A stretch of DNA of 62,441 bases from Sulfurimonas sp. Lineage in GTDB: Bacteria; Campylobacterota; Campylobacteria; Campylobacterales; Sulfurimonadaceae. The notes below the pieces were generated by a model. The model ran no database searches. It was not told the origin of the DNA and saw only the letters and a program-made list of their open reading frames with translations. Made by a program: the position numbers and the translations under genes. Below are positions 1-62,441 of this stretch, in pieces. Each line of letters starts with the position of its first letter. The stretch's first letter is position 1. The DNA is taken from positions 1 through 62,441 of the forward strand of contig NZ_JALSKT010000018.1 of NCBI RefSeq assembly GCF_026988655.1. The letters run 5' to 3'.

Positions 1-8
1 AAAAATAA

Positions 9-578
9 ATGAATAACTCTTTAGAAAAATTTAACAGACTTGTTGATGCCCTGGGTGAACTCCCTACAATAGGAAAAAAGTCTGCCACAAGATTAGCATA
101 TTATATGATAATGAATGACACCTATGCTGGAATGAAAATCGCCCATGCTATTGAAGATGCTTTGGGAAGTTTGAAAAAGTGTTGTGAATGTGGTGGAATG
201 AGTGAAGATGAAATCTGTTATATTTGTAGTGATGAGTCTCGTGATACTACTTTGCTCTGTATAGTTGAAAATGCTAAAGATATCTTACTTTTAGAAGAAA
301 ATGGTTTGTTTGATGGAAAGTACTTTGTACTTGAAACTTTAGAGGAGTTGAGTATTTCACATTTAGAGGATATAGTAAAAAATGGTGTAACCGAAGTATT
401 GTTCGCTTTAACACCATCCATATCAAATGATGCTGTGATACTCTATATTGAGGATAAATTAAGCCAGTATGAGATAAACTTTTCTAAAATAGCGCAGGGT
501 GTACCTACGGGTGTAAGTTTGGAAAATATTGATTTACTTTCATTAACAAGAGCATTACAAGACAAGGTTAGGATTTAA
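9..578 (+). CDS. recR: Recombination mediator protein RecR
   Basis: RecR acts with RecF/RecO in loading RecA on gapped DNA. The 189-residue protein has the usual family length and layout: a helix-hairpin-helix at about 17-32 (LPTIGKKSATRL), a four-cysteine zinc finger (C58-x2-C61 and C70-x2-C73), then a Toprim domain at about 80-172 with the acidic ILLLEENG region. The C-terminal QGVPTG-SLENID segment matches the family. The start lies only 8 bases into the window, so its ribosome binding site cannot be judged. The stop codon directly abuts the pldA start, so the two genes are probably co-transcribed, although their functions are unrelated. Identification rests on motif recall and is secure. 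Confidence 0.95.
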   Translation: MNNSLEKFNRLVDALGELPTIGKKSATRLAYYMIMNDTYAGMKIAHAIEDALGSLKKCCECGGMSEDEICYICSDESRDTTLLCIVENAKDILLLEENGLFDGKYFVLETLEELSISHLEDIVKNGVTEVLFALTPSISNDAVILYIEDKLSQYEINFSKIAQGVPTGVSLENIDLLSLTRALQDKVRI

Positions 579-1472
579 ATGAAATCATTCATATTGTATA
601 TAAGTTTACTGTTATCAGTATTGCATGCGGAACAAATTTCTGATGCGACAAGAAGTAAAATTAATATTGTTGATATTAAAAATGATACGTCCAAAGAGAA
701 TGTGCAAAAATGGCTTAATAACTCTTTTGGTCTTCGTCCTTACAAAGCAAATTATCTTTTACCCTTCGGAATTGCAAATAAAAAATATATTAACCATAAA
801 TTAAATATTGTAGAATATGAACAGTATGAAGCTGAAATTCAGGTTAGTTTACAACTTGAAGTTTTTGAGGATATTTTTGGTTTAGGTGAAAAATATTCTT
901 TAGCATATACACAAGAAGCTTTCTGGCAGATCTATGTTGCATCTTCTCCGTTTAGAGAAAATTTATACAATCCTGAAGGTTTTGTTGTTTTTCCTATTAA
1001 TGATCAGAAATCAATATTTCAAATACGTTCATTAAAATTAGCGATTGCGCATAAATCAAACGGGCAACCAAATACCGAAGATGTGTTGGAATTTAATGGA
1101 TTTAATCTTTCAAAAAGTATAAATTATTTTTATACAACATTACGACTACAACATAATACACTTATTACAGATTTGACACTTTTAGCACCATTTCCAGGAA
1201 GTGGAAATTTAAGTGATAATCCTGATCTTATGAACTATCTAGGTTATACAGAAGCAAAGTTTACCTATTTTTATCACAAGCATATGTTTAGTATAATGGC
1301 ACGTGGTAACTTAGCAACCATGAAAGGAGCGACAGAAGCAACATATTCTTATCCTTTACGAAAAGACAAATCTTATTTGTATATAAAGTTTTTTAGTGGG
1401 TATGTAGAATCTTTAATAGACTATAATAAAAATATTTCAAAACTCTCAATAGGCTTTAGTTTTTCTAGATAA
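579..1472 (+). CDS. pldA: Outer membrane phospholipase A (OMPLA)
   Basis: Calcium-dependent outer membrane phospholipase that hydrolyses phospholipids mislocalised to the outer leaflet. Residues 1-17 form a signal peptide ending LHA. The OMPLA catalytic signature is visible: the segment LAYTQEAFWQ is followed by SSPFRENLYNPE, then AIAHKSNGQ with H158 and S160 as nucleophile pair, and N182 in a segment equivalent to the SWNRLYT region of the E. coli enzyme. The remainder is alternating beta-strand sequence typical of a 12-stranded barrel, and the C-terminus ends in an aromatic strand (LSIGFSFSR). The ATG follows the recR stop immediately, with a GGATTTAA leader sequence inside recR. In Campylobacter, PldA contributes to haemolysis; whether it does so here is unknown. 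Confidence 0.9.
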   Translation: MKSFILYISLLLSVLHAEQISDATRSKINIVDIKNDTSKENVQKWLNNSFGLRPYKANYLLPFGIANKKYINHKLNIVEYEQYEAEIQVSLQLEVFEDIFGLGEKYSLAYTQEAFWQIYVASSPFRENLYNPEGFVVFPINDQKSIFQIRSLKLAIAHKSNGQPNTEDVLEFNGFNLSKSINYFYTTLRLQHNTLITDLTLLAPFPGSGNLSDNPDLMNYLGYTEAKFTYFYHKHMFSIMARGNLATMKGATEATYSYPLRKDKSYLYIKFFSGYVESLIDYNKNISKLSIGFSFSR

Positions 1473-1477
1473 GCTTT

Positions 1478-2269
1478 TTAAAGTTGAAAACTTTTTTTCA
1501 TTTCTCTTTGTATATCTTCTGTTTTTAGTTTATGGTTGGTAAAAAGCTCATTTGCTAAAACTCCTTGACCAAGGAGCATATCAGCACCATCTTTATAAGT
1601 TTTGTTCATCTTTTTTGCCATTTGTAAAAAAGGTGTCATTTTTCCATAAATCGCATCAGCCACATAGTTTGTGTTACTTAGTATCTCTTGTGTAAGCTCT
1701 TTTGGTGCGGGAAGATTCTCGTCTTTAAGACCAGCACTTGTTGTATTTACTACAAGGTCATATTGCTGCGTTTGAAAGTTGTCCCAAGTATAACACTCGC
1801 AAGGCATTTGTTTAAAATCTGCTAATCGTGCAGCACTTCTATTGAGTAGAGAGACTTTGATATTGTCTTGTAAAAATCGAGCGACAAGCGCTCTTGCTGT
1901 TCCTCCTGCACCAATAACCAAAATATTTTCAATTTTTTTAAACTCTTTGATAGCATACATAAACCCATCTGCATCTGTGTTGTATCCGATAAGTTTTCCG
2001 TTCTCATTGACTAGAGTATTAACAACTCCAACTGTTTTTGCAAAACCTCTCACTTCATCACAGGCATCAAACGCAGCTTCTTTATGCGGTACTGTAACAT
2101 TGGCTCCACTTAAATGAAGTGCAAAAAATGTCTCTTTTAACTTCTTTGCATCTTCTAAAAATGTACGAGTATAGCAAGCTTTATAGTTGAGATTTTGAAA
2201 AACAGCGTTGTGCATAAGTGGACTTCTTGAGTGCGAAACAGGGTTTCCAAAGATTGAAAAAAGTTGCAT
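1478..2269 (-). CDS. aroE: Shikimate dehydrogenase
   Basis: NADPH-dependent reduction of 3-dehydroshikimate to shikimate in the chorismate pathway. The 263-residue protein has the substrate-binding N-terminus (GNPVSHSRSPLMHN), the catalytic lysine K63 in NVTVPHK and aspartate D99 in NTDADGF, and the dinucleotide motif GAGGTARA at about 120-127 with NRS after it. Its ATG overlaps the trpE stop by one base (TAATG), so it is translationally coupled to trpE; both belong to aromatic amino acid synthesis. In Campylobacter jejuni aroE also follows the SPOR-protein gene, so trpE appears inserted into a conserved order here (gene order recalled, not searched). Confidence 0.95.
   Translation of the reverse strand: MQLFSIFGNPVSHSRSPLMHNAVFQNLNYKACYTRTFLEDAKKLKETFFALHLSGANVTVPHKEAAFDACDEVRGFAKTVGVVNTLVNENGKLIGYNTDADGFMYAIKEFKKIENILVIGAGGTARALVARFLQDNIKVSLLNRSAARLADFKQMPCECYTWDNFQTQQYDLVVNTTSAGLKDENLPAPKELTQEILSNTNYVADAIYGKMTPFLQMAKKMNKTYKDGADMLLGQGVLANELFTNHKLKTEDIQREMKKSFQL
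1480..1498 (+). terminator. Candidate intrinsic terminator after pldA
   Basis: Short hairpin AAAGTT-gaa-AACTTT followed by four T residues, lying inside the 3' end of the convergent aroE gene. The stem is only 6 bp and AT-rich, so this is a modest prediction. Confidence 0.4.
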
Positions 2270-3678
2270 TAAATTTTATCCAAATCTTCTAACGAATGGA
2301 TAAGAGCACCGAGTTTATTATTTACTTCAAGGTACTCAAGTTCTTTTACACTATCTGCTACTACACCAGCACCAGCTTGTAATATAACTTTATCCTCTTT
2401 AACCATTGCAGTTCGGATAGTGATAGCACTGTCCATATTACCATCAAATCCAAAGTATCCAATACTTCCGCTGTAAAAACCACGCTTAATACCTTCATAC
2501 TCAGCGATAAGCTCCATAGCGCGAATTTTTGGTGCACCGGTCATTGTTCCAGCTGTAAAGGTTGCCATAAAAAGATCAAACATATCTTTATCTTCTTGAA
2601 GGTTAGCAACAACATCAGAAACGATATGCATAACATGAGAAAATCTTTCGATATGCATCATATCTTGGACTTGGACACTACCTGTTTTAGCTACACGTCC
2701 AACATCATTACGACCTAGGTCAATAAGCATTAAATGCTCTGCTAACTCTTTAGGATCAGCTAAAAGTTCAGCTTCAAGCTCCATATCTCTTTGTTTAGTG
2801 TCTCCACGTTTTCTTGTACCCGCAATTGGACGAAGAAGAATCTCACCCTCAGTAAGTCTTACCATTACTTCAGGAGAAGAACCAACTATACTAAAAGCTT
2901 CATACTCCATCAAGAACATATAAGGAGAAGGGTTTTTGGTGCGTAAAATACGGTAGAAACTAAAAGGATCAACTTTTATATGACGTGTAAAACGATTTGT
3001 CATCAGTATTTGAAAAACATCACCACTTTTTATCATCTCTTTTGATTTATCTATCATCTCAAAAAACTTTTTCTTGGAGTGTGCAAAAGTTCCTTTGTCG
3101 GTACCAATGTTGTATATATGTTCTTTATAAGTATAGGTACCTTTAAGATTTGTCTCAAGAAAATCAAATTTTTCACTGTACTCTTTAAGTGTGGAGATAA
3201 GAGTGATTTGATGATTTTTATGTGAATAAACAAGGACTATTTTTGGAAGTATTAAATCTAAGTCTGGTGTGTGTAGTTCATCTTCTAAACTATTCATAAA
3301 TGTTTGAAGTTTTGGTTCAAACACTTTCACCATATCGTATCCGATATAACCTATAAAACCATCAACATAGCCTACGTTCAAATCTTTTGTAGCTTGTTTG
3401 TAAGCAGAAGTATTGATTTGAGCATAGTATTCTTTTAAAAAGTCAAAAGGATTTTTTTCTATTTTAAAAGTTGTTCCTTCTTTATCCGTATAAATAGTTT
3501 TATCATCTTTATACTGTAGTCTTTCTCTTGCACCAATACAGATAAAACTATAATTCCCTTCACTTTGTCCAGCACTTTCAAAGAGATAACTTATTTCATT
3601 AGGAAATAACTCTTTCATTTTTGAGTAGACAGCAATAGGCGCAAGCTGATCTAATGTAAATTGGTCTGAATATATCAA
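2269..3678 (-). CDS. trpE: Anthranilate synthase component I
   Basis: Chorismate-utilising enzyme making anthranilate with a glutamine amidotransferase partner (TrpG, not in this window). The 469 residues include the N-terminal YLFESA motif, equivalent to the LLES tryptophan feedback site, and the C-terminal chorismate-binding core: LLRPIAGTRKRG, LIDLGRNDVGRV, TFTAGTMTGAPKIRAMEL and LQAGAGVVADS. The feedback motif favours TrpE over PabB. It sits 14 bp after the SPOR gene stop and overlaps aroE by one base. TrpE separated from the other trp genes is common in this phylum. Confidence 0.9.
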   Translation of the reverse strand: MIYSDQFTLDQLAPIAVYSKMKELFPNEISYLFESAGQSEGNYSFICIGARERLQYKDDKTIYTDKEGTTFKIEKNPFDFLKEYYAQINTSAYKQATKDLNVGYVDGFIGYIGYDMVKVFEPKLQTFMNSLEDELHTPDLDLILPKIVLVYSHKNHQITLISTLKEYSEKFDFLETNLKGTYTYKEHIYNIGTDKGTFAHSKKKFFEMIDKSKEMIKSGDVFQILMTNRFTRHIKVDPFSFYRILRTKNPSPYMFLMEYEAFSIVGSSPEVMVRLTEGEILLRPIAGTRKRGDTKQRDMELEAELLADPKELAEHLMLIDLGRNDVGRVAKTGSVQVQDMMHIERFSHVMHIVSDVVANLQEDKDMFDLFMATFTAGTMTGAPKIRAMELIAEYEGIKRGFYSGSIGYFGFDGNMDSAITIRTAMVKEDKVILQAGAGVVADSVKELEYLEVNNKLGALIHSLEDLDKI

Positions 3679-3692
3679 ATCTAAGCCTATTA

Positions 3693-4352
3693 TTAGAGTT
3701 TTACTAAAAATGCACCAGGTTCAACTTTTGAACGAAGTACTTTTTTAGCATTATTTGCATCTTTTAGTGAATTAAATGGACCCACTAAAACTTTGTTTAC
3801 ATTTTTTACTTTATGATAACTATATTTATACCCTAGATTAGATATTGAATTTAAAAACTTTTTATTAGGTGTGTATTTTGAGAATGACCCAACTTGGATA
3901 AAATAGACTCCACTTTTTTGTGTAGGAGTTTTTGCTTTTTTCATAGGTTTTGTAGCTGTATGAGTTACGGCTACTTCTTTTTTATGTACTTTTTTTACAG
4001 GAGTCATTACTGTTTGTGTAACTTCTGTATTATCACTACTTTGCTCTTTGAGTTTTTGAACGACTTTATCCAATTCTTGAGATGGTGTTTCATTGTCTTG
4101 AATAACTTCAACTTCTTCAAATAGAGGCTCTTTTTCAAGCTCTGTGTTAGCAGTTTGTTGTGCTTTAGGCTCAGGAGGAATGACAGCTTGAGGTAAATTA
4201 TTTGTTCCATTTGAATTGATAGAATTCATAAGCATAACGACTACGATGAGAACAACTCCTAGTGTAGCGATTGCTAAAATAATTTTTTTATTAGAATTAG
4301 ATGAGCCGCTTTTGTTTAATACAATATCACTTAGTTCGTTTTTATCTTCCAT
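3693..4352 (-). CDS. SPOR-domain inner membrane protein
   Basis: A bitopic protein of 219 residues: a short cytoplasmic N-terminus, one membrane segment at about 24-44 (KKIILAIATLGVVLIVVVML), a low-complexity Pro/Thr/Lys-rich periplasmic linker, and a C-terminal SPOR domain from about 146 (SGVYFIQVGSFSKY) to the end (GAFLVKL). SPOR domains bind glycan strands lacking stem peptides at division sites, so a role at the septum is likely. The start is supported by AGGATAAATT before the ATG. Campylobacter jejuni has a similar protein just before aroE. Confidence 0.8.
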   Translation of the reverse strand: MEDKNELSDIVLNKSGSSNSNKKIILAIATLGVVLIVVVMLMNSINSNGTNNLPQAVIPPEPKAQQTANTELEKEPLFEEVEVIQDNETPSQELDKVVQKLKEQSSDNTEVTQTVMTPVKKVHKKEVAVTHTATKPMKKAKTPTQKSGVYFIQVGSFSKYTPNKKFLNSISNLGYKYSYHKVKNVNKVLVGPFNSLKDANNAKKVLRSKVEPGAFLVKL

Positions 4353-4377
4353 AATTTATCCTCAAATTTAGATTTAG

Positions 4378-4920
4378 TTACATATGCTTTGACCATGAAG
4401 CACCACGCTCTTTAGCATAGACTTCATAGGGAAGAGTTAATATATTGTACTCATCCGGCATATCATTGTTTGGAAACATTCTCCATTGTTTTGGTTGTTT
4501 CGCAGCTAACTTCATACTAATCATTTTACCAAGCTGAATAGCCTCTTGAAGTGTTGTATGACCTTTATGGATATAAAGATGCAAGTGACCTTTTGTTTTT
4601 GTCTCATAAGCCGTAAAGTTTATATATCCCTCTTCACGAAGCAAGAGTTGTGCCTTATGATAAAACCTTTCAGGATCTCGACCATTGTAGTCGATCACGA
4701 TATTTTCTACAATACCTTTTTTATCAACTACTGAGTGAGCGATTGTTACTTCACCTTTAATATGCTTATTAATGAGGGATTGATTTAAAGGTTCATTTAT
4801 CTTTTCAAACTTATTATAAAAAGTTCGCCCTTTAAAGGTTATCTTATTTACTACTGAATCTCTTTTAATCCAGTAGTGATCACTTGTCATTTTAATAAGT
4901 TTTAAATCCATTGCAGTCAT
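4378..4920 (-). CDS. DUF1882-family conserved protein
   Basis: A 180-residue soluble protein that I recognise as the Campylobacterota-restricted DUF1882 family, found next to glyA in Campylobacter jejuni. Function unknown. The central segment [12 protein letters not shown] (D77, D82) followed by [14 protein letters not shown] (H112, H114) resembles the acidic and S-x-H strand motifs of archaeo-eukaryotic primase folds; this is my inference only. The start chosen is the first ATG, which has AAGG 8 bases upstream; a second Met is at residue 4. It lies 9 bp after glyA and 25 bp before the SPOR gene, so it shares their transcript. Confidence 0.7.
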
Positions 4921-4929
4921 AAAAAAACC

Positions 4930-6177
4930 TTAGTATGTTGCTTGGTTATAGATTACGAATTTATGCGCTAAATCTCTGAGCTCAAGTTTTATCTTTGCTT
5001 GTAGTTCAGTGTTATTGATATCATCAAGAACATCAGCCATTTTATTTGCAATTAACTCAAATTCAGGCTCTTTCATCCCTCTAGATGTAAGTGCTGGAGA
5101 ACCTACACGTATTCCTGAGGTAACAAATGGACTTCTTGTCTCACCAGGTACAGTGTTTTTGTTTACTGTAATACCTGCATTTCCAAGTGCTGCATCAGCT
5201 TCCTTCCCAGAAATTTCAGTACCTACAAATGAAACAAGCACAAGATGATTATCAGTTCCGCCCGATACTACATCATACCCACGTTTCATAAGTACATCAG
5301 CTAAAACTGCTGCGTTTGCTTTTACTTGTTTAGCATAATCCTTCCATGCAGGAGAAAGGTTGTATTTAAAACCAACCGCTTTTGCTGCAATAACATGAAC
5401 AAGTGGTCCACCTTGTAGAGCTGGGAAAATTGCAGAATTTATTTTCTTTGCAATATCTTCATCATTTGTCATTATCATACCACCACGAGGGCCTGCAAGT
5501 GTTTTGTGTGTTGTTGTTGTTACAACGTGCGCATGAGGAAATGGGCTAGGGTGTTCTCCTGCTGCTACAAGTCCAGCGATATGTGCAATATCAGCAAATA
5601 AAATTGCGCCAACTTCATCAGCTATCTCACGAAATTTTGCAAAGTCAATTTCCCTTGCATAAGCAGAAGCACCACAAACGATAATCTTTGGTTGTACTAT
5701 TTTTGCAATATCTAAAACTCTATCGTAGTTGATACGACCATCTAGCTCAACTCCATAAGTGAAACTAGAGTAATTTTTACCTGAAAAACTGGGCTTTGAA
5801 CCATGAGTTAAGTGACCACCGTGACTTAAATCCATACCTAAGAGTTTGTCACCAGCCTTTAAAAGTGCTGCATAAACTGCACCATTGGCTTGACTTCCTG
5901 AGTGTGGTTGTACATTTGCATATTTGCATCCAAAAAGCTCACATGCTCTATCTATTGCTAGCTGCTCAACACTATCTGCATGTTCACAACCACCGTAGTA
6001 GCGTTTTGCAGGATAACCCTCTGCATATTTGTTCGTAAACACAGAACCCATTGCTTCCATTACTGCGGGAAGAGTAAAGTTCTCAGATGCAATCATCTCT
6101 AAGTGGTCAGTTTGTCTCTCTAGCTCTTTTTCGCATAAGTTATAAACTTCTTCATCGTACTCTTTTAAAAAACTCAT
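4930..6177 (-). CDS. glyA: Serine hydroxymethyltransferase
   Basis: PLP enzyme interconverting serine and glycine with tetrahydrofolate, the main one-carbon source. The 415 residues carry the N-terminal [11 protein letters not shown] and [16 protein letters not shown] motifs, the [10 protein letters not shown] loop and the PLP lysine K225 in [14 protein letters not shown]. Length is standard. AAGGATTTTTATACC precedes the ATG. It heads a leftward run glyA-DUF1882-SPOR-trpE-aroE, and its promoter is divergent from that of the desulforubrerythrin gene. Confidence 0.97.
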
Positions 6178-6204
6178 GGTATAAAAATCCTTATAAAATT
6201 AAAA

Positions 6205-6303
6205 ATATTATCATTGTACTAAAAATATAATAATATTGTTCTGAATAAAAACAATATAATGGATAATAATTTTCCTTTAAGTTTACTTATGTAATAATGA
6301 TTG
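6205..6303. promoter_or_regulatory. Divergent glyA / desulforubrerythrin control region with dyad
   Basis: For glyA (- strand) an extended -10, TGATAATAT, reads leftward over about 6205-6213. For the rightward gene there is TATAAT at 6255-6260 and a second possible -10, TGTAATAAT, near 6290. An inverted repeat TAATATTGTT (6231-6240) and AACAATAT (6250-6257), with a 9-base centre, overlaps the first rightward -10. Its position suggests an operator for a redox or metal regulator (PerR/Fur-like), but the sequence does not match a consensus I know with certainty. Confidence 0.45.
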
Positions 6304-6330
6304 AAATAATCGTCAAATAAAGGATATGAA

Positions 6331-6987
6331 ATGAGACAGTATGAAACGTATACGTGTGAGATATGTGGGAATGTAGTTGAAGTACAAAACGTGGGTGGTG
6401 GGGAGCTTTATTGTTGTGGTCAAGCTATGAAAATGGATACTGAAAATCTTACCTTGGTTAATTTGATGAAGGCTTTTGCAGGAGAGTCACAAGCAAGAAA
6501 TAAATATGAATTTTATGCAAAAGTAGCGCAAAAAGAAGGGTATCGTGATATTGCCGCACATTTTCAAAGAGCTGCTAATAATGAAAAAACGCATGCAAAA
6601 CTGCAGTTGGCACTTCATAATCGAATAAAATATGAAAGAGAAAATAATTTTGGCTCAACAGAAGAAAATCTTCAAGATGCTATAAATGGAGAGCATTATG
6701 AAAATCAAAGTATGTATCCTGATTTTGCAGCGATAGCAAAAGCTGAGGGGGATAAAGAGGCTGCGGCACTCTTTACTGCCATAGGTAAAGTAGAAATTGA
6801 GCATGAAAAAATGTATAGAATGTTACTAGAGCGATTAACTACAGGACATGAATTTGAGGGTGAACTAGAAGAAGCTTGGATTTGTGAAGTGTGTGGGCAT
6901 GTTCATTATGGGAAAAAACCGCCGAAAAAATGTCCTGTTTGTAAACATCCTCAGGAATATTTTTCAAGACTTATTGAAAGTAAATAA
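6331..6987 (+). CDS. Desulforubrerythrin (peroxide-reducing)
   Basis: A 218-residue cytoplasmic non-haem iron protein with three modules. First, an N-terminal desulforedoxin-like iron site (C9-x2-C12 and C28-C29, in CEICGN and LYCCGQ). Second, a central four-helix rubrerythrin diiron domain at about 38-170 (GESQARNKYEFYAK, NEKTHA, EIEHEKMY). Third, a C-terminal rubredoxin at about 180-215 (CEVCGHVHYG and CPVCKHP). This order matches the Campylobacter jejuni protein called Rrc or desulforubrerythrin, which reduces hydrogen peroxide. AAAGGATATGAA precedes the start. It lies between lysS and glyA, which are neighbours in Campylobacter, so it is an insertion into a conserved block. Confidence 0.9.
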   Translation: MRQYETYTCEICGNVVEVQNVGGGELYCCGQAMKMDTENLTLVNLMKAFAGESQARNKYEFYAKVAQKEGYRDIAAHFQRAANNEKTHAKLQLALHNRIKYERENNFGSTEENLQDAINGEHYENQSMYPDFAAIAKAEGDKEAAALFTAIGKVEIEHEKMYRMLLERLTTGHEFEGELEEAWICEVCGHVHYGKKPPKKCPVCKHPQEYFSRLIESK

Positions 6988-7012
6988 GGAAAAAGCTTTT
7001 TAAGCTTCTTCC
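6988..7012 (+). terminator. Hairpin ending the desulforubrerythrin gene
   Basis: GGAAAAAGCTT-ttt-AAGCTTcTTCC forms a 10-of-11-bp stem just after the stop codon. It overlaps the last codons of convergent lysS, so it can serve both transcripts. No long T run follows on the + strand. Confidence 0.5.
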
Positions 7013-8520
7013 TCTTCTGATTCATTAGCAGTATTTAGTACTGGTTTCATGGCTGGAAATAAGATAACATCGCGAATGCTAGCTTCATTTGTGAGTAGCA
7101 TTACAAGTCTGTCAATTCCAATACCTTGTCCAGCTGTTGGTGCCATACCATAGCTAAGTGCTTCAACGAAATCACTATCCATCTCATGTGCTTCATCATC
7201 TCCACTATCTTTTGCTGCCATTTGACCTTCAAAACGTGAAAGTTGATCAATAGGATCATTTAACTCACTAAAAGCATTGGCAATTTCTCGACCTGCGATA
7301 AATAATTCGAATCGTTCTGTTATTTCAGAATTTTCATCATTTCTTCTTGCAAGCGGAGAAATCTCAACTGGGTACTCTGTAATAAAAGTAGGGTCAATAA
7401 GTTTTTCTTCAACAAACTCATCAAAGAGTTCCCCTTGCAGTTGTCCAAGATTCATTCCTGGTTTCACTGTTAAGCCTTTTTCTTTTAGATACGTGATGAT
7501 TTTTTCTTTATTTTGCGTAACATCTGCAGGAACACCTCCGATAGTAGTTAAAGACTCTATGAGTGGAATTTCTTGAAAATTATCAAAGTTTACTTCCATA
7601 TCTCCATATGGAAGAAGTGTAGGCAGATTTAAATGATCAAAAAGGTATCTAAAATACTCTTTTGTAATTTCGATTAAATCTTTATATGTTTTATATGCCC
7701 AGTAAAATTCTATAGAAGTAAATTCAGGATTATGTGTTGCATCCATTCCCTCATTTCTAAAATTACGATTAATTTCAAAAACAGCCTCAAATCCACCGAC
7801 AATCAATCTTTTTAAGTAAAGCTCAGGTGCAATTCTTAGATATCTATCAACTCCAAGTGCATTATGATGTGTTACAAAAGGTTTTGCATTTGCTCCACCA
7901 GCGATAGGATGCATCATTGGTGTTTCAACTTCTAAGAAACCTTTCTCTTCAAAGAAATGGCGTGTTAATGAAATGACGCGAGAGCGGATTTGAAATGTTT
8001 TTCTTACTTCTGAGTTCATGATCAAATCAAGATATCGTTTTCTATAGCGTATCTCTTTGTCAGTAATTCCATGAAATTTTTCAGGAAGTGGATTGATAGA
8101 TTTTGTTAAAATCTTAAGAGTGTCAGCATGAAGTGAAAGTTCGCCTTTTCCTGTTACAAAAGGATAACCACCAATCTCAATAATATCACCAACTTCAATA
8201 TTTTTTTTAAATATAGTATTGTAAAAATTTTCAGGAAGGTTGTCGCGGGCAACATAAATTTGTAACATACCGCTTTCATCTTCTATCTTAACAAAACTCG
8301 CTTTTCCCATGATACGTAAAAACTTTATACGTCCACTAACAATGTAGTGACGCTTTTCATCTCTTTTATCTTCTAGGTCAACAATATCAGAATTTACATT
8401 TAAAAATTTTTCTATCGTCGTATTTCTTTTTGAATCATTTGAATAAGGATTATATCCTGCATCTTTTAGAACTTGTGCTTTTTCGATTCTTTGTTGTATA
8501 TATTTATTATCAAATAACAA
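7000..8520 (-). CDS. lysS: Lysyl-tRNA synthetase (class II)
   Basis: Charges tRNA-Lys. An N-terminal OB fold ([19 protein letters not shown]) is followed by the class II catalytic core: motif 2 [18 protein letters not shown] and motif 3 [12 protein letters not shown] place the start at a TTG (8520), giving 506 residues, the normal bacterial length, because AAGGA lies 7 bases upstream. A longer in-frame ATG at 8580 would overlap fur by 35 bp and add a Lys-rich tail not typical of the family. Order fur-lysS matches Campylobacter jejuni. Confidence 0.93.
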
Positions 8521-8545
8521 TAATTTTTCCTTCTTTATAAGTTTA

Positions 8546-9025
8546 TTATTTTTTTTCTTGACACTCTTTACAGATACCATAGATCTGCATAGAGTGGTCG
8601 AGCATTTTAAAATTGAGTTTTTCTGTTATGGCATGTTGACGTTTTTCAATCTCTGAGTCAACAAACTCAGTAATTTGTCCACACTCTGTACAGATAAGAT
8701 GATCATGATGTTCTTTTGCGCCAAGTTCATACTTTTTACCTTGTGCCCCAAAAGACAGGGATGTGACTATGTTTGATTCTTCAAGAAGAGAAAGCGTTCT
8801 ATATACAGTGGCAATACCGGTTTTTAAGTCAGGATATTTACTTTGAATAAGATTATGCAGTGCCTCAGGTGTTAGATGTTCGTCAGAATTATACAAAGTT
8901 TCTAAAATAACTTCACGTTGAATAGTGAACTTGAAATTATTCTTCTTTAACAGTTGTTTAAAATCATTGAGTAACTCTTCGTATTTAACAGTTTTATCAT
9001 GAAAGTCAGTTGTAATATCAGGCAT
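8546..9025 (-). CDS. fur: Ferric uptake regulator Fur
   Basis: Iron-responsive repressor of 159 residues. A winged-helix DNA-binding domain at about 20-90 ([27 protein letters not shown]) is followed by a dimerisation domain with the metal ligands HHDH at 106-109 and two structural zinc pairs, C112-x2-C115 (ICTECGQ) and C152-x2-C155 (ICKEC). The Campylobacter-type Fur signature [11 protein letters not shown] is present, which favours Fur over PerR. It lies 1 bp after cvpA and 25 bp before lysS in a probable four-gene leftward operon, so it may also be read from the promoter of the GGDEF gene. Confidence 0.93.
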
Positions 9026-9026
9026 T

Positions 9027-9668
9027 CTATTTCTCTGTAACTAAATTATTTATAGTGTTGTTAATTTCTTTGATTTGCATATTTGCTTCCTCTTGTAAAG
9101 TACTTTGTATATTTTCTTGAACAGTTTCTTTGACACTCTGTGTAGCCTTGTCAATACTAGCGTTTAATTCATCACTTGCAGCTACAGGGTCTATCTTCAT
9201 GATATATCCACCCGTTTCAACAAGAACAGGAAAAAGAACACTTCCCTTGAGTGCAGAATCTAAGCTAGAGCGTACAGCTTTAATGTTGTAAATAGCAAAA
9301 GAAATCACAGCTGCAATAAGAAAGAATTTTCCAGAACCAACAACAAAACCAAGGATTTTGTCTACCGGACCTAGACCACTTAAAGAACTAAGTTTCTTAA
9401 ATGCAACTCCAACGATGACCATAACAAGCCAAAAAAGCGCCAAGGTGACAAGAAAACCTGTAAAACTTACAGCCGCTTCACTTGAAAAATTAAAAATACT
9501 ATCATTAAGATAAGTACCCACCTGATCACCTACACGTGAAGCTACAAATATACCACCGATTATACCAATCAGACCAAATATTTCTTTAAAAAAGCCATTT
9601 AAAATACCTTTTAACCCAAGTAATAAAATAATTATTGACGCTACTAGGTCAAAATAATTAAACTCCAT
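9027..9668 (-). CDS. cvpA: CvpA-family membrane protein
   Basis: A 213-residue inner membrane protein with four hydrophobic segments in the first 130 residues (FDLVASIIILLLGLKGILNG and following) and a C-terminal amphipathic helical tail of about 60 residues ending in ETVQENIQS repeats. CvpA relatives affect colicin V export and envelope homeostasis; the exact role is unknown. The start chosen (MEFNYFDL) has GGAG 7 bases upstream and overlaps the end of the GGDEF gene by 11 bp. An upstream in-frame ATG would overlap by more than 100 bp. Campylobacter jejuni also has cvpA directly before fur. Confidence 0.85.
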   Translation of the reverse strand: MEFNYFDLVASIIILLLGLKGILNGFFKEIFGLIGIIGGIFVASRVGDQVGTYLNDSIFNFSSEAAVSFTGFLVTLALFWLVMVIVGVAFKKLSSLSGLGPVDKILGFVVGSGKFFLIAAVISFAIYNIKAVRSSLDSALKGSVLFPVLVETGGYIMKIDPVAASDELNASIDKATQSVKETVQENIQSTLQEEANMQIKEINNTINNLVTEK

Positions 9669-10587
9669 TGAATAACTCCACATTAAATTGATTTTTTCCT
9701 TTATGTTTTGATTCATAAAGTGCATTGTCTGCTCTTGTAATAAACTCATCAGGAGTATCACCTGTAACATATTTCGTAAGACCGATACTCATTGTAACTT
9801 TAAGAGTATTTCCTTTGTAAATAAGTTGATTATTGCTGATGAGATTTAAAATTCTTCTTGCTACAAGTTTCGCAGTTTGAGTGTCAATTCTATTTAGTAT
9901 GATGATAAACTCTTCTCCACCATACCGAAAAAGTTTATCTCCGTCTCTAAGTGTTTTTTTCAAAATATTTGATATAAAAATTAAAATTTTATCACCTGTA
10001 ATATGTCCATATTTGTCATTGATACTTTTAAAATTATCAATGTCTAAGAGTAAAAGATGCAAGTCATGCTGTAAATTTTTCTTTTTACAAAGATTGGAAA
10101 TAAAATGATCCAAGGCTCTACGGTTAAAGACCTGTGTAAGCCCATCAAGATTTGAAGTTTTTTCAAGTTTGCTGACTTTCTCAGTTAACTCCGCAATAAT
10201 ATCATTAGCTTTTTGGACTTCTTGTGCCATAAAAGTTTGAATATTTTCAAACTTATCTTTAATATTATCAGTATCTATAAAAGCACTTTCATGCAGTGTC
10301 TTTTCTTGCATTGACGTAATCTCTTCAAATCTTTTATTTGTTGATTTGTATGCTGCGATACTACTTTTTGCTATCTCTTCATGGGCATCTCGAAAAGCAA
10401 GCTTGGTATGCTCAGCAGAGTCAAGTCTATCAGGGTTTAAACTCTGAATTGTTAAGACTGCATCCTCAAGATAGTGAATGATTTCATCTTTATTAGGTTG
10501 CTCTTGGGATTCAATTGTAGTAAGCAAATCATTATACATTTGTTTTACAAGTGACTTCAGGTCATTTTTTTTCAATGGCACTCCCAA
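9658..10587 (-). CDS. Diguanylate cyclase (GGDEF) with helical N-terminal domain
   Basis: Likely makes cyclic di-GMP. Residues 1-140 are helical with a coiled-coil end (ENIQTFMAQEVQKANDIIAE and following). The GGDEF domain begins with LDGLTQVFNRRAL at about 147-159 and carries an intact GGEEF at 223-227 after RYG, and the final RADNALYESKHKGKN. There is no membrane segment, so it is cytoplasmic. No RxxD inhibitory site is evident before the active site. The gene heads the leftward cvpA-fur-lysS run and overlaps cvpA, an unusual partner that could tie c-di-GMP synthesis to iron-regulated expression. Confidence 0.88.
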   Translation of the reverse strand: MGVPLKKNDLKSLVKQMYNDLLTTIESQEQPNKDEIIHYLEDAVLTIQSLNPDRLDSAEHTKLAFRDAHEEIAKSSIAAYKSTNKRFEEITSMQEKTLHESAFIDTDNIKDKFENIQTFMAQEVQKANDIIAELTEKVSKLEKTSNLDGLTQVFNRRALDHFISNLCKKKNLQHDLHLLLLDIDNFKSINDKYGHITGDKILIFISNILKKTLRDGDKLFRYGGEEFIIILNRIDTQTAKLVARRILNLISNNQLIYKGNTLKVTMSIGLTKYVTGDTPDEFITRADNALYESKHKGKNQFNVELFNGV

Positions 10588-10662
10588 TTTAAAAATATTA
10601 CTAATTATACTTTTTTAAGCATAAAAATAGCTTTTCTCATATGAATTTTAACTATATTTAGC

Positions 10663-10668
10663 TAATAT
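10663..10668 (+). promoter_or_regulatory. Candidate -10 of the DAHP synthase gene
   Basis: TAATAT in an AT-rich stretch 32 bp before the start codon. It is one of two possible boxes in the region between the divergent GGDEF and DAHP synthase genes; a TATATT lies about 10 bases upstream. Confidence 0.35.
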
Positions 10669-10699
10669 TACAAAAATAATAATATATAAGGTCTAAACT

Positions 10700-12049
10700 A
10701 TGAGTACTTGGAGCCCATCAAGCTGGAGAGCAAAACCAATTTTACAACAACCGACTTATCCTGATCAAGCTAAATTAGAAGCTGTATTAAAAGAGTTGAA
10801 AAACTATCCTCCTCTCGTTTTTGCTGGAGAAGCTCGTTCACTTAAAGAACAATTAGCAAATGTTTCTAAAGGGAAAGCTTTTTTACTTCAAGGTGGAGAT
10901 TGTGCTGAGAGTTTTAGTGAGTTTCATGCAGATAATATCCGTGATACTTTTAAGGCATTAATGCAAATGGCGGTTGTTATGACATATGCAGGTGGTGTTC
11001 CTGTTGTTAAAGTTGGTCGTCTGGGCGGTCAGTTTGCAAAACCTCGTTCATCAGATTATGAAACTATAGGCGATATTACTTTAGATTCATATCGTGGGGA
11101 TATCATCAATGGAATTGATTTTGATGCAAAATCTCGTGTGCCAGATCCAGAACGTATGATAAAAGCGTATAATCAAGCAACTGCTACACAAAATTTACTT
11201 CGTGCTTTTGCTTCTGGTGGTTTGGCGGATTTACATAAAGTCAGCAAATGGAATCTTGACTTTGCACACAGTAGTGAAGTGGGTGAGAAGTATCAAGTTA
11301 TTGCAGAAGATATAGAAAAATCATTACAGTTTATGGAAGCATGTGGTGTGAACTCTAAAACATATAGAACTTTAAGAGAGACAGACTTTTATACTTCTCA
11401 TGAAGCACTATTGTTACCATACGAAGAAGCATTTACACGTAAAGATTCCATTACTGGTGATTGGTATAATACAGCTGCACATATGGTTTGGATAGGTGAT
11501 AGAACGCGTCAACTTGATGGTGCACATGTTGAGTATATGAAAGGAATTAAAAACCCTATCGGTATTAAAGCTGGACCAACTATGGACCCTGATGACTTAG
11601 TAAAACTTGCAAAAGCAGTAAATCCTGAGAATGAAGCAGGTCGTCTGAATATCATCGTGAGAATGGGTGCAAATAAAGTTGGTGAGCATATGCCGGCTCT
11701 TATTCGTGCAGTTGAGAGAGAAGGTTTAGATGTAGTTTGGTCATGTGACCCAATGCATGGAAATACTATTAAATCATCAAACAACTATAAAACTCGTCCT
11801 GTTGAAGATATTTTAACTGAGATGAAACAATTTTTCCAAGTGCATAAAGCAGAGGGAACTGTCGCTGGTGGTGTTCATCTTGAGATGACTGGTAAAAATG
11901 TTACTGAGTGTATTGGTGGTTCATTTACAGTAACTGAGGAAGATTTAAGCTCTCGTTACCATACGCATTGTGATCCACGTCTGAATGCAGATCAATCTTT
12001 AGAGCTTGCATTTTTAATCGCAGACTCTTTAAAAGAAGCACACAAGTAA
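10700..12049 (+). CDS. aroF: DAHP synthase, class II (plant type)
   Basis: Condenses phosphoenolpyruvate and erythrose 4-phosphate, the first step to chorismate. The 449-residue protein belongs to the plant-like class II family: [10 protein letters not shown] at the start, [41 protein letters not shown]-type segments, [38 protein letters not shown] and [15 protein letters not shown]. Metal and substrate residues (C in GGDC, H in DPMHG, E in HLEMTG, D in HCDPRLN) are present. AAGGTCTAAACT precedes the ATG. The chorismate it feeds is used by TrpE elsewhere in the window. Confidence 0.95.
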
Positions 12050-12063
12050 GTTTATCTTACTTG
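12043..12063. terminator. Hairpin spanning two convergent stop codons
   Basis: CAAGTAAG-tttat-CTTACTTG, a perfect 8-bp stem containing the stop codons of the DAHP synthase gene and of the convergent QueF paralogue. There is no T run, so it may act as a 3'-end stabiliser rather than a full terminator. Confidence 0.4.
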
Positions 12064-12411
12064 AAAGATGTTTTGTTTTTCTTTGGTATCGAATTGCGCT
12101 CCGAAGCAGATTCTTTGCTGAATCCCTCCACGAGCTGTTAAATCAACTATCACACTTAAATCATTTGTCTTTATACTTTCCTCGATTGTATGAAATATTT
12201 CATAGGCAATATCTTCTGCATTTAGCTTTTTGTCTCGTAATGTTGTGATATACTTTTTAAAGTCAGGTAATTCAAAAGTTTCACCTAGGCTTGTGAAATT
12301 TACATAGAGTGTTCCACGATAAGGTTGTCCACTCTTTGCCAAAAAAAGAAGTTCATGCGACATATATTGTATGCGTGTATTTTTGACTATACTGCGTTTA
12401 GAAAGTTTCAT
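12052..12411 (-). CDS. QueF-like T-fold paralogue without the catalytic cysteine
   Basis: A 119-residue protein I could not name. It aligns by eye with the second half of the QueF encoded just upstream: GQPYRGTLYVNF matches [12 protein letters not shown], the FKKYITTLRD...EDIAYEI stretch matches [10 protein letters not shown]...EDVVNKI, and LSVIVDLTARGGI matches [13 protein letters not shown]. The position of the QueF nucleophile (C58) is alanine here, so it cannot form the QueF thioimide. It starts 3 bp after the queF stop and is surely co-transcribed. It may be a partner subunit, a diverged duplicate, or another T-fold activity. Confidence 0.6.
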   Translation of the reverse strand: MKLSKRSIVKNTRIQYMSHELLFLAKSGQPYRGTLYVNFTSLGETFELPDFKKYITTLRDKKLNAEDIAYEIFHTIEESIKTNDLSVIVDLTARGGIQQRICFGAQFDTKEKQNIFQVR

Positions 12412-12414
12412 ATT

Positions 12415-12912
12415 CTATCCTACTCTTTGAGGGTTGAGATTTCGGTTTAAAAATCTGTAGTTTTCTATTGTTTTGTACTTTTCTTCTTCATTAGCATAAC
12501 TAAATGTAGGATGGATACTGATATTTCCTCTAGGATAAAAAAGACCGATAACTTCAAGATATTTCGGCTCCATAAGTTTGACTAAATCTTTACCAATTTT
12601 ATTTACAACATCTTCATGAAATTCACCACTATTCATAAAACTAAAGAGATAGAGTTTAAGAGATTTGCTCTCAACCATTTTAATATTAGGAATATAGTTG
12701 ATGATAAGTGTTCCAAAGTCAGGTTGATTTGTTTTAGGACAGAGTGAAGTAAATTCATCTGCATTGAGTGTGACCCAGTAGTCCATCTCTGGATGGACAT
12801 TTTCAAAAGTTTCCAAAACTTCAGGAGCATACTCATACTTGTACTCTGTATGTTCTGAGCCTAGTTGTGTTACTTCTTGGGCTCTTTTTTCTTTATATGA
12901 TGGTTTAGGCAT
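12415..12912 (-). CDS. queF: preQ0 reductase (7-cyano-7-deazaguanine reductase)
   Basis: NADPH-dependent reduction of preQ0 to preQ1 in queuosine synthesis. The 165-residue unimodular enzyme has the nucleophile C58 in [14 protein letters not shown]65, and the QueF signature [20 protein letters not shown] (81-100), with the terminal PRGNISIHP strand. Its ATG lies inside the end of the ABC-F gene (8-bp overlap), and the T-fold paralogue follows after 3 bp. Other queuosine genes are not in the window. Confidence 0.92.
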
Positions 12913-14851
12913 TGTTTATCTCTTCTTCTTTTTCTTGGATTGTTAGAAGTTCTTCAATTTTTTGCTCATACAGTGTTTCAATATCGGAGAGTTCTTTTGC
13001 TAGGGCACTAAGACCTATGGCTTCATAGCATTGAGGATCACTTAAGCAGTTGTTTTTTTCTTCTAGCTTTATTTCAAGCTCTTCTATCTCAAGGGGTAGT
13101 TTTTCTAAAGCAATTTTTTCTTTAAATGTCAGTTTAAGTGTTTTTTGTTTTTCTCGTGTAGGCTCTTTTATTTTTTCTTCTTTGCGTGCTTCATTCTCCA
13201 TATTTGAGAGTTCTTTGACTTCTTTTTCAAGTTCAAGATACTCACTGTATTGTTGGTATGATTCTTCTATGGTTTTATCAGGTTGAAAGATGAAGAGTTT
13301 TTTTGCTATCTTATCTACAAAATATCTATCATGACTAACAATTATGACAGCACCAGAAAAGTTTGTGAGCTGCTCTTCAAGAATATTGATAGTAGGAATA
13401 TCCAAATCATTTGTAGGTTCATCAAGTATGAGTATATCTACATCTTGTGTAAAAAGTAAGGCAAGAGCAACACGATTTTTTTCGCCACCACTTAATACCC
13501 CAACTTTTTTTTCTAGAAACTCTCTAGGGAAAAGAAAATTTTTAAGATATCCATAAACATGTAAATCACTTCCTCGTACATTAACACGGTCACCTCCATG
13601 CGGACAAAAGGTTTCTATGAGATTTTTGTCATCATCAAGCATCTCTCTATGTTGGTCAAAATAACCTACTTTAAATTCACCACGTTTTATCTTTCCACTT
13701 GTTGGCTCAATTCGTCCAAGTAGTGCTTTTAAAAGGGTGGATTTCCCACTGCCATTTGGTCCAACGATGGCGATGACATCTTTTTGTAGTATGCGTGTAC
13801 TAAAGTCGTGTAATAGCTCTTTATCCCCAAGTTTAAGACTAACATTTTCTACTTCAAAGAGCATTTTTTGTTGGTTAACACTTTTGTCACGGTTAAAGTG
13901 TTTAGCTTCCCTTTGAAGTTCTACAGACATTTTTCTAATCTTGGCAGGATTAGTTTTTGCTTCTTCTCGAAGCTGCATTAAACGCTCTTTTCTTCCTTCG
14001 TTGCGCTTGAGTCTTGCACGGACTCCTCTTGCAAACCATTCATTTTCTCTTTTGAGGGTTCCAAGAAGGTTGTCATGTTGTTTTTGCAAGGTTCTGAGAT
14101 ACTCAGCTTTTTGTATAAGATAGTCATTATAGCCACCTTTATACTCACGAATCTGACAATCTTCTACTTCGACGCTTTTTGTAGCAATGCGGTCGATGAA
14201 ATAACGATCATGTGAGATAAATACCAAAGTGAACTTTTCTTTTAAAATCAACTCTTCTAGAAACTCTACCATATATACATCAAGATGATTGGTTGGTTCA
14301 TCGAGGAGTAAAACATCTGGTTTTTGTAGAAGTAAAGAGGCAAGGGCAACACGACGTTGCTCACCTCCGCTTAAAAGTGCAATAGGTTTATGCTCATAAC
14401 GTTTAAGATCAAAATGCTGCAAAATACGCTCAATCTTATCATCTAAATTCCAAGCTTTATGATGTTCTATATAACGTGAGAGTTGTTCATGCTCATCAAG
14501 TAAAGTTTTGTTCTCAAAATCTTCTGCTAAACGCAGTGAGAGCTCATTGTACCTTTGTTTTGCTGCGTTTAGTTCTTTTAATCCTGCTTCTACAGCTTCT
14601 CTAACATTATGCCCTTCTTCAAATTCGGGACGTTGATCGAGCATTTTGACTTCTAAGTCACTTTTTATGATACGTCTACCGCCATCAGGTTCTAGTGAAC
14701 CATTGACTATCTTCATAAGAGTAGATTTTCCACTTCCATTTTTTCCGATGATAACGATACGCTCACCTTCGTCAACATGGAAGTCGATTTCAGTGAGAAT
14801 TTTTTGAGCTGAATAGTGTTTTGAAATTTTTTGTAGGTCTATAAGTGCCAT
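12905..14851 (-). CDS. ABC-F family ATPase (Uup-like)
   Basis: A soluble twin-ATPase protein of 648 residues without membrane segments. The first cassette has Walker [10 protein letters not shown] and signature LLSGGEQRR, the second has GPNGSGKST and [10 protein letters not shown], each with [11 protein letters not shown]-type Walker B. A charged linker of about 80 residues between the cassettes ([17 protein letters not shown]) is the P-site tRNA interaction motif, and a C-terminal coiled coil at about 560-648 resembles Uup. ABC-F proteins act on ribosomes or, for Uup, also on branched DNA. I cannot assign a specific member. It overlaps queF. Confidence 0.88.
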
Positions 14852-14997
14852 AAATTCTTTACTTGTTTTGGTTTTTGTAATAATAGCAGTTTGGGAGTTA
14901 ATAGGGGCTTTAGTCTTGAGATTTAGCTTTAAGATAAAAAATTTTCAATATAAGAGTTATTTCTTGCGCTAAATCAATGAAATGTAACCTCTAATGT

Positions 14998-15006
14998 AAT
15001 ATTATA
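14998..15006 (+). promoter_or_regulatory. Candidate extended -10 before the CopD-like gene
   Basis: TAATATTAT, preceded by TG one base upstream (TGTAATATT), lies about 28-36 bases before the TTG start. The rest of the 182-base gap between the divergent genes is AT-rich and shows no further structure. Confidence 0.4.
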
Positions 15007-15033
15007 CGCTCAATTATAAATCAAGGATTTTTT

Positions 15034-15480
15034 TTGGGTATTTTTATACATATTCATCTTATTGCTGCTATTGCTTGGATAGGCGGATCTATCTTCATGT
15101 TTGTTTTGGGTGTTACTTTATTAGATAAAGAAAAACAAAAAATGGTTTATCCTCATATAGGGCCAATTTTTGGCTATTTTGAAATTGTTTCTCTTTTAGT
15201 TTTACTTAGTACTGGTGTTGTTATGATTGTAAATGACGGACTCTATGAATTACTTTTTTCAAGTGACAACTCTCTTATAGTTGAAACATTATGTAAAAAG
15301 CTTATAATTGTTGGTATTATGATTCTTGCGACGATTGTGCATTTTATCATTGCATTTAAAACAAACACAAAAGAGCGAACGAAACTTCAAAACTTTATCT
15401 CTCGTGGTTCTTCTTTAATTATATTTTTTCTCAATCTTTTTGTTCTGCATTATGCAATAATGATTCGTTCGATGTTATAG
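15034..15480 (+). CDS. CopD-like four-helix membrane protein
   Basis: An integral membrane protein of 148 residues with four predicted helices. The first carries HIHLIAAIAWIGGSIF, the H-x-x-A-x-x-x-W-I-G-G pattern seen in CopD and related haem- or copper-binding membrane proteins; H41 and H141 (LHYAIMIR) are further candidate ligands. Start is TTG with AAGGA 6 bases upstream. The 3' end overlaps the convergent neighbour by 50 bp. A role in copper handling or as a small cytochrome b-like subunit is an inference. Confidence 0.6.
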   Translation: MGIFIHIHLIAAIAWIGGSIFMFVLGVTLLDKEKQKMVYPHIGPIFGYFEIVSLLVLLSTGVVMIVNDGLYELLFSSDNSLIVETLCKKLIIVGIMILATIVHFIIAFKTNTKERTKLQNFISRGSSLIIFFLNLFVLHYAIMIRSML

Positions 15481-15787
15481 GATTTGTATCTATACATAAC
15501 TCTTTTGCTGTGTACCATGCGGCAATGCTTGCATCATCATACTGGTACTCTCTTTGGTGTAGAGGTATGACTGCATTTCTTATTTTGGCGCGGATAATGC
15601 CTACGACAATGAAAGTGATAAGTAAAGTTGCACCTGCTATAAAGTAATCATATAAATACCAAGCTATTAATGCTACTATAGGTGTAGCAAATTGTAAGAG
15701 TGTTTTTATGCTAAACGCAGTGATTTTACATTTTTTAGAATGCAAAATAGGTGTTGGCTCTATGAGTTCTAGTGTTTCTTTTTTCAT
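15431..15787 (-). CDS. Small two-helix membrane protein, function unknown
   Basis: About 118 residues from MKKETLELIEP. Two hydrophobic segments at about 28-68 (LLQFATPIVALIAWYLYDYF and ATLLITFIVVGIIRAKI) are followed by a soluble tail. I do not recognise the family. A second in-frame ATG 15 codons upstream (15832) would give 133 residues; neither start has a strong ribosome binding site. Its end overlaps the convergent CopD-like gene by 50 bp, so antisense effects between the two transcripts are possible. Confidence 0.55.
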   Translation of the reverse strand: MKKETLELIEPTPILHSKKCKITAFSIKTLLQFATPIVALIAWYLYDYFIAGATLLITFIVVGIIRAKIRNAVIPLHQREYQYDDASIAAWYTAKELCIDTNPITSNESLLHNAEQKD

Positions 15788-15822
15788 AACTTCATTATAG
15801 CGAAAAAGAAAAACTTGATAAA

Positions 15823-15886
15823 CTTGAGTCAATACGACTAAATAATATTGATAAAACTTGCAACCATTAACTTTTTTTGCTAAAAT
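15823..15886 (+). promoter_or_regulatory. htpG promoter with HAIR-like inverted repeat
   Basis: An extended -10, TTTTTTTGCTAAAAT, ends at 15886, the typical Campylobacterota sigma70 form. At 15823-15843, CTTGAGT-N7-ACTAAAT matches 12 of 14 positions of the HspR operator HAIR (CTTGAGT-N7-ACTCAAG). AAAAAAAGG serves as ribosome binding site before the ATG. Confidence 0.5.
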
Positions 15887-15917
15887 ACTATCAAATTTTA
15901 AAAAAAGGATTTAAATT

Positions 15918-17810
15918 ATGGCTAAACATCAATTTCAAACAGAAGCAAATCAAATATTACAACTAATGATACATTCACTATACTCTAACAAGGAGATATT
16001 TTTACGTGAGTTAGTATCAAATGCATCAGATGCACTTGATAAACTAAATATGTTAGTGTTAACTGATGAAAAATATAAAGATGTCACGTTCGCACCACGT
16101 ATTGATATAGTTATAAATAAAGAACTTAAAACGTTAACTATCAAAGATACTGGTATAGGAATGAATGAAGAAGATTTGATGAATAATCTTGGTACTATTG
16201 CAAAAAGTGGTACAAAAGCATTTTTAGAAAATCTTACGGGAGATCAAAAAGAAGACTCTAACCTTATTGGACAGTTCGGTGTAGGTTTTTATGCCTCATT
16301 TATGGTCGCAAATAAAGTTGAAGTTATCACTAAAAAAGCCGGAGAAGAACAAGCTTACAAATGGATAAGTGAAGGGGCTGGCGAATTTGAAATAGAACCT
16401 GCTGAAAAAGATTCTCACGGAACTGAAATCATTATGTACCTTAACGAGGGAGAAGAAGAATTTTTAGAGGAATACCGTGTTGAAAGTATTGTAAAAAAAT
16501 ATTCAAATCATATTCCTTTTCCAATTTTTATGGATAAAGAAAAAACAATACCTGCGCTAACAGATGATGATGGCAAAGAGACAGAACCAGCTCGTACAGA
16601 AATAGTAAATGAACAAATAAACAGTGCAAGTGCATTGTGGACAATTCCAAAAAGTGATTTAAAAGATGAGGATTATATCTCATTTTATGAAACTATTGCA
16701 CACTCAAGCGAAGAACCTTTAACTTGGATGCACAATAAAACTGAAGGTGCTATTGAATACACTACACTTTTTTATATTCCAAGTAAAGCACCGATGGATA
16801 TATACAGAGTCGATTATAAACCGGGTATTAAACTATACATCAATCGTGTATTTATTACAGATGATGAAAAAGAGCTTATGCCAACATATTTACGTTTCTT
16901 ACGTGGTGTGATAGACTCTAAAGATTTACCATTAAATGTAAGTCGTGAAATTTTACAGTCAAATCCTATCATGAGTAAAATTAGAAATACTTCAGTAAAA
17001 AAAGTTCTTTCTGAGCTTTCAAAAATGATGAAAAAAGACTCTGATAAGTATGATATTTTTTATAAAGAGTTTGGAAATGTACTCAAAGAGGGTCTTTATA
17101 GTGACTTTGGAAACAGAGAGAAAATTCTAGAACTCTTAAAATTCCATACATTAAACTCTGATGAAATGACAACAATAGAAGAGTTTGTAAAAGGTGTAGA
17201 TGAAGAGAAAAAAGAGATATATTATTTAACAGCTAAAACATCAATAGATATGTTAAAATATTCTCCGGTTTTAGAAAAATTTAAAGCTCGTGGTATTGAT
17301 GTACTTCTTTTAAATGAAGAAGTTGATACGATAATCTTTCCAATGGTAACAGAGTATAAAGAGTACAAACTTATTCCTGCTGCTGATGCGAAATTTGAAG
17401 AGAGTGAAGAAGAGAAAAAAGAGCAAGAAGAGTTAGCAAAATCTTACGAAGGCTTCACCAAAGAGATAAAAGAGATTTTAGGTGAGAGTGTAAAAAGTGT
17501 TGCAGTTACAACAGAGCTTACAGACTCTCCTGTTGCAATCAAAATAGACAAAGAAGACCCTTCTTATATGATGGCACAAATGATGAAACAAATGGGTCAA
17601 GCAACTGATGCACCAGAACCAGCACCTATTTTACAAATTAATCCAAAACATGAATTAATTGCAAAATTAAAAGATACTTCTGACAGAAATCTTATAGAAG
17701 ATGCTGCACATGTTTTACTCGATCAAGCAAAACTATTTGATGGTCAAGAGCTTGATGATACAGCTGATTTTGTTGTTCGTCTTAATAGAATAATTTCTAA
17801 AGCCTTATAA
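15918..17810 (+). CDS. htpG: Chaperone HtpG (bacterial Hsp90)
   Basis: ATP-dependent cytosolic chaperone of 630 residues, normal length. The GHKL ATPase domain shows ELVSNASDALDKL, DTGIGMNEEDL, IGQFGVGFYASFMVA and the GTEI strand; the middle domain has YINRVFITDDEKELMP and RGVIDSKDLPLNVSREILQ; the C-terminal domain is the dimerisation segment ending in LNRIISKAL. It stands alone between convergent and downstream genes with its own promoter and terminator, and the HAIR-like site upstream suggests heat-shock control. Confidence 0.97.
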   Translation: MAKHQFQTEANQILQLMIHSLYSNKEIFLRELVSNASDALDKLNMLVLTDEKYKDVTFAPRIDIVINKELKTLTIKDTGIGMNEEDLMNNLGTIAKSGTKAFLENLTGDQKEDSNLIGQFGVGFYASFMVANKVEVITKKAGEEQAYKWISEGAGEFEIEPAEKDSHGTEIIMYLNEGEEEFLEEYRVESIVKKYSNHIPFPIFMDKEKTIPALTDDDGKETEPARTEIVNEQINSASALWTIPKSDLKDEDYISFYETIAHSSEEPLTWMHNKTEGAIEYTTLFYIPSKAPMDIYRVDYKPGIKLYINRVFITDDEKELMPTYLRFLRGVIDSKDLPLNVSREILQSNPIMSKIRNTSVKKVLSELSKMMKKDSDKYDIFYKEFGNVLKEGLYSDFGNREKILELLKFHTLNSDEMTTIEEFVKGVDEEKKEIYYLTAKTSIDMLKYSPVLEKFKARGIDVLLLNEEVDTIIFPMVTEYKEYKLIPAADAKFEESEEEKKEQEELAKSYEGFTKEIKEILGESVKSVAVTTELTDSPVAIKIDKEDPSYMMAQMMKQMGQATDAPEPAPILQINPKHELIAKLKDTSDRNLIEDAAHVLLDQAKLFDGQELDDTADFVVRLNRIISKAL

Positions 17811-17819
17811 TTTTTTTGA

Positions 17820-17846
17820 ATGAGTGCCAAAGAATTTGGTACTCAT
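17820..17846 (+). terminator. Terminator hairpin after htpG
   Basis: ATGAGTGCCAAA-gaa-TTTGGTACTCAT, a 12-bp stem with one G-T wobble, 9 bases after the stop codon. The following sequence is T-rich but interrupted (GATATTCTTCTTAT). Confidence 0.65.
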
Positions 17847-17894
17847 GATATTCTTCTTATAAAACTTCTAAAACACTTTGTTTTCATACAAAAA

Positions 17895-17900
17895 TATGAT
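17895..17900 (+). promoter_or_regulatory. -10 box 11 bases before the HPt-like gene
   Basis: TATGAT followed by an ATG only 11 bases later, with no Shine-Dalgarno between. The predicted mRNA would have a leader of about 4-5 bases. Confidence 0.4.
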
Positions 17901-17911
17901 ATTCTATCGCC

Positions 17912-18421
17912 ATGTTAAAAAACTTCGAATTATTAAATAAATCAATAGAAGCTGAGGATTTTTCTGCTATGAAAAAAGAAGCAGATGAAATTTTTGAATC
18001 ATTGATCACTACAGACCTAAAAAATCTTCATTTAGAAAGATATACGTATAGCCCTATGCAGGCGATGGATGAACTTGGGCTTGATGAGGAGCTCATTAAT
18101 GAACTAGTAGAAGATTATGTAGGGCAAATGATAAAGTCACTTGTACAGTTTGAAGTTTATCTCAAAGAGTTAGAAAACTCTAAAAGTAATAAGATGGAAC
18201 TTGATTACAAACTCTTTCGAGAACTTGCACATAAAAATTTGGGTGTTGCTAGAAACCTTCGCATTAAAGATTCTGAAATACTCCTTTATGAACTCATAAA
18301 AAAAGATGATTTAAAATATCTACTCTTATGTATTGAAGCTTTGAAAGTAGCAATAATTAAGTTAAACCCTCAATGTGCCTATAACACGCTAAGACTTATT
18401 AAAATTAAAAATTTTTTTTAA
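17912..18421 (+). CDS. HPt-like phosphotransfer domain protein
   Basis: A 169-residue helical protein. Residues 59-140 resemble an HPt four-helix bundle, with the phosphoacceptor motif ELAHKNLGVARNLRI around H107, close to the AHTLKGAARNLGI pattern of histidine phosphotransfer domains. The first 58 residues are a helical N-terminal segment unlike known domains. No histidine kinase or receiver is adjacent, so partners are unknown. No ribosome binding site precedes the ATG; see the -10 box just upstream. Confidence 0.6.
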   Translation: MLKNFELLNKSIEAEDFSAMKKEADEIFESLITTDLKNLHLERYTYSPMQAMDELGLDEELINELVEDYVGQMIKSLVQFEVYLKELENSKSNKMELDYKLFRELAHKNLGVARNLRIKDSEILLYELIKKDDLKYLLLCIEALKVAIIKLNPQCAYNTLRLIKIKNFF

Positions 18422-18427
18422 GTTCAG

Positions 18428-18619
18428 TTAATTTTTAAGTGAATGAGAAATTTGTTCAAGTTTTCCTTTTGGTTTTACGAAAGTTTTTTTTTCAGTAGTA
18501 TTTAAAGGTAGAGCAAAAGCAAGTAAAATAAAGACAAAAGAAAATACAATACCTGCAAGTAAGCTTAATATAACCTTTAATTTGAAATCGCTCATCTTAT
18601 GAGTTTTCTTTTTTCTCAT
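18428..18619 (-). CDS. Single-pass small membrane protein, function unknown
   Basis: 63 residues from the first ATG, or 55 from MSDFKLKV at 18595, which would start one base after the upstream stop and is a plausible coupled start. One membrane helix (VILSLLAGIVFSFVFILLAF) is followed by a Lys-rich tail. I do not recognise it. It is the downstream partner of the 18597-19037 gene. Confidence 0.5.
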   Translation of the reverse strand: MRKKKTHKMSDFKLKVILSLLAGIVFSFVFILLAFALPLNTTEKKTFVKPKGKLEQISHSLKN

Positions 18620-19037
18620 TTGTTATATATATCCAAAACTCTTTATGAGAATAACCTTTGTTAAGAAAAAACATTTGTAGAACAGTTACCCTATATAATG
18701 TAATCAACATCTTTGCATAGGGAATAAAAAGACTTAAGGTTACAAATAAAGATTGTTGTTTGCTACCTTTTGATTCTATCATCTCCTGTATCCCAATATT
18801 TTTACTTAGATATATTCCAAAGAGAATTGAAAAAGTGAAATTGAGTATTAATCCAAAAAGCATATATGCCATAAAATCTTGTTCGTACATTCCAGCTATC
18901 ATAATTGAAAATTCCTGTATATTGTATTTTTTATATTTTAGCAAAAAAGAATTATTTTTAAGTTTAACTTCTTCAAAGATACAATCAAAAGGTAACATTA
19001 GCGATTTAATTAAAGAAAAAAAACTTTTTTTAAACAT
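18597..19037 (-). CDS. Membrane protein, function unknown
   Basis: 146 residues with two or three hydrophobic segments (about 53-77 YMLFGLILNFTFSILFGIYL and 96-125 SLFVTLSLFIPYAKMLITLY) and a Lys/Phe-rich N-terminus. Not recognised. It is divergent from oadG with a 45-base gap, and forms a two-gene leftward unit with the small protein downstream. Base composition is even lower in G+C than in neighbouring genes. Confidence 0.5.
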   Translation of the reverse strand: MFKKSFFSLIKSLMLPFDCIFEEVKLKNNSFLLKYKKYNIQEFSIMIAGMYEQDFMAYMLFGLILNFTFSILFGIYLSKNIGIQEMIESKGSKQQSLFVTLSLFIPYAKMLITLYRVTVLQMFFLNKGYSHKEFWIYITNEKKENS

Positions 19038-19040
19038 CTT

Positions 19041-19046
19041 TATACT
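19041..19046 (+). promoter_or_regulatory. Candidate -10 of the oadGAB operon
   Basis: TATACT in CTTTATACTATACTAAAC, 37 bases before the preferred oadG start; it would give a leader of about 30 bases containing AAAAGG. Confidence 0.4.
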
Positions 19047-19082
19047 ATACTAAACTCACAAATTATGAAAAAAGGTAATTTA

Positions 19083-19319
19083 ATGGAAACTAATCTCGTA
19101 ATGGAAGGAGTGAAGTTTATGTTTTTAGGAATGGGAACAGTGTTCGCATTCCTAATCATAATGATAATGGCTATAAATTTGATGTCATATATCATTCATA
19201 GATTTTTCCCTGAGCCTAAAGCAGCTGACATAGCAGTGAATACGGCAAATGAGCAGCAAGATAAAAACAAGATAGTTGCAGCAATTACTGCTGCGATAGC
19301 ACATCATAGACAAGGGTAA
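19083..19319 (+). CDS. oadG: Sodium-pumping decarboxylase gamma subunit (OadG)
   Basis: A 78-residue protein with one N-terminal membrane helix (FMFLGMGTVFAFLIIMIMAI) preceded by VMEGVKFM, the pattern of the OadG family, and a soluble C-terminus ending in two histidines (AHHRQG), the zinc-binding feature described for gamma subunits. It anchors the alpha subunit to the beta subunit. I start at the ATG at 19083, which has AAAAGG 8 bases upstream; an ATG at 19065 lacks such a site. Followed after 8 bp by the alpha gene. Confidence 0.85.
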   Translation: METNLVMEGVKFMFLGMGTVFAFLIIMIMAINLMSYIIHRFFPEPKAADIAVNTANEQQDKNKIVAAITAAIAHHRQG

Positions 19320-19327
19320 GGATTAAA

Positions 19328-21130
19328 ATGGCTAAAAAATTTATAGATGTAATGGATACAACTTTCAGAGATGGTTTTCAGTCAGTTTTTGGTGGTCGTG
19401 TATTGATGGATGATTTTCTTCCAGCAGTCGAAGCCGCAAAAATTGCAGGAATAAATCACTTTGAATTTGGTGGTGGAGCAAGATTTCAATCTCTTTACTT
19501 TTATTTAAGAGAAGATGCTTTTGAAATGATGGATAAGTTTCGTAAAATTGTAGGACCTGATGCAAACCTTCAAACACTTGCTCGTGGTGTAAATACAGTT
19601 ATGTTAGATACTGGTTCAAAAGAGTTGATAGACCTTCATGCAAAAATGTTTAAAAAACATGGAACGACAACTATTCGTAACTTTGATGCTCTCAATGATA
19701 TTGACAATCTCGAGTATTCAGGTCAAAGAATTGTACATCATGGCTTAAAACATGAAATTGTAGTAACAATGATGGATTTACCACCAGGATGTCATGGTGC
19801 TCACGATGTAAAATACTACGAAAAAACACTTCGCAGAATCTTAGATAGTGGTATTCCGTATGATAGTATTTGTTTTAAAGATGCTAGTGGTACGTCGAAT
19901 CCTCAGAAAGTTTTTGAAACAATCAAAATGGCTAGAAAAATGGTTGGAGAGGATACACATCTTCGTCTTCATACACATGAAACAGCAGGTGTTTCTGTAG
20001 CAGCTTATATGGCAGCTCTTGAAGCTGGGATAGATGGTATTGACATGGCTGCTGCTCCTGTGAGTGGTGGTACAGCGCAACCAGATATTTTAACTATGCT
20101 TCATGCAACAAAGGGCATGAATTATGACCTTGGTGGTTTAGAACTAGGAAAAATACTGACATATGAAAAAGAGTTACAATCATGCTTAAGTGATTATTTT
20201 ATGCCACCAGAAGCAACAATGGTTTCACCAATAATACCATTTTCTCCAATGCCAGGTGGTGCATTAACTGCAAATACACAAATGATGCGTGATAATGACA
20301 TCTTAGATAAATTTCCAGATGTGATAGCTGCTATGCAAGAGGTAGTAGAAAAAGGTGGTTATGGTACTTCTGTAACACCAGTTTCTCAGTTTTACTTTCA
20401 ACAAGCATTAAACAATGTAATGCAAGGGCCATGGGAAGCTATCGCTCCAGGTTATGGAAGAATGGTACTCGGATATTTTGGTAAAACTCCTGTTGCACCA
20501 GATCCTGAAATTGTAAAAATTGCTTCAGAAAAATTAGGACTTGAACCTACAACGGAAAAAGCACTTGATTTGGCTGATGCAGACCCTGCAAAATCTTTAG
20601 AGAGTTGGATAACTAAACTAAAAGAAGAAGATATTGAAATCACGGAAGAAAATATCTTTATTGCAGCAGCATGTCAAGAAAAAGGTATCGCATTCCTTAA
20701 AGGCGAAGGCGAATTAAACGTTCGTAAAATATCTCAAATGAAAAATGATTGTGAAGGAAGTTCAAATATGGGTAGTGGAAATTATACAGTAGTAGTAGAC
20801 GGACAAAAGTTTAGTGTTCAAGTTGCAGAAGGTGACGCAGATATTCAAGTAACAGCAGTAAATGGAGAAAGTGCAGCGCCAGCTGCATCAACACCAGCTC
20901 CTGCAGCATCCGGTAATGATACAGAAATTAAAGCATTACTTCCGGGTAGTGTTTGGAAAATAGTTGCTAATCCAGGTCAAAGCGTGAATGAAGGTGATGT
21001 TATTATGATTCTTGAATCTATGAAAATGGAGATAGATGTAGTGGCAACAAGAGGCGGAGTATTAAAAAGTATCAATGTAGCTACAAATGATAAAGTTGTA
21101 GAAGGTCAAGTAGTAGCCGTATTAGGATAA
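19328..21130 (+). CDS. oadA: Oxaloacetate decarboxylase alpha subunit / biotin carboxyltransferase
   Basis: 600 residues in three parts. The carboxyltransferase TIM barrel begins [15 protein letters not shown] and carries the metal ligands LHTHETAG and the catalytic lysine region CFKDASG. A conserved PYC/OAD domain follows at about 290-470. An Ala/Pro-rich linker ([12 protein letters not shown]) leads to the biotinyl domain with ESMKMEI, biotinylated K566, 34 residues from the end as usual. With oadG and oadB it forms a membrane decarboxylase that couples loss of CO2 to sodium export. The same fold serves as pyruvate carboxylase subunit B, but the adjacent beta and gamma genes favour a decarboxylase. 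Confidence 0.9.
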
Positions 21131-21134
21131 TTGG

Positions 21135-22463
21135 ATGAAAAATATTGTAATTAAATTTCTTGCTCTTTTCATGCTTCTTGCATTTGCAAATACGACTGCA
21201 GGTGCTTCAGAGCATGAAGCAGTTGCCAAAGCTTCTACCCATAAAGAAGAAACATATGTTTCTAAACCTTTTAGTGAAATGATTATGGGCTTTTTAAAAG
21301 ATACAGGTGTGGTAGCTCTTGTAAATCCAGATCCAAATGAATTAAGTGCTAATGGTGAGCATATGAGTAGCTTTCATCAAGGTCTTGGTCGTGTGATTAT
21401 GATCTTGATTACATTTTTCTTATTTTGGTTAGCCATAGCTAAAGGATTTGAGCCGCTTTTACTTCTCCCTATTGCGTTTGGTGGATTTTTAGCAAACATT
21501 CCTGTTGCGAATATTGCAGGAGCGCATGGTTTCTTGGGGGTGATTTATAATATGGGGCTCTCAAATGAGATGTTCCCTATCATAATCTTTATGGGTGTTG
21601 GTGCTATGACTGACTTTGGTCCGCTTTTATCAAACCCTAAAACAGCGCTTCTTGGTGGGGCTGCACAATTTGGTATCTTCGGAACTTTGGTTGGTGCTGT
21701 AGCCCTTTCACACTATGGTTTTGTTGATTTTACATTGCAACAAGCTTCTGCAATTTCTATTATTGGTGGGGCAGATGGTCCAACATCAATTTTTATTGCA
21801 ACGAAACTTGCTCCTGAATTATTAGGTGCTATTGCGGTTGCATCATATTCATATATGGCGATGGTTCCTATTATTCAACCTCCGATTATGAAAGCTTTAA
21901 CAACAGATGCGGAGCGAAAAATTAAAATGACGACACTTCGTCACGTAACACGTTTAGAAAAACTTGTTTTTCCTATTTTAGTTCTTTCATTAGCTATTAT
22001 GGTTTTACCAGAGTCTACACCACTTATTGGTGCCTTTATGTTTGGTAACTTCTTAAAAGAATCAGGTGTTGTTGAACGTTTAAATGATACATTGCAAAAT
22101 GCGCTTATTAACATTACAACTATTTTCTTAGGTTTGGGTGTTGGTTCAAAACTTGCAGCTGATCAATTCTTAGTTCCTGATACTATGTTTATTATGATTC
22201 TTGGTATTATTGCATTCTCAGTAGGAACTGCTGCTGGTGTGTTAATGGCAAAACTTATGAACTTGTTCCCAGGTCATAAAATCAATCCATTAATCGGTTC
22301 AGCTGGTGTATCTGCTGTGCCTATGGCAGCACGTGTATCAAATAAAGTTGGTATGGAATATGACCGTACAAATATGCTTTTAATGCATGCAATGGGTCCA
22401 AATGTTGCGGGTGTTATTGGTTCAGCTGTTGCAGCTGGTGTATTAATTTCTCTATTTCAATAG
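21135..22463 (+). CDS. oadB: Sodium-pumping decarboxylase beta subunit (OadB)
   Basis: A 442-residue polytopic inner membrane protein that moves sodium ions during decarboxylation of carboxybiotin. The hallmark [19 protein letters not shown], with the sodium- and proton-binding aspartate, is present, as are [16 protein letters not shown] and [19 protein letters not shown]. It has an N-terminal signal-like helix and a His/Glu-rich stretch (residues 1-70), longer than in the Klebsiella protein. Four bases separate it from oadA. Gene order is G-A-B. Confidence 0.93.
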
Positions 22464-22486
22464 AGAGATTAGTAAAGTTTTACTCA

Positions 22487-22514
22487 GTAGTGCATTTCTT
22501 GCACTACAATTTTC
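22487..22514 (+). terminator. Terminator of the oad operon
   Basis: GTAGTGCA-tttct-TGCACTAC, a perfect 8-bp stem followed by AATTTTCT. It lies between oadB and convergent cheV and could act in both directions. Confidence 0.6.
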
Positions 22515-22533
22515 TAAATATCTATTTTTATAA

Positions 22534-23484
22534 TTATTGATATCTTGCCATTGCTTCTACGATAAGTGGTATAACATTGTGACTTTTTGTTTTATCAATA
22601 AATCCGTCAGCACCTAAATCTTCTGCTTCTCTTTTGTTGTTATCTCCCGTCATAGAACTGTTTACAATGATAGGAATATTTTTGCTAACAGGATTTGCTT
22701 TGAGCGTTTGGATGACTGTAAAACCTGACATTTCAGGCATTTCAATATCTGTAATGATAGCTGGCACAATAGCATTGGCACTATCTCCAAGAGAATCTAT
22801 ATACTCAACAAGTTTTTTTCCATTATTGAACAGTTTCATATTAATATTTGCTTTTTGAAAAAGAAGGGTTAAATGCTTTTGAGCAGTTTTTGAATCTTCA
22901 GCAATCAACACCGTACCCTTGATGAGTTTTTCAGGTAGGGCAATGTCTTTTAGTGCTTCTGTATCTCTCTCCACATCAACAAGCGCTTGAGGTAGTACAT
23001 CTGCAAGAAGTTTTTCATAGTCAAGGATAAGACAAAGGCTACCATCTTCGAGTCTTGTGTCGTTTATGATGACACCATCATCTTTAAGTCTATAACTATC
23101 AGGTGCATGCATTTCTCCCCAGTTCTTTTTAATAACTCGATATGCAGACATTATTCTTAATCCAATTATGACCCCATTAAAGTCACATACTAAAATGTTT
23201 GAGCGTTTAATCTCTTCTTTAGTCAATGTCACATCTAACCATGCAGGTAAATTTAAGATAGGAATTTGTAAATCACGTAAGATAATAGTCCCTTCTAAAA
23301 AAAGGTGTGCCGATGGAATTTGTGTGAGATAATGGTTCTTTGATTCTACTACTTCTCGTGTTTTAAAAACATTTATCGCATAGTAAGCTGAGTCTTCTCT
23401 TTCGCTTACTCTAAATACAAGTAATTGAAGTTCATTGTTTTTTGCTAAGTTTGTAGCCGCATCCACATTATCTAGTAAAGCCAT
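22534..23484 (-). CDS. cheV: Chemotaxis adaptor CheV (CheW-receiver fusion)
   Basis: 316 residues. The CheW-like domain at about 14-165 couples receptors to CheA, and the C-terminal receiver at about 190-315 has the phosphoacceptor D246 in ITDIEMPEMSGF, the acidic pocket E196-D197 and the lysine in DKTKSHN. The start (MALLDNVD) is supported by AAAGGATTTTT just upstream; the longer frame running into the upstream inverted repeat is rejected. A 58-bp palindrome sits 20 bp before the start codon, so the mRNA leader may carry a strong hairpin. No other chemotaxis gene is in the window. Confidence 0.93.
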   Translation of the reverse strand: MALLDNVDAATNLAKNNELQLLVFRVSEREDSAYYAINVFKTREVVESKNHYLTQIPSAHLFLEGTIILRDLQIPILNLPAWLDVTLTKEEIKRSNILVCDFNGVIIGLRIMSAYRVIKKNWGEMHAPDSYRLKDDGVIINDTRLEDGSLCLILDYEKLLADVLPQALVDVERDTEALKDIALPEKLIKGTVLIAEDSKTAQKHLTLLFQKANINMKLFNNGKKLVEYIDSLGDSANAIVPAIITDIEMPEMSGFTVIQTLKANPVSKNIPIIVNSSMTGDNNKREAEDLGADGFIDKTKSHNVIPLIVEAMARYQ

Positions 23485-23504
23485 AAAAATCCTTTTCATT
23501 AAAC

Positions 23505-23562
23505 AAGTGCCTGACAAGAATAAATGTCATTGAATTATGATATTTATTCTTGTCAGGCACTT
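23505..23562. repeat. 58-bp palindrome, deleted copy of the 266-bp repeat element
   Basis: Two perfect 21-bp arms (from AAGTGCCTGACAAGAATAAA) flank a 16-base centre. The arms equal the terminal inverted repeats of the element at 47331-47596. Read on the - strand, the match with that element continues through CATAATTCAATGA before jumping to the other end, as expected of an internal deletion. It lies between the divergent cheV and adaptor genes. Confidence 0.8.
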
Positions 23563-23653
23563 ATCTCTTAATATTAGCAGAAATAAAATGAAATATGCTT
23601 GAATGTTAGTATTGAAATGTTAAAATAAAGGCATTAAATTCAAAGGTGCTTCC

Positions 23654-24463
23654 GTGAAAATTTTCATAATTCTATTTCTATTAACTACATTTGCTTTTTC
23701 TAAGGTTTATTATTCAAAAGTGGAACCTTATGAAGTGCGAGACATTTCCTCAAATGTAACTGGAGCTGTTTTGTATGCAGATGAAAATATGCTTGGTAAG
23801 AAACTCTCTTCAAAGCCATTTATACTCATAGATGCTGAGTTAGATAAAGATGAGCTAAACGCAGTAAATAATAAACTGAGTTATTTTCAAGATACTTTAG
23901 AGGTAAATGAAAAAGTCCTGTCGAACTTGAGGGAATCTTTAAAAAGAAAACGTGAAAATTATGAGAATATTGCTAAATTAAGTATAAAATCACGAGTTGA
24001 AAAAGATAGAGAGTTTTATGACCTTATTAACAATGAAAACAGTTTTTTGGCGATACAAAAAGAGGTGAATTCTTTAAAGGCAAATATAGCAGATCTGAAA
24101 TTAAGAAAAGCGCAGTTACTCAAAAATATTCACGATAAAAGTATTTCATTGAAAGGCTTTGTTCTTTATGATTTAAAAGTTAAAGCAGGGAAAGTGGTCA
24201 CTGTAGCTACCCCATTGGCTACAGTTGCAGACACATCAAAAGGTTTGTTAAGCATTTATTTGAATGAAGATGACGCGCTAAACGCAGTAAATAAGATTAT
24301 TTATATCAATGGGCAAAAAACAAAATATAGAGTCTCAAGAATTTTTACTATAGCAGACAGTAAAAATATATCAAAATATAAAGCACAGATTATTGTTAAT
24401 GCTCCGAATCTGTTTTCAAAATTAGTAAAAGTAGAATTAAGAGAGAGTAAAAATGAAAAGTAG
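23654..24463 (+). CDS. HlyD/MFP-like periplasmic adaptor
   Basis: 269 residues. A signal peptide (FIILFLLTTFAFS) is followed by a lipoyl-like half (VEPYEVRDISSNVTGAV), a coiled coil of about 100 residues (65-165), the second lipoyl half (GFVLYDLKVKAGKVVTVATP) and a beta-barrel region. This is the order of membrane fusion proteins of tripartite efflux or type I secretion. Start is GTG with AAAGG 7 bases upstream. It overlaps the molybdopterin gene by 11 bp. A TolC-like gene lies three genes downstream, but no inner membrane pump is encoded nearby. Confidence 0.75.
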   Translation: MKIFIILFLLTTFAFSKVYYSKVEPYEVRDISSNVTGAVLYADENMLGKKLSSKPFILIDAELDKDELNAVNNKLSYFQDTLEVNEKVLSNLRESLKRKRENYENIAKLSIKSRVEKDREFYDLINNENSFLAIQKEVNSLKANIADLKLRKAQLLKNIHDKSISLKGFVLYDLKVKAGKVVTVATPLATVADTSKGLLSIYLNEDDALNAVNKIIYINGQKTKYRVSRIFTIADSKNISKYKAQIIVNAPNLFSKLVKVELRESKNEK

Positions 24464-26195
24464 TATTACAGCATGTCCCCTAGATTGTTATGATGCTTGT
24501 GGCATTGTTTATGATGATGGTAAATTGATGCCTTTTAAAGATGGTCATACAAATGGGTTTTTATGTCCACATATCAATCATTATGATAAATATGAAAGAA
24601 TAGAAAAAGCGCGATATAAAGGTGCTGAGATAAGTATGGATGAGGCTCTTGAAAAATTACAAGAGATACTCTCCTCTACATTGAAAAGCGAGATATTGCA
24701 TTATAGAGGGAGTGGAAACTTTGCCTTAATGCAGGAAGTAACAGACCATTTCTTTGCAGGACTTGGGGCAGTACTAACTGATGGAACCTTATGTGATGGT
24801 GCGGGTGAAGCAGGCATCATTGCAGGTCGTGGAAGCAATAAAAATATGCCATTTTCAGAGATTGAAAAATCTGATGTTGTAATATTTTGGGGAAGAAATC
24901 CGCATACGACTTCTTCTCATCTTCTTCCAATTCTTAAAGAGAAAAAAGTTATCGTTATCGACCCAGTAAAAACAAAAGTGGCGAAGATGGCTGATCTGTT
25001 TGTTCAAATCAAACCACATACAGATATTTTTCTTGCTTTACTTTTAGCACGTTTTGTTCATATAAATGATACTCTTGATGAAGAATTTATTGAAAAATAT
25101 GCAAGTGAATTTGATGAATATTATGAACTTACACAAGGTGTACGTATTAAAACAACACTTGAAAATATCGGCATCACTCTCGGTGATATAGGTGATATAT
25201 TAAGTATGTGTATTGACAAAAAAGTTGCTATTGTTTGTGGTGTTGGTATTCAAAAATATCTTGATGGTGCAGATGTCATGCGTGCTATAGATGCATTTGC
25301 CGTATCACTTGGGATGTTTGGTAAAGAAGGTTGTGGGGTTGCATATCTTGGTAACTCAAAAGAGGGGATAGAGTCTCCATTTAATACAAAATCAAAAAAA
25401 GTCTCAAAAGTAAATACTGCGTTTGATGATTTTAAAACTGTGTTTATTCAAGGAGCAAACCCGCTTGGGCAAATGCCTGATACCCAAAGAGTGAAAAATG
25501 CTATGCAAAGAGTAGAAAATGTTGTCTATTTTGGATTGTATGAAAATGAAACATCTCAAATTGCAGACTTAATTATACCTGCAAAAACATTTTTAGAAAA
25601 AGATGACCTGCGAACTTCTTACTCTCATAATGGATTGATGTTGATGAATAAACAGATTGAAAGCGAGATAGGCATAAGTGAATATGATTTGGCAAAAAGA
25701 ATGTGTGAAAAATTTGCTATAGAGATAAAAGATGAAAGTGAATATCTCGAACATTTTAAAAATTTTGGTGTTTTAAAGATAAACGGCTGTGTAGAAGTTG
25801 AAAATAGAGATACGGTTGCCTATAAAAATGGTTTTGATACTAAAGATAAAGAGTTTATATTTTTAGAGGAGTTTGATTCTCCCCAAGAAGAAAAAGAGGA
25901 TGAGTTGTATTTACTTACGCCAAAAAGTTCAAAAAGCTTAAACTCTCAGTTTCAAAGAGAACAATATGTATATTTGAATCCATCACAAGGTTTTCTTGAT
26001 GAAGAAGAGATTACAATTAGTTCAGAGAATGGCAGCCTTGTTTTAAAAGTTAAAAATAGTGAAGATTTACGAGAAGATTCAGTACTTATTTACAGTGGCA
26101 CTGAAGGTGTAAATAATTTAACCTCTTCAAAACATTCTTATGAAGGAAAATCTGCTGTTTTTCAAGAAAATAAAGTTAAAATAAGTAAAAAGTAA
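24453..26195 (+). CDS. Molybdopterin oxidoreductase, DMSO reductase superfamily
   Basis: 580 residues, short for the family. Four N-terminal cysteines (C8, C12, C16, C38 in ACPLDCYDAC and GFLCPH) should bind a [4Fe-4S] cluster. The molybdopterin domains show DVVIFWGRNPHTTSSHLLP, IDPVKTKVAKMADLFVQIKPHTD and FIQGANPLGQMPDTQRV, and the C-terminal dinucleotide-binding domain starts at YLLTPKSSKSLNSQF. TLCDGAGEAG, in the position of the metal-ligand loop, offers a cysteine as possible Mo or W ligand. There is no Tat signal, so it is cytoplasmic. Substrate unknown; formate dehydrogenase-like and other reductases share this layout. Confidence 0.75.
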   Translation: MKSSITACPLDCYDACGIVYDDGKLMPFKDGHTNGFLCPHINHYDKYERIEKARYKGAEISMDEALEKLQEILSSTLKSEILHYRGSGNFALMQEVTDHFFAGLGAVLTDGTLCDGAGEAGIIAGRGSNKNMPFSEIEKSDVVIFWGRNPHTTSSHLLPILKEKKVIVIDPVKTKVAKMADLFVQIKPHTDIFLALLLARFVHINDTLDEEFIEKYASEFDEYYELTQGVRIKTTLENIGITLGDIGDILSMCIDKKVAIVCGVGIQKYLDGADVMRAIDAFAVSLGMFGKEGCGVAYLGNSKEGIESPFNTKSKKVSKVNTAFDDFKTVFIQGANPLGQMPDTQRVKNAMQRVENVVYFGLYENETSQIADLIIPAKTFLEKDDLRTSYSHNGLMLMNKQIESEIGISEYDLAKRMCEKFAIEIKDESEYLEHFKNFGVLKINGCVEVENRDTVAYKNGFDTKDKEFIFLEEFDSPQEEKEDELYLLTPKSSKSLNSQFQREQYVYLNPSQGFLDEEEITISSENGSLVLKVKNSEDLREDSVLIYSGTEGVNNLTSSKHSYEGKSAVFQENKVKISKK

Positions 26196-26210
26196 AAGGC
26201 ATAATAAATT

Positions 26211-27392
26211 ATGAATATAAAAGAATTAGATAAAAAATATGTACTGCCAACATATGGACGTGCTGATGTTGCGTTTGTAAAAGGTGATAATGCAACACTC
26301 GAAGATGATGAGGGAAAAAAATATATAGATTTTACTTCAGGTATCGGTGTGGTTAGTGTTGGACATGGAAATAAAAGAGTTGCAAAGGCTTTATGTGAGC
26401 AGGTTGCATCATTGACACATACATCAAATCTATACTATATAGCACCTCAAGCTCTTGCTGCACAAAAAGTTGTAGAAGCAAGTGCTTATGATATGCAGTG
26501 TTTTTTTGGAAACTCTGGTGCTGAAGCAAATGAAGGGGCTATTAAGATAGCAAGAAAACATGGAGAGCGTGATGGAGAGATAAAAAGATATAAAATTATT
26601 ACGCTAAACCACTCTTTTCATGGTCGTACGATAACAACAGTAAAAGCGACAGGTCAAGAGTCCATGCATAACTATTTTGGTCCTTTTCCTGATGGTTTTG
26701 TTTATGCTGATGGTATAGATGAAATTGCCTCTTTACTTGATGATCATACGGCTGGCGTCATGATAGAACTCATTCAAGGTGAGGGTGGTGTAGAGCCACA
26801 GGATAAAGAAAAAGTACAGGCTTTAGCGAAACTTTTGAAAGAAAAAGAGATTCCACTTATCATTGATGAAGTACAAACTGGAGCTTATCGTATTGGTGAG
26901 TTTACAGCTTCACAAGCTTATGGAATTGAACCTGAGATCATTACTTTAGCAAAAGGTGTGGGTGGTGGTGTACCTGTAGGAATTGTAATGACAACACTCA
27001 AAGAAGTACTCAGTGCGGGTGATCATGGTTCTACTTTTGGTGGAAACTTTTTAAGTGCACGAGCAGTGTGTGAAGTTGTAGATATTTTAGACGAGCTCAA
27101 AAAGAGTGGTGATTTAGAAAATACTTCAAGAGTGTTTAACAAAGCTTTGGAGGATTTTTATCAAGCAAACAGTGATGTATTTACTCAAAAAGTAGGTATT
27201 GGCATGATGTGTGGACTTCGAGCAAAAGATGCTGATACCTTGGCAAAGATTATAGACTTAGCACGTCAAAATGGTGTGATGGTCTTAAAAGCAGGGAGAA
27301 ATACACTACGTTTCTTACCACCACTTACAATAACAAAAGAGGAAATAGATGAAGGCTTTCAAGCTCTTAGTACTGCTATGTCTCAGCTCTAG
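26211..27392 (+). CDS. argD: Acetylornithine aminotransferase
   Basis: Class III PLP aminotransferase of arginine synthesis (also succinyl-diaminopimelate activity in many bacteria). 393 residues with FTSGIGVVSVGHGN, FFGNSGAEANEGAIKIARK, NHSFHGRTI, LIIDEVQTGAYRIGEF and the PLP lysine K248 in ITLAKGVGGGVPVG. Its last 44 bases overlap the start of the TolC-like gene in another frame. It lies 15 bp after the molybdopterin enzyme. Confidence 0.93.
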   Translation: MNIKELDKKYVLPTYGRADVAFVKGDNATLEDDEGKKYIDFTSGIGVVSVGHGNKRVAKALCEQVASLTHTSNLYYIAPQALAAQKVVEASAYDMQCFFGNSGAEANEGAIKIARKHGERDGEIKRYKIITLNHSFHGRTITTVKATGQESMHNYFGPFPDGFVYADGIDEIASLLDDHTAGVMIELIQGEGGVEPQDKEKVQALAKLLKEKEIPLIIDEVQTGAYRIGEFTASQAYGIEPEIITLAKGVGGGVPVGIVMTTLKEVLSAGDHGSTFGGNFLSARAVCEVVDILDELKKSGDLENTSRVFNKALEDFYQANSDVFTQKVGIGMMCGLRAKDADTLAKIIDLARQNGVMVLKAGRNTLRFLPPLTITKEEIDEGFQALSTAMSQL

Positions 27393-28584
27393 TAGTTTCA
27401 TTTTTGCAAATGAAAATAATGCTTCATTAGATAAGTTTATCTCAGATTATAAGAATAAACAGTTTGAATATGATTATGAAAAGAGTGAAGCAGAGGGTTC
27501 AAAACTACGAGATTCGTGGATAGCACCACTGCGTTTGAATTATAGTTACTCTAAGAGTAACCCATTTTCCTCAGAGCAACTCAATGAAAATGCGTCTATA
27601 CGTATGGATCAGCCTATTTTTCAAAGTGGTGGAATCTACTACGGTATTAAATTTGCAAATGCAAGCAAGTTGTACAATGATGTATCTATTGATGTTGCAA
27701 AACGTAAAATGATAAAAGATGCCATTGCTATTTTAATGCAGATAAAACAGACAGGGTACAGAGAAAAAAAGCAAAAATTACAGATAAAAAACTCTGAGAT
27801 TAATTTAGCACAAAAAAAAGAGCAATATTTAAATGGACAGTTGGATTCGGGCTTTTTAGATAATGCTATTATTCAAAAAAATATCGTCACAGAAGCATTA
27901 TATGATATACAAACAAATAAAGAGAGACTTATTAACAGACTGAAAGCTTTAAGTGATGTGGATTACAAAAAGGCCAATGTCTTACATTTAGATTCTATCA
28001 CAAGAGAAGAATTTTTAGGACACAATATTGTACTGCAAAAAAGCGATGCAGAGATAGAGAAAAATAGATATGCAAAAGAGATACGAGTAGCAAAATATCT
28101 CCCAAGTATCAATCTAACAGCGGGATATAATTGGCAAAAAACATCCAATCAAGTCTTTCAGGTTGGACAAAATTTTGTTAATAATTCAAATGAACTTAAT
28201 TTCTATGATTATGGTTTTAAAGCTTCACTACCTATAGATTTAAATACTTTTAAAGATATAGAATCTGCCAAAGTGGACTATCTTAAATCCCAAGTAGTTA
28301 GAACAGATAAAGAGAGAGAGCTAAGAGCACTCTATAATCAGGTGATGCAAAATATAGAGAACTTTAACAAAAAGATAAAACTCTCAAAAGAAAATAAAAA
28401 ACTTTACGCAAAACTGCTTAAAGATACGAACAAACTGTATGCAGCAGGCTATAAAACAAAGTATGATGTTGATACTCTCTCAAATTCATTAAAAATTCAA
28501 ACACTTGATACCAAAATATATGAGATGGATAAACAGTTAGAACTTCTTAACTTATATGAAATGTATCTCCATGATAAAAAGTAA
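27349..28584 (+). CDS. TolC-like outer membrane efflux protein
   Basis: 411 residues with a signal peptide (LLVLLCLSSSSFIFA) and two alpha-helical/beta repeat halves as in outer membrane efflux proteins; for example YSKSNPFSSEQLNENASIRM and the coiled helices around 110-190 and 310-400. The start inside argD is preferred because AGGAA lies just upstream and the signal peptide begins there; 15 codons of the signal peptide are read from argD coding sequence. It likely pairs with the HlyD-like adaptor of the same operon. Confidence 0.75.
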   Translation: MKAFKLLVLLCLSSSSFIFANENNASLDKFISDYKNKQFEYDYEKSEAEGSKLRDSWIAPLRLNYSYSKSNPFSSEQLNENASIRMDQPIFQSGGIYYGIKFANASKLYNDVSIDVAKRKMIKDAIAILMQIKQTGYREKKQKLQIKNSEINLAQKKEQYLNGQLDSGFLDNAIIQKNIVTEALYDIQTNKERLINRLKALSDVDYKKANVLHLDSITREEFLGHNIVLQKSDAEIEKNRYAKEIRVAKYLPSINLTAGYNWQKTSNQVFQVGQNFVNNSNELNFYDYGFKASLPIDLNTFKDIESAKVDYLKSQVVRTDKERELRALYNQVMQNIENFNKKIKLSKENKKLYAKLLKDTNKLYAAGYKTKYDVDTLSNSLKIQTLDTKIYEMDKQLELLNLYEMYLHDKK

Positions 28585-28598
28585 AAGCAAGGATAAAA

Positions 28599-29606
28599 AT
28601 GCGATTTAGCGAGTATATGACACAATGGCTGTATGGCGAAAATGGTTACTATGCCACATATAAAAATATAGGAAAAAGTGGAGACTTTTATACAGCAGTA
28701 AGTACAAGTAAATTCTTTGGTGGAACAATTGCTAAACATATTATCTCTTTGATAGATGAAGGTTTTTTAAAGTCAAACGCAGTAATATGCGAGATAGGGG
28801 CGCATCATGGTTACTTTTTGGCTGATGTGTGTGAATTTATTTATACACTCAGACCTGAACTCCTTTCTAGTTTTAAGTTTGTGATTATTGAGAAATTTGA
28901 TGACCTACAAGCACATCAAACACGATATTTTGAAGAAAGTTTTGGCGACGCGGTGCAGTTGACACATTATAAAAGCTTGAGTGAATTACAATGCGATAAT
29001 GCTTTTTTTATTGCAAATGAAATATTTGATGCTTTCCCTTGTGAGCTTTATTATAAAGGTAAAACTGCAAGTGTACAAAATCATAATGTAGAGTTTGATG
29101 TAGAAGATGAATGGGTGAGGGCTCAAGCTAAAAAGTATCATAAAGATAGAGGCGAGATAGCTGTAGGCTATGAAGAATTTGCACAAGAGATGGTAAACGC
29201 AGCAAAAAGTTTTGAATTTATGAGTTTTGATTATGGAGAGATGCAAGCACGTCCTGACTTCTCACTTAGAATTTATGCCAAACATACAGTGATACCATTT
29301 TTTACTCCCAAAGAGAATGAAGAGTATATTCCACGTGAGGAGCTTTTTGCAAAGAGCGATATCACGTATGACGTAACCTTTGCGCATGTTAAAGATGCCT
29401 ACGAGGCTGCAGGTACCACATATATCGAGCTAAAAGCTCAGATGGTTGCTCTTGTTGATATGGGAATACTAGATCTTTTAGAGATCTTAAAAGATAATGC
29501 TGATGAAAAGATATATAAACAAGAACTTGAGAAAGCAAAAATGTTGATTATGCCAAATTTTTTAGGTGAAAGGTTTAAGATGATAAAGTTTCGAAAGACT
29601 CTTTAG
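28599..29606 (+). CDS. MidA-like SAM-dependent methyltransferase
   Basis: 335 residues of the DUF185/Methyltransf_28 family (NDUFAF7/MidA), recognised by MTQWLYGENGYYATYKNIGKSGDFYTAVS-type N-terminus with IGKSGDFYT, the SAM motif CEIGAHHGYFL and FFIANEIFDAFPCELY. In mitochondria the homologue methylates a complex I arginine; the bacterial substrate is not settled. AAGGATAAAA precedes the ATG. The end overlaps convergent pilT by 4 bp. It is the last gene of the operon that starts with the adaptor. Confidence 0.85.
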   Translation: MRFSEYMTQWLYGENGYYATYKNIGKSGDFYTAVSTSKFFGGTIAKHIISLIDEGFLKSNAVICEIGAHHGYFLADVCEFIYTLRPELLSSFKFVIIEKFDDLQAHQTRYFEESFGDAVQLTHYKSLSELQCDNAFFIANEIFDAFPCELYYKGKTASVQNHNVEFDVEDEWVRAQAKKYHKDRGEIAVGYEEFAQEMVNAAKSFEFMSFDYGEMQARPDFSLRIYAKHTVIPFFTPKENEEYIPREELFAKSDITYDVTFAHVKDAYEAAGTTYIELKAQMVALVDMGILDLLEILKDNADEKIYKQELEKAKMLIMPNFLGERFKMIKFRKTL

Positions 29607-30700
29607 AGTCCTTCTAGCATTTTCATTAACTCTTCTGGGCGGTTAGAGTTTTTTAAAGCATTTTCTCTTGAAATAACTCTTTTTTGAAGGAGTTCGATGA
29701 GTTGCTGTGCTTGTGTTGTCATATTCGTTTCTTGCTGATTTAATTGCATTTGTGAGTATATTTGATGGACTTTATCTTCTCGAATCTGATTTTGAACAGC
29801 AGGGTTGGTAATGAGAATCTCTTGTGTTGCAACCTTACCACTTCCAATACGAGGAATAAGTGTCTGAGAAATAACAGCAACAAGAGAAGATGCAAGTTGT
29901 GCACGAATTTGTGCTTGTTCTTCACCTGCAAAAACATCGATGATACGGTTAATCGTTCCTGGAGCTGAGTTTGTGTGCAGTGTACCAAAAACAAGGTGTC
30001 CTGTCTCAGCAGCAGTTAGAGCCGCACCAATAGTTTCAGCATCCCTCATTTCCCCAATAAGTATAATATCAGGATCTTGACGAAGTGCATACTTTAAAGC
30101 TGCCGCAAAAGACTTGGTATTGCTCCCTACATCACGTTGGGAAAAGAGAGATTTTATATTTTTATGAACAAACTCAACTGGGTCTTCGATGGTGATAATG
30201 TGTCGTCTTTCTGTCATGTTGATTTCGTGTAGCATGGAAGCAAGGGTTGTTGATTTACCACTTCCGGTTGGACCAGTAACAAGAATGAGACCCTTTTCCT
30301 TTTTTACAAGTTCTTTAAATATTGGAGGATTTCCATACTCATCAAGTGTTGGAATTTCAAGAGGAATCATACGAAATGCACAGGCAATTCCGTGAATAGT
30401 ACGGTAATAGTTAGCACGAAAACGTCCAATCTCTTTAAGCTCAAATGAAAAATCAAGTTCGTTATGTTCTTCAAACTCTTTCTTTTGTTTGTCTTCTATA
30501 AGTGAGTAAGCCATCTCTTCAACATCTTTAGCACTAAGTACGGGAAGATTTAAAGCGCGGATCTCTTTGTCAATTCTAATCTGAGGTTCACTTCCTACAA
30601 CAAGATGTAAATCAGATGATTTAAAAGCTAGGACACTTTTTAACAGTTTTTTGATATCTAAAGTTTTGTTTGAACTTTGGTTCTCTACTTCTTCACTCAT
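29603..30700 (-). CDS. pilT: PilT-like type IV pilus retraction ATPase
   Basis: Hexameric secretion-type ATPase that retracts type IV pili. 365 residues: an N-terminal PAS-like domain (SSDLHLVVGSEPQIRID), Walker A GPTGSGKST at 143-151, the aspartate box ITIEDPVEFVH, Walker B DPDIILIGEMRDAET at 210-223 and the His box AAETGHLVFGTLHTNSA. This matches PilT more closely than PilB. It overlaps the Spx-like gene by 4 bp. No pilin or assembly genes are in the window. DNA uptake often depends on such ATPases, which is relevant to the dispersed octamer described in the findings. Confidence 0.88.
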   Translation of the reverse strand: MSEEVENQSSNKTLDIKKLLKSVLAFKSSDLHLVVGSEPQIRIDKEIRALNLPVLSAKDVEEMAYSLIEDKQKKEFEEHNELDFSFELKEIGRFRANYYRTIHGIACAFRMIPLEIPTLDEYGNPPIFKELVKKEKGLILVTGPTGSGKSTTLASMLHEINMTERRHIITIEDPVEFVHKNIKSLFSQRDVGSNTKSFAAALKYALRQDPDIILIGEMRDAETIGAALTAAETGHLVFGTLHTNSAPGTINRIIDVFAGEEQAQIRAQLASSLVAVISQTLIPRIGSGKVATQEILITNPAVQNQIREDKVHQIYSQMQLNQQETNMTTQAQQLIELLQKRVISRENALKNSNRPEELMKMLEGL

Positions 30701-31038
30701 AAGAAACTCCTTTGGTATATTTCTTCATTAAAGCCTACGATAACTTGATCATTAAACTCCACTACTGGGCGTTTAATCAAAAGGTTTTCCTTGCAAAGCC
30801 ACTCTTTTTGTCCCTCTTCATCGAGGTTTAACTCTTTAAGCTTTAGATTTCTATATGTAGTACTTCTCGTGTTAAATAGCGTTTTCATATCAACTTTTGA
30901 ACTCCAATAAGAGATCTTCTCACAAGGTAGTTTTTCTGTTTTAAAATCAAACAGTTCATACTCAATCGCATGTTTTTTAAAAAACGACAGGGCTTTTTTT
31001 ACACTGTCGCAATTTTTGATGCCATAAACTTTTAGCAT
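30697..31038 (-). CDS. ArsC/Spx-family protein (YffB-like)
   Basis: 113 residues with a thioredoxin-like fold. MLKVYGIKNCDSVKKALSFF carries the single N-terminal cysteine C10, and RPVVEFNDQVIVGFNEE is the typical C-terminal strand. This matches the YffB branch rather than true arsenate reductase, which has additional arginine ligands. Probably a glutathione- or thiol-dependent reductase; substrate unknown. It sits between gatC (3 bp) and pilT (4-bp overlap). Confidence 0.75.
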   Translation of the reverse strand: MLKVYGIKNCDSVKKALSFFKKHAIEYELFDFKTEKLPCEKISYWSSKVDMKTLFNTRSTTYRNLKLKELNLDEEGQKEWLCKENLLIKRPVVEFNDQVIVGFNEEIYQRSFL

Positions 31039-31041
31039 TTT

Positions 31042-31332
31042 TTACTCTATAATTTTAGGAACGATGAAAAAATCATCAGCACTTTTTGGTGCATGTTTTA
31101 AAACATCTTTACTAATTGTTGGATTGTTTTGTGGAATGTCTTCTCTGAGTGGAGTAGCTCTCTCACTCATAGCAAAAGTTCCATCAACATTTTGGGTGTC
31201 AAGTTCACTTAAATTATCCACAAAACTTACAATTTCAGATAATTGTGCGATTATTTCTTCACGTTTGTCATCATTAACTTTTAAAAAAGATAATTTTTCC
31301 AATCTAGTTAAGAGTGCGTCATCTACTTGCAT
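31042..31332 (-). CDS. gatC: Aspartyl/glutamyl-tRNA amidotransferase subunit C
   Basis: 96-residue small subunit that stabilises GatA-GatB, the enzyme that makes Gln-tRNA and Asn-tRNA from misacylated forms. Recognised by the N-terminal LLTRLEKLSFLKVNDDKREE, IVSFVDNLSELDT and the C-terminal LREDIPQNN with DVLKHAPKSADDFFIVPKII. Its ATG is preceded by AGGATATCAA. gatA and gatB are not nearby, which is normal in this phylum. Confidence 0.93.
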   Translation of the reverse strand: MQVDDALLTRLEKLSFLKVNDDKREEIIAQLSEIVSFVDNLSELDTQNVDGTFAMSERATPLREDIPQNNPTISKDVLKHAPKSADDFFIVPKIIE

Positions 31333-31434
31333 TTGATATCCTATAAATATTTTATTTATTAAATTTTATCATATAAAACTTAGTATTGCACATGGATTTG
31401 ATGAAACTTTAACTTAGTTATGGGTAATATTATG

Positions 31435-31440
31435 AACTTT
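31435..31440 (+). promoter_or_regulatory. Candidate -10 of the yfgM-bamB operon
   Basis: TAATAT in TATGGGTAATATTATG, 23 bases before the TTG start and ahead of AAAGGAACA. The 130-base gap between divergent gatC and this operon shows no other structure. Confidence 0.4.
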
Positions 31441-31462
31441 TAAAAAAATAAAGGAACAGTTT

Positions 31463-32059
31463 TTGAGCTTAAAAGATAATATTGGGATGGTTAAAGAGGA
31501 ACTTACTTCAGAAGAGAAGTTTTTCGAAAAAGCAGTAGTGACTGAAAAGTTTGTAAAAAAATATAAGAATGCAATGATAGGTTCAGTAGTTGTTATTGCT
31601 CTTTTTGTAGCTGGAAATATCATTTATGATGTGAATAAAGAGCATACATTGCAAGAAGCAAACGCAGCTCTATTAACTTTGAAAACAAACCCTCAAGATA
31701 CAGCAGCACTGAAAAACCTGCAATCGTTAAGTCCTGAGTTGCATGATGTGTGGCTTTATTCACAAGCTGTTGTCAGTAAAAATGTAAAAGATTTACAAAA
31801 GCTTGAAGCTTCTAAGGCACTTTTGATTAATGATCTTGCAACGTATGAAGAGGCTCAAAACTTACAAGATAAAGAAAAATTGCAAGCCTATGCTGAGAAA
31901 CAAGGTGCGATATATAAAGACTTAGCACAGATACAAGTTGCCATTATATTAATGAATGAAGGTAAAATCAAAGAGGCACATTCAAAACTAAAAATGATAA
32001 GTATTGATTCTCCACTTGCAACTGTAGCAAAAGCTTTAATGCATTACGGAGTGAAATAG
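31463..32059 (+). CDS. YfgM-like membrane-anchored TPR protein
   Basis: 198 residues: a cytoplasmic N-terminus, one membrane helix (MIGSVVVIALFVAGNIIY, about 39-56) and a helical periplasmic domain with TPR-like repeats (LKTNPQDTAALKNLQSLSPE and later). This matches the layout of YfgM, an ancillary subunit of the SecYEG translocon. Start is TTG with AAAGGAACA upstream. It is followed after 2 bp by a BamB-like lipoprotein gene, the same pairing as yfgM-bamB in gammaproteobacteria, which supports the assignment. Confidence 0.65.
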   Translation: MSLKDNIGMVKEELTSEEKFFEKAVVTEKFVKKYKNAMIGSVVVIALFVAGNIIYDVNKEHTLQEANAALLTLKTNPQDTAALKNLQSLSPELHDVWLYSQAVVSKNVKDLQKLEASKALLINDLATYEEAQNLQDKEKLQAYAEKQGAIYKDLAQIQVAIILMNEGKIKEAHSKLKMISIDSPLATVAKALMHYGVK

Positions 32060-32061
32060 CA

Positions 32062-33054
32062 TTGAAAAAAAATCTTCTTTTTCTTCCTTTATTTATGCTA
32101 CTTTTTTCTGCTTGTAGTACAAAAGAGGTGTATGAGCCTAAAGTAGTCTCTGGGGAGTGGAAAAAATATGCTCCTTTAAAATCAAAGATTGTTGATAGAT
32201 CTTCTAATGTAGCTTTACTCAAAGATGGAAGAGTTCTGAGTAAAAATGGCATTATAAATGTCAAAATAGATAAAGAACAAAGAATTATCTCTCAAAGTGA
32301 TGGTTGGATTTTGAGTGCAACTATTGATGGAAACTTGACACTGAGATCTCAAGATGATCAAAACAAAACAAAAGAGTTTGAACTTAAAAAAACTATTGCA
32401 AGTGCTAGTGTAGATAATGATATGCTTGCTGTGATGTTTGCTGATGATGAGATGGCACTCTATGATATTCCAAGTAAAGCACTTTTGTTTAAAGAGCAAG
32501 GTGGTAAGTCTGTTGCTTCAGATATGCGAATAGTCAATCCTTATTTTATGAATGATTTACTCATTTTTTCAACGCTTGATGGAAAAGTAGTCATTGTAAA
32601 TACAAAACTCAAAAAACGTCTCCGAACAGTAATCGTATCATCTCAAGATTATTTTAACAATATCATTAACTTTAAAATTGTTGACAATAAAATTATTGCA
32701 CTAAGTAATTCTAAAATGCTCTCTTTAACGAAAAAAGAGCTACGTCAAAAGTATGAGATAAGAAATATTGCTTATGATGATAAAACAATATATATCACAA
32801 CAAAGCAGGGCGAAGTTATAGCATTGACACCAGACTTACAAGTTGAGCAAAAAGTAAAGTTTCCTTTTGCACACTTTTTAGGGCTTATAAGTAGTGAAGA
32901 TAAACTCTATGCACTGGAAAAAGAGGGTTATATAATCACGATAGATAAAAAAACTTTTGATTACACTGTAGAAGACGTAGATATTCACGATGGTTTTGTG
33001 TTTACTGCAGGAAAAGTTTTTTATGTTAATGACGAGAAAATTTTAGTAGAATAG
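32062..33054 (+). CDS. BamB-like beta-propeller lipoprotein
   Basis: 330 residues with a lipoprotein signal (LLFLPLFMLLFSACS, acylated C18). The rest is repeated four-stranded blades such as GWILSATIDGNLTLRS, LLIFSTLDGKVVIVNTK and TIYITTKQGEVIAL, a PQQ-like propeller resembling BamB of the outer membrane protein assembly complex. Sequence is diverged, so the role is inferred from fold and from the yfgM neighbour. TTG start with GGAG upstream. It abuts the recombinase start directly. Confidence 0.65.
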   Translation: MKKNLLFLPLFMLLFSACSTKEVYEPKVVSGEWKKYAPLKSKIVDRSSNVALLKDGRVLSKNGIINVKIDKEQRIISQSDGWILSATIDGNLTLRSQDDQNKTKEFELKKTIASASVDNDMLAVMFADDEMALYDIPSKALLFKEQGGKSVASDMRIVNPYFMNDLLIFSTLDGKVVIVNTKLKKRLRTVIVSSQDYFNNIINFKIVDNKIIALSNSKMLSLTKKELRQKYEIRNIAYDDKTIYITTKQGEVIALTPDLQVEQKVKFPFAHFLGLISSEDKLYALEKEGYIITIDKKTFDYTVEDVDIHDGFVFTAGKVFYVNDEKILVE

Positions 33055-33882
33055 ATGTCAAACGAATTAGAAGCCTTTTTAGAGTATATTACTGTAACAA
33101 AGGCTTTAAGTAAAAAGAGTGTTCAAGCATATCAGAATGATTTAGTTCTTATTGAAGAACATTTTAACAAGCCACTTATACAACTTAATACACAAAATCT
33201 TCTTTCCTTTTTAGCAATTTATTCAAATAAGCGTACACTCAATAGAAAACTCTCTTCAGTGAATGCCTTTTTTGATTTTTGTTATAAGGAGCAGTTTAGT
33301 GAGGAAAAAACAAAACTTAAATTTGCTAAAATACCAAAACTGCTTCCTAAATTTTTATCTTATGAAGCTATTTTAAATGCTTTAGATCTAATAGATAAAA
33401 GTACATGGATAGGTAAACGTGACTACGCTTTGATACTTTTTTTGTATGCAAGTGGAGCACGCATTAGCGAATGTCTTGAACTATCTTTGCGTGATATAGA
33501 AGGAGAGTGGTTGCACATTCGTCATGCCAAGGGTGAAAAAGAGCGTATTGTTCCCTTGGCTAGAGTTGCCAAAGAGGCCATAGATACTTACTTAGAAGCC
33601 TGTACTTTTAATAAAGAGTATATTTGGTGTAATTATCAAGGTGGAAAACTCAGTAGAATTTCGGCTTATAAAATTACACAAAAATACCTTGGGGTCTCCC
33701 CTCATGTTTTACGTCACTCTTATGCGACTTCTCTGATACGTGGCGGAGCAGATTTACGTGTAGTGCAGGAGCTTTTAGGGCATGCATCTTTGATGACTAC
33801 GCAAATTTATACACATATACAAAGGCAGGATCTAAAAGATACTGTTGCAATCTGTCATCCGATGGCAAAGGAGTATTTATGA
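33055..33882 (+). CDS. Xer-family tyrosine recombinase
   Basis: 275 residues: an N-terminal SAM-like core-binding domain (LEYITVTKALSKKSVQAYQNDL) and the catalytic domain with the full set R136 (GARISE), K159 (AKGEKERIVP), H217 and R220 (HVLRHSYAT), H243 (LGHASLMTTQ) and nucleophile Y252 (IYTH). It is shorter than the XerH proteins of Helicobacter and Campylobacter (about 350-360 residues) and looks like XerC/XerD. It may resolve chromosome dimers at a dif site, but no such site was seen here. It overlaps the HD gene by 4 bp (ATGA). Confidence 0.85.
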   Translation: MSNELEAFLEYITVTKALSKKSVQAYQNDLVLIEEHFNKPLIQLNTQNLLSFLAIYSNKRTLNRKLSSVNAFFDFCYKEQFSEEKTKLKFAKIPKLLPKFLSYEAILNALDLIDKSTWIGKRDYALILFLYASGARISECLELSLRDIEGEWLHIRHAKGEKERIVPLARVAKEAIDTYLEACTFNKEYIWCNYQGGKLSRISAYKITQKYLGVSPHVLRHSYATSLIRGGADLRVVQELLGHASLMTTQIYTHIQRQDLKDTVAICHPMAKEYL

Positions 33883-34352
33883 ATACAACAAACAATAAAA
33901 TATTTTCAAAGCCATTTTTAGACTCATTGTTTTTTACACAAAACAATTATCATCAGCATGGCGTTTTTTTGCATACACTTCGTGTCACGTATTATGCGCT
34001 AAAAGGTGGCGGTATGAAATTTTTTGCAGCAGGATTACTCCATGATGTAGGAAAGCCTTTTACTGCGTTTAAAAAAGATAAAGAGGATTATGAGTTTAAT
34101 GAGTGGAGTTTTACAGACCATGAAGAAAGAAGCTACCAAATCATAAAAAATTGGCCTTTTATAAGTGAATATACGAAAAAAATAGTAAGATATCATTATC
34201 TAATTCGTGACATTAAAAAATCAAAAACAGAAAATTATCCAAGATATCTTGAAAAAAAAGCTATTTGGGATAGTTTAGATGATAAAATGCAAGAAGATTT
34301 AAAAAAATTTTTACAATATGATGACCAAGGAAAAGGTAAAAGAAGAAGATGA
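33879..34352 (+). CDS. HD-domain hydrolase-like protein
   Basis: 157 residues with an HD domain: H32 in FLHTLRVTYYA, the HD pair in AAGLLHDVGKPF, and HEE in TDHEERSYQI, a likely metal-dependent phosphohydrolase site. The C-terminus is Lys/Arg-rich (GKGKRRR). The target nucleotide or phosphoester is unknown. It overlaps both neighbours by 4 bp, so it is translationally coupled to the recombinase and the NosL-like protein. Confidence 0.7.
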   Translation: MNTTNNKIFSKPFLDSLFFTQNNYHQHGVFLHTLRVTYYALKGGGMKFFAAGLLHDVGKPFTAFKKDKEDYEFNEWSFTDHEERSYQIIKNWPFISEYTKKIVRYHYLIRDIKKSKTENYPRYLEKKAIWDSLDDKMQEDLKKFLQYDDQGKGKRRR

Positions 34353-34852
34353 AAAAAATAATGCCTTATATTGTTATAGCCATTTTAGTTTTAGTTATAG
34401 TGACTGTGTTTCTTTCTCTAGCAAAAGTACAGCATATGGTAGTCATTAAAGAAGGCAATCTTAAAAAACTACCACTTACAATGCAAGTACATAAATTTCA
34501 AGACAGCTTTTGTGGTATGGTTATAGATGACCTTGATTATGCTTCTCAGGTGATAGCTCCTGATGGAAGAACATGGTTTTTTCATGATCATGGAGATTTT
34601 GTACAGTGGCTAGAAGATAAAGAGTTTAAAGATAGTGCCATCATCTGGGTAACGAGTAGAGATACGCACAAATGGATAGATGCAAAAAAAGCGTACTATT
34701 CACTGAATGAAACAACACCGATGGGATTTGGCTTTGGAGCGTACGCACAGAAAAAAGATGGTATGATTGATTTTGACACAATGCGTTTAAAAGTGCTTCG
34801 TGGTGAAACGCTGAAAAACCCCAAGATACGAAAACAGATATTAGGAAAATAA
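34349..34852 (+). CDS. NosL-like copper chaperone candidate
   Basis: 167 residues anchored by one N-terminal helix (IVIAILVLVIVTVFLSLA). The periplasmic part carries DSFCGMVID with C55 and M57, a histidine pair in FFHDHGDF, WIDAKKAYY and PMGFGFGAYA, which is the pattern of NosL, the Cu(I) chaperone of nitrous oxide reductase. It has a membrane anchor in place of a lipobox. No nosZ is in the window. The next gene encodes a DsbD_2-type protein often linked to copper enzymes. Confidence 0.65.
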   Translation: MKKIMPYIVIAILVLVIVTVFLSLAKVQHMVVIKEGNLKKLPLTMQVHKFQDSFCGMVIDDLDYASQVIAPDGRTWFFHDHGDFVQWLEDKEFKDSAIIWVTSRDTHKWIDAKKAYYSLNETTPMGFGFGAYAQKKDGMIDFDTMRLKVLRGETLKNPKIRKQILGK

Positions 34853-34855
34853 AGT

Positions 34856-35569
34856 ATGGATAGTATTAGTTTATTGACGATTATCAGTATCGCTTTTTTA
34901 GGTTCATTTGGACACTGTATAGGTATGTGTGGTGGTATTGTTGTGGCTTATTCGACTATAAAAATAGAACCAAAAAGCTCAAAAGTATCTAAAACAGTTG
35001 CTCATCTTCTTTATAACTTTGGGCGTGTTTTTACCTACACGATTTTAGGCTTACTGTTTGGCTGGGTTGGGGGAGTAGTCGTATTTAGTAATAATGCTAA
35101 TGGCATACTGCTTATCATTGCTGGTATTGCGATGATTTTAGCAGGACTCTCTTTGATGGGAAAAATTAAATTTTTGACTATCATAGAACATTCCATCTCT
35201 TCTTCAAGCTTTTATAAAAAATCTTTTCAAGAAATTTTACACTCAAAATCAAATGCAAGTTTTTTTATTTTAGGGATGCTAAATGGTCTGCTACCATGCG
35301 GATTTGTTTACTTCTTTGCTATCACTGCTGCGAGTACAGCAAGTCCTCTATATGGGGCTTTAGTGATGTTTATCTTTGGTGTGAGTACAATGCCTGCGAT
35401 GTTTTCTCTAGGCTTTCTTTCATCACTTGCTTCAGCAACTAGCTTTAGAAATATGATGATGAGTCTCTCTTCAGTTGCAGTTATTTTATATGGAACGTTT
35501 ACTATTTACAATGGCTACACATATATAGCCAATCCTCAAAAAACTATACTCGATTGTCATAAATCATAA
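34856..35569 (+). CDS. DsbD_2 / TauE-SafE-like membrane protein
   Basis: 237 residues with six membrane helices. The N-terminal FLGSFGHCIGMCGGIV, an H-C-x-G-M-C-G-G motif, marks the cytochrome c biogenesis transmembrane family commonly found beside cbb3 oxidase genes and copper transporters, where the cysteines and methionines are thought to handle copper or thiols. It follows the NosL-like gene by 3 bp and ends 1 bp before the convergent exporter gene. Confidence 0.75.
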   Translation: MDSISLLTIISIAFLGSFGHCIGMCGGIVVAYSTIKIEPKSSKVSKTVAHLLYNFGRVFTYTILGLLFGWVGGVVVFSNNANGILLIIAGIAMILAGLSLMGKIKFLTIIEHSISSSSFYKKSFQEILHSKSNASFFILGMLNGLLPCGFVYFFAITAASTASPLYGALVMFIFGVSTMPAMFSLGFLSSLASATSFRNMMMSLSSVAVILYGTFTIYNGYTYIANPQKTILDCHKS

Positions 35570-35570
35570 A

Positions 35571-37280
35571 TTATTTAAAATGACCAGCTAGTTTTTTGTA
35601 AACATCTGAACTCTCTAGCAGTTCAGTATGTGTGCCACTTGCGACGATTTTCCCTTTTTGTAGTACTAAGATTTTATCAGCATGTTCAATCGTTGAGAGT
35701 CTGTGCGCGATTGTAATGGTGATTTTATCTTTTGTGTACTCTTGTAGTGCATGTTGTATTCTCTTCTCTGTTTCATTATCAAGTGCTGATGTCGCCTCAT
35801 CAAAGAGTAAAAGAGAGGCATGCTTGTATATCGCACGTGCGATTGCTATACGTTGTCTTTGTCCTCCTGAGAGGTTTGCACCTGCCTCATCCATCATTGT
35901 ATGGATGCCATCATCAAGATTTTGTACAAAGTCATAAGCATCTGCGAGTTTTAAAGCCTCAATTACTTTAGCTTCATCTATCACATCTTCTCCATATGCA
36001 ACGTTAGCTGCGAGGGTATCTTGAAAGATATAGATACGTTGTGTTACCAATGCTATGTGATGTTTTAAAGACTTTTGTGTAAACTCTTTGATGTTGGTAC
36101 CATTGATGAGGATTTCTCCACTGCTTGGGTCATAGAAACGCAGTAACATATTCATAAATGTTGATTTTCCGCCACCACTATCTCCAACAAGAGCGATGTT
36201 TTGTGAACTAGATATTTTTAAATTAATGCCATCTAGGAGATTTGTATTTTCATATTTAAGTGTGATATCTTTGTACTCTATAGTTTTAATGTCTTCTTTA
36301 AGCTCTTTATCACCATCTATAATTTTGTTTTTTGTATCTATAATCTCAAAAACTCTTTCGCTCGCAGCGATTGCGTCTTGAATTTTTGAATAGACGCCAC
36401 CGATTTTACGAATAGGCTCAAAAACGAGTCCAACAGCAGTTAGAAACGCAGTGAATTCACCAACAGTCATTTTCCCGTCAAATACTTCTCTACCACCTAT
36501 ATAAACAACTATAGCAAGACCAGAAACCGCTATGGTTTCCAACATAGGTGATACTAAGGCACCTACATAGATAGCTTTCATATTTATTTTAAAAAATTTC
36601 CAGTTTTCAACGCTATAACGTTCAATCTCAAACTTTTCTGTATTATTTGCTTTTATAATTTCACTATTGTTAAATACTTCTGTAAGTCTTGAAACTAAAT
36701 CAGCATTTTTGCTTTGAGAGCGGTGTGAATACTTTTTAAGTTTTTTTGCAATCATCATAAGTGGATAGATAACTAAGGGAACAACAATAAGCGTATAAAA
36801 AGAGAGAAGAGGGTTGAGATATATTATATAGCCAATAAGAGTAATGACAGTTATGATATCTCGAAACATATCAGGAAGCATATTGGATACAAAATACTGA
36901 ATACGACCAATATCATTTGTGATACGAGAAATAAGCTCTCCACTTCTGTTTGTATATAAAAATGCCATATCAAGAGTTATCATTTTATGGAGTAAAATTT
37001 CTCGAAATCGAGTAACAATACTCTGTCCGATATACTCCATAAATACGGTTTGTATGTATTTTCCCACTGCCTTTGTAAGATAAATAGCAATAAGTCCAAA
37101 AGGAATAAGATAAAGCATTTCCTCTTTTTTTTGGATAAACATCTCATCCATCATAGGTTTCATGATCTGAGCTGTTCCAGCAGTAGATATAACTATAAGT
37201 AGTCCACCAAAAATAACAAGCATATAGTAAAGTTTATACTCTTTGATGTAGGGCCAAAATCGTTTGATTATTTCTTTCAA
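35571..37280 (-). CDS. msbA: MsbA-like ABC exporter
   Basis: 569 residues: six membrane helices (1-300, starting KRFWPYIKEYKLYYMLVIF) fused to an ATPase with Walker A GDSGGGKST, signature LSGGQRQRIAIARAI, Walker B LLLFDEATSALD and the H-loop AHRLST. Size and the helical domain fit lipid A/lipid flippase MsbA, which agrees with the nearby glycosyltransferase of family 9. A drug exporter cannot be excluded. Start is TTG with GGAG 5 bases upstream. Confidence 0.8.
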   Translation of the reverse strand: MKEIIKRFWPYIKEYKLYYMLVIFGGLLIVISTAGTAQIMKPMMDEMFIQKKEEMLYLIPFGLIAIYLTKAVGKYIQTVFMEYIGQSIVTRFREILLHKMITLDMAFLYTNRSGELISRITNDIGRIQYFVSNMLPDMFRDIITVITLIGYIIYLNPLLSFYTLIVVPLVIYPLMMIAKKLKKYSHRSQSKNADLVSRLTEVFNNSEIIKANNTEKFEIERYSVENWKFFKINMKAIYVGALVSPMLETIAVSGLAIVVYIGGREVFDGKMTVGEFTAFLTAVGLVFEPIRKIGGVYSKIQDAIAASERVFEIIDTKNKIIDGDKELKEDIKTIEYKDITLKYENTNLLDGINLKISSSQNIALVGDSGGGKSTFMNMLLRFYDPSSGEILINGTNIKEFTQKSLKHHIALVTQRIYIFQDTLAANVAYGEDVIDEAKVIEALKLADAYDFVQNLDDGIHTMMDEAGANLSGGQRQRIAIARAIYKHASLLLFDEATSALDNETEKRIQHALQEYTKDKITITIAHRLSTIEHADKILVLQKGKIVASGTHTELLESSDVYKKLAGHFK

Positions 37281-37358
37281 GTTTTCTCCAGATATTATAA
37301 TAGTGATATTCTACACTATTAGCACTTCTAAAAAGCCTAAAGTTAAAGAAAAAATTTG

Positions 37359-37364
37359 TATAAT
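37359..37364 (+). promoter_or_regulatory. -10 box 6 bases before the GT9 start codon
   Basis: TTTGTATAATTTTATATG: TATAAT with TG upstream, followed by ATG after 5 bases and no Shine-Dalgarno. Transcription would start at or beside the start codon. Confidence 0.5.
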
Positions 37365-37369
37365 TTTAT

Positions 37370-38443
37370 ATGAAAATTCCTTTACATACAAAATTAAGAA
37401 GAGCCTTTCGAGGATATCTTTATGCAATCATTTCAAAAATTGTTCACGTTGGTGAAGTACAAAGTTCTTTGGATAAAAGTAAAATCAATAAGATTGTTAT
37501 CATCCGTCCCAATTACCGTATAGGTAATATTATCTTTTTAACACCTTTGATAAATGAAATAAAAAAAGCCATGCCTCAGGCGAAAGTAGATGTCATAGTA
37601 GGCATGAAGCTTGCAGGTGAGATACTCCAAGGAATGCCAAACGTAGAAAATGTGCAAAGTATCCCACGTGCTTTACTACTACATCCCATCGAGCTTTATA
37701 GATTTATCAAAGATGCACGAAAAGAAGAGTATGATGTAGCAATCAATATCTCATCAGGATCTCTAAGTTCAGAGATTGTTACCTCTTTGGTGAATGCAAA
37801 ATACAAAGCTGGATTTGAGACGAAAAATTTCACAACCTTAACACATGCCGTGAAAAAAGAAAAACTTTATCAACATTCAGGGCATCAAACACTTGAGCTT
37901 TTAAAGCTCTTTGATATTGCTCTTCCTTCAAAAGAAACGCTCTTAGATATACAACTGAGTGATGAAGAAATAGATAATGCAAAAGAGGAACTTCAAAGAC
38001 TTCTACAAGAAAATAGTATTGCCAAAAATACAAAAGTGATAGCACTTTTTAGAAATGCAAGATTTGATAAAAAAATCCCAGATGCATGGTGGCAAGAGTG
38101 GTTTGACTCACTCAAGAAACTTGATAAGAGTGTTGTTGTAGTAGATATACTTTCGCCAGATATTGTAACAAAATTGAATGATGATGTTTTAGAATACTCA
38201 AACAAAAATCTTCGAGCACTTGGTGCATTTTTTCGTGCTTGTGATATCTATGTTAGTGCAGATACGGGTCCTCTGCATTTAGCTTCTGCTTCAGGTGCAA
38301 GAGTGCTTGCGCTGTTTAACAAAACAAACGCAGCAGTATATGGAACACTCGGAAGTAAAAGTAAAACAGTAGATATCAATGGACTCTCAGCCAAAGAAGT
38401 AGCTAGTTTAACTGAGAACTTTTTACTAAAAGACCATTTGTAA
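37370..38443 (+). CDS. Glycosyltransferase family 9 (heptosyltransferase-like)
   Basis: 357 residues, two Rossmann-like domains. IVIIRPNYRIGNIIFLTPL is the family 9 N-terminal signature (R-x-D/N-x-x-G-D/N), and DIYVSADTGPLHLASASGARVLALF is the C-terminal donor-binding motif. Probably adds heptose or a related sugar to the lipooligosaccharide core. The N-terminus is about 40 residues longer than usual, with a basic amphipathic helix that may bind membrane. The 3' end overlaps the frameshifted gene on the other strand by 41 bp. Confidence 0.85.
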   Translation: MKIPLHTKLRRAFRGYLYAIISKIVHVGEVQSSLDKSKINKIVIIRPNYRIGNIIFLTPLINEIKKAMPQAKVDVIVGMKLAGEILQGMPNVENVQSIPRALLLHPIELYRFIKDARKEEYDVAINISSGSLSSEIVTSLVNAKYKAGFETKNFTTLTHAVKKEKLYQHSGHQTLELLKLFDIALPSKETLLDIQLSDEEIDNAKEELQRLLQENSIAKNTKVIALFRNARFDKKIPDAWWQEWFDSLKKLDKSVVVVDILSPDIVTKLNDDVLEYSNKNLRALGAFFRACDIYVSADTGPLHLASASGARVLALFNKTNAAVYGTLGSKSKTVDINGLSAKEVASLTENFLLKDHL

Positions 38444-38863
38444 GATTTGTTATACTTGCATTTTCATCTACTTCTAAGATAGTTACGTAGAGGTCTTTAC
38501 TATTGTCAGTGTTTGAGATGGCTCTATCCCAAGCTTTTGTAAGTGTTATAGGATCTGAGAAAAGTGTTTTTATACTTTGATCATCAGGAAATAGTCTACT
38601 CTGGGATGAAACAAGTAAATATTTGTTTTTTAGAGGTTCCCATTATTTACTTTGTCAAAAGAAAGGAGTGTTTTATTCATATCTTCTAAGAGTTTTGTTG
38701 TTGTATCAAAAGTGTTGTCATGAACATTGAGCGTGAGAGCATTGACTTCAAGTGCATTCTCAGTTGGACAAAGATAGGTTGTTGTGTCTTGTTTTGTCTC
38801 ATCACAGCCATTAAATACAACTAAAGAAACAAGCAAAAATGATTTTTGAATTATCCTTTTCAT
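38403..38863 (-). pseudogene. Frameshifted lipoprotein gene
   Basis: The reading frame opens at 38863 with a lipoprotein signal (LLVSLVVFNGC, C20) and GGAGA before the ATG, but stops after 77 codons at 38630. From the run GGGAACC just before this stop, another frame stays open for about 77 codons to a TAG at 38403-38405 and reads like protein (KYLLVSSQSRLFPDDQ, DPITLTKAWDRAIS, DLYVTILEVDEN). One extra G in the GGG run would join the two into about 153 residues. It follows the secreted-protein gene in an apparent pair. Function unknown. Confidence 0.65.
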
Positions 38864-38929
38864 TTTGATTGTCTCCTTATTCTAGGGTAAGTTTGACACC
38901 ATTTGAGAGTGATGATATTACATTGTTGT

Positions 38930-39448
38930 TTATACCTTAACAGCTATATAGATTACATCAGAGTTGCTTGCCGCAAAGTCAGCAACTCGAAGCCATGCAC
39001 TGTTGAGTGTTGCTGTAGAGTCTATGTAGAGTGTTATAGTTTTTCCTGCCTCAAAAAGTGGTGTAGTTGAAACATACAAAAGATATTCACTCGGGGCTGT
39101 TGTGATTGTTATCGTTGGTGCTGTGGTTTTTGAAGCGATAGAGCTGTCTGTTGGTGTTGTTAGGATGACACTATTTGCCAGCGAGCTAAGAGCAGCATTG
39201 CCTGTGAGTGCTAAAAGTGTGTCTGAGAGTAGTTTTTCAGTTGCTACTATTTTATTAGCCATTGTGAGAATTCTCTCAGACATTACACCTATGTCATCAG
39301 AAAGTTTTGAGACAAGTGTTTGTTGGTTTGTAACAGTTGTTCCAAGATTTTCAATACTGGCATCAAGCGTTTCACAGGTTGTTGTTTGAGCAGTGAGTGA
39401 AGCTGCTAGAAGAAGTGCAAATGTACTTTTAAGCATAATACTTTTCAT
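38930..39448 (-). CDS. Secreted Thr-rich protein, function unknown
   Basis: 172 residues. A signal peptide (FALLLAASLTAQ) is followed by a predicted coiled coil at about 25-75 (LDASIENLGTTVTNQQTLVS) and a Thr/Ser/Ala-rich beta region with APSEYLLYVSTT and YIDSTATLNSAWL. I do not recognise it. It is upstream of the frameshifted lipoprotein gene on the same strand with a 66-bp gap, so the two may have formed a secreted pair. Isolated from other surface genes. Confidence 0.6.
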   Translation of the reverse strand: MKSIMLKSTFALLLAASLTAQTTTCETLDASIENLGTTVTNQQTLVSKLSDDIGVMSERILTMANKIVATEKLLSDTLLALTGNAALSSLANSVILTTPTDSSIASKTTAPTITITTAPSEYLLYVSTTPLFEAGKTITLYIDSTATLNSAWLRVADFAASNSDVIYIAVKV

Positions 39449-39516
39449 GTCTTACTCCATTAAATTACTGTTTACTTTATTGGTGTCATTATAGCATAAG
39501 TTATTTTAATAGTTAT

Positions 39517-39612
39517 CGTGGTAAATCAAAACTAAGATAACTTCAAAACTATATGAAATTATAAGCTAGATTCCCAGTCAAGCTGAGAATGACTTGAGTT
39601 TTGATTTACCGT
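39517..39612 (+). repeat. Palindromic repeat family copy 1 (MITE-like), short form
   Basis: Terminal inverted repeats GGTAAATCAAAACT / AGTTTTGATTTACC, with one internal palindromic module (ATTCCCAGTCAAGCTGAGAAT). AATAGTTAT occurs at 39508-39516 and 39614-39622, a likely 9-bp target duplication. Compared with copy 2 it lacks the 34-bp module around CCCTGAACTTGATTCAGGG. It lies about 70 bp upstream of the HDOD gene. Confidence 0.8.
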
Positions 39613-39653
39613 AAATAGTTATAACTCACAAAGCTGAAGAGAATTTTCTGTGA

Positions 39654-39659
39654 TATAAT
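39654..39659 (+). promoter_or_regulatory. -10 of the HDOD-polA unit
   Basis: Extended -10 TGATATAAT, 22 bases before the ATG, with AAAGG in the leader. The rest of the 233-base gap upstream holds repeat copy 1 and nothing else I recognise. Confidence 0.5.
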
Positions 39660-39681
39660 AAGAAAAAAAATATAAAGGCTT

Positions 39682-40503
39682 ATGATGCAAAGCTCAATTA
39701 CAGAAAGTATAAAATCCCTTCCTCCTCTTTCAAAAACTATTATGGATATTAACAGGGTTTATGCTGATGAAGAAGCTGGAGTAGGGGAACTTGCAAAGGT
39801 TATTCAACATGACCCAATGATAGTGGCAAATCTTTTAAAAAATGCAAACTCACCGCTCTATGGATTTGGAAAAGAGATAAAAAATGTAGCACAGGCGGTG
39901 TCACTTTTTGGTATGAGCATGACACGTTCAATAGCACTTGGTAATTCTGTTAGAAAGTTACTGAATGTTGATATGCAACCTTACAATGTAACAAGTGAAC
40001 AGTTCGCTGAGATTTCATCAATGCAGGCAACACTAATCCTTAAATGGTATAACAAGGTCGATAGACACAAAGCTGAAGACTTATATTTAGCAGCATTTTT
40101 ACAAGAGACAGGAAAAATCTTGATAGCAAGTTATCTTATTCAAGAAGATGAAGATTTAAGTTTCAAATCAGAGTTGGAATTTTCAAACAATATTGCTGAA
40201 GTTGAAAGATCTTATGTCAATGTTACGAGTTCTGAAGTAACAGCTGAGATATTTCAACATTGGGATTTTGATAAAGAATTTGTTGATATGATTAAGTACG
40301 CAGACAATCCTGCTGCTGCGCCAGAAGAGCTTAGAGAATATGCTACTGCGCTGCATATTGTAAAAACAATTTTACCAATAAATAAACCTTTTTCAGAACA
40401 GTCTATAAACTTTGGACTTAGACAAGCAAGAGATGCTGGGTATGATCATGAAATTCTTGAAGATGCCATTGATGATATGCTTGATATAATTGAGGAGAAC
40501 TAA
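39682..40503 (+). CDS. HDOD-domain signalling protein
   Basis: 273 residues, essentially one HDOD domain (residues 10-215) with SLPPLSKTIMDINRVYADEE, VIQHDPMIVANLLKNANSP and IKNVAQAVSLFGMSM. The HD residues of true hydrolases are replaced, as usual for HDOD. Such proteins act in c-di-GMP, stress or attachment signalling without clear enzymatic activity. AAAGG lies 5 bases before the ATG. Its stop overlaps the polA start by one base (TAATG). Confidence 0.85.
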   Translation: MMQSSITESIKSLPPLSKTIMDINRVYADEEAGVGELAKVIQHDPMIVANLLKNANSPLYGFGKEIKNVAQAVSLFGMSMTRSIALGNSVRKLLNVDMQPYNVTSEQFAEISSMQATLILKWYNKVDRHKAEDLYLAAFLQETGKILIASYLIQEDEDLSFKSELEFSNNIAEVERSYVNVTSSEVTAEIFQHWDFDKEFVDMIKYADNPAAAPEELREYATALHIVKTILPINKPFSEQSINFGLRQARDAGYDHEILEDAIDDMLDIIEEN

Positions 40504-43226
40504 TGAGTAAAACAGTTACCGTTATTGATACTTTTGGTTTCTTTTTTAGAAGCTTTTACGCCCTGCCTCAACACTTGAGAAACAAAGAGGGTTTTCCTAC
40601 TGGTCTTTTAACAGGTTTTACGAACTTTATCTCTACACTACAAAAAGATCACGACAGTGACTATATTATTTTTGCTATAGATACAAAGGGTGACACCTTT
40701 AGAAATGAGATAGATGAAAATTATAAAGCAAATCGTAGTGCACCACCGCCGGAATTAACACAGCAACTCCCAGTAGCGATCGAGTGGATAAATAAGATGG
40801 GCTACAAAACACTTGGGAAGAGTGGGTTTGAAGCAGATGATATTATAGCTACAGTAGTGAAGTGTGCAAAAGAGAAAGGCTATAAGGTAAGAGTTGTTTC
40901 TCATGATAAAGACCTGTATCAACTGATAGATGATGAGAAAGTTGTGATCGTTGATGCTATTAAACGCAAATATATTAATGAAAAAGCTTGTTATGATAAG
41001 TATGGTGTGACGCCACAACAGTTTATTGATTATCAGTCAATTTTAGGTGATAGTGCGGATAATGTTCCTGGTGTCAAAGGTATAGGGAAGGTGGGCGCTG
41101 AAAAACTTTTAAAAGAGTATGGTACGCTTGATAATATTTATGCACACACAGATGAAATCAAAGGGGCAACACAAAAAAAGCTTATAGAGTCAAAAGAACA
41201 AGCCTATATGTCAAAAGAGCTTGTAACCTTGCATCCAGATATTTTTCCGTGTAGTGAGTTTGATTTTGAAGAGTATAAAATGGATGTGGAAAATCCATTT
41301 TTAAATATTTATGATGAACTTGTAAAGTATGAGCAAAATGCGATTTTAAGAACACTCCATGCCAAAAACATGGTGAGTAAAGAGCGTCAAGAGAGTGCAC
41401 AAAAAACACAAACAGAAAATGAAGAAAAAACTGCAACATTAGCCTATAAAGCAACACTTATCACAGATGAAAAAGCCTTAAACGCAGTGCTTGAGAAGTT
41501 TGATAAAGAGACACTTGTCGCCTTTGATACTGAAACAACCGGGCTTGATTATGCAAATGATAAGCTTGTCGGTTTTAGCTTTTGTGTGGATGAGGCTGAA
41601 GCGTATTATGTTCCTTTTGCTCATTTTTATCTTGGTGTAACAGACCAAGTGAGTCCAGAAGTGGCAAAAAGTGCCATGCGACGTATATTTAACTCTCGTG
41701 TTGTTGGGCACAATATTAAGTTTGATTTACATTTTGTTACACGATTTTTAGAAGATGATTCTTTAGAGATTTATAGTGATAGTATGGTTTTAGCATGGTT
41801 GATAAATTCGGAGTCTGCGCTAAGTTTAGATAAACTCTCAGACAAGCTCTTAGGTCATAAGATGGTTGCGTTTAAAGATACTGTCAAAAAAGGTGAAACA
41901 TTTGCAAGTGTGAATCTTGAAGATGCCTGTAACTATGCTGCTGAAGATGCGCTTATAACTTTTAAACTTTATAAACTCTTTTTACAAAAACTAGAGCTTC
42001 AAAATGCGACATACCTGATAGAAGAGGCAAAAACAGTTGAAATCCCTTTTATTAAAACACTCTTAAAAATGGAGAAAGAGGGAATAGAAGTCGATACGAA
42101 GTTTTTGGAAGATTTTTTAGTTGAGGTAAAAGCAACGCTAGAGAATTTAACAAAAAGCATCTATGCACTTGCTGGCAGTGAGTTTAACATCAACTCAACC
42201 AAACAGCTTGGCGTTGTACTTTTTGAAACACTCGGACTCCCCGTAGGTAAAAAGACAAAAACTGGATACTCTACAGATGAAAAAGTACTGAGTTCTTTAA
42301 AAGATAAACATGCGATAATTCCTAAACTTTTAGAGTATCGTGAGGTACATAAACTCTACTCAACTTACATTGAACCACTCTTAAAACTTGCTGATGCAGA
42401 TGAAAAACATAGAATCCATACCTCATTTGTTCAAACAGGAACGGCAACTGGACGACTAAGCTCTAAAAATCCAAACTTGCAAAACATTCCTACAAGAACA
42501 CCACTTGGTGCAACAATTCGTCGAGCTTTTGTAGCAGGAAAAGGCAAAAAACTCATTGGGATTGATTATTCTCAAATAGAGCTGCGTTTACTTGCGCATT
42601 TTTCACAAGACCCTGTTTTAGTGGATGCCTTTATGCATGACAAAGATATTCACTTGCAAACCGCTATCATACTTTTTGGCGAAGAAGAAGCAAAAGCAAA
42701 AAGAAACATAGCAAAGACGGTAAACTTTGGACTTTTATATGGAATGGGACAGAAAAAACTCTCAGATACTTTGGGCATTACTACAAAAGAAGCAAAAGAG
42801 ATTATAGAAAAGTATTTTGAATCTTTTCCTACTGTAAAAAGCTATTTTCGCTCTATTGTAGAGAGTTCTAAAGAACATGGTTACGTAGAAACACTGCTCA
42901 AACGCAGAAGATATTTTGATTATGAAAATGCGACACCTATGTTTCGTGCTGCGTTTGAGAGAGAGTCTGTAAACTCTGTTTTTCAAGGAAGTGCGGCTGA
43001 TTTGATCAAACTAAGTATGAATAAAGTACATCAAGTCATAGAAGATGAAAAGCTAAACGCAGTGATGTTACTGCAGATTCATGATGAACTCATTTTTGAA
43101 GTTGATGCCAAAGAAGCCGAGGCTTTTGGCGATAAGTTCCGAGAAATTATGGAAAGTATTATGGAGTTAGGTGTTCCACTCAAAGCTTCATTAAATATCG
43201 GAGATAACTGGAGCGAATTAAAGTAG
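40503..43226 (+). CDS. polA: DNA polymerase I
   Basis: 907 residues with all three domains. The 5' nuclease is at 1-290 (FFFRSFYALP, AIDTKGDTFRNEI, SGFEADDIIA, LGDSADNVPGVKGIGKVGA). The 3'-5' exonuclease at about 330-500 keeps its catalytic residues (FDTETTGL, GHNIKFDLHF, YAAEDAL), so proofreading should be active. The polymerase domain has TATGRLSSKNPNLQNIP, GIDYSQIELRLLAH, AKRNIAKTVNFGLLYGM and LQIHDELIFEV. The gene holds five copies of the AAACGCAG octamer, the densest cluster in the window. Coupled to the HDOD gene. Confidence 0.97.
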   Translation: MSKTVTVIDTFGFFFRSFYALPQHLRNKEGFPTGLLTGFTNFISTLQKDHDSDYIIFAIDTKGDTFRNEIDENYKANRSAPPPELTQQLPVAIEWINKMGYKTLGKSGFEADDIIATVVKCAKEKGYKVRVVSHDKDLYQLIDDEKVVIVDAIKRKYINEKACYDKYGVTPQQFIDYQSILGDSADNVPGVKGIGKVGAEKLLKEYGTLDNIYAHTDEIKGATQKKLIESKEQAYMSKELVTLHPDIFPCSEFDFEEYKMDVENPFLNIYDELVKYEQNAILRTLHAKNMVSKERQESAQKTQTENEEKTATLAYKATLITDEKALNAVLEKFDKETLVAFDTETTGLDYANDKLVGFSFCVDEAEAYYVPFAHFYLGVTDQVSPEVAKSAMRRIFNSRVVGHNIKFDLHFVTRFLEDDSLEIYSDSMVLAWLINSESALSLDKLSDKLLGHKMVAFKDTVKKGETFASVNLEDACNYAAEDALITFKLYKLFLQKLELQNATYLIEEAKTVEIPFIKTLLKMEKEGIEVDTKFLEDFLVEVKATLENLTKSIYALAGSEFNINSTKQLGVVLFETLGLPVGKKTKTGYSTDEKVLSSLKDKHAIIPKLLEYREVHKLYSTYIEPLLKLADADEKHRIHTSFVQTGTATGRLSSKNPNLQNIPTRTPLGATIRRAFVAGKGKKLIGIDYSQIELRLLAHFSQDPVLVDAFMHDKDIHLQTAIILFGEEEAKAKRNIAKTVNFGLLYGMGQKKLSDTLGITTKEAKEIIEKYFESFPTVKSYFRSIVESSKEHGYVETLLKRRRYFDYENATPMFRAAFERESVNSVFQGSAADLIKLSMNKVHQVIEDEKLNAVMLLQIHDELIFEVDAKEAEAFGDKFREIMESIMELGVPLKASLNIGDNWSELK

Positions 43227-43245
43227 GCTCAAGGGAGGGTTACAA

Positions 43246-44265
43246 ATGGATTATAGATATATTGGTAAAAGTGGGCTTCGTGTGAGTCCTATTTGTTTGG
43301 GGACTATGACATTTGGAACACAAACGCCTGATGAGAGAGTTGCTTTTGAAATTATGGATAAAGCCTATGATAATGGGGTTAACTTTTTTGATACTGCGGA
43401 GCTTTATCCTGTACCACCATTAGCAAAGCTAGCGGGTCTCACCGAAGAGATAGTTGGACGATGGCTTAAAACAAAACCGCGAGAGAGTGTCATACTAGCT
43501 TCAAAGGTTGCAGGTGCTGCTAATGGTTGGTTTGTTCCACCTATTCGCCATGGATTAACAGCTATTGATAGTTTTCACATCGAACGTGCGATAGAAGGAA
43601 GCCTGAAGCGTTTACAAACGGACTATATTGACCTATATCAAATGCATTGGCCTGATACGGTAGTTCCCATCGAGGAGAGTTTAAAAGCTTTTGATAGACT
43701 TGTTCAAAGCGGAAAAGTGCGTTATATTGGAACGTCAAATGACACTGCTTATGGTACATCAAAAGCCCTTATGATCAGTGAATTTAAAGGTTTTGCAAGA
43801 TTTGAATCCATTCAAAACAATTTTTCACTTTTAAATAGACGATTTTTAGATGAGCTTGCAACACTAGCGAAAAAAGAACAAGTTTCTTTATTGCCATATT
43901 CACCTTTAGGTGGTGGAGTTTTAAGTGGAAAGTATAATCAAGCCTCAAACGCAGTAGGTAGATTTACTGCCTATATCAATGCGAATGACAGACGTCAAAG
44001 GCTGATGGTTGAGCGTTTTGTCAATGACAAAACACTTGCATCTACACAAGCTTATTTGAAGATAGCTGCAGATGCAGGACTTGACCCTGTTACGATGGCT
44101 ACCGCATGGTCAAAACAGTTTGATTTTGTTGCTTCTACTATCATTGGGGCAACAACACCCGAGCAACTTGATGCTACACTTGCTGCGATGGATTTGAAAC
44201 TCTCAAAAGAGGTACTTGATGCATGTGATGCAGTGCATAGAGATATTTTATATCCTATGGGTTGA
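43246..44265 (+). CDS. Aldo/keto reductase (Tas-like)
   Basis: NAD(P)H-dependent oxidoreductase of 339 residues on a TIM barrel. Catalytic tetrad residues are visible in FFDTAELYP (D and Y), LASKV (K) and LYQMHWPD (H). The cofactor end reads IIGATTPEQL. The family resemblance is to Tas and the AKR11/AKR12-type group; substrate not predictable. Strong ribosome binding site GGGAGG. It follows polA by 19 bp and ends 6 bp before a convergent stop. Confidence 0.88.
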   Translation: MDYRYIGKSGLRVSPICLGTMTFGTQTPDERVAFEIMDKAYDNGVNFFDTAELYPVPPLAKLAGLTEEIVGRWLKTKPRESVILASKVAGAANGWFVPPIRHGLTAIDSFHIERAIEGSLKRLQTDYIDLYQMHWPDTVVPIEESLKAFDRLVQSGKVRYIGTSNDTAYGTSKALMISEFKGFARFESIQNNFSLLNRRFLDELATLAKKEQVSLLPYSPLGGGVLSGKYNQASNAVGRFTAYINANDRRQRLMVERFVNDKTLASTQAYLKIAADAGLDPVTMATAWSKQFDFVASTIIGATTPEQLDATLAAMDLKLSKEVLDACDAVHRDILYPMG

Positions 44266-44271
44266 TGCGTT

Positions 44272-46068
44272 TTATGAAGATATTGGTGTGCTTGCAGGCT
44301 CACTAAAGAGGTATCCTTGAGAGTATTGTATTCCTAAATCAAGCATGATATCTTGGACCTCTTTCGAGTGAACAAATTCTGCTATACAAGGGATGTTAGC
44401 ATTTTTTGCAAAGAAGACAATGGCTTTGGTAATTTCGTAGCTTTTAGGATTTGTATCAATATCTTTGATATATTTTGCATCTATTTTCAAAAAGTCAATT
44501 TCAAGATCAAGTACACGTTCAAAGTTGGAATATTCAGTACCAAAATCATCTATGGCGATAGAGTAGCCTTGCTCTTTTAAGCTTGTAAGTTGCAGGATAT
44601 GATTTTTCTTACCATTAGCACTGATACCTTCAAGTATCTCTAGTATGACTCTTTTTGGATTGATAGCATACTCTTTTGTCTTTTGATGTAAATAATCAAC
44701 TATATAATGCCGTGCCAAGTCATCTTCAGTGATATTAAGCGAAAAAGTATACTCATTTGTTGCCATTATTTTAAAACTTTTGTCTATGATAGTCTTTGTG
44801 ATTTCAGGTAAAAGACCCGAAAGTCTTGCTGGTTCTAAAAAGAGGTAAGGGGAGATAATCTCTGCACCTTTTTCAATTCTAGCCAATACTTCAAACTTCG
44901 CTATCGCACCGGTTTTATTGTCTCGTATGCCTTGAAAGTAAGGAACAAGAGTATTTTCATGTAGAGCATGGTGTAAAATATTGTTTGCCTCAATAAAAGA
45001 CTTTCTTTGTCCAAAAGAGATACTTTCTTCTTCTTTATTAAAAATATGGACAGAATTTTTACCGATATTTTTCGCTTCTTTTAAAGCAATAACAGCATCT
45101 TTATAGAGACCTTCCTCTCCAAACGCAGCTCCATATGTAAAAGATATGTTAAGTCTTATTTCATCAATATGGAGTTCGTGTTGATAAAAATACTCTTTAA
45201 TCTCATTGACTACATCAGTGATGTTGATTTTTCCTGTAAAAACAATAGCAAACTCATCAGCTCCAACTCTAGAGACTTCATGAAATATGAGATTGTTTTT
45301 AAAGATATTTGCAATTTTTATGAGTATTTCATCAGCTGTTTGAAAACCATAGGTACTGTTGATATAACTAAAATTATTTGTATCAAGAAGTAAAAGTGTC
45401 TTTTCTCCCTCATTGCTTAAGGTCTCATCTAAGTGTACTTTGTTGAAAAGTCCTGTGAGAGAGTCATAATAGACCATAGTATGAAGCTTCTTTTCGACCG
45501 CCATATTTTTGAGGATTATATTTACGATAAAAGCTGCAGTTTCTAGTAGCTTTTTATGAAAAGGAGCAGGAAGACGATGCTCAAACGATGAAAGAGCAAA
45601 TGTACCTATAAGCTCATTTTTTTCATTTTTTATAGGCATAGACCAGCATGAACAAAGATTGAAATCATAAGCAACATTGCGTAAGTCTACCCATCTTTCA
45701 TCTTCATATGTATTTAAAACATATTGAGGTTTTTGATGAAACATTGCACTTCCACATGAACCAGCCCCTGGTCCAGGTTTAAGATTTTCTAGGGCTTCTT
45801 TTCCTGCTTGTGGAATTGATGGAGCAGAGAGTACATTCATCAGTCCTGTTTCTTTATTGTATATCATGATAGAAGCTACTGCGTTTGGAAGCAGTGCTTC
45901 TGTTAAAAGACATAAATGTTGTAAAGTGTCTTCATAATTATCATTGAGTGAGAGTTTTTGAAGGATATTTGCTTGAATGTTAAGTATTTTTTCATACTTT
46001 TTTGGCGTTATATCTATCTCTTGGAGTTGTGTTTCATTGAGATTACTACAAGCAATGGTTGAGTCCAA
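44272..46068 (-). CDS. GAF-GGDEF-EAL cyclic di-GMP protein with degenerate GGDEF
   Basis: 598 residues. A GAF domain at about 45-190 (PGPGAGSCGSAMFHQKP, CSCWSMPI) is followed by a GGDEF domain whose active site is GADEF (269-273), so cyclase activity is doubtful though GTP binding may remain. The EAL domain at about 370-595 keeps its catalytic motifs: EVLAR (393-397), NITEDDL, LEILEG, IDDFGTEYSNF, LKIDAKYI and SQGYLFSEP. The protein is best read as a c-di-GMP phosphodiesterase sensing a small ligand or redox state. TTG start with AAGGA upstream. Confidence 0.88.
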   Translation of the reverse strand: MDSTIACSNLNETQLQEIDITPKKYEKILNIQANILQKLSLNDNYEDTLQHLCLLTEALLPNAVASIMIYNKETGLMNVLSAPSIPQAGKEALENLKPGPGAGSCGSAMFHQKPQYVLNTYEDERWVDLRNVAYDFNLCSCWSMPIKNEKNELIGTFALSSFEHRLPAPFHKKLLETAAFIVNIILKNMAVEKKLHTMVYYDSLTGLFNKVHLDETLSNEGEKTLLLLDTNNFSYINSTYGFQTADEILIKIANIFKNNLIFHEVSRVGADEFAIVFTGKINITDVVNEIKEYFYQHELHIDEIRLNISFTYGAAFGEEGLYKDAVIALKEAKNIGKNSVHIFNKEEESISFGQRKSFIEANNILHHALHENTLVPYFQGIRDNKTGAIAKFEVLARIEKGAEIISPYLFLEPARLSGLLPEITKTIIDKSFKIMATNEYTFSLNITEDDLARHYIVDYLHQKTKEYAINPKRVILEILEGISANGKKNHILQLTSLKEQGYSIAIDDFGTEYSNFERVLDLEIDFLKIDAKYIKDIDTNPKSYEITKAIVFFAKNANIPCIAEFVHSKEVQDIMLDLGIQYSQGYLFSEPASTPISS

Positions 46069-46135
46069 AACACATCCTTTTAAAGTTTGTCTTATTCTAA
46101 CATATAATTAGTTCTGCTGCTCTTAAATTTTATTG

Positions 46136-46393
46136 TTATGATTTTTTTCTAGTGTTTTTATAGATAAAACTAAAAACTTCGGCAATGGCTTTGTACATCT
46201 CTGGTGGGATTTCATTGTCAAGTTCTACGCAAGAGAGCAGCTCAACTAAATCCTCATCTTGTTTTATAGGTATGCCATTTTCTTTGGCAATTTGGATGAT
46301 TTTTTGGGCAGTTTTTCTCTCACCCTTTGCTTTTACTTCTGGTGCTTGATTTGTATCTTTTTCATACTTGAGTGCTATAGCTTTTTTTATCAT
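46136..46393 (-). CDS. FlhB C-terminal-domain-like protein
   Basis: 85 residues equal to the cytoplasmic substrate-switch domain of FlhB (KKAIALKYEKDTNQAPEVKA, ENGIPIKQDEDLVELL, IPPEMYKAIAEVFSFIYK). It lacks the membrane part and the NPTH cleavage site. Stand-alone copies of this kind (YlqH/FhlB type) occur with FliK-like partners, and the preceding gene here is one. The two overlap by 4 bp (ATGA). Confidence 0.85.
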   Translation of the reverse strand: MIKKAIALKYEKDTNQAPEVKAKGERKTAQKIIQIAKENGIPIKQDEDLVELLSCVELDNEIPPEMYKAIAEVFSFIYKNTRKKS

Positions 46394-47289
46394 GCTTTTA
46401 CCTCAAATCCCATTGCTAAATCATCATGAAAATCTTTTGTATATTTGTTTGTTACTGCGTTTATAAAACGTATATCTTTTGGCACTAAGCCGACACGAAA
46501 GAGTTGCTTTTTGAGTTCTTGCATATTTTCTTTGAGTAGGGTTTGAAGAGATTCATTTTGTGTTGCAATGTTGATACTGAGTTGATTTTTCTCAAAGAGA
46601 GCCAGACGCAAATCAAGCTCACCATATTGCTTGAGTGTAAGATGAATATCGCAAAAATATTTATCGTCTTTTACTTTTTTTATCGTGAGTTGTCCATCTT
46701 GCAGATCATCCCAAGTATATGGTAAATAGAGTGATGAAGCATGAGAGAGATGTGAAAGTAGTTGATGATAATCTATCTGTAGCAAGAGTTTATCAACCTG
46801 TTTTAAAATTTCTTGTTTATTTGTTTGGGTGGATTGGTTAAGCTCTTCATGTGACTTAAGTAAGAGAGCTTTTATATCATTTGAAAAAAGCTCTTTTGGA
46901 TTTTGTGTATTTTTAAGATTTGCTTCTAAAAATAACCCAGAATTTTTGAGCTTTTGCTCTAACTCTTTTGGATTTATCTCTTTTATGGAAGTAAATTTAT
47001 GCTCAAAGCTTTTGTCTAAACGCAGTAACTCTTTGAGAGTTTGGGTGATATTTCCTAAACTCTTTAGCGTAGGATTATTTTTGAGAAGTTCTAAAAGCAG
47101 CTTATCTTGACCTGTATCACTCGCACTGCGTTTAAGAAGCGTATTGAGGAGTGAACTCAAATCTTTTGCTTGAGAGAGTGCTTGTATCTCTGTTGGACTT
47201 GCATCCTTTAAAACTTGTGCTAGTGCTTTGTTTGTGTTGGCAAAGATGATTTTTAAGTGCTTATCAGCTTGACTTGTTGCATGTATCAT
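46390..47289 (-). CDS. FliK-like hook-length control domain protein
   Basis: 299 residues, helical and Leu/Lys-rich in the first 170, then a compact C-terminal domain. The segment YGELDLRLALFEKNQLSINI, with ATQNESLQTLLKENMQELKK, follows the pattern of the FliK C-terminal domain, which binds FlhB. The overlap with the FlhB-like gene supports a pair similar to ylqG-ylqH of Bacillus. Whether it controls hook length or modulates export is unknown. Confidence 0.65.
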   Translation of the reverse strand: MIHATSQADKHLKIIFANTNKALAQVLKDASPTEIQALSQAKDLSSLLNTLLKRSASDTGQDKLLLELLKNNPTLKSLGNITQTLKELLRLDKSFEHKFTSIKEINPKELEQKLKNSGLFLEANLKNTQNPKELFSNDIKALLLKSHEELNQSTQTNKQEILKQVDKLLLQIDYHQLLSHLSHASSLYLPYTWDDLQDGQLTIKKVKDDKYFCDIHLTLKQYGELDLRLALFEKNQLSINIATQNESLQTLLKENMQELKKQLFRVGLVPKDIRFINAVTNKYTKDFHDDLAMGFEVKA

Positions 47290-47330
47290 AGGAGTAGTTT
47301 ATCATACTTCAGTATAATACGCAAAAAATT

Positions 47331-47596
47331 AAGTGCTGACCAGAATAAATGACATAATTCAATGAAGAGAGAAACTATGAGCTGTGAGGCAAAAATCCGC
47401 AGGAGCTACTAGTAGCTTTAAGGGTTTTTAACGAAGCAGATTGTAGTTTCTCTCTTCACCCGTAGGGCAAGTTTTTAAAAGGCTCATTTTCTTCGTTGAA
47501 CTTCTGCTAACGATGCTAGCATCGTCAACAAAAGTTCGCCTTGAAACTAAACCTTTTAAAAATTGTTGAATATGTCATTTATTCTTGTCAGGCACT
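47331..47596. repeat. 266-bp non-autonomous element with 31-bp inverted ends and nested hairpins
   Basis: The ends are AAGTGCTGACCAGAATAAAT and, inverted, AAGTGCCTGACAAGAATAAA, matching over about 31 bp. Inside are a perfect 14-bp inverted repeat GAAGAGAGAAACTA (47364-47377 / 47444-47457), the perfect palindrome AGCTACTAGTAGCT (47404-47417), a long hairpin at 47498-47537 centred on GATGCTAGCATC, and arms GTTTTTAAAAGG / CCTTTTAAAAAT (47471-47482 / 47552-47563). No reading frame of note. It occupies most of the 320-base gap before the next gene; 34 further bases on the left show nothing. Confidence 0.85.
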
Positions 47597-47609
47597 TGAA
47601 AGAGAACCT

Positions 47610-48038
47610 ATGGATGCAAAAATAGAAAATATACTAGAAATTTGGCATAAACATTTTAATGATGAAGAGAATCAATATTCAGAATTTGAACCCTCAGATA
47701 TAGAGTATTTCGTTGGTTGTATGCTGTACAACCATTTTGCTTTTTCAAAAGCACTTGATAATCTTAAAACTATAGATTTGAGTTATGACTTTTTGTCTTC
47801 ATGTGGGGATGAATATGAGCACATTAAAGAGATGATAGCTGAGATAAAATTTGATACCGAAGAAGAGTCTTTAAAATTTTTACAAGAGTATATAAACGAA
47901 GCACAACAAAAGTATACACAAGCAGAACTTTATCTCTTAAATCGTCTTGCGTATCATGTTGGTGCAATGGCTGAGCGTTATGCAAAAAATGTAGATGTCC
48001 AGAGAATTGATTTTGAAAATCCATTACTGAGAAAGTGA
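47610..48038 (+). CDS. Small acidic helical protein, function unknown
   Basis: 142 residues, predicted all-helical and acidic, not recognised. It starts 14 bases after the 266-bp repeat element; the frame stays open into the repeat, but the ATG here is the first Met outside it, with only a weak AAAGAGAA upstream. The promoter must lie inside or left of the repeat. The stop overlaps the thiE start (TGATG). Confidence 0.6.
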   Translation: MDAKIENILEIWHKHFNDEENQYSEFEPSDIEYFVGCMLYNHFAFSKALDNLKTIDLSYDFLSSCGDEYEHIKEMIAEIKFDTEEESLKFLQEYINEAQQKYTQAELYLLNRLAYHVGAMAERYAKNVDVQRIDFENPLLRK

Positions 48039-48553
48039 TGAAAAAGTACTGTATTACTGCGTCACCATCTTATTTTCAACTACGCAAATACATGCCAGAG
48101 TTTGCACTCTATAGAGATAAAGAGACGCAAAACTATGCACAAAAAGCTGAAGAGTTTGTACAAATGTGCAAGCCTATCAAAGGCTTAAAATCCTTTTTGC
48201 ATCAAGATTATCTCTTGGCTCATAAGCTAAACGCAGTAGGCGTGCATCTTACCTCGACTCAGTTTGACGAAATACAAAAAGCCAAAAAAGTGGGGCTTGA
48301 AGTCATCATCAGTACACACACGCACGAAGAAGTGCTACAAGCGCAAAAACTTGGAGTAGATTATGTGACTTATAGCCCTATATTTGCTACACCAAATAAA
48401 GGTGAACCAAAAGGGATAGAAGATTTAAAAGCACTCCTACAAAAGAGTGACATAAAAGTTTTTGCTCTTGGAGGCATCATAGATGCAGAACAAATCAAAC
48501 AAATAGAAGAAGCAAATGCCTATGGCTTTGCATCTATTCGCTACTTTTTATAG
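48038..48553 (+). CDS. Thiamine phosphate synthase family protein (ThiE/TenI)
   Basis: 171 residues, shorter than usual ThiE (about 210). It keeps GVHLTSTQ, ISTHTHEEVLQAQKLGVDYV, the TYSPIFATPNKGEPKG phosphate-loop region and VFALGGI. It lacks part of the N-terminal barrel, so it could be a TenI-like or reduced ThiE; the normal reaction joins HMP-diphosphate and thiazole phosphate. A GTG three bases upstream is an alternative start. The end overlaps the convergent flavoprotein gene by 6 bp. Confidence 0.75.
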   Translation: MKKYCITASPSYFQLRKYMPEFALYRDKETQNYAQKAEEFVQMCKPIKGLKSFLHQDYLLAHKLNAVGVHLTSTQFDEIQKAKKVGLEVIISTHTHEEVLQAQKLGVDYVTYSPIFATPNKGEPKGIEDLKALLQKSDIKVFALGGIIDAEQIKQIEEANAYGFASIRYFL

Positions 48554-49786
48554 TAATTTACCTGCAAGGTGTCCACTTGCAAAGCTCCATTGGAGGTTAT
48601 AACCGCCACATGGGCCATCAAGATTCATAATCTCCCCACAAAAGTAGAGACCTTTGATGCGTTTACTTTGCATCGTTTTTGGGTCTATCTCTTTTAAGCT
48701 TATGCCACCTCGTGTAATCATCGCTAATTTAAAGCCATCATGTCCTATCACTGTGAGTGGTGTCCATGCAAGTAAAGAGACAAGCTTCGCTCTTTTTGCA
48801 CCTTCTATCTTTTTATACTTTTCATCTATGTCGATTTCTGCCATTTTGCAAAGTTCTCTACTCAATGGATGAGGGAGGAGGGTAGAGAGTAGTTCTTCTA
48901 TGTTTTGTTTGGGATTTTTCTCTAGCTCTTTTTTGAAATGATTTTGAATTTGTTCTTCATTCATTCCTTTTGTGAGATTAAGTAAGAGTGGTACCTCTTG
49001 GTACTTTTTTAAAAGTGGTGTGACTTCTCTGGAAAAGTCGAGTACGACAGGACCTCGAATACCGTGGTTTGTAAAGATAAGATCTCCTTTGGCTCGTAGT
49101 TTTTTATGCTTTTTGAGATCAACTCGGAGTTCTACTTTTGCCATTGTATCCGCGCGACAGTTTTTGACCCATTCCTCTTTTGTTCGTAGGGGCATCATAG
49201 CTGGAAAGAGATCTGTGACTTTATGTCCAAGCTCATTTGCAAGATTGTATCCGTCACCCTCAGCACCTAAGACAGGATAACCAAGCCCACCAGTTGCCAC
49301 TATGACATTTTCAGCCTTAAGCATACTATCTTGGGTTTTTACCCCACTGATGCGCTCTCCAACGACTAAAAGACGTTCTGCTCTTTGCTTGCATTTTATT
49401 GTGATGCCTAAACGCAGCATTTCATTTTCAAGACCTGAGATAATAGTTGCAGAGGAGTGAGAAGTGGGAAAGATACGAAAACCATCTGGTGCATGTGTTG
49501 CAACACCGATTTCATCCATAAATGTGACTAAAGCTTTGTTGTCAAAGGCAGCCAAAGCATCTTGCATAAAACGTCCATCACGACCAAATCGAGCCATAAA
49601 CTCTTCATTTGAGAGTGTGTTGGTGAGATTACATCTCCCGCCACCTGTTGCTTTTAACTTGGATGCAATTTTTGAGAGTTTTTCTAAAAGAAGGACTTTT
49701 TTACCCTCTCTTGCCGCAACAATAGCAGCAATAATCCCCGCCGCACCACTTCCAATGACAATAAGGTCATAATTATCTTTATTCAT
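48548..49786 (-). CDS. BaiN/HI0933-like flavoprotein
   Basis: 412 residues. FAD-binding GSGAAGIIAAIVAAREG followed by LEKLSKIASKLKATGGGRCN, the HI0933/YhiN family signature, then VIVATGGLGYPVLGAEGDGY and the C-terminal LYFCGEIMNLDGPCGGYNLQ. These proteins are predicted NAD(P)/FAD oxidoreductases; BaiN acts in bile acid dehydroxylation in Clostridium, but the housekeeping role elsewhere is unknown. Divergent from the DTW gene. Confidence 0.88.
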   Translation of the reverse strand: MNKDNYDLIVIGSGAAGIIAAIVAAREGKKVLLLEKLSKIASKLKATGGGRCNLTNTLSNEEFMARFGRDGRFMQDALAAFDNKALVTFMDEIGVATHAPDGFRIFPTSHSSATIISGLENEMLRLGITIKCKQRAERLLVVGERISGVKTQDSMLKAENVIVATGGLGYPVLGAEGDGYNLANELGHKVTDLFPAMMPLRTKEEWVKNCRADTMAKVELRVDLKKHKKLRAKGDLIFTNHGIRGPVVLDFSREVTPLLKKYQEVPLLLNLTKGMNEEQIQNHFKKELEKNPKQNIEELLSTLLPHPLSRELCKMAEIDIDEKYKKIEGAKRAKLVSLLAWTPLTVIGHDGFKLAMITRGGISLKEIDPKTMQSKRIKGLYFCGEIMNLDGPCGGYNLQWSFASGHLAGKLL

Positions 49787-49799
49787 AATGATATTTTAG

Positions 49800-49805
49800 T
49801 ATAAT
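49800..49805 (+). promoter_or_regulatory. -10 box 7 bases before the DTW gene
   Basis: TTTTAGTATAATTGCTTTAATG: TATAAT ends 7 bases before the ATG and no Shine-Dalgarno is present, so the transcript would be leaderless or nearly so. Confidence 0.5.
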
Positions 49806-49812
49806 TGCTTTA

Positions 49813-50487
49813 ATGAAAACTTATTATGGCGATAGAGAAAAATGTTATGAGTGTTATAGACCTAAAAGCTCTTGTATGTGTGGGTATTTTGAGCATATAG
49901 AAACGGACACAAAGTTTGTGATTTTGATGCATCCAAAAGAGTTTAAAAAGGTCAAAAACAATACTGGACATTTTACGCATAAGTCACTGCCTAATTCTGA
50001 ACTTTTTATAGGTATAGATTTCTCACAAAACAAAAAAATCAATGAAATCATAGCAACACATGAGAGTTATATTCTTTACCCATCAAGCGATGCACTCAAC
50101 CTCAGTGAAACAAATCCTAAACGCAGTAAAAAACCCTTAGCGATTTTTCTTATAGACTCAACTTGGGCATGCTCAAAAAAGATGTTTACACAAAGTAAAA
50201 ACCTACAAATGTTGCAATATATGAGCTTTACCACCACCAAACAATCAGACTATGAGATAAAAGTACAGCCAGATGAAAACTATCTCTCAACAATGGAGTC
50301 TACTTTAGTGGTTTTGGAATTGTTGGCTGCGCATACAATCGAGTCGATAAAAAAAGAAAATCTTGAGAACTTTTTAAATCCATTTTATGAGATGATAAGA
50401 TATCAAAAGAGGTTAATTGCAAATCCCACTAACAATGCAGTGAGATTTAAACGACATACTAAACACGGTAAATCAAAACTAAGATAA
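49813..50487 (+). CDS. tRNA-uridine aminocarboxypropyltransferase (DTW domain)
   Basis: 224 residues of the DTW family, which transfers the 3-amino-3-carboxypropyl group of SAM to tRNA uridine. An N-terminal zinc site (CYECYRPKSSCMC), the HPKEFKKVKNNTG loop and the signature FLIDSTWACSKKMF (DSTW) are present, followed by LSTMESTLVVLELL. The last seven codons (HGKSKLR) and the stop come from repeat copy 2. Without the insertion the frame would end R-H-T-K-V-stop, using the duplicate sequence at 50594-50609. Confidence 0.88.
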   Translation: MKTYYGDREKCYECYRPKSSCMCGYFEHIETDTKFVILMHPKEFKKVKNNTGHFTHKSLPNSELFIGIDFSQNKKINEIIATHESYILYPSSDALNLSETNPKRSKKPLAIFLIDSTWACSKKMFTQSKNLQMLQYMSFTTTKQSDYEIKVQPDENYLSTMESTLVVLELLAAHTIESIKKENLENFLNPFYEMIRYQKRLIANPTNNAVRFKRHTKHGKSKLR

Positions 50488-50593
50488 CTTCAAAACTCAA
50501 GTCACCCTGAACTTGATTCAGGGTCTAGTTTATATGAAATTATAAGCTAGATTCCCAGTCAAGCTGAGAATGACTTGAGTTTTGATTTACCGT
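50464..50593 (+). repeat. Palindromic repeat family copy 2 (full length)
   Basis: 130 bp with terminal inverted repeats ACGGTAAATCAAAACT / AGTTTTGATTTACCGT and two internal modules in opposite orientation (CCCTGAACTTGATTCAGGG and ATTCCCAGTCAAGCTGAGAA). It is flanked by the perfect 10-bp direct repeat ACATACTAAA (50454-50463 and 50594-50603). It is inserted at the 3' end of the DTW gene. Confidence 0.9.
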
Positions 50594-50634
50594 ACATACT
50601 AAAGTGTAAAGCCTTCAAGTATAAATATCGTTTT

Positions 50635-51027
50635 TTACTTATTTACAACTGAGCGTGCCCAGCCTTCTGTTACTGTGTGAAGTTGCTCATTTGGAACTTC
50701 TAAAAAACTAATCTCAAAACTATCTTCAAATTCACATACTCCAATGCTCCTTGGACGAACTGCTAACATTTTAGAAGTAGGGAGTTGTTTTCCAAAGCAG
50801 AAGATTATGTTTTTAGCATCTTTTATTTCATCAGCTATGACGCTATCTTGTATCGAAGAAGTATGCTCGTAATGATCAAAAATTGCGATAAATTTAGCTA
50901 TTGGGTGTTCTTCAATGAGATTGTTAAAATGTTCTATAATTTGGGATACATTTTCGTAGTTTGTTTCAGTTTTTTTGATGTTAAGTGAAAATACTGGATA
51001 TTTATCCATAAAGATTGTTTTTGTCAT
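50635..51027 (-). CDS. Conserved small protein, function unknown
   Basis: 130 residues, soluble, mixed alpha/beta (FIAIFDHYEHTSSI, KNIIFCFGKQLPTSKMLAVR). I recall similar unnamed proteins in sulfur-oxidising Campylobacterota (a DUF of about 120 residues), but cannot assign a role. TAGGAATAAAC precedes the ATG. It is bracketed by repeat copies 2 and 3 in opposite orientation. Confidence 0.65.
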   Translation of the reverse strand: MTKTIFMDKYPVFSLNIKKTETNYENVSQIIEHFNNLIEEHPIAKFIAIFDHYEHTSSIQDSVIADEIKDAKNIIFCFGKQLPTSKMLAVRPRSIGVCEFEDSFEISFLEVPNEQLHTVTEGWARSVVNK

Positions 51028-51109
51028 GTTTATTCCTAGTAAAATTTTAAATGTAATTATATCTTATAATTATTATAATTTTACAATATTTTAGAAAAAA
51101 TGACGAATT

Positions 51110-51231
51110 ACGGTAAATCAAAACTCAAGTCATTCTCAGCTTGACTGGGAATCTAGCTTATAATCTCATATAAACTAGACCCTGAATCAAGTTCAGGGTG
51201 ACTTTAGTTTTGAAGTTATCTTAGTTTTGAT
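51110..51231 (-). repeat. Palindromic repeat family copy 3 (inverted, right end lost)
   Basis: Nearly identical to copy 2 in reverse orientation through TTAGTTTTGAT, then diverges, so the outer seven bases or so of one end are missing and no target duplication is visible. It fills the middle of the 320-base gap between the 130-residue protein gene and yggS. Confidence 0.85.
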
Positions 51232-51293
51232 ATTAAAATTTAAGCTATTAAGCCGTCAAAATAAGCTTGGGGTTTATTTATTAAACAAGTGTA

Positions 51294-51317
51294 ACTCTAA
51301 AGTATTAACTTTAGAGT
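51294..51317 (-). terminator. Hairpin downstream of yggS
   Basis: ACTCTAAAGT-atta-ACTTTAGAGT, a perfect 10-bp stem 30 bases beyond the yggS stop, reading leftward. No clear T run follows. A 14-bp direct repeat, TTATTTATTAAACA, occurs at about 51274 and again over the yggS stop codon. Confidence 0.45.
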
Positions 51318-51347
51318 GGACAGTTAAGCTTTTAGTTGCTTTTAAAA

Positions 51348-52022
51348 TTATTTATTAAACACAATAGAACCAAGGCGAACCATATTTGAACCACACTCTA
51401 TGGCAAGTTCAAAATCTCCACTCATACCCATAGAGCAGATCGTTGCATTTGGGAGTTGTTGGTATATTTCATGTGTTACTTCAAAACTTTTTCTTACTAC
51501 TTCTTTGTCATCACTGTGTGCACCGATGCTCATGATACCTTTGAGTTTGATATTTGGGCATTCATTTTGAATTGTTGTATAAATCTCTAGGGCGTCCTCA
51601 GGCATCACACCATGTTTAGATTCCTCTTTTGCTGCGTTTACATGAAGTAAACAATCAAGTGTCATATCTCTTGCGAGAAGTTTCTTTTGCAGTTCATGTG
51701 CAAGTTCAAGGGAATCAAGTGCCTGAAATAAACTAGGGTTGATATCCAGCAGCTTATTTATCTTATTTTTTTGCAAGTTCCCGATAAAGTGCCACTCTAA
51801 AGGTAGATCTTCAAGCTCTTGTGCTTTTGCTTGTAAATCTTGAACTTTATTTTCACCAAAAGCACGTTGTCCAATTTTGTAGAGTTTTTCAATATCCTCT
51901 GCAGTAGAGTACTTACTCACAGCAACAATTTTTACAATATGATGCTCACTCACTGTAAGTCGAGCTGTCTCAACACGACGTATAACGTCATCTATATATA
52001 GTTTATATTCTATCTCATTCAT
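51348..52022 (-). CDS. yggS: YggS-family PLP homeostasis protein
   Basis: 224 residues, a single TIM barrel binding pyridoxal phosphate without enzymatic activity. The PLP lysine lies in IVAVSKYSTAEDI; GENKVQDLQAK, EWHFIGNLQKNKI and CSMGMSGDFELAIECGSNMVRLGS are all family signatures. It follows rseP by 2 bp in the leftward pgsA-rseP-yggS unit. Confidence 0.93.
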   Translation of the reverse strand: MNEIEYKLYIDDVIRRVETARLTVSEHHIVKIVAVSKYSTAEDIEKLYKIGQRAFGENKVQDLQAKAQELEDLPLEWHFIGNLQKNKINKLLDINPSLFQALDSLELAHELQKKLLARDMTLDCLLHVNAAKEESKHGVMPEDALEIYTTIQNECPNIKLKGIMSIGAHSDDKEVVRKSFEVTHEIYQQLPNATICSMGMSGDFELAIECGSNMVRLGSIVFNK

Positions 52023-52024
52023 GT

Positions 52025-53077
52025 TTATCCTATTAGTCTATTTATATCGTTATAGATTCCAAGTCCCATAAGTCCAAAGAGGATGACCCATCCTGTTATG
52101 GTTAAGTTTATGACGACCTGTTCGCTTGCTTCTCTTCTAAATATCATCTCATAAAGATTAAACATGATATGTCCGCCATCAAGTGCCGGAATAGGAAGGA
52201 GGTTGAGTACACCGAGATTGACCGAGATAAGTGCCGCAAAGAAAAGGACGCTCATCCAGCCAACAGCAGTTGCATCAGAAGTGAGCTTAACTATACTTAT
52301 AACTCCGCCCATCTCAGAAGCAGGAACTTCACCAAAAAGTAACTTTTTAACACCTGTAAATATCAGCGTAGAAGCAAAAACAGTCTGATCAGTTGCATAC
52401 TTGATTTTGCCTATAAAATCTAGCTTTTGCTCATGCATAACACCTGCTGCGGAGATACCTATCATCTTGCGTTTGACATCTTCTCCGTACATATTTTTAG
52501 CATCACGAAGTTTTGGTTCTAGTGTGATGAGTTTGAGGTATCCTTTTCTATCCACCTCTAAAGCTATGGCACCTTTTGCTGATGTGATTAACTCCGCCAT
52601 CTCTTTCCAGCTTGTAACTTTTTGATTATTTATGCTCAAAATTGTGTCGTTTGATTCAAGTCCTGCTACAAAGGCAGGAGAATCTTTTAAGACTGTTCCT
52701 ACAACAGGGGAAAGTACTTGTGGGTTGCCAAGTGCGATGGTAAAGTAGAGCAAAAATGCAAGTAAAAAGTTTGCAAATGGTCCAGCTAAAAGGATGATGA
52801 TTTTTTGTAAAGGAGTTTTAGCATTATAGCTATCTGCATCATAACTTTTTTTTGTGGGGTCTGCATCATCTTGACCTTTCATTTTGACATAGCCGCCAAG
52901 GGGAATAGCCGAGATACTCCACTGTGTACCAAATGCATGAAAAGTAAAAAGTCTTTTTCCAAAACCTATGCTGAAGACTTCGACATAAACGCCAAAAAAA
53001 CGTGCGGCGCTAAAGTGACCAAGCTCATGAAAAAATATAAGTCCTGAAAGAACTAAAAGTGAAACTAACCAGCTCAT
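52025..53077 (-). CDS. rseP: Site-2 intramembrane protease RseP
   Basis: 350 residues. HELGH at 17-21 in the first membrane helix and ALDGGH near residue 305 bind the catalytic zinc. One periplasmic PDZ domain lies at about 115-190 (LKDSPAFVAGLESNDTILSI), where E. coli RseP has two. The family releases membrane-bound regulators or cleaves signal peptide remnants. Overlaps pgsA by 4 bp. Confidence 0.92.
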   Translation of the reverse strand: MSWLVSLLVLSGLIFFHELGHFSAARFFGVYVEVFSIGFGKRLFTFHAFGTQWSISAIPLGGYVKMKGQDDADPTKKSYDADSYNAKTPLQKIIILLAGPFANFLLAFLLYFTIALGNPQVLSPVVGTVLKDSPAFVAGLESNDTILSINNQKVTSWKEMAELITSAKGAIALEVDRKGYLKLITLEPKLRDAKNMYGEDVKRKMIGISAAGVMHEQKLDFIGKIKYATDQTVFASTLIFTGVKKLLFGEVPASEMGGVISIVKLTSDATAVGWMSVLFFAALISVNLGVLNLLPIPALDGGHIMFNLYEMIFRREASEQVVINLTITGWVILFGLMGLGIYNDINRLIG

Positions 53078-53628
53078 GATTGTTGCTCCTTTGTAAGTGC
53101 ATTTTTAAATCCCCAAAGATACTCAAGCCCAGAGTAAACAGTTAAAAATACTGCAAACCAGAGCAGGGCAGTACCAAATGGCCAGTGCATGAGTAAAAAG
53201 CCGATAGCTATCATTTGAGCTACTGTTTTTACTTTCCCAGCCCATGAAGCTTTGACGCTGATACCCTCACTCACAGCAACAGTACGGATACCAGTGATAA
53301 AAAGCTCACGAACGATGATGATGTAAATAGCCCAAGCAGAAGCTTCACCTATCATCATAAGACCTAAAAATGCAGCTAAAGTAAGCATCTTGTCTGCTAG
53401 AGGGTCAAGGATGGCACCGAGCATTGTCATCTGATTCCATTGTCTTGCAATGTAGCCATCAAAAAAGTCGGTAATTGATGCAAGAACAAAAAGCAAAGAA
53501 GCAAAGTAATAGTTCCAAGTGATGTCAAAACCGTTGTCGGTAAAAACTTGAGGATTGAGTATAATCCAGAACATTAATGGTGCTAGAAGTATACGGATGG
53601 ATGCTAAAAAATTTGGTAAATTGAGCAA
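53074..53628 (-). CDS. pgsA: Phosphatidylglycerophosphate synthase
   Basis: CDP-alcohol phosphatidyltransferase of 184 residues with the signature DGYIARQWNQMTMLGAILDP then LADK (D-G-x2-A-R-x8-G-x3-D-x3-D), and membrane helices around it. It makes phosphatidylglycerol phosphate from CDP-diacylglycerol. N-terminal LNLPNFLASIRILLAP is typical for PgsA. Start is TTG with AGGAA upstream. The preceding fabL transcript ends in a terminator, so it may have its own weak promoter. Confidence 0.92.
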   Translation of the reverse strand: MLNLPNFLASIRILLAPLMFWIILNPQVFTDNGFDITWNYYFASLLFVLASITDFFDGYIARQWNQMTMLGAILDPLADKMLTLAAFLGLMMIGEASAWAIYIIIVRELFITGIRTVAVSEGISVKASWAGKVKTVAQMIAIGFLLMHWPFGTALLWFAVFLTVYSGLEYLWGFKNALTKEQQS

Positions 53629-53652
53629 AGAATTTCCTGATTAAGATTAGAG

Positions 53653-53684
53653 TGTAGAAAAAAGGCTAATTCGCATTAGCCTTT
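53653..53684 (-). terminator. Intrinsic terminator after fabL
   Basis: Read leftward: AAAGGCTAAT-gcga-ATTAGCCTTT followed by TTTTTCTAC; a perfect 10-bp stem, 4-base loop and T tract, the clearest intrinsic terminator in the window. Confidence 0.85.
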
Positions 53685-53691
53685 GGATTAT

Positions 53692-54474
53692 TTACTGAAA
53701 AGATGTTCCACCATCGATAACGATAGCTTGACCAGTTAACCATGAAGCCTCATTACTACAAAGGAAAAGACAAGCACCAGTTAAGTCTGTAGCATCACCC
53801 ATACGGTTGAGTGGAGAGCGTTTTACAACTTCTGCTTTTACCTCTTCATAGTTCGGGAAAGCTTTGAGTGCGTCTGTGTCGATTGGACCACCACTTACTG
53901 CGTTTACTCTGATGTTTTTCTCACCAAGTTCAGCAGCAGCGTATTTGACCATAGTCTCAACTGCAGCTTTGTTTGTTCCATGACCAGCATAGTTTGGAGT
54001 GTAGACAAGATTACCAGTTGAGCTCATAGAGATGATAGAACCACCACCAACTTTTTCCATACGTTTGGCTGCTTCTTGCGCACCAACGACAAACGCTTCA
54101 ACAGTCGCAGTATAGATGTTACAAAGTCCTTTTGGTTTGAGTCTCATAAATGGAGCAAATCCACCAACAACAGCACGACCAGAGATAATGGCATTTGAGA
54201 TAAAAAAATCAAGTCTATCAAAATCTTCATCGAACTCTTTGTATACATCTTTATATGTTAAAGGTTCTAAGATATTGAGTTTGTAAGCTTTTGCTTTAAT
54301 GCCAAACTGAGATTCAACATCAGCGATGATCTCATTTGCAGTATCTGCACTAGAAGCATAAGTAAATGCAACATCACAACCTTTTTTGGCAAATGCATAC
54401 ACTATAGCTTTTCCGATACCACGTGTACCACCACTTACAAATAAAGTCTTACCTGTCATTGTTTTTTCGCTCAT
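53692..54474 (-). CDS. fabL: Enoyl-ACP reductase, FabL type
   Basis: 260-residue short-chain dehydrogenase. The cofactor motif is GGTRGIGKA, the catalytic pair is Y162 and K169 with six residues between (Y-x6-K), as in enoyl reductases rather than the Y-x3-K of FabG, and NAVSGGPIDTDALKAFPN closely resembles Bacillus FabL. It performs the last step of each fatty acid elongation round. dapA lies 1 bp upstream. It ends in a strong terminator. A generic SDR cannot be fully excluded. Confidence 0.82.
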   Translation of the reverse strand: MSEKTMTGKTLFVSGGTRGIGKAIVYAFAKKGCDVAFTYASSADTANEIIADVESQFGIKAKAYKLNILEPLTYKDVYKEFDEDFDRLDFFISNAIISGRAVVGGFAPFMRLKPKGLCNIYTATVEAFVVGAQEAAKRMEKVGGGSIISMSSTGNLVYTPNYAGHGTNKAAVETMVKYAAAELGEKNIRVNAVSGGPIDTDALKAFPNYEEVKAEVVKRSPLNRMGDATDLTGACLFLCSNEASWLTGQAIVIDGGTSFQ

Positions 54475-54475
54475 A

Positions 54476-55369
54476 TTAAAGTCCTTTTATTTCATAATTT
54501 TTCATAACTTCTTCTATCTTTTTCATACTCTCAACACTCGGAGGGGTTAAAGGAAGACGATACTCTAGCGTGTCTATAAGCCCTGCTATATACATAGCTG
54601 CTTTGATGGGAATAGGGTTCGCTTCACAAAAAAGCACCTTGTTTAAAGGGTAAAGTTTGTCATTGAGAGCTTTTGCTTTGGCAAAATCACCAGCGTGTGC
54701 AAGTCTGACTAATTCTGATTTTAAGTCAGGCATCAAGTTTGAGGTGACAGAAGTGATACCAGCGCCACCATTTGCAAGGATAGGATAATCTATAGCATCA
54801 TCACCAGAAAATACTTTCAACTCAGGACGACGAGAAAGAAGTTCTACTGTACGTTCAAGTGAACCAGTTGCTTCTTTGATACCATATATGTTAGGAATGT
54901 CATCAAAAAGTCTGATGACAGTATCTGCACTAATGTCTACTACAGTACGACCTGGAACATTGTAAAGCATAAAAGGAAGCTCAGGCACTGATGAAGCGAT
55001 TGCTTTATAGTGTTGATAGAGTCCTTCTTGAGATGGTTTTACATAGTATGGCGCTACAGAGAAGATAGCATCTACACCACACTCTTGAGCATTTTTTGCA
55101 GCTAAGATAGCTTCTGAAGTAGAGTTGCTTCCTGCACCGGCAAGAACTTTTGTACTCGTACCTTTACAAACTTCTACTGCTATCTCCATACATCTTTTAT
55201 CTTCATCATAAGATAGAGTAGCACTCTCTCCTGTTGTACCCACAGGACACACGGCATCGATCCCGTTGTTTATCTGGCGTTGAATTAACGCAGCATACGT
55301 TTGCTCATCAAGTTTTCCATTTTTAAACGGAGTGATAATTGCGGTTGAAGAACCTGTGACTAAATTCAT
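54476..55369 (-). CDS. dapA: 4-hydroxy-tetrahydrodipicolinate synthase
   Basis: First committed enzyme of lysine/diaminopimelate synthesis. 297 residues with PVGTTGESATL, the catalytic Y136 in MLYNVPGRT and Schiff-base lysine K165 in YGIKEATG. AAAGGTAATATTTA precedes the ATG. It leads a dapA-fabL transcript from a TATAAT promoter 30 bases upstream. Confidence 0.96.
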   Translation of the reverse strand: MNLVTGSSTAIITPFKNGKLDEQTYAALIQRQINNGIDAVCPVGTTGESATLSYDEDKRCMEIAVEVCKGTSTKVLAGAGSNSTSEAILAAKNAQECGVDAIFSVAPYYVKPSQEGLYQHYKAIASSVPELPFMLYNVPGRTVVDISADTVIRLFDDIPNIYGIKEATGSLERTVELLSRRPELKVFSGDDAIDYPILANGGAGITSVTSNLMPDLKSELVRLAHAGDFAKAKALNDKLYPLNKVLFCEANPIPIKAAMYIAGLIDTLEYRLPLTPPSVESMKKIEEVMKNYEIKGL

Positions 55370-55398
55370 TAAATATTACCTTTAGATTAATAAGTGTA

Positions 55399-55404
55399 AT
55401 TATA
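55399..55404 (-). promoter_or_regulatory. -10 of the dapA-fabL operon
   Basis: Leftward GATATAAT with TATAAT at these positions, 30 bases before the dapA start. The 160-base divergent gap to the polysaccharide locus is very AT-rich and otherwise featureless. Confidence 0.5.
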
Positions 55405-55519
55405 TCTAAAAGTTTTAAATTTAGGCTAATATGAGTAAAAATTAAAAAATAACAAAAACATTAAATAACAATAAAATATAAATTTTAAAATTTGTGTAGT
55501 AAATAATTATAATATGTTG

Positions 55520-55525
55520 TATAAT
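55520..55525 (+). promoter_or_regulatory. -10 box 6 bases before the polysaccharide locus start
   Basis: TTGTATAATTCTCACATG: TATAAT ends 6 bases before the ATG at 55532. A second TATAAT at 55508-55513 abuts an upstream in-frame ATG at 55514. No Shine-Dalgarno precedes either start. Confidence 0.5.
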
Positions 55526-55531
55526 TCTCAC

Positions 55532-56566
55532 ATGAAATTTGCTTTAATAATAATATTTATATTGTCCCTAGTGTTGATAAGTCTTTTGATTAAGTATGCA
55601 GCTAAGCTTGGCTTACAAGATGTGCCAAATGAAAGAAGTGCACATAAAAGCACTATACCAAAAAGTGCGGGACTTGGTTTCGTTAGTGCAGTAATTTTGG
55701 GTCAATTTATATTTAATTTTGATTATTTTATAGATTATTTTTTCATGTATTTTTCTATTCTTATAGTTATGCTTATAGGCTTGTATGATGACAAATATGA
55801 CATAAAGGCTCGTGTTAAATTTATCTTTATTATTTTGGCGGCATCTATAGTAGTCTTTTACGATATACGTATAGACTCACTCGGCACGTATTTTGGTTAT
55901 GAATTACATCTTCCTTGGTTTATCGCAGCTCTGTTTAGTGTCTTTGCAATTGTAGGATTTACAAATGCTTTAAATCTCATGGATGGACTTGATGGCTTAG
56001 CCGGTGGACTCTCCCTCATCATGCTTACGATGTTCTTTGCAATAGGCTTAACACATGGTGACTATTTTTTAGTTTCACTCTCTGCTAGTTTTATAGTTGC
56101 AGTCGGAGCATTTATGATCTTCAACTGGCATCCAGCTAAGATCTTTATGGGAGATAGTGGTTCATTGACCTTAGGCTTTGTTATCTCAGTACTAGCTATT
56201 AAATCTTTAGCATATATTTCACCTGCTGCTGTGTTGTTTATCATAGGGCTTCCTCTTATAGATACTTTCATCGTAGTACGTAGAAGATTACAAAGAGGTC
56301 AATCTCCATTTATTGCAGATAAAAACCATATTCACCATTTTTTATACAAAACAAAGTTACACGTAAGATTTTCAGTGATGATGTTGTTGTACATACAACT
56401 TGCTTTGTCAATCATTGGCTTCCAAATAAAATCTACAGATCAGTTTTTATCTGTAGTTTTATTTGTCATGATAGTCTATATCTTTTTTAATCTTTTTGAT
56501 CAAAGATATAGATATAGACCAAAAACACAAAAAAGGAAGAAAAGGATGGATAGAAGAGATGCCTAA
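55532..56566 (+). CDS. WecA/MraY-family sugar-phosphate transferase
   Basis: About 344 residues with some ten membrane helices. It should transfer a sugar-1-phosphate from a UDP-sugar to undecaprenyl phosphate, starting a surface glycan. Motifs: VPNERSAHKSTIPKSAGLGF, LIGLYDDKYDIKARVKF, ALNLMDGLDGLAGGL, KIFMGDSGSLTLGF and NHIHHFL. The basic C-terminus (KTQKRKKRMDRR) is cytoplasmic. An ATG six codons upstream is an alternative start. First gene of the polysaccharide locus. Confidence 0.87.
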   Translation: MKFALIIIFILSLVLISLLIKYAAKLGLQDVPNERSAHKSTIPKSAGLGFVSAVILGQFIFNFDYFIDYFFMYFSILIVMLIGLYDDKYDIKARVKFIFIILAASIVVFYDIRIDSLGTYFGYELHLPWFIAALFSVFAIVGFTNALNLMDGLDGLAGGLSLIMLTMFFAIGLTHGDYFLVSLSASFIVAVGAFMIFNWHPAKIFMGDSGSLTLGFVISVLAIKSLAYISPAAVLFIIGLPLIDTFIVVRRRLQRGQSPFIADKNHIHHFLYKTKLHVRFSVMMLLYIQLALSIIGFQIKSTDQFLSVVLFVMIVYIFFNLFDQRYRYRPKTQKRKKRMDRRDA

Positions 56567-56595
56567 ACGAAGTGAATTTAAAATTAGGGACTCAT

Positions 56596-57339
56596 ATGAA
56601 AAATATGTATAGTTTAGCAGTGATATTGTCAGTCATATTTACATTAGTAGGTTGTAGTAAGGCTGATTATGTTCTTTTTGCAAAAAATTATGACGAACAG
56701 CATGTGCAATATAAAGATAATAATACGTCAGAACCTTATCGATACAAAGTTCGTGTTAATGATCGTCTGTCAATATTATTTTACGATCATCCGGAATTAA
56801 GTACGAGGTCAATAGGGGATTTAAATAAAGATGTATATGGTATATTGGTGGATTCAAAAGGATACGCTAAATTTCCAATCATAGGCTCTATTAAAGTATC
56901 TGGTTATTATGAAGAAGATTTAGCAAAACGCGTAGAAAAACTCTATTCAGAATATATTATAAATCCAAAAATTAATTTAAATGTTATAAACAAAAGAGTT
57001 GTTGTTTTGGGTGAAGTTAAAAATCCCGGAGTTGTTGAAATCACAAATGAAACAATGAGTTTGTTTGAAGTAATTGCAAAACGTGGTGGAATTTCTAGAA
57101 TAGGTAAACGCAATGGAGTTGTAATATTGCGAGGAGACATGAAAAACCCAGAAATAAGTATGGTTGATTTAACTGATATGCGTAGTATATTACAGCAGAA
57201 TATGATGTTAGAACCAAATGATATCGTTTACATTGTTCCTAACATAAACATAGTGATTGAGCAAGCATTACCTGCAACTCAAATTATAAATTCACTAACA
57301 AGTTCAGCGGTTAATATGAAAATATTAACAAATTTTTAA
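56596..57339 (+). CDS. Polysaccharide export lipoprotein (Wza-like)
   Basis: 247 residues from the ATG at 56596, which has AGGGA upstream and opens a lipoprotein signal (AVILSVIFTLVGC). The polysaccharide export domain shows YRYKVRVNDRLSILFYDHPE and YILGVDSKG-like strands; one SLBB domain follows (VVVLGEVKNPGVVEI). Outer membrane channel or periplasmic conduit for the glycan, partner of the Wzc-like protein next door. An ATG eight codons upstream lacks these features. Confidence 0.85.
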   Translation: MKNMYSLAVILSVIFTLVGCSKADYVLFAKNYDEQHVQYKDNNTSEPYRYKVRVNDRLSILFYDHPELSTRSIGDLNKDVYGILVDSKGYAKFPIIGSIKVSGYYEEDLAKRVEKLYSEYIINPKINLNVINKRVVVLGEVKNPGVVEITNETMSLFEVIAKRGGISRIGKRNGVVILRGDMKNPEISMVDLTDMRSILQQNMMLEPNDIVYIVPNINIVIEQALPATQIINSLTSSAVNMKILTNF

Positions 57340-57352
57340 AAGGCAGTAATAG

Positions 57353-59695
57353 ATGAAAAAAAATATGAATTATTATATTAATTTAATCAAAGAAAGAAAG
57401 ATTTCTTTTATAACTGTTTTTACGATCATAGTGCTTATTGGGGTATTAAAACTTTTTTTAACTGAAAAATTATATGTTTCTTCTGGGGCGATAGAAATAC
57501 CAAAATATGAGGCAGTAACATCTAATTCCTTTTTAAATTCTTTCAATTATACTAGAAATAGAGTGCATACTCCTAGTGATGAGGCAGAAATTATACAATC
57601 AAATGCAATAATTGAGGAAGTTATTCATGAATTGAATTTTACTAATACATATTACACATATGGTAACTTATTACGTTATGCAATAGAAAAAGAACAGTTT
57701 CCATATGATGTTACTCTCTTGTCACATGATACAGCAAATATTGCATTGATAATATACCCTTATAGTTCAAAAGATGCAAGGTTTGAAATAATTAGACAGA
57801 GTCTAACTGATAAGGTTATAATTAACAACAAAGTATTGAATCAAAAAGTTCTTTACAGTGGTTTATTGAAATATGGTGAGAAAAAGAAAGTTGGTCCATA
57901 TTTGATTCAAATAAATAAGAAAATAAAGACGTTACCATCTTTTGTATATTCAGTAAATTATACAAATGAACATTTGTTGATTGATAAAATTAAAAGAAAT
58001 TTAAGGGTTACTCCAGTTATTAAAGATTCATCAATAATTGGAATAGACTATAAAGATGTAACCCCGATGAGGGCGAAAATTTTTATTGAAAAACTTTTAG
58101 AGGTGTATTCAAGAGAAAATCTTAAAATTAACACTAAAAGAGTTTTAGAAGCAATTAAAATAGTTGACAAACAATTAGTAGATACAAAACTGAAACTTGA
58201 TAAATCGGCTAAAAAATTAAAAGAATATCAAAGTTCTAATCTTCTTTTAAATGTTACGGATGAGTTTAAAAATAGGCAAAATCAAATTATTGTACTCGAA
58301 GAAAAGAAACAAAACATTGTTTTACAGAAAAATGTATATGAAAAGATTTTGGAACATATTATAAAAGGTGAAGATGTTGGAAATATTGTTGTTGATGATA
58401 AAGGGATAACAAATTTAATACAACAGAGAGATGATGCTGTTGCTAAACAAAAAGAATTATTAGGTAAATATACACCTAAATATAGTAAAGTAATTGAGAT
58501 TACAAAAAAAATTACTTCTATTAGAAATATGTTGAATGATAAAATATTATATATTATAGGAAATTTAAAAACTCAGGAAGAAACTCTTAATAATCTTATA
58601 GATAATGTAAAATTAAAAATTAAAAATCTACCTGCTAAGAAAGCTCATTTAAATGAGCTATTACATAACTATAAAGTAGATACTGAAATTTATCAAGAGT
58701 TGCTTAAAAACAAAATGAAAATGTCCACTGATGTCGTAAAGGCGGAGCAATATACACGCGTAGTAGATAAGCCTGATTATTATCCTTATGCAATTTATCC
58801 AAGGTATTTGTTATCTATTATTATTATTATAATGTTAGCTTTTATTTTTGCTTTTATTGCAGTCTTAATAAGAAATACATTTGATACTATTATTAGAAAA
58901 CCAGAGGATATTCTTCGTATTACAAAAATACCTTTATTTGGAATAGTTCCTTTTGTAAAGTCAAAAAACTATAATAAAATATTTCTTCTGGACTCTGAGA
59001 ACACACATATAGTTGAATCATTTAGAAAAATACGAACAAATTTAGAATATGCTGGTAATAAAGAAAAAGGAAAATTGATTTTAGTGACTTCTAGCTATGC
59101 AAACGAAGGAAAAACAACATTTGCAGCAAACCTTGCTGTAAGTCATGCAATGTTAGATAAAAAAGTTGTAATTGTGAATTTAGATTTAAGAATTCCTCAG
59201 TTACACATGAAATTTGATATTGATAATACGCAAGGTGTTAGTGAAATACTCGCTGCGAAAGTTAGTGTTTCTGATGTTGTGCACCCATATACTGATAAGA
59301 CAGATAGTAAAATAATAAAACATTTAGATGTTATAACTTCTGGTGCAGTGCCACCAAACCCTGCAGAGCTTATAGATACTCCAAGGTTAGATAGCTTTTT
59401 TAATGAGTTGCGAGAGATGTATGATATTATTATTTTAGATTCACCTCCACTTAGAGAAGCTTCGGAGTCTTTTGTTTTAGCGACAAAATCTGATGTTATA
59501 TTGTCGGTTGTTAAAGCTGAATCATCCAAAATTGACAGTATTGAGTATTTTGAAAAAATTTCTGAAGGGTTGAAAAAATCTAAAAGCTTAGGAATTATTT
59601 TAGTCTCTGTTGCAGAGGAATATATGCAAATGCCAGTTTATGATAAAAATTACGCGCTATTTGTAGAAAAAAATTCAAAAAAAGGAAAAGAGTAA
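57353..59695 (+). CDS. Wzc-like chain-length / tyrosine autokinase
   Basis: 780 residues. Two membrane helices (about 15-35 and 480-500) enclose a periplasmic Wzz domain with long coiled coils. The cytoplasmic BY-kinase has Walker A YANEGKTTFAANLA at about 580-592, Walker A' VNLDLRIPQLH and Walker B IIILDSPPLREA. The C-terminal tail has only three tyrosines (EEYMQMPVYDKNYALF), fewer than the cluster of E. coli Wzc. It controls chain length and export together with the Wza-like protein. It abuts rfbA directly. Confidence 0.88.
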   Translation: MKKNMNYYINLIKERKISFITVFTIIVLIGVLKLFLTEKLYVSSGAIEIPKYEAVTSNSFLNSFNYTRNRVHTPSDEAEIIQSNAIIEEVIHELNFTNTYYTYGNLLRYAIEKEQFPYDVTLLSHDTANIALIIYPYSSKDARFEIIRQSLTDKVIINNKVLNQKVLYSGLLKYGEKKKVGPYLIQINKKIKTLPSFVYSVNYTNEHLLIDKIKRNLRVTPVIKDSSIIGIDYKDVTPMRAKIFIEKLLEVYSRENLKINTKRVLEAIKIVDKQLVDTKLKLDKSAKKLKEYQSSNLLLNVTDEFKNRQNQIIVLEEKKQNIVLQKNVYEKILEHIIKGEDVGNIVVDDKGITNLIQQRDDAVAKQKELLGKYTPKYSKVIEITKKITSIRNMLNDKILYIIGNLKTQEETLNNLIDNVKLKIKNLPAKKAHLNELLHNYKVDTEIYQELLKNKMKMSTDVVKAEQYTRVVDKPDYYPYAIYPRYLLSIIIIIMLAFIFAFIAVLIRNTFDTIIRKPEDILRITKIPLFGIVPFVKSKNYNKIFLLDSENTHIVESFRKIRTNLEYAGNKEKGKLILVTSSYANEGKTTFAANLAVSHAMLDKKVVIVNLDLRIPQLHMKFDIDNTQGVSEILAAKVSVSDVVHPYTDKTDSKIIKHLDVITSGAVPPNPAELIDTPRLDSFFNELREMYDIIILDSPPLREASESFVLATKSDVILSVVKAESSKIDSIEYFEKISEGLKKSKSLGIILVSVAEEYMQMPVYDKNYALFVEKNSKKGKE

Positions 59696-60586
59696 ATGAA
59701 AGGTATAATACTAGCAGGGGGAAGTGGCACACGCCTCTATCCAATCACAAAAGGTGTAAGTAAACAATTAGTTCCGATTTATGATAAACCGATGATTTAT
59801 TATCCATTATCAGTTCTTATGTTGGCAGGAATTACTGAAGTACTCATTATCTCAACACCGCATGATTTACCAAACTTTGAAAAGCTTCTTGGTGATGGCA
59901 ATGAACTAGGAATGAAGTTTTCTTACAAAGTGCAACCAAGCCCAGATGGTTTGGCGCAAGCTTTTCTTTTGGCTGAAGATTTTCTAGGTGGAGAAGAAGC
60001 TTGTCTTATCTTAGGTGATAATATTTTTTATGGTCACGGACTCACTAAACTGTTGGCAAAAAGCATTAAAAATGCACAAGAAGACAACAAGGCAACTGTA
60101 TATGGATACTATGTCAATGATCCTGAGCGATATGGTGTCGCTGAATTTGATGAAACAGGAGATGTAGTCTCCATAGAAGAAAAACCTAAAAATCCAAAAA
60201 GTAACTATGCTGTAGTTGGTTTGTATTTTTATCCAAAAGATGTAGTGCAAAAAGCAAAAGAAGTAAAACCAAGTGACAGAGGCGAGTTAGAGATAACAAC
60301 ACTTAATCAAATGTACCTTCAAGAGAAACGATTACGAGTTAAACTTATGGGAAGAGGCTATGCATGGCTTGACACAGGAACACATGAGTCTCTTTTAGAA
60401 GCTTCTATGTTTATACAAACTATAGAGAAAAGACAAGGTCTTAAAGTTGCATGTATAGAAGAGATAGCTCATGAGATGGGATACATCAATGCTGATGACT
60501 TAGTAAGATTAGCACAACCACTGAAAAAAAATCAATATGGACAATATTTACTTAAACGTGCCCAAGAAGGAAAAGTAGAACGATGA
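59696..60586 (+). CDS. rfbA: Glucose-1-phosphate thymidylyltransferase
   Basis: RmlA, first enzyme of dTDP-L-rhamnose synthesis. 296 residues with the nucleotidyltransferase signature [59 protein letters not shown] and [17 protein letters not shown]. The ATG follows the preceding stop without a gap. It overlaps rfbC by 4 bp. Confidence 0.97.
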
Positions 60587-61161
60587 AATTCATAAGAACA
60601 GCAATTGAAGATGTAGTCATTATAGAACCAAAAGTTCATGGAGATGAGAGAGGCTACTTTGTAGAGACTTTTCGTGCTGATAAACTTGAAGAGTTTTTAG
60701 GATATAAAATAAACTTCTGCCAAGACAATGAGTCAAAAAGCTCTCGTGGAGTTTTGCGAGGTCTACACTATCAACTCCACCCCGCAGCACAAACAAAACT
60801 TGTTCGTGTCATAAAAGGCAGAGTATTAGATGTGGCAGTAGATATCCGAAAAGGAAGCCCGACATTTGGTAAACATGTGAGTGTAGAGCTAAGTGAAGTG
60901 AATAAAAAACAACTCTTAGTACCAAGAGGATTTGCTCACGGCTTTGTAGTGCTTGAAGATGATACTATTTTTGCTTACAAAGTAGATAACTACTACTCTC
61001 CCGAAAATGATAGAGGAGTAGCGTTTGATGATGAGGCACTCAAAATTGACTGGAGAGTACCAAAAGAAGAACTTCTTCTTTCTGAAAAAGACAGGATACA
61101 ACCTAAGCTAAACGAAACACAAGATATATTTGAATATGGGATGAATTACTATAATGACTAA
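60583..61161 (+). CDS. rfbC: dTDP-4-dehydrorhamnose 3,5-epimerase
   Basis: RmlC, 192 residues, a cupin. [16 protein letters not shown], the catalytic histidine in [35 protein letters not shown] and [11 protein letters not shown] are present. Overlaps rfbA by 4 bp and rfbD by 8 bp, a tightly coupled operon. Confidence 0.97.
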
Positions 61162-62020
61162 TATTTTAGTAACAGGATCAAATGGTCAAGTAGGTTCTGA
61201 GTTACGTGAATTGGCAAAGGAGTATGAATATACTTTTTTCTTTACAGATAGAGAAAGTTTAGACATCACATCTAAAGAAGATATAAACAATTTTGTCACA
61301 CAAAATAATATCAATGTTATTATAAACGCAGCGGCTTACACAGCAGTGGATAAAGCAGAAGAAGATGAAAAAAATGCAGACAAGGTTAATCATTTAGCAG
61401 TTGAATTTCTTGCGGAGATAGCAAAAGAGAAAAACATAAAACTCATCCATATCTCAACAGATTATGTCTTTGATGGGAAAAACTATAAACCTTACAATGA
61501 AGATGATGTTACAAATCCACAAGGTGTTTATGGAAAAACAAAACTTGATGGTGAAAAAGCTCTCCAAGAGATAAACCCTAATAATTCAATCATTATAAGA
61601 ACTTCATGGGTTTACTCAAGCTTTGGAGATAACTTTGTAAAGACTATGCTGCGTTTAGGGAAAGAAAAAGAACAGCTCGGAGTGATTTTTGATCAGGTAG
61701 GAACTCCTACTTATGCAAAATATTTGGCAAAAGCAATACTTGATATTTTACCGAATGTGAAAAATGAAAAAGTTGCAATATATAACTACTCAAATGAAGG
61801 TGTACTTTCTTGGTATGACTTTGCAAAAGAGATTATGAGAATGGCAAAGCTTGATTGTCAAATTAATCCAATAGAAACAAAAGAGTACCCTACGCCAGCA
61901 AAAAGACCACACTATAGTCTACTGAACAAATCAAAGATAAAAGAAGAATTTGGTATACTTATTCCATATTGGAAAGATTCACTTGATGAGTGTTTACAAG
62001 CTTTAGGTGCAAGGAAGTGA
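61154..62020 (+). CDS. rfbD: dTDP-4-dehydrorhamnose reductase
   Basis: RmlD, 288 residues, extended SDR. GSNGQVGSELRELA, VIINAAAYTAVDKAEED, ISTDYVFDG and the catalytic YGKTKLDGE are present, with RTSWVYSSFGDNFVKTM. Completes dTDP-rhamnose. The stop overlaps a possible GTG start of the next small gene. Confidence 0.96.
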   Translation: MTNILVTGSNGQVGSELRELAKEYEYTFFFTDRESLDITSKEDINNFVTQNNINVIINAAAYTAVDKAEEDEKNADKVNHLAVEFLAEIAKEKNIKLIHISTDYVFDGKNYKPYNEDDVTNPQGVYGKTKLDGEKALQEINPNNSIIIRTSWVYSSFGDNFVKTMLRLGKEKEQLGVIFDQVGTPTYAKYLAKAILDILPNVKNEKVAIYNYSNEGVLSWYDFAKEIMRMAKLDCQINPIETKEYPTPAKRPHYSLLNKSKIKEEFGILIPYWKDSLDECLQALGARK

Positions 62021-62203
62021 AAAAAGTTTTAGAAGAAGTTGGTAAAAGCTTAATGGCATTTGCCAATATTGTAACTGCATTGGTGTTTGTAAAAAGTTAT
62101 TTCGATAACAGTGACGATAATATGTTGATTTATGGCATTTATTTCTTTATCGATACATATATATTGAGTTCTATATTAATTAAACTTTCAGAAAGGATGA
62201 AAA

Positions 62204-62211
<8 letters not shown>
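62017..62211 (+). CDS. Small two-helix membrane protein in the rml operon
   Basis: 64 residues from the GTG at 62017 (overlapping rfbD by 4 bp). An ATG at 62053 would give 52 residues. Two hydrophobic segments (FANIVTALVFVKSYF and GIYFFIDTYILSSILI). Not recognised. It sits where rfbB would be expected to follow directly. Confidence 0.55.

Positions 62212-62441
<230 letters not shown>

Follow-up and report, generated by a model that had tools for sequence, protein, structure and literature searches.

The mobile element at positions 47331–47597 of the window (the whole stretch of 62,441 nucleotides of Sulfurimonas sp. DNA analysed here) is Y-shaped, and its fold has been preserved across copies while the sequence varied. 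Most likely, this Y-element belongs to a family of non-autonomous IS630-type elements that extends across the phylum and is conserved in structure. The original prediction, made from the letters of the window, was of a 266-bp element (47331–47596) with paired ends and nested hairpins; both repeats and folding bear this out, and the improved limits give 267 nt running from AAGT to ACTT. No description of this family was found in the open-access literature by title or abstract.

Architecture, copies and distribution

In the overall fold, the terminal inverted repeat forms an outer stem that leads to two hairpin arms of 95 nt, and a mini-hairpin of 3 bp lies between the arms. The parts and their immediate surroundings are as follows:

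47313–47318, + strand: TATAAT hexamer 12 nt before the Y-element, candidate promoter of the gene at 47610; consensus match, present in empty sites too
47330–47331, unstranded: putative target TA, left; across the family T precedes AAGT in 79 of 92 ends, and the right counterpart (47597–47598) is TG
47331–47597, unstranded: whole Y-element, AAGT...ACTT; repeats and fold, further copies in the same genome, site empty in nine relatives
47331–47362, + strand: left terminal inverted repeat, half of the outer stem; pairs with 47566–47597
47363–47457, + strand: arm 1, 95-nt hairpin, favoured strand +; fold and arm model R1 (99 bits, E 1.2e-18)
47404–47417, unstranded: tip of arm 1, palindrome AGCTACTAGTAGCT; read from the sequence
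47459–47467, unstranded: mini-hairpin CCC-GTA-GGG between the arms; fold, with CCC/GGG columns nearly invariant in 43 aligned elements
47470–47565, − strand: arm 2, inverted hairpin, favoured strand −; fold and model R1 (84.8 bits, E 2.2e-15)
47566–47597, − strand: right terminal inverted repeat; matches, at 25 of 29 positions, the repeat that follows the remnant of an IS630-type transposase gene in relative G018
47610–48038, + strand: neighbouring gene, function unassigned, starting 13 nt after the Y-element and outside it; open reading frame, its start backed by the empty-site alignment

The ends, which had been said to match over about 31 bp, pair along some 32 nt, interrupted by one mismatch and two gaps of a single base. 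The predicted perfect 14-bp inverted repeat joins 47364–47377 with 47444–47457 around the tip palindrome, and the second hairpin, in agreement with the strand difference claimed for it, is a continuous helix of 18 bp on the − strand and a broken one on the + strand. What was missed is that the two hairpins are inverted copies of a single arm motif, with arm 1 lying on the + strand and arm 2 on the − strand; they have CAAGGC- or GAGGC-like 5' sides, AACGAAG 3' sides and shared internal-loop positions. Both strands fold far more stably than dinucleotide shuffles, with z = −13.0 for the − strand and z = −10.7 for the + strand, and for each strand none of 200 shuffles did as well. The 267 nt hold no open reading frame of 90 amino acids and no transposase gene; the frame listed from 47541 begins within arm 2 and is part of the neighbouring gene.

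The element had also been taken to be non-autonomous and mobile with other copies, a reading that was to fall if no related genome held another one. Searches of the genome and its relatives found such copies. BLAST of the 266 nt against its own draft genome gave 28 matches, including two long ones (84% over 266 and 82% over 214), and model R1, built from 16 arms, gave 42 matches, or 38 distinct arms after removal of four opposite-strand duplicates. The architecture is common to elements of this genome whose stems and ends differ strongly. Arms were present in 25 of 60 relatives at E 0.001 (4 of 22 genera) and in 51 of 397 Campylobacterota genomes at E 1e-5 (21 of 68 genera), with 10 candidates scored per genome in the latter survey. 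Copy number is patchy, with zero in many genomes of the same genus. A 21-base pattern of the arm tip matched 102 contigs, and the 80 among the matches listed were all Campylobacterota, mostly Sulfurimonas; of six pattern matches in viral contigs, none had an arm at E 0.01.

Geometry was determined on alignments of 145 matches (48 loci) together with 150 of 214 matches from 77 of 102 genome-contig loci and 6 viral loci, where overlapping opposite-strand matches were dropped and removal of duplicated places left 98 unique and 59 non-redundant elements. All 104 adjacent arm pairs were head-to-head, with a gap of 7–13 nt that was exactly 11 in 74, and 25 of 233 arms had no partner, many of them at contig ends. 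Twenty-two further loci contained 15 full head-to-head pairs, one partial partner, five single arms and one exception, the element-like pair at L290 (1501–1699), which carries both arms on the same strand and is the sole departure from the head-to-head rule. Three solo palindromes in the window's own genome (L015, L019, L024) consist of the outer repeat only, and the arms are absent from them. The claim that the element is more organised than an ordinary MITE is supported.

Compensatory change and strand preference of the arms

The stems are conserved by compensation. In a model-free MAFFT alignment of the 16 BLAST-found arms, 33 of 37 arm pairs showed two-sided changes and 90% of cells paired; the pairing score was 0.777, against 0.251 for shuffled alignments (0 of 500 as high) and 0.140–0.255 when the structure was slid. 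For 43 whole elements, two-sided change was seen in 86 of 88 pairs (score 0.783, shuffled 0.226, slid 0.131–0.274), on a structure (A5) that was predicted from the same alignment on which it was scored. Any inverted repeat would be expected to covary as the outer stem does, but not as the arms do. The test for compensatory changes in aligned copies, proposed together with random decay of the stems as the contrary outcome, therefore found no such decay, because the stems are preserved through compensatory change. Conservation at the level of structure, with two-sided changes in most pairs, is to our knowledge an unusual feature in a MITE.

The path of this change could be followed by comparing arms at different distances, in comparisons that are not mutually independent. 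Between arms at most 3% apart there were 31 one-sided changes, of which 23 went from Watson-Crick to G-U and 2 to A-C, and two two-sided changes, one of them kept; between arms 15–25% apart, 1867 two-sided changes were kept. Single steps from Watson-Crick to G-U at close range and two-sided changes at a distance are the pattern of evolving folded strands, which argues against template switching. An alternative is that the palindromes are maintained by template switching in replication, so that their structure is under no selection, and such repair of imperfect palindromes is known; it predicts, however, simultaneous change on both sides, in conflict with the 31 one-sided changes, 23 of which passed through G-U, and it sits badly with internal loops that hold fixed places. 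We consider it quite improbable.

The G-U preference points to a particular strand of each arm. When each arm of the 59 non-redundant elements was read inward, the left arms had 209 G-U against 46 A-C and the right arms 210 against 42. Alignments fitted to a model lean toward that model; the model-free checks are the 16-arm covariation and the corresponding ratios of 36:8 and 34:7. With a crude fixed pairing the ratios were weaker, at 102:74 and 115:47. The outer stem is without the bias (32 G-U, 47 A-C), and arm 2 read on the + strand of the A5 structure has no clear one (67 G-U, 56 A-C); the A5 column pair 177–221 alone is U-G in 34 elements. The G-U bias that had been noted is therefore real, but the observation was only half right, as each arm is biased on its own inward-reading strand.

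This geometry also bears on the suggestion that the whole element is a structured RNA. Either strand folds very stably and the covariation is strong, as would be expected of one RNA gene transcribed from a single strand. However, the favoured strands of the arms are opposite, so no one transcript carries both arms in their favoured sense, and a functional RNA of the whole element is unlikely. Copies are moreover scattered, with empty sites, and no Rfam family reached its gathering score in the window, while seven loci gave six matches at chance level (up to E 5). One of these six, a match of mir-266 on an arm of L008 (E 1.3), was rejected as below the gathering score of that family. Taken together, we find a single structured RNA very improbable.

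For the 39 elements that lie between co-directional genes, selection on host transcripts would be expected to keep the 5' arm better than the 3' arm, and there was no clear difference (144:27 in 5' arms vs 134:40 in 3' arms, p = 0.10). Since the bias is alike in 5' and 3' arms, it belongs to the element itself and not to its present site. The favoured strand also folds better with DNA folding parameters, in 59 of 59 and 57 of 59 elements for the two arms.

Ends, probable transposase partner and sites of insertion

AAGT is present at both ends of 46 of the 98 unique elements, and the base outside it is T in 79 of the 92 ends. In 36 of the 46 elements the ends are spanned by a direct repeat, TA, of two bases or more, and longer repeats occur at the level of shuffled flanks. 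Empty orthologous sites were found for other elements as well, and those of three (L141, L085, L056) are compatible with a single TA. Empty sites are 65–77% identical, several of those for the element at 47331–47597 are without TA, and TA may belong to the repeat itself instead of marking a duplication. Judged from these ends, the elements would suit insertion at TA.

As for the enzyme, the window-class repeat (up to two mismatches) occurs at 51 places in 11 genomes, and a reversed control pattern at none. One of these repeats, in relative G018, lies directly behind a DDE_3 fragment reading ...PPYSPELNPIEMLW..., in the position where an IS630 right end sits, and its similarity to the right end of our element scored 21, where 200 shuffles reached 17 at most. 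The Y-element is thus most likely a non-autonomous element of the IS630 type, a link that appears well supported but comes from one truncated locus. DDE_3 transposases were absent from the element's own genome, and a search of 37 genomes of the same genus found them in two, in one case below the cut-off; nine of 60 relatives had a match, and no tracking of the Y-element was seen. Arms were not found in nine loci of the phylum with IS630 hits (best E 0.43). A repeat pattern run over 11 genomes gave many solo, half and whole elements and, by eye, no inverted pair 0.8–3 kb apart that could mark an autonomous copy.

Several candidates were discarded. The single repeat at L014 adjoins the end of an unrelated insertion sequence, and L088, considered as an element with cargo, is rather two broken Y-elements that flank the genes; between them (5983–6739) lie small genes named by eye as nucleotidyltransferase-like and HEPN-like. 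An IS630-type element in G043 (L340, 700–1819) has ends starting TAAGTAG and TAAGCAC, the first bases of which resemble Y-element ends. In the intergenic region orthologous to that of the window, relative G011 carries two tandem insertion-sequence copies with a DDE-like transposase (L215, 881–3760); these are insertion sequences and were rejected as the autonomous partner. Relative G018 carries what seems, by eye, to be a Y-like insert of another class (L220) at the orthologous site itself. This region has been a landing place of several mobile elements.

The original prediction had proposed a search for a REP-associated transposase. Paired inverted hairpins and intergenic position are what one would expect of a REP/BIME-type repeat moved by a RAYT transposase, but Y1_Tnp (PF01797) gave no match in the element's own genome (a 96% complete draft; the control matched in 5 of 14), and both the TA-type ends and the IS630 link would suit a different partner, so that we regard such an origin as extremely improbable.

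A crude ORF caller placed 78 of the 98 elements between two genes: 35 are between divergent, 39 between co-directional and 4 between convergent genes, and on the sides facing a gene start the ORF begins at a median distance of 29 nt. The copy at 47331–47597 is placed between a TATAAT and the start of the following gene. Of 181 flanks, 17 have an exact TATAAT at a distance of 4–15 nt from the element, compared with 6 when the opposite strand is read (p = 0.03); because this interval was chosen after looking, the preference for promoters is weak.

Copies also reach rRNA genes, although the one in the window is itself outside rRNA. In genome G125, the only one of the loci examined for rRNA motifs that has them, all three 16S genes carry a complete Y-element, identical across a stretch of 272 nt where the Rfam model has 7 positions; the insert replaces the tip of a helix, and with filters off R1 finds its arms at 62.5 and 53.1 bits. 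Long 16S genes occur in at least three other genomes, G091 (two of three copies), G097 (three of three) and G094 (three of three), with inserts of about 230 nt apparently in the same helix as that of G125. With filters off, and with E-values that are rough for models of this type, R1 scored 26.5 bits in G091 (E 3.7e-4), 18.8 bits in G094 (E 0.022, borderline) and 9.7 bits in G097 (E 2.8, not significant), and gave no match on three insert-free 16S genes. The link between 16S insert and Y-element is firm in G125 and likely in G091.

Proposed role of the arms and comparison with known systems

We propose that an IS630-type transposase, acting in trans, would have moved the Y-element into a TA beside a promoter, with the terminal inverted repeats as the transposase sites. 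The interior would be two head-to-head arms, long maintained as folded strands, which we infer to act in RNA: a transcript entering from either side would meet the first arm in its favoured sense. RNase III may then cut both this arm and the outer stem; the RNA would thereby lose the insert, and insertions in leaders, and even in rRNA, would be tolerated. Processing of RNA is our first choice for the role of the arms, and the account as a whole, of an IS630-type (Tc1/mariner-like) non-autonomous element whose hairpin arms act in RNA and are removed by RNase III, is in our judgement evenly poised between right and wrong. If the arms do work in RNA, the transposon would itself restrict the harm that it causes once it has been transcribed.

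The arms could instead act as DNA, where the inward-reading strand at each end folds for a transposase, a recombinase or a junction-cutting enzyme in the manner of attC. The two-fold symmetry and fixed geometry of the Y-element, the equal bias in both arms whatever the direction of the neighbouring genes, and the better folding of the favoured strand with DNA parameters all speak for such a role. Yet no folded strand is needed, because IS630-type elements transpose as double-stranded DNA, no candidate enzyme was found, and sites within 16S rRNA and beside gene starts point to RNA. It seems rather unlikely that the arms act as DNA.

Returning to action in RNA, a wider and more tentative extension, which may be correct though we lean against it, is that transposons of Campylobacterota have become intron-like in RNA: inverted arms, one of which has the working sense in either direction of transcription, would let RNase III excise the transposon from transcripts, so that it could insert beside promoters and even in 16S rRNA, the rRNA intervening sequences of Campylobacter and Helicobacter would be their settled descendants, and the class would be ancient.

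Among known systems, the Correia elements (CREE) of Neisseria and the TA-inserting MITEs ERIC and RUP resemble the Y-element in being short, non-coding, intergenic and bounded by inverted repeats. All three insert at TA, and RUP belongs to the IS630 family; they are simple imperfect palindromes whose copies are alike in sequence. The Y-element differs in carrying two long arms in addition, in its fixed Y-shaped geometry and in stems that have diverged and remain paired. The Correia MITE is described as frequent immediately upstream of genes, with RNase III cutting its transcripts within the repeats (PMC10969869).

With the insertion sequences of the IS630 family, the Y-element shares TA-type ends, and the IS630-type remnant in G018 shares its end repeat; it differs in having no transposase gene, as the nine IS630-hit loci differ in having no arms. 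Integron attC sites are imperfect hairpins in which structure is better kept than sequence and one strand is read. The Y-element is similar in its hairpins, in structure kept beyond sequence and in its strand preference, although its unit is two inverted hairpins within inverted repeats.

A further parallel, within this phylum, is that with the rRNA intervening sequences of Campylobacter and Helicobacter. In Helicobacter fennelliae, such a sequence of 355 bp is reported at position 175 of 16S rRNA with a 24-bp end stem, and another of 271 bp with a 21-bp stem in 23S rRNA, for which a common ancestral element was suggested (PMC3335488); excision of rRNA intervening sequences is attributed to RNase III (PMC8708148). 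The complete 272-nt Y-element in the 16S genes of G125 is the likeness; the difference is that, of the three inserts of about 230 nt, one matches an arm, one is borderline and one is not significant. The available text of published accounts leaves the origin of these sequences in this phylum open, and the Y family gives a concrete candidate source for them in Campylobacterota, with which the question of their origin becomes testable by sequence.
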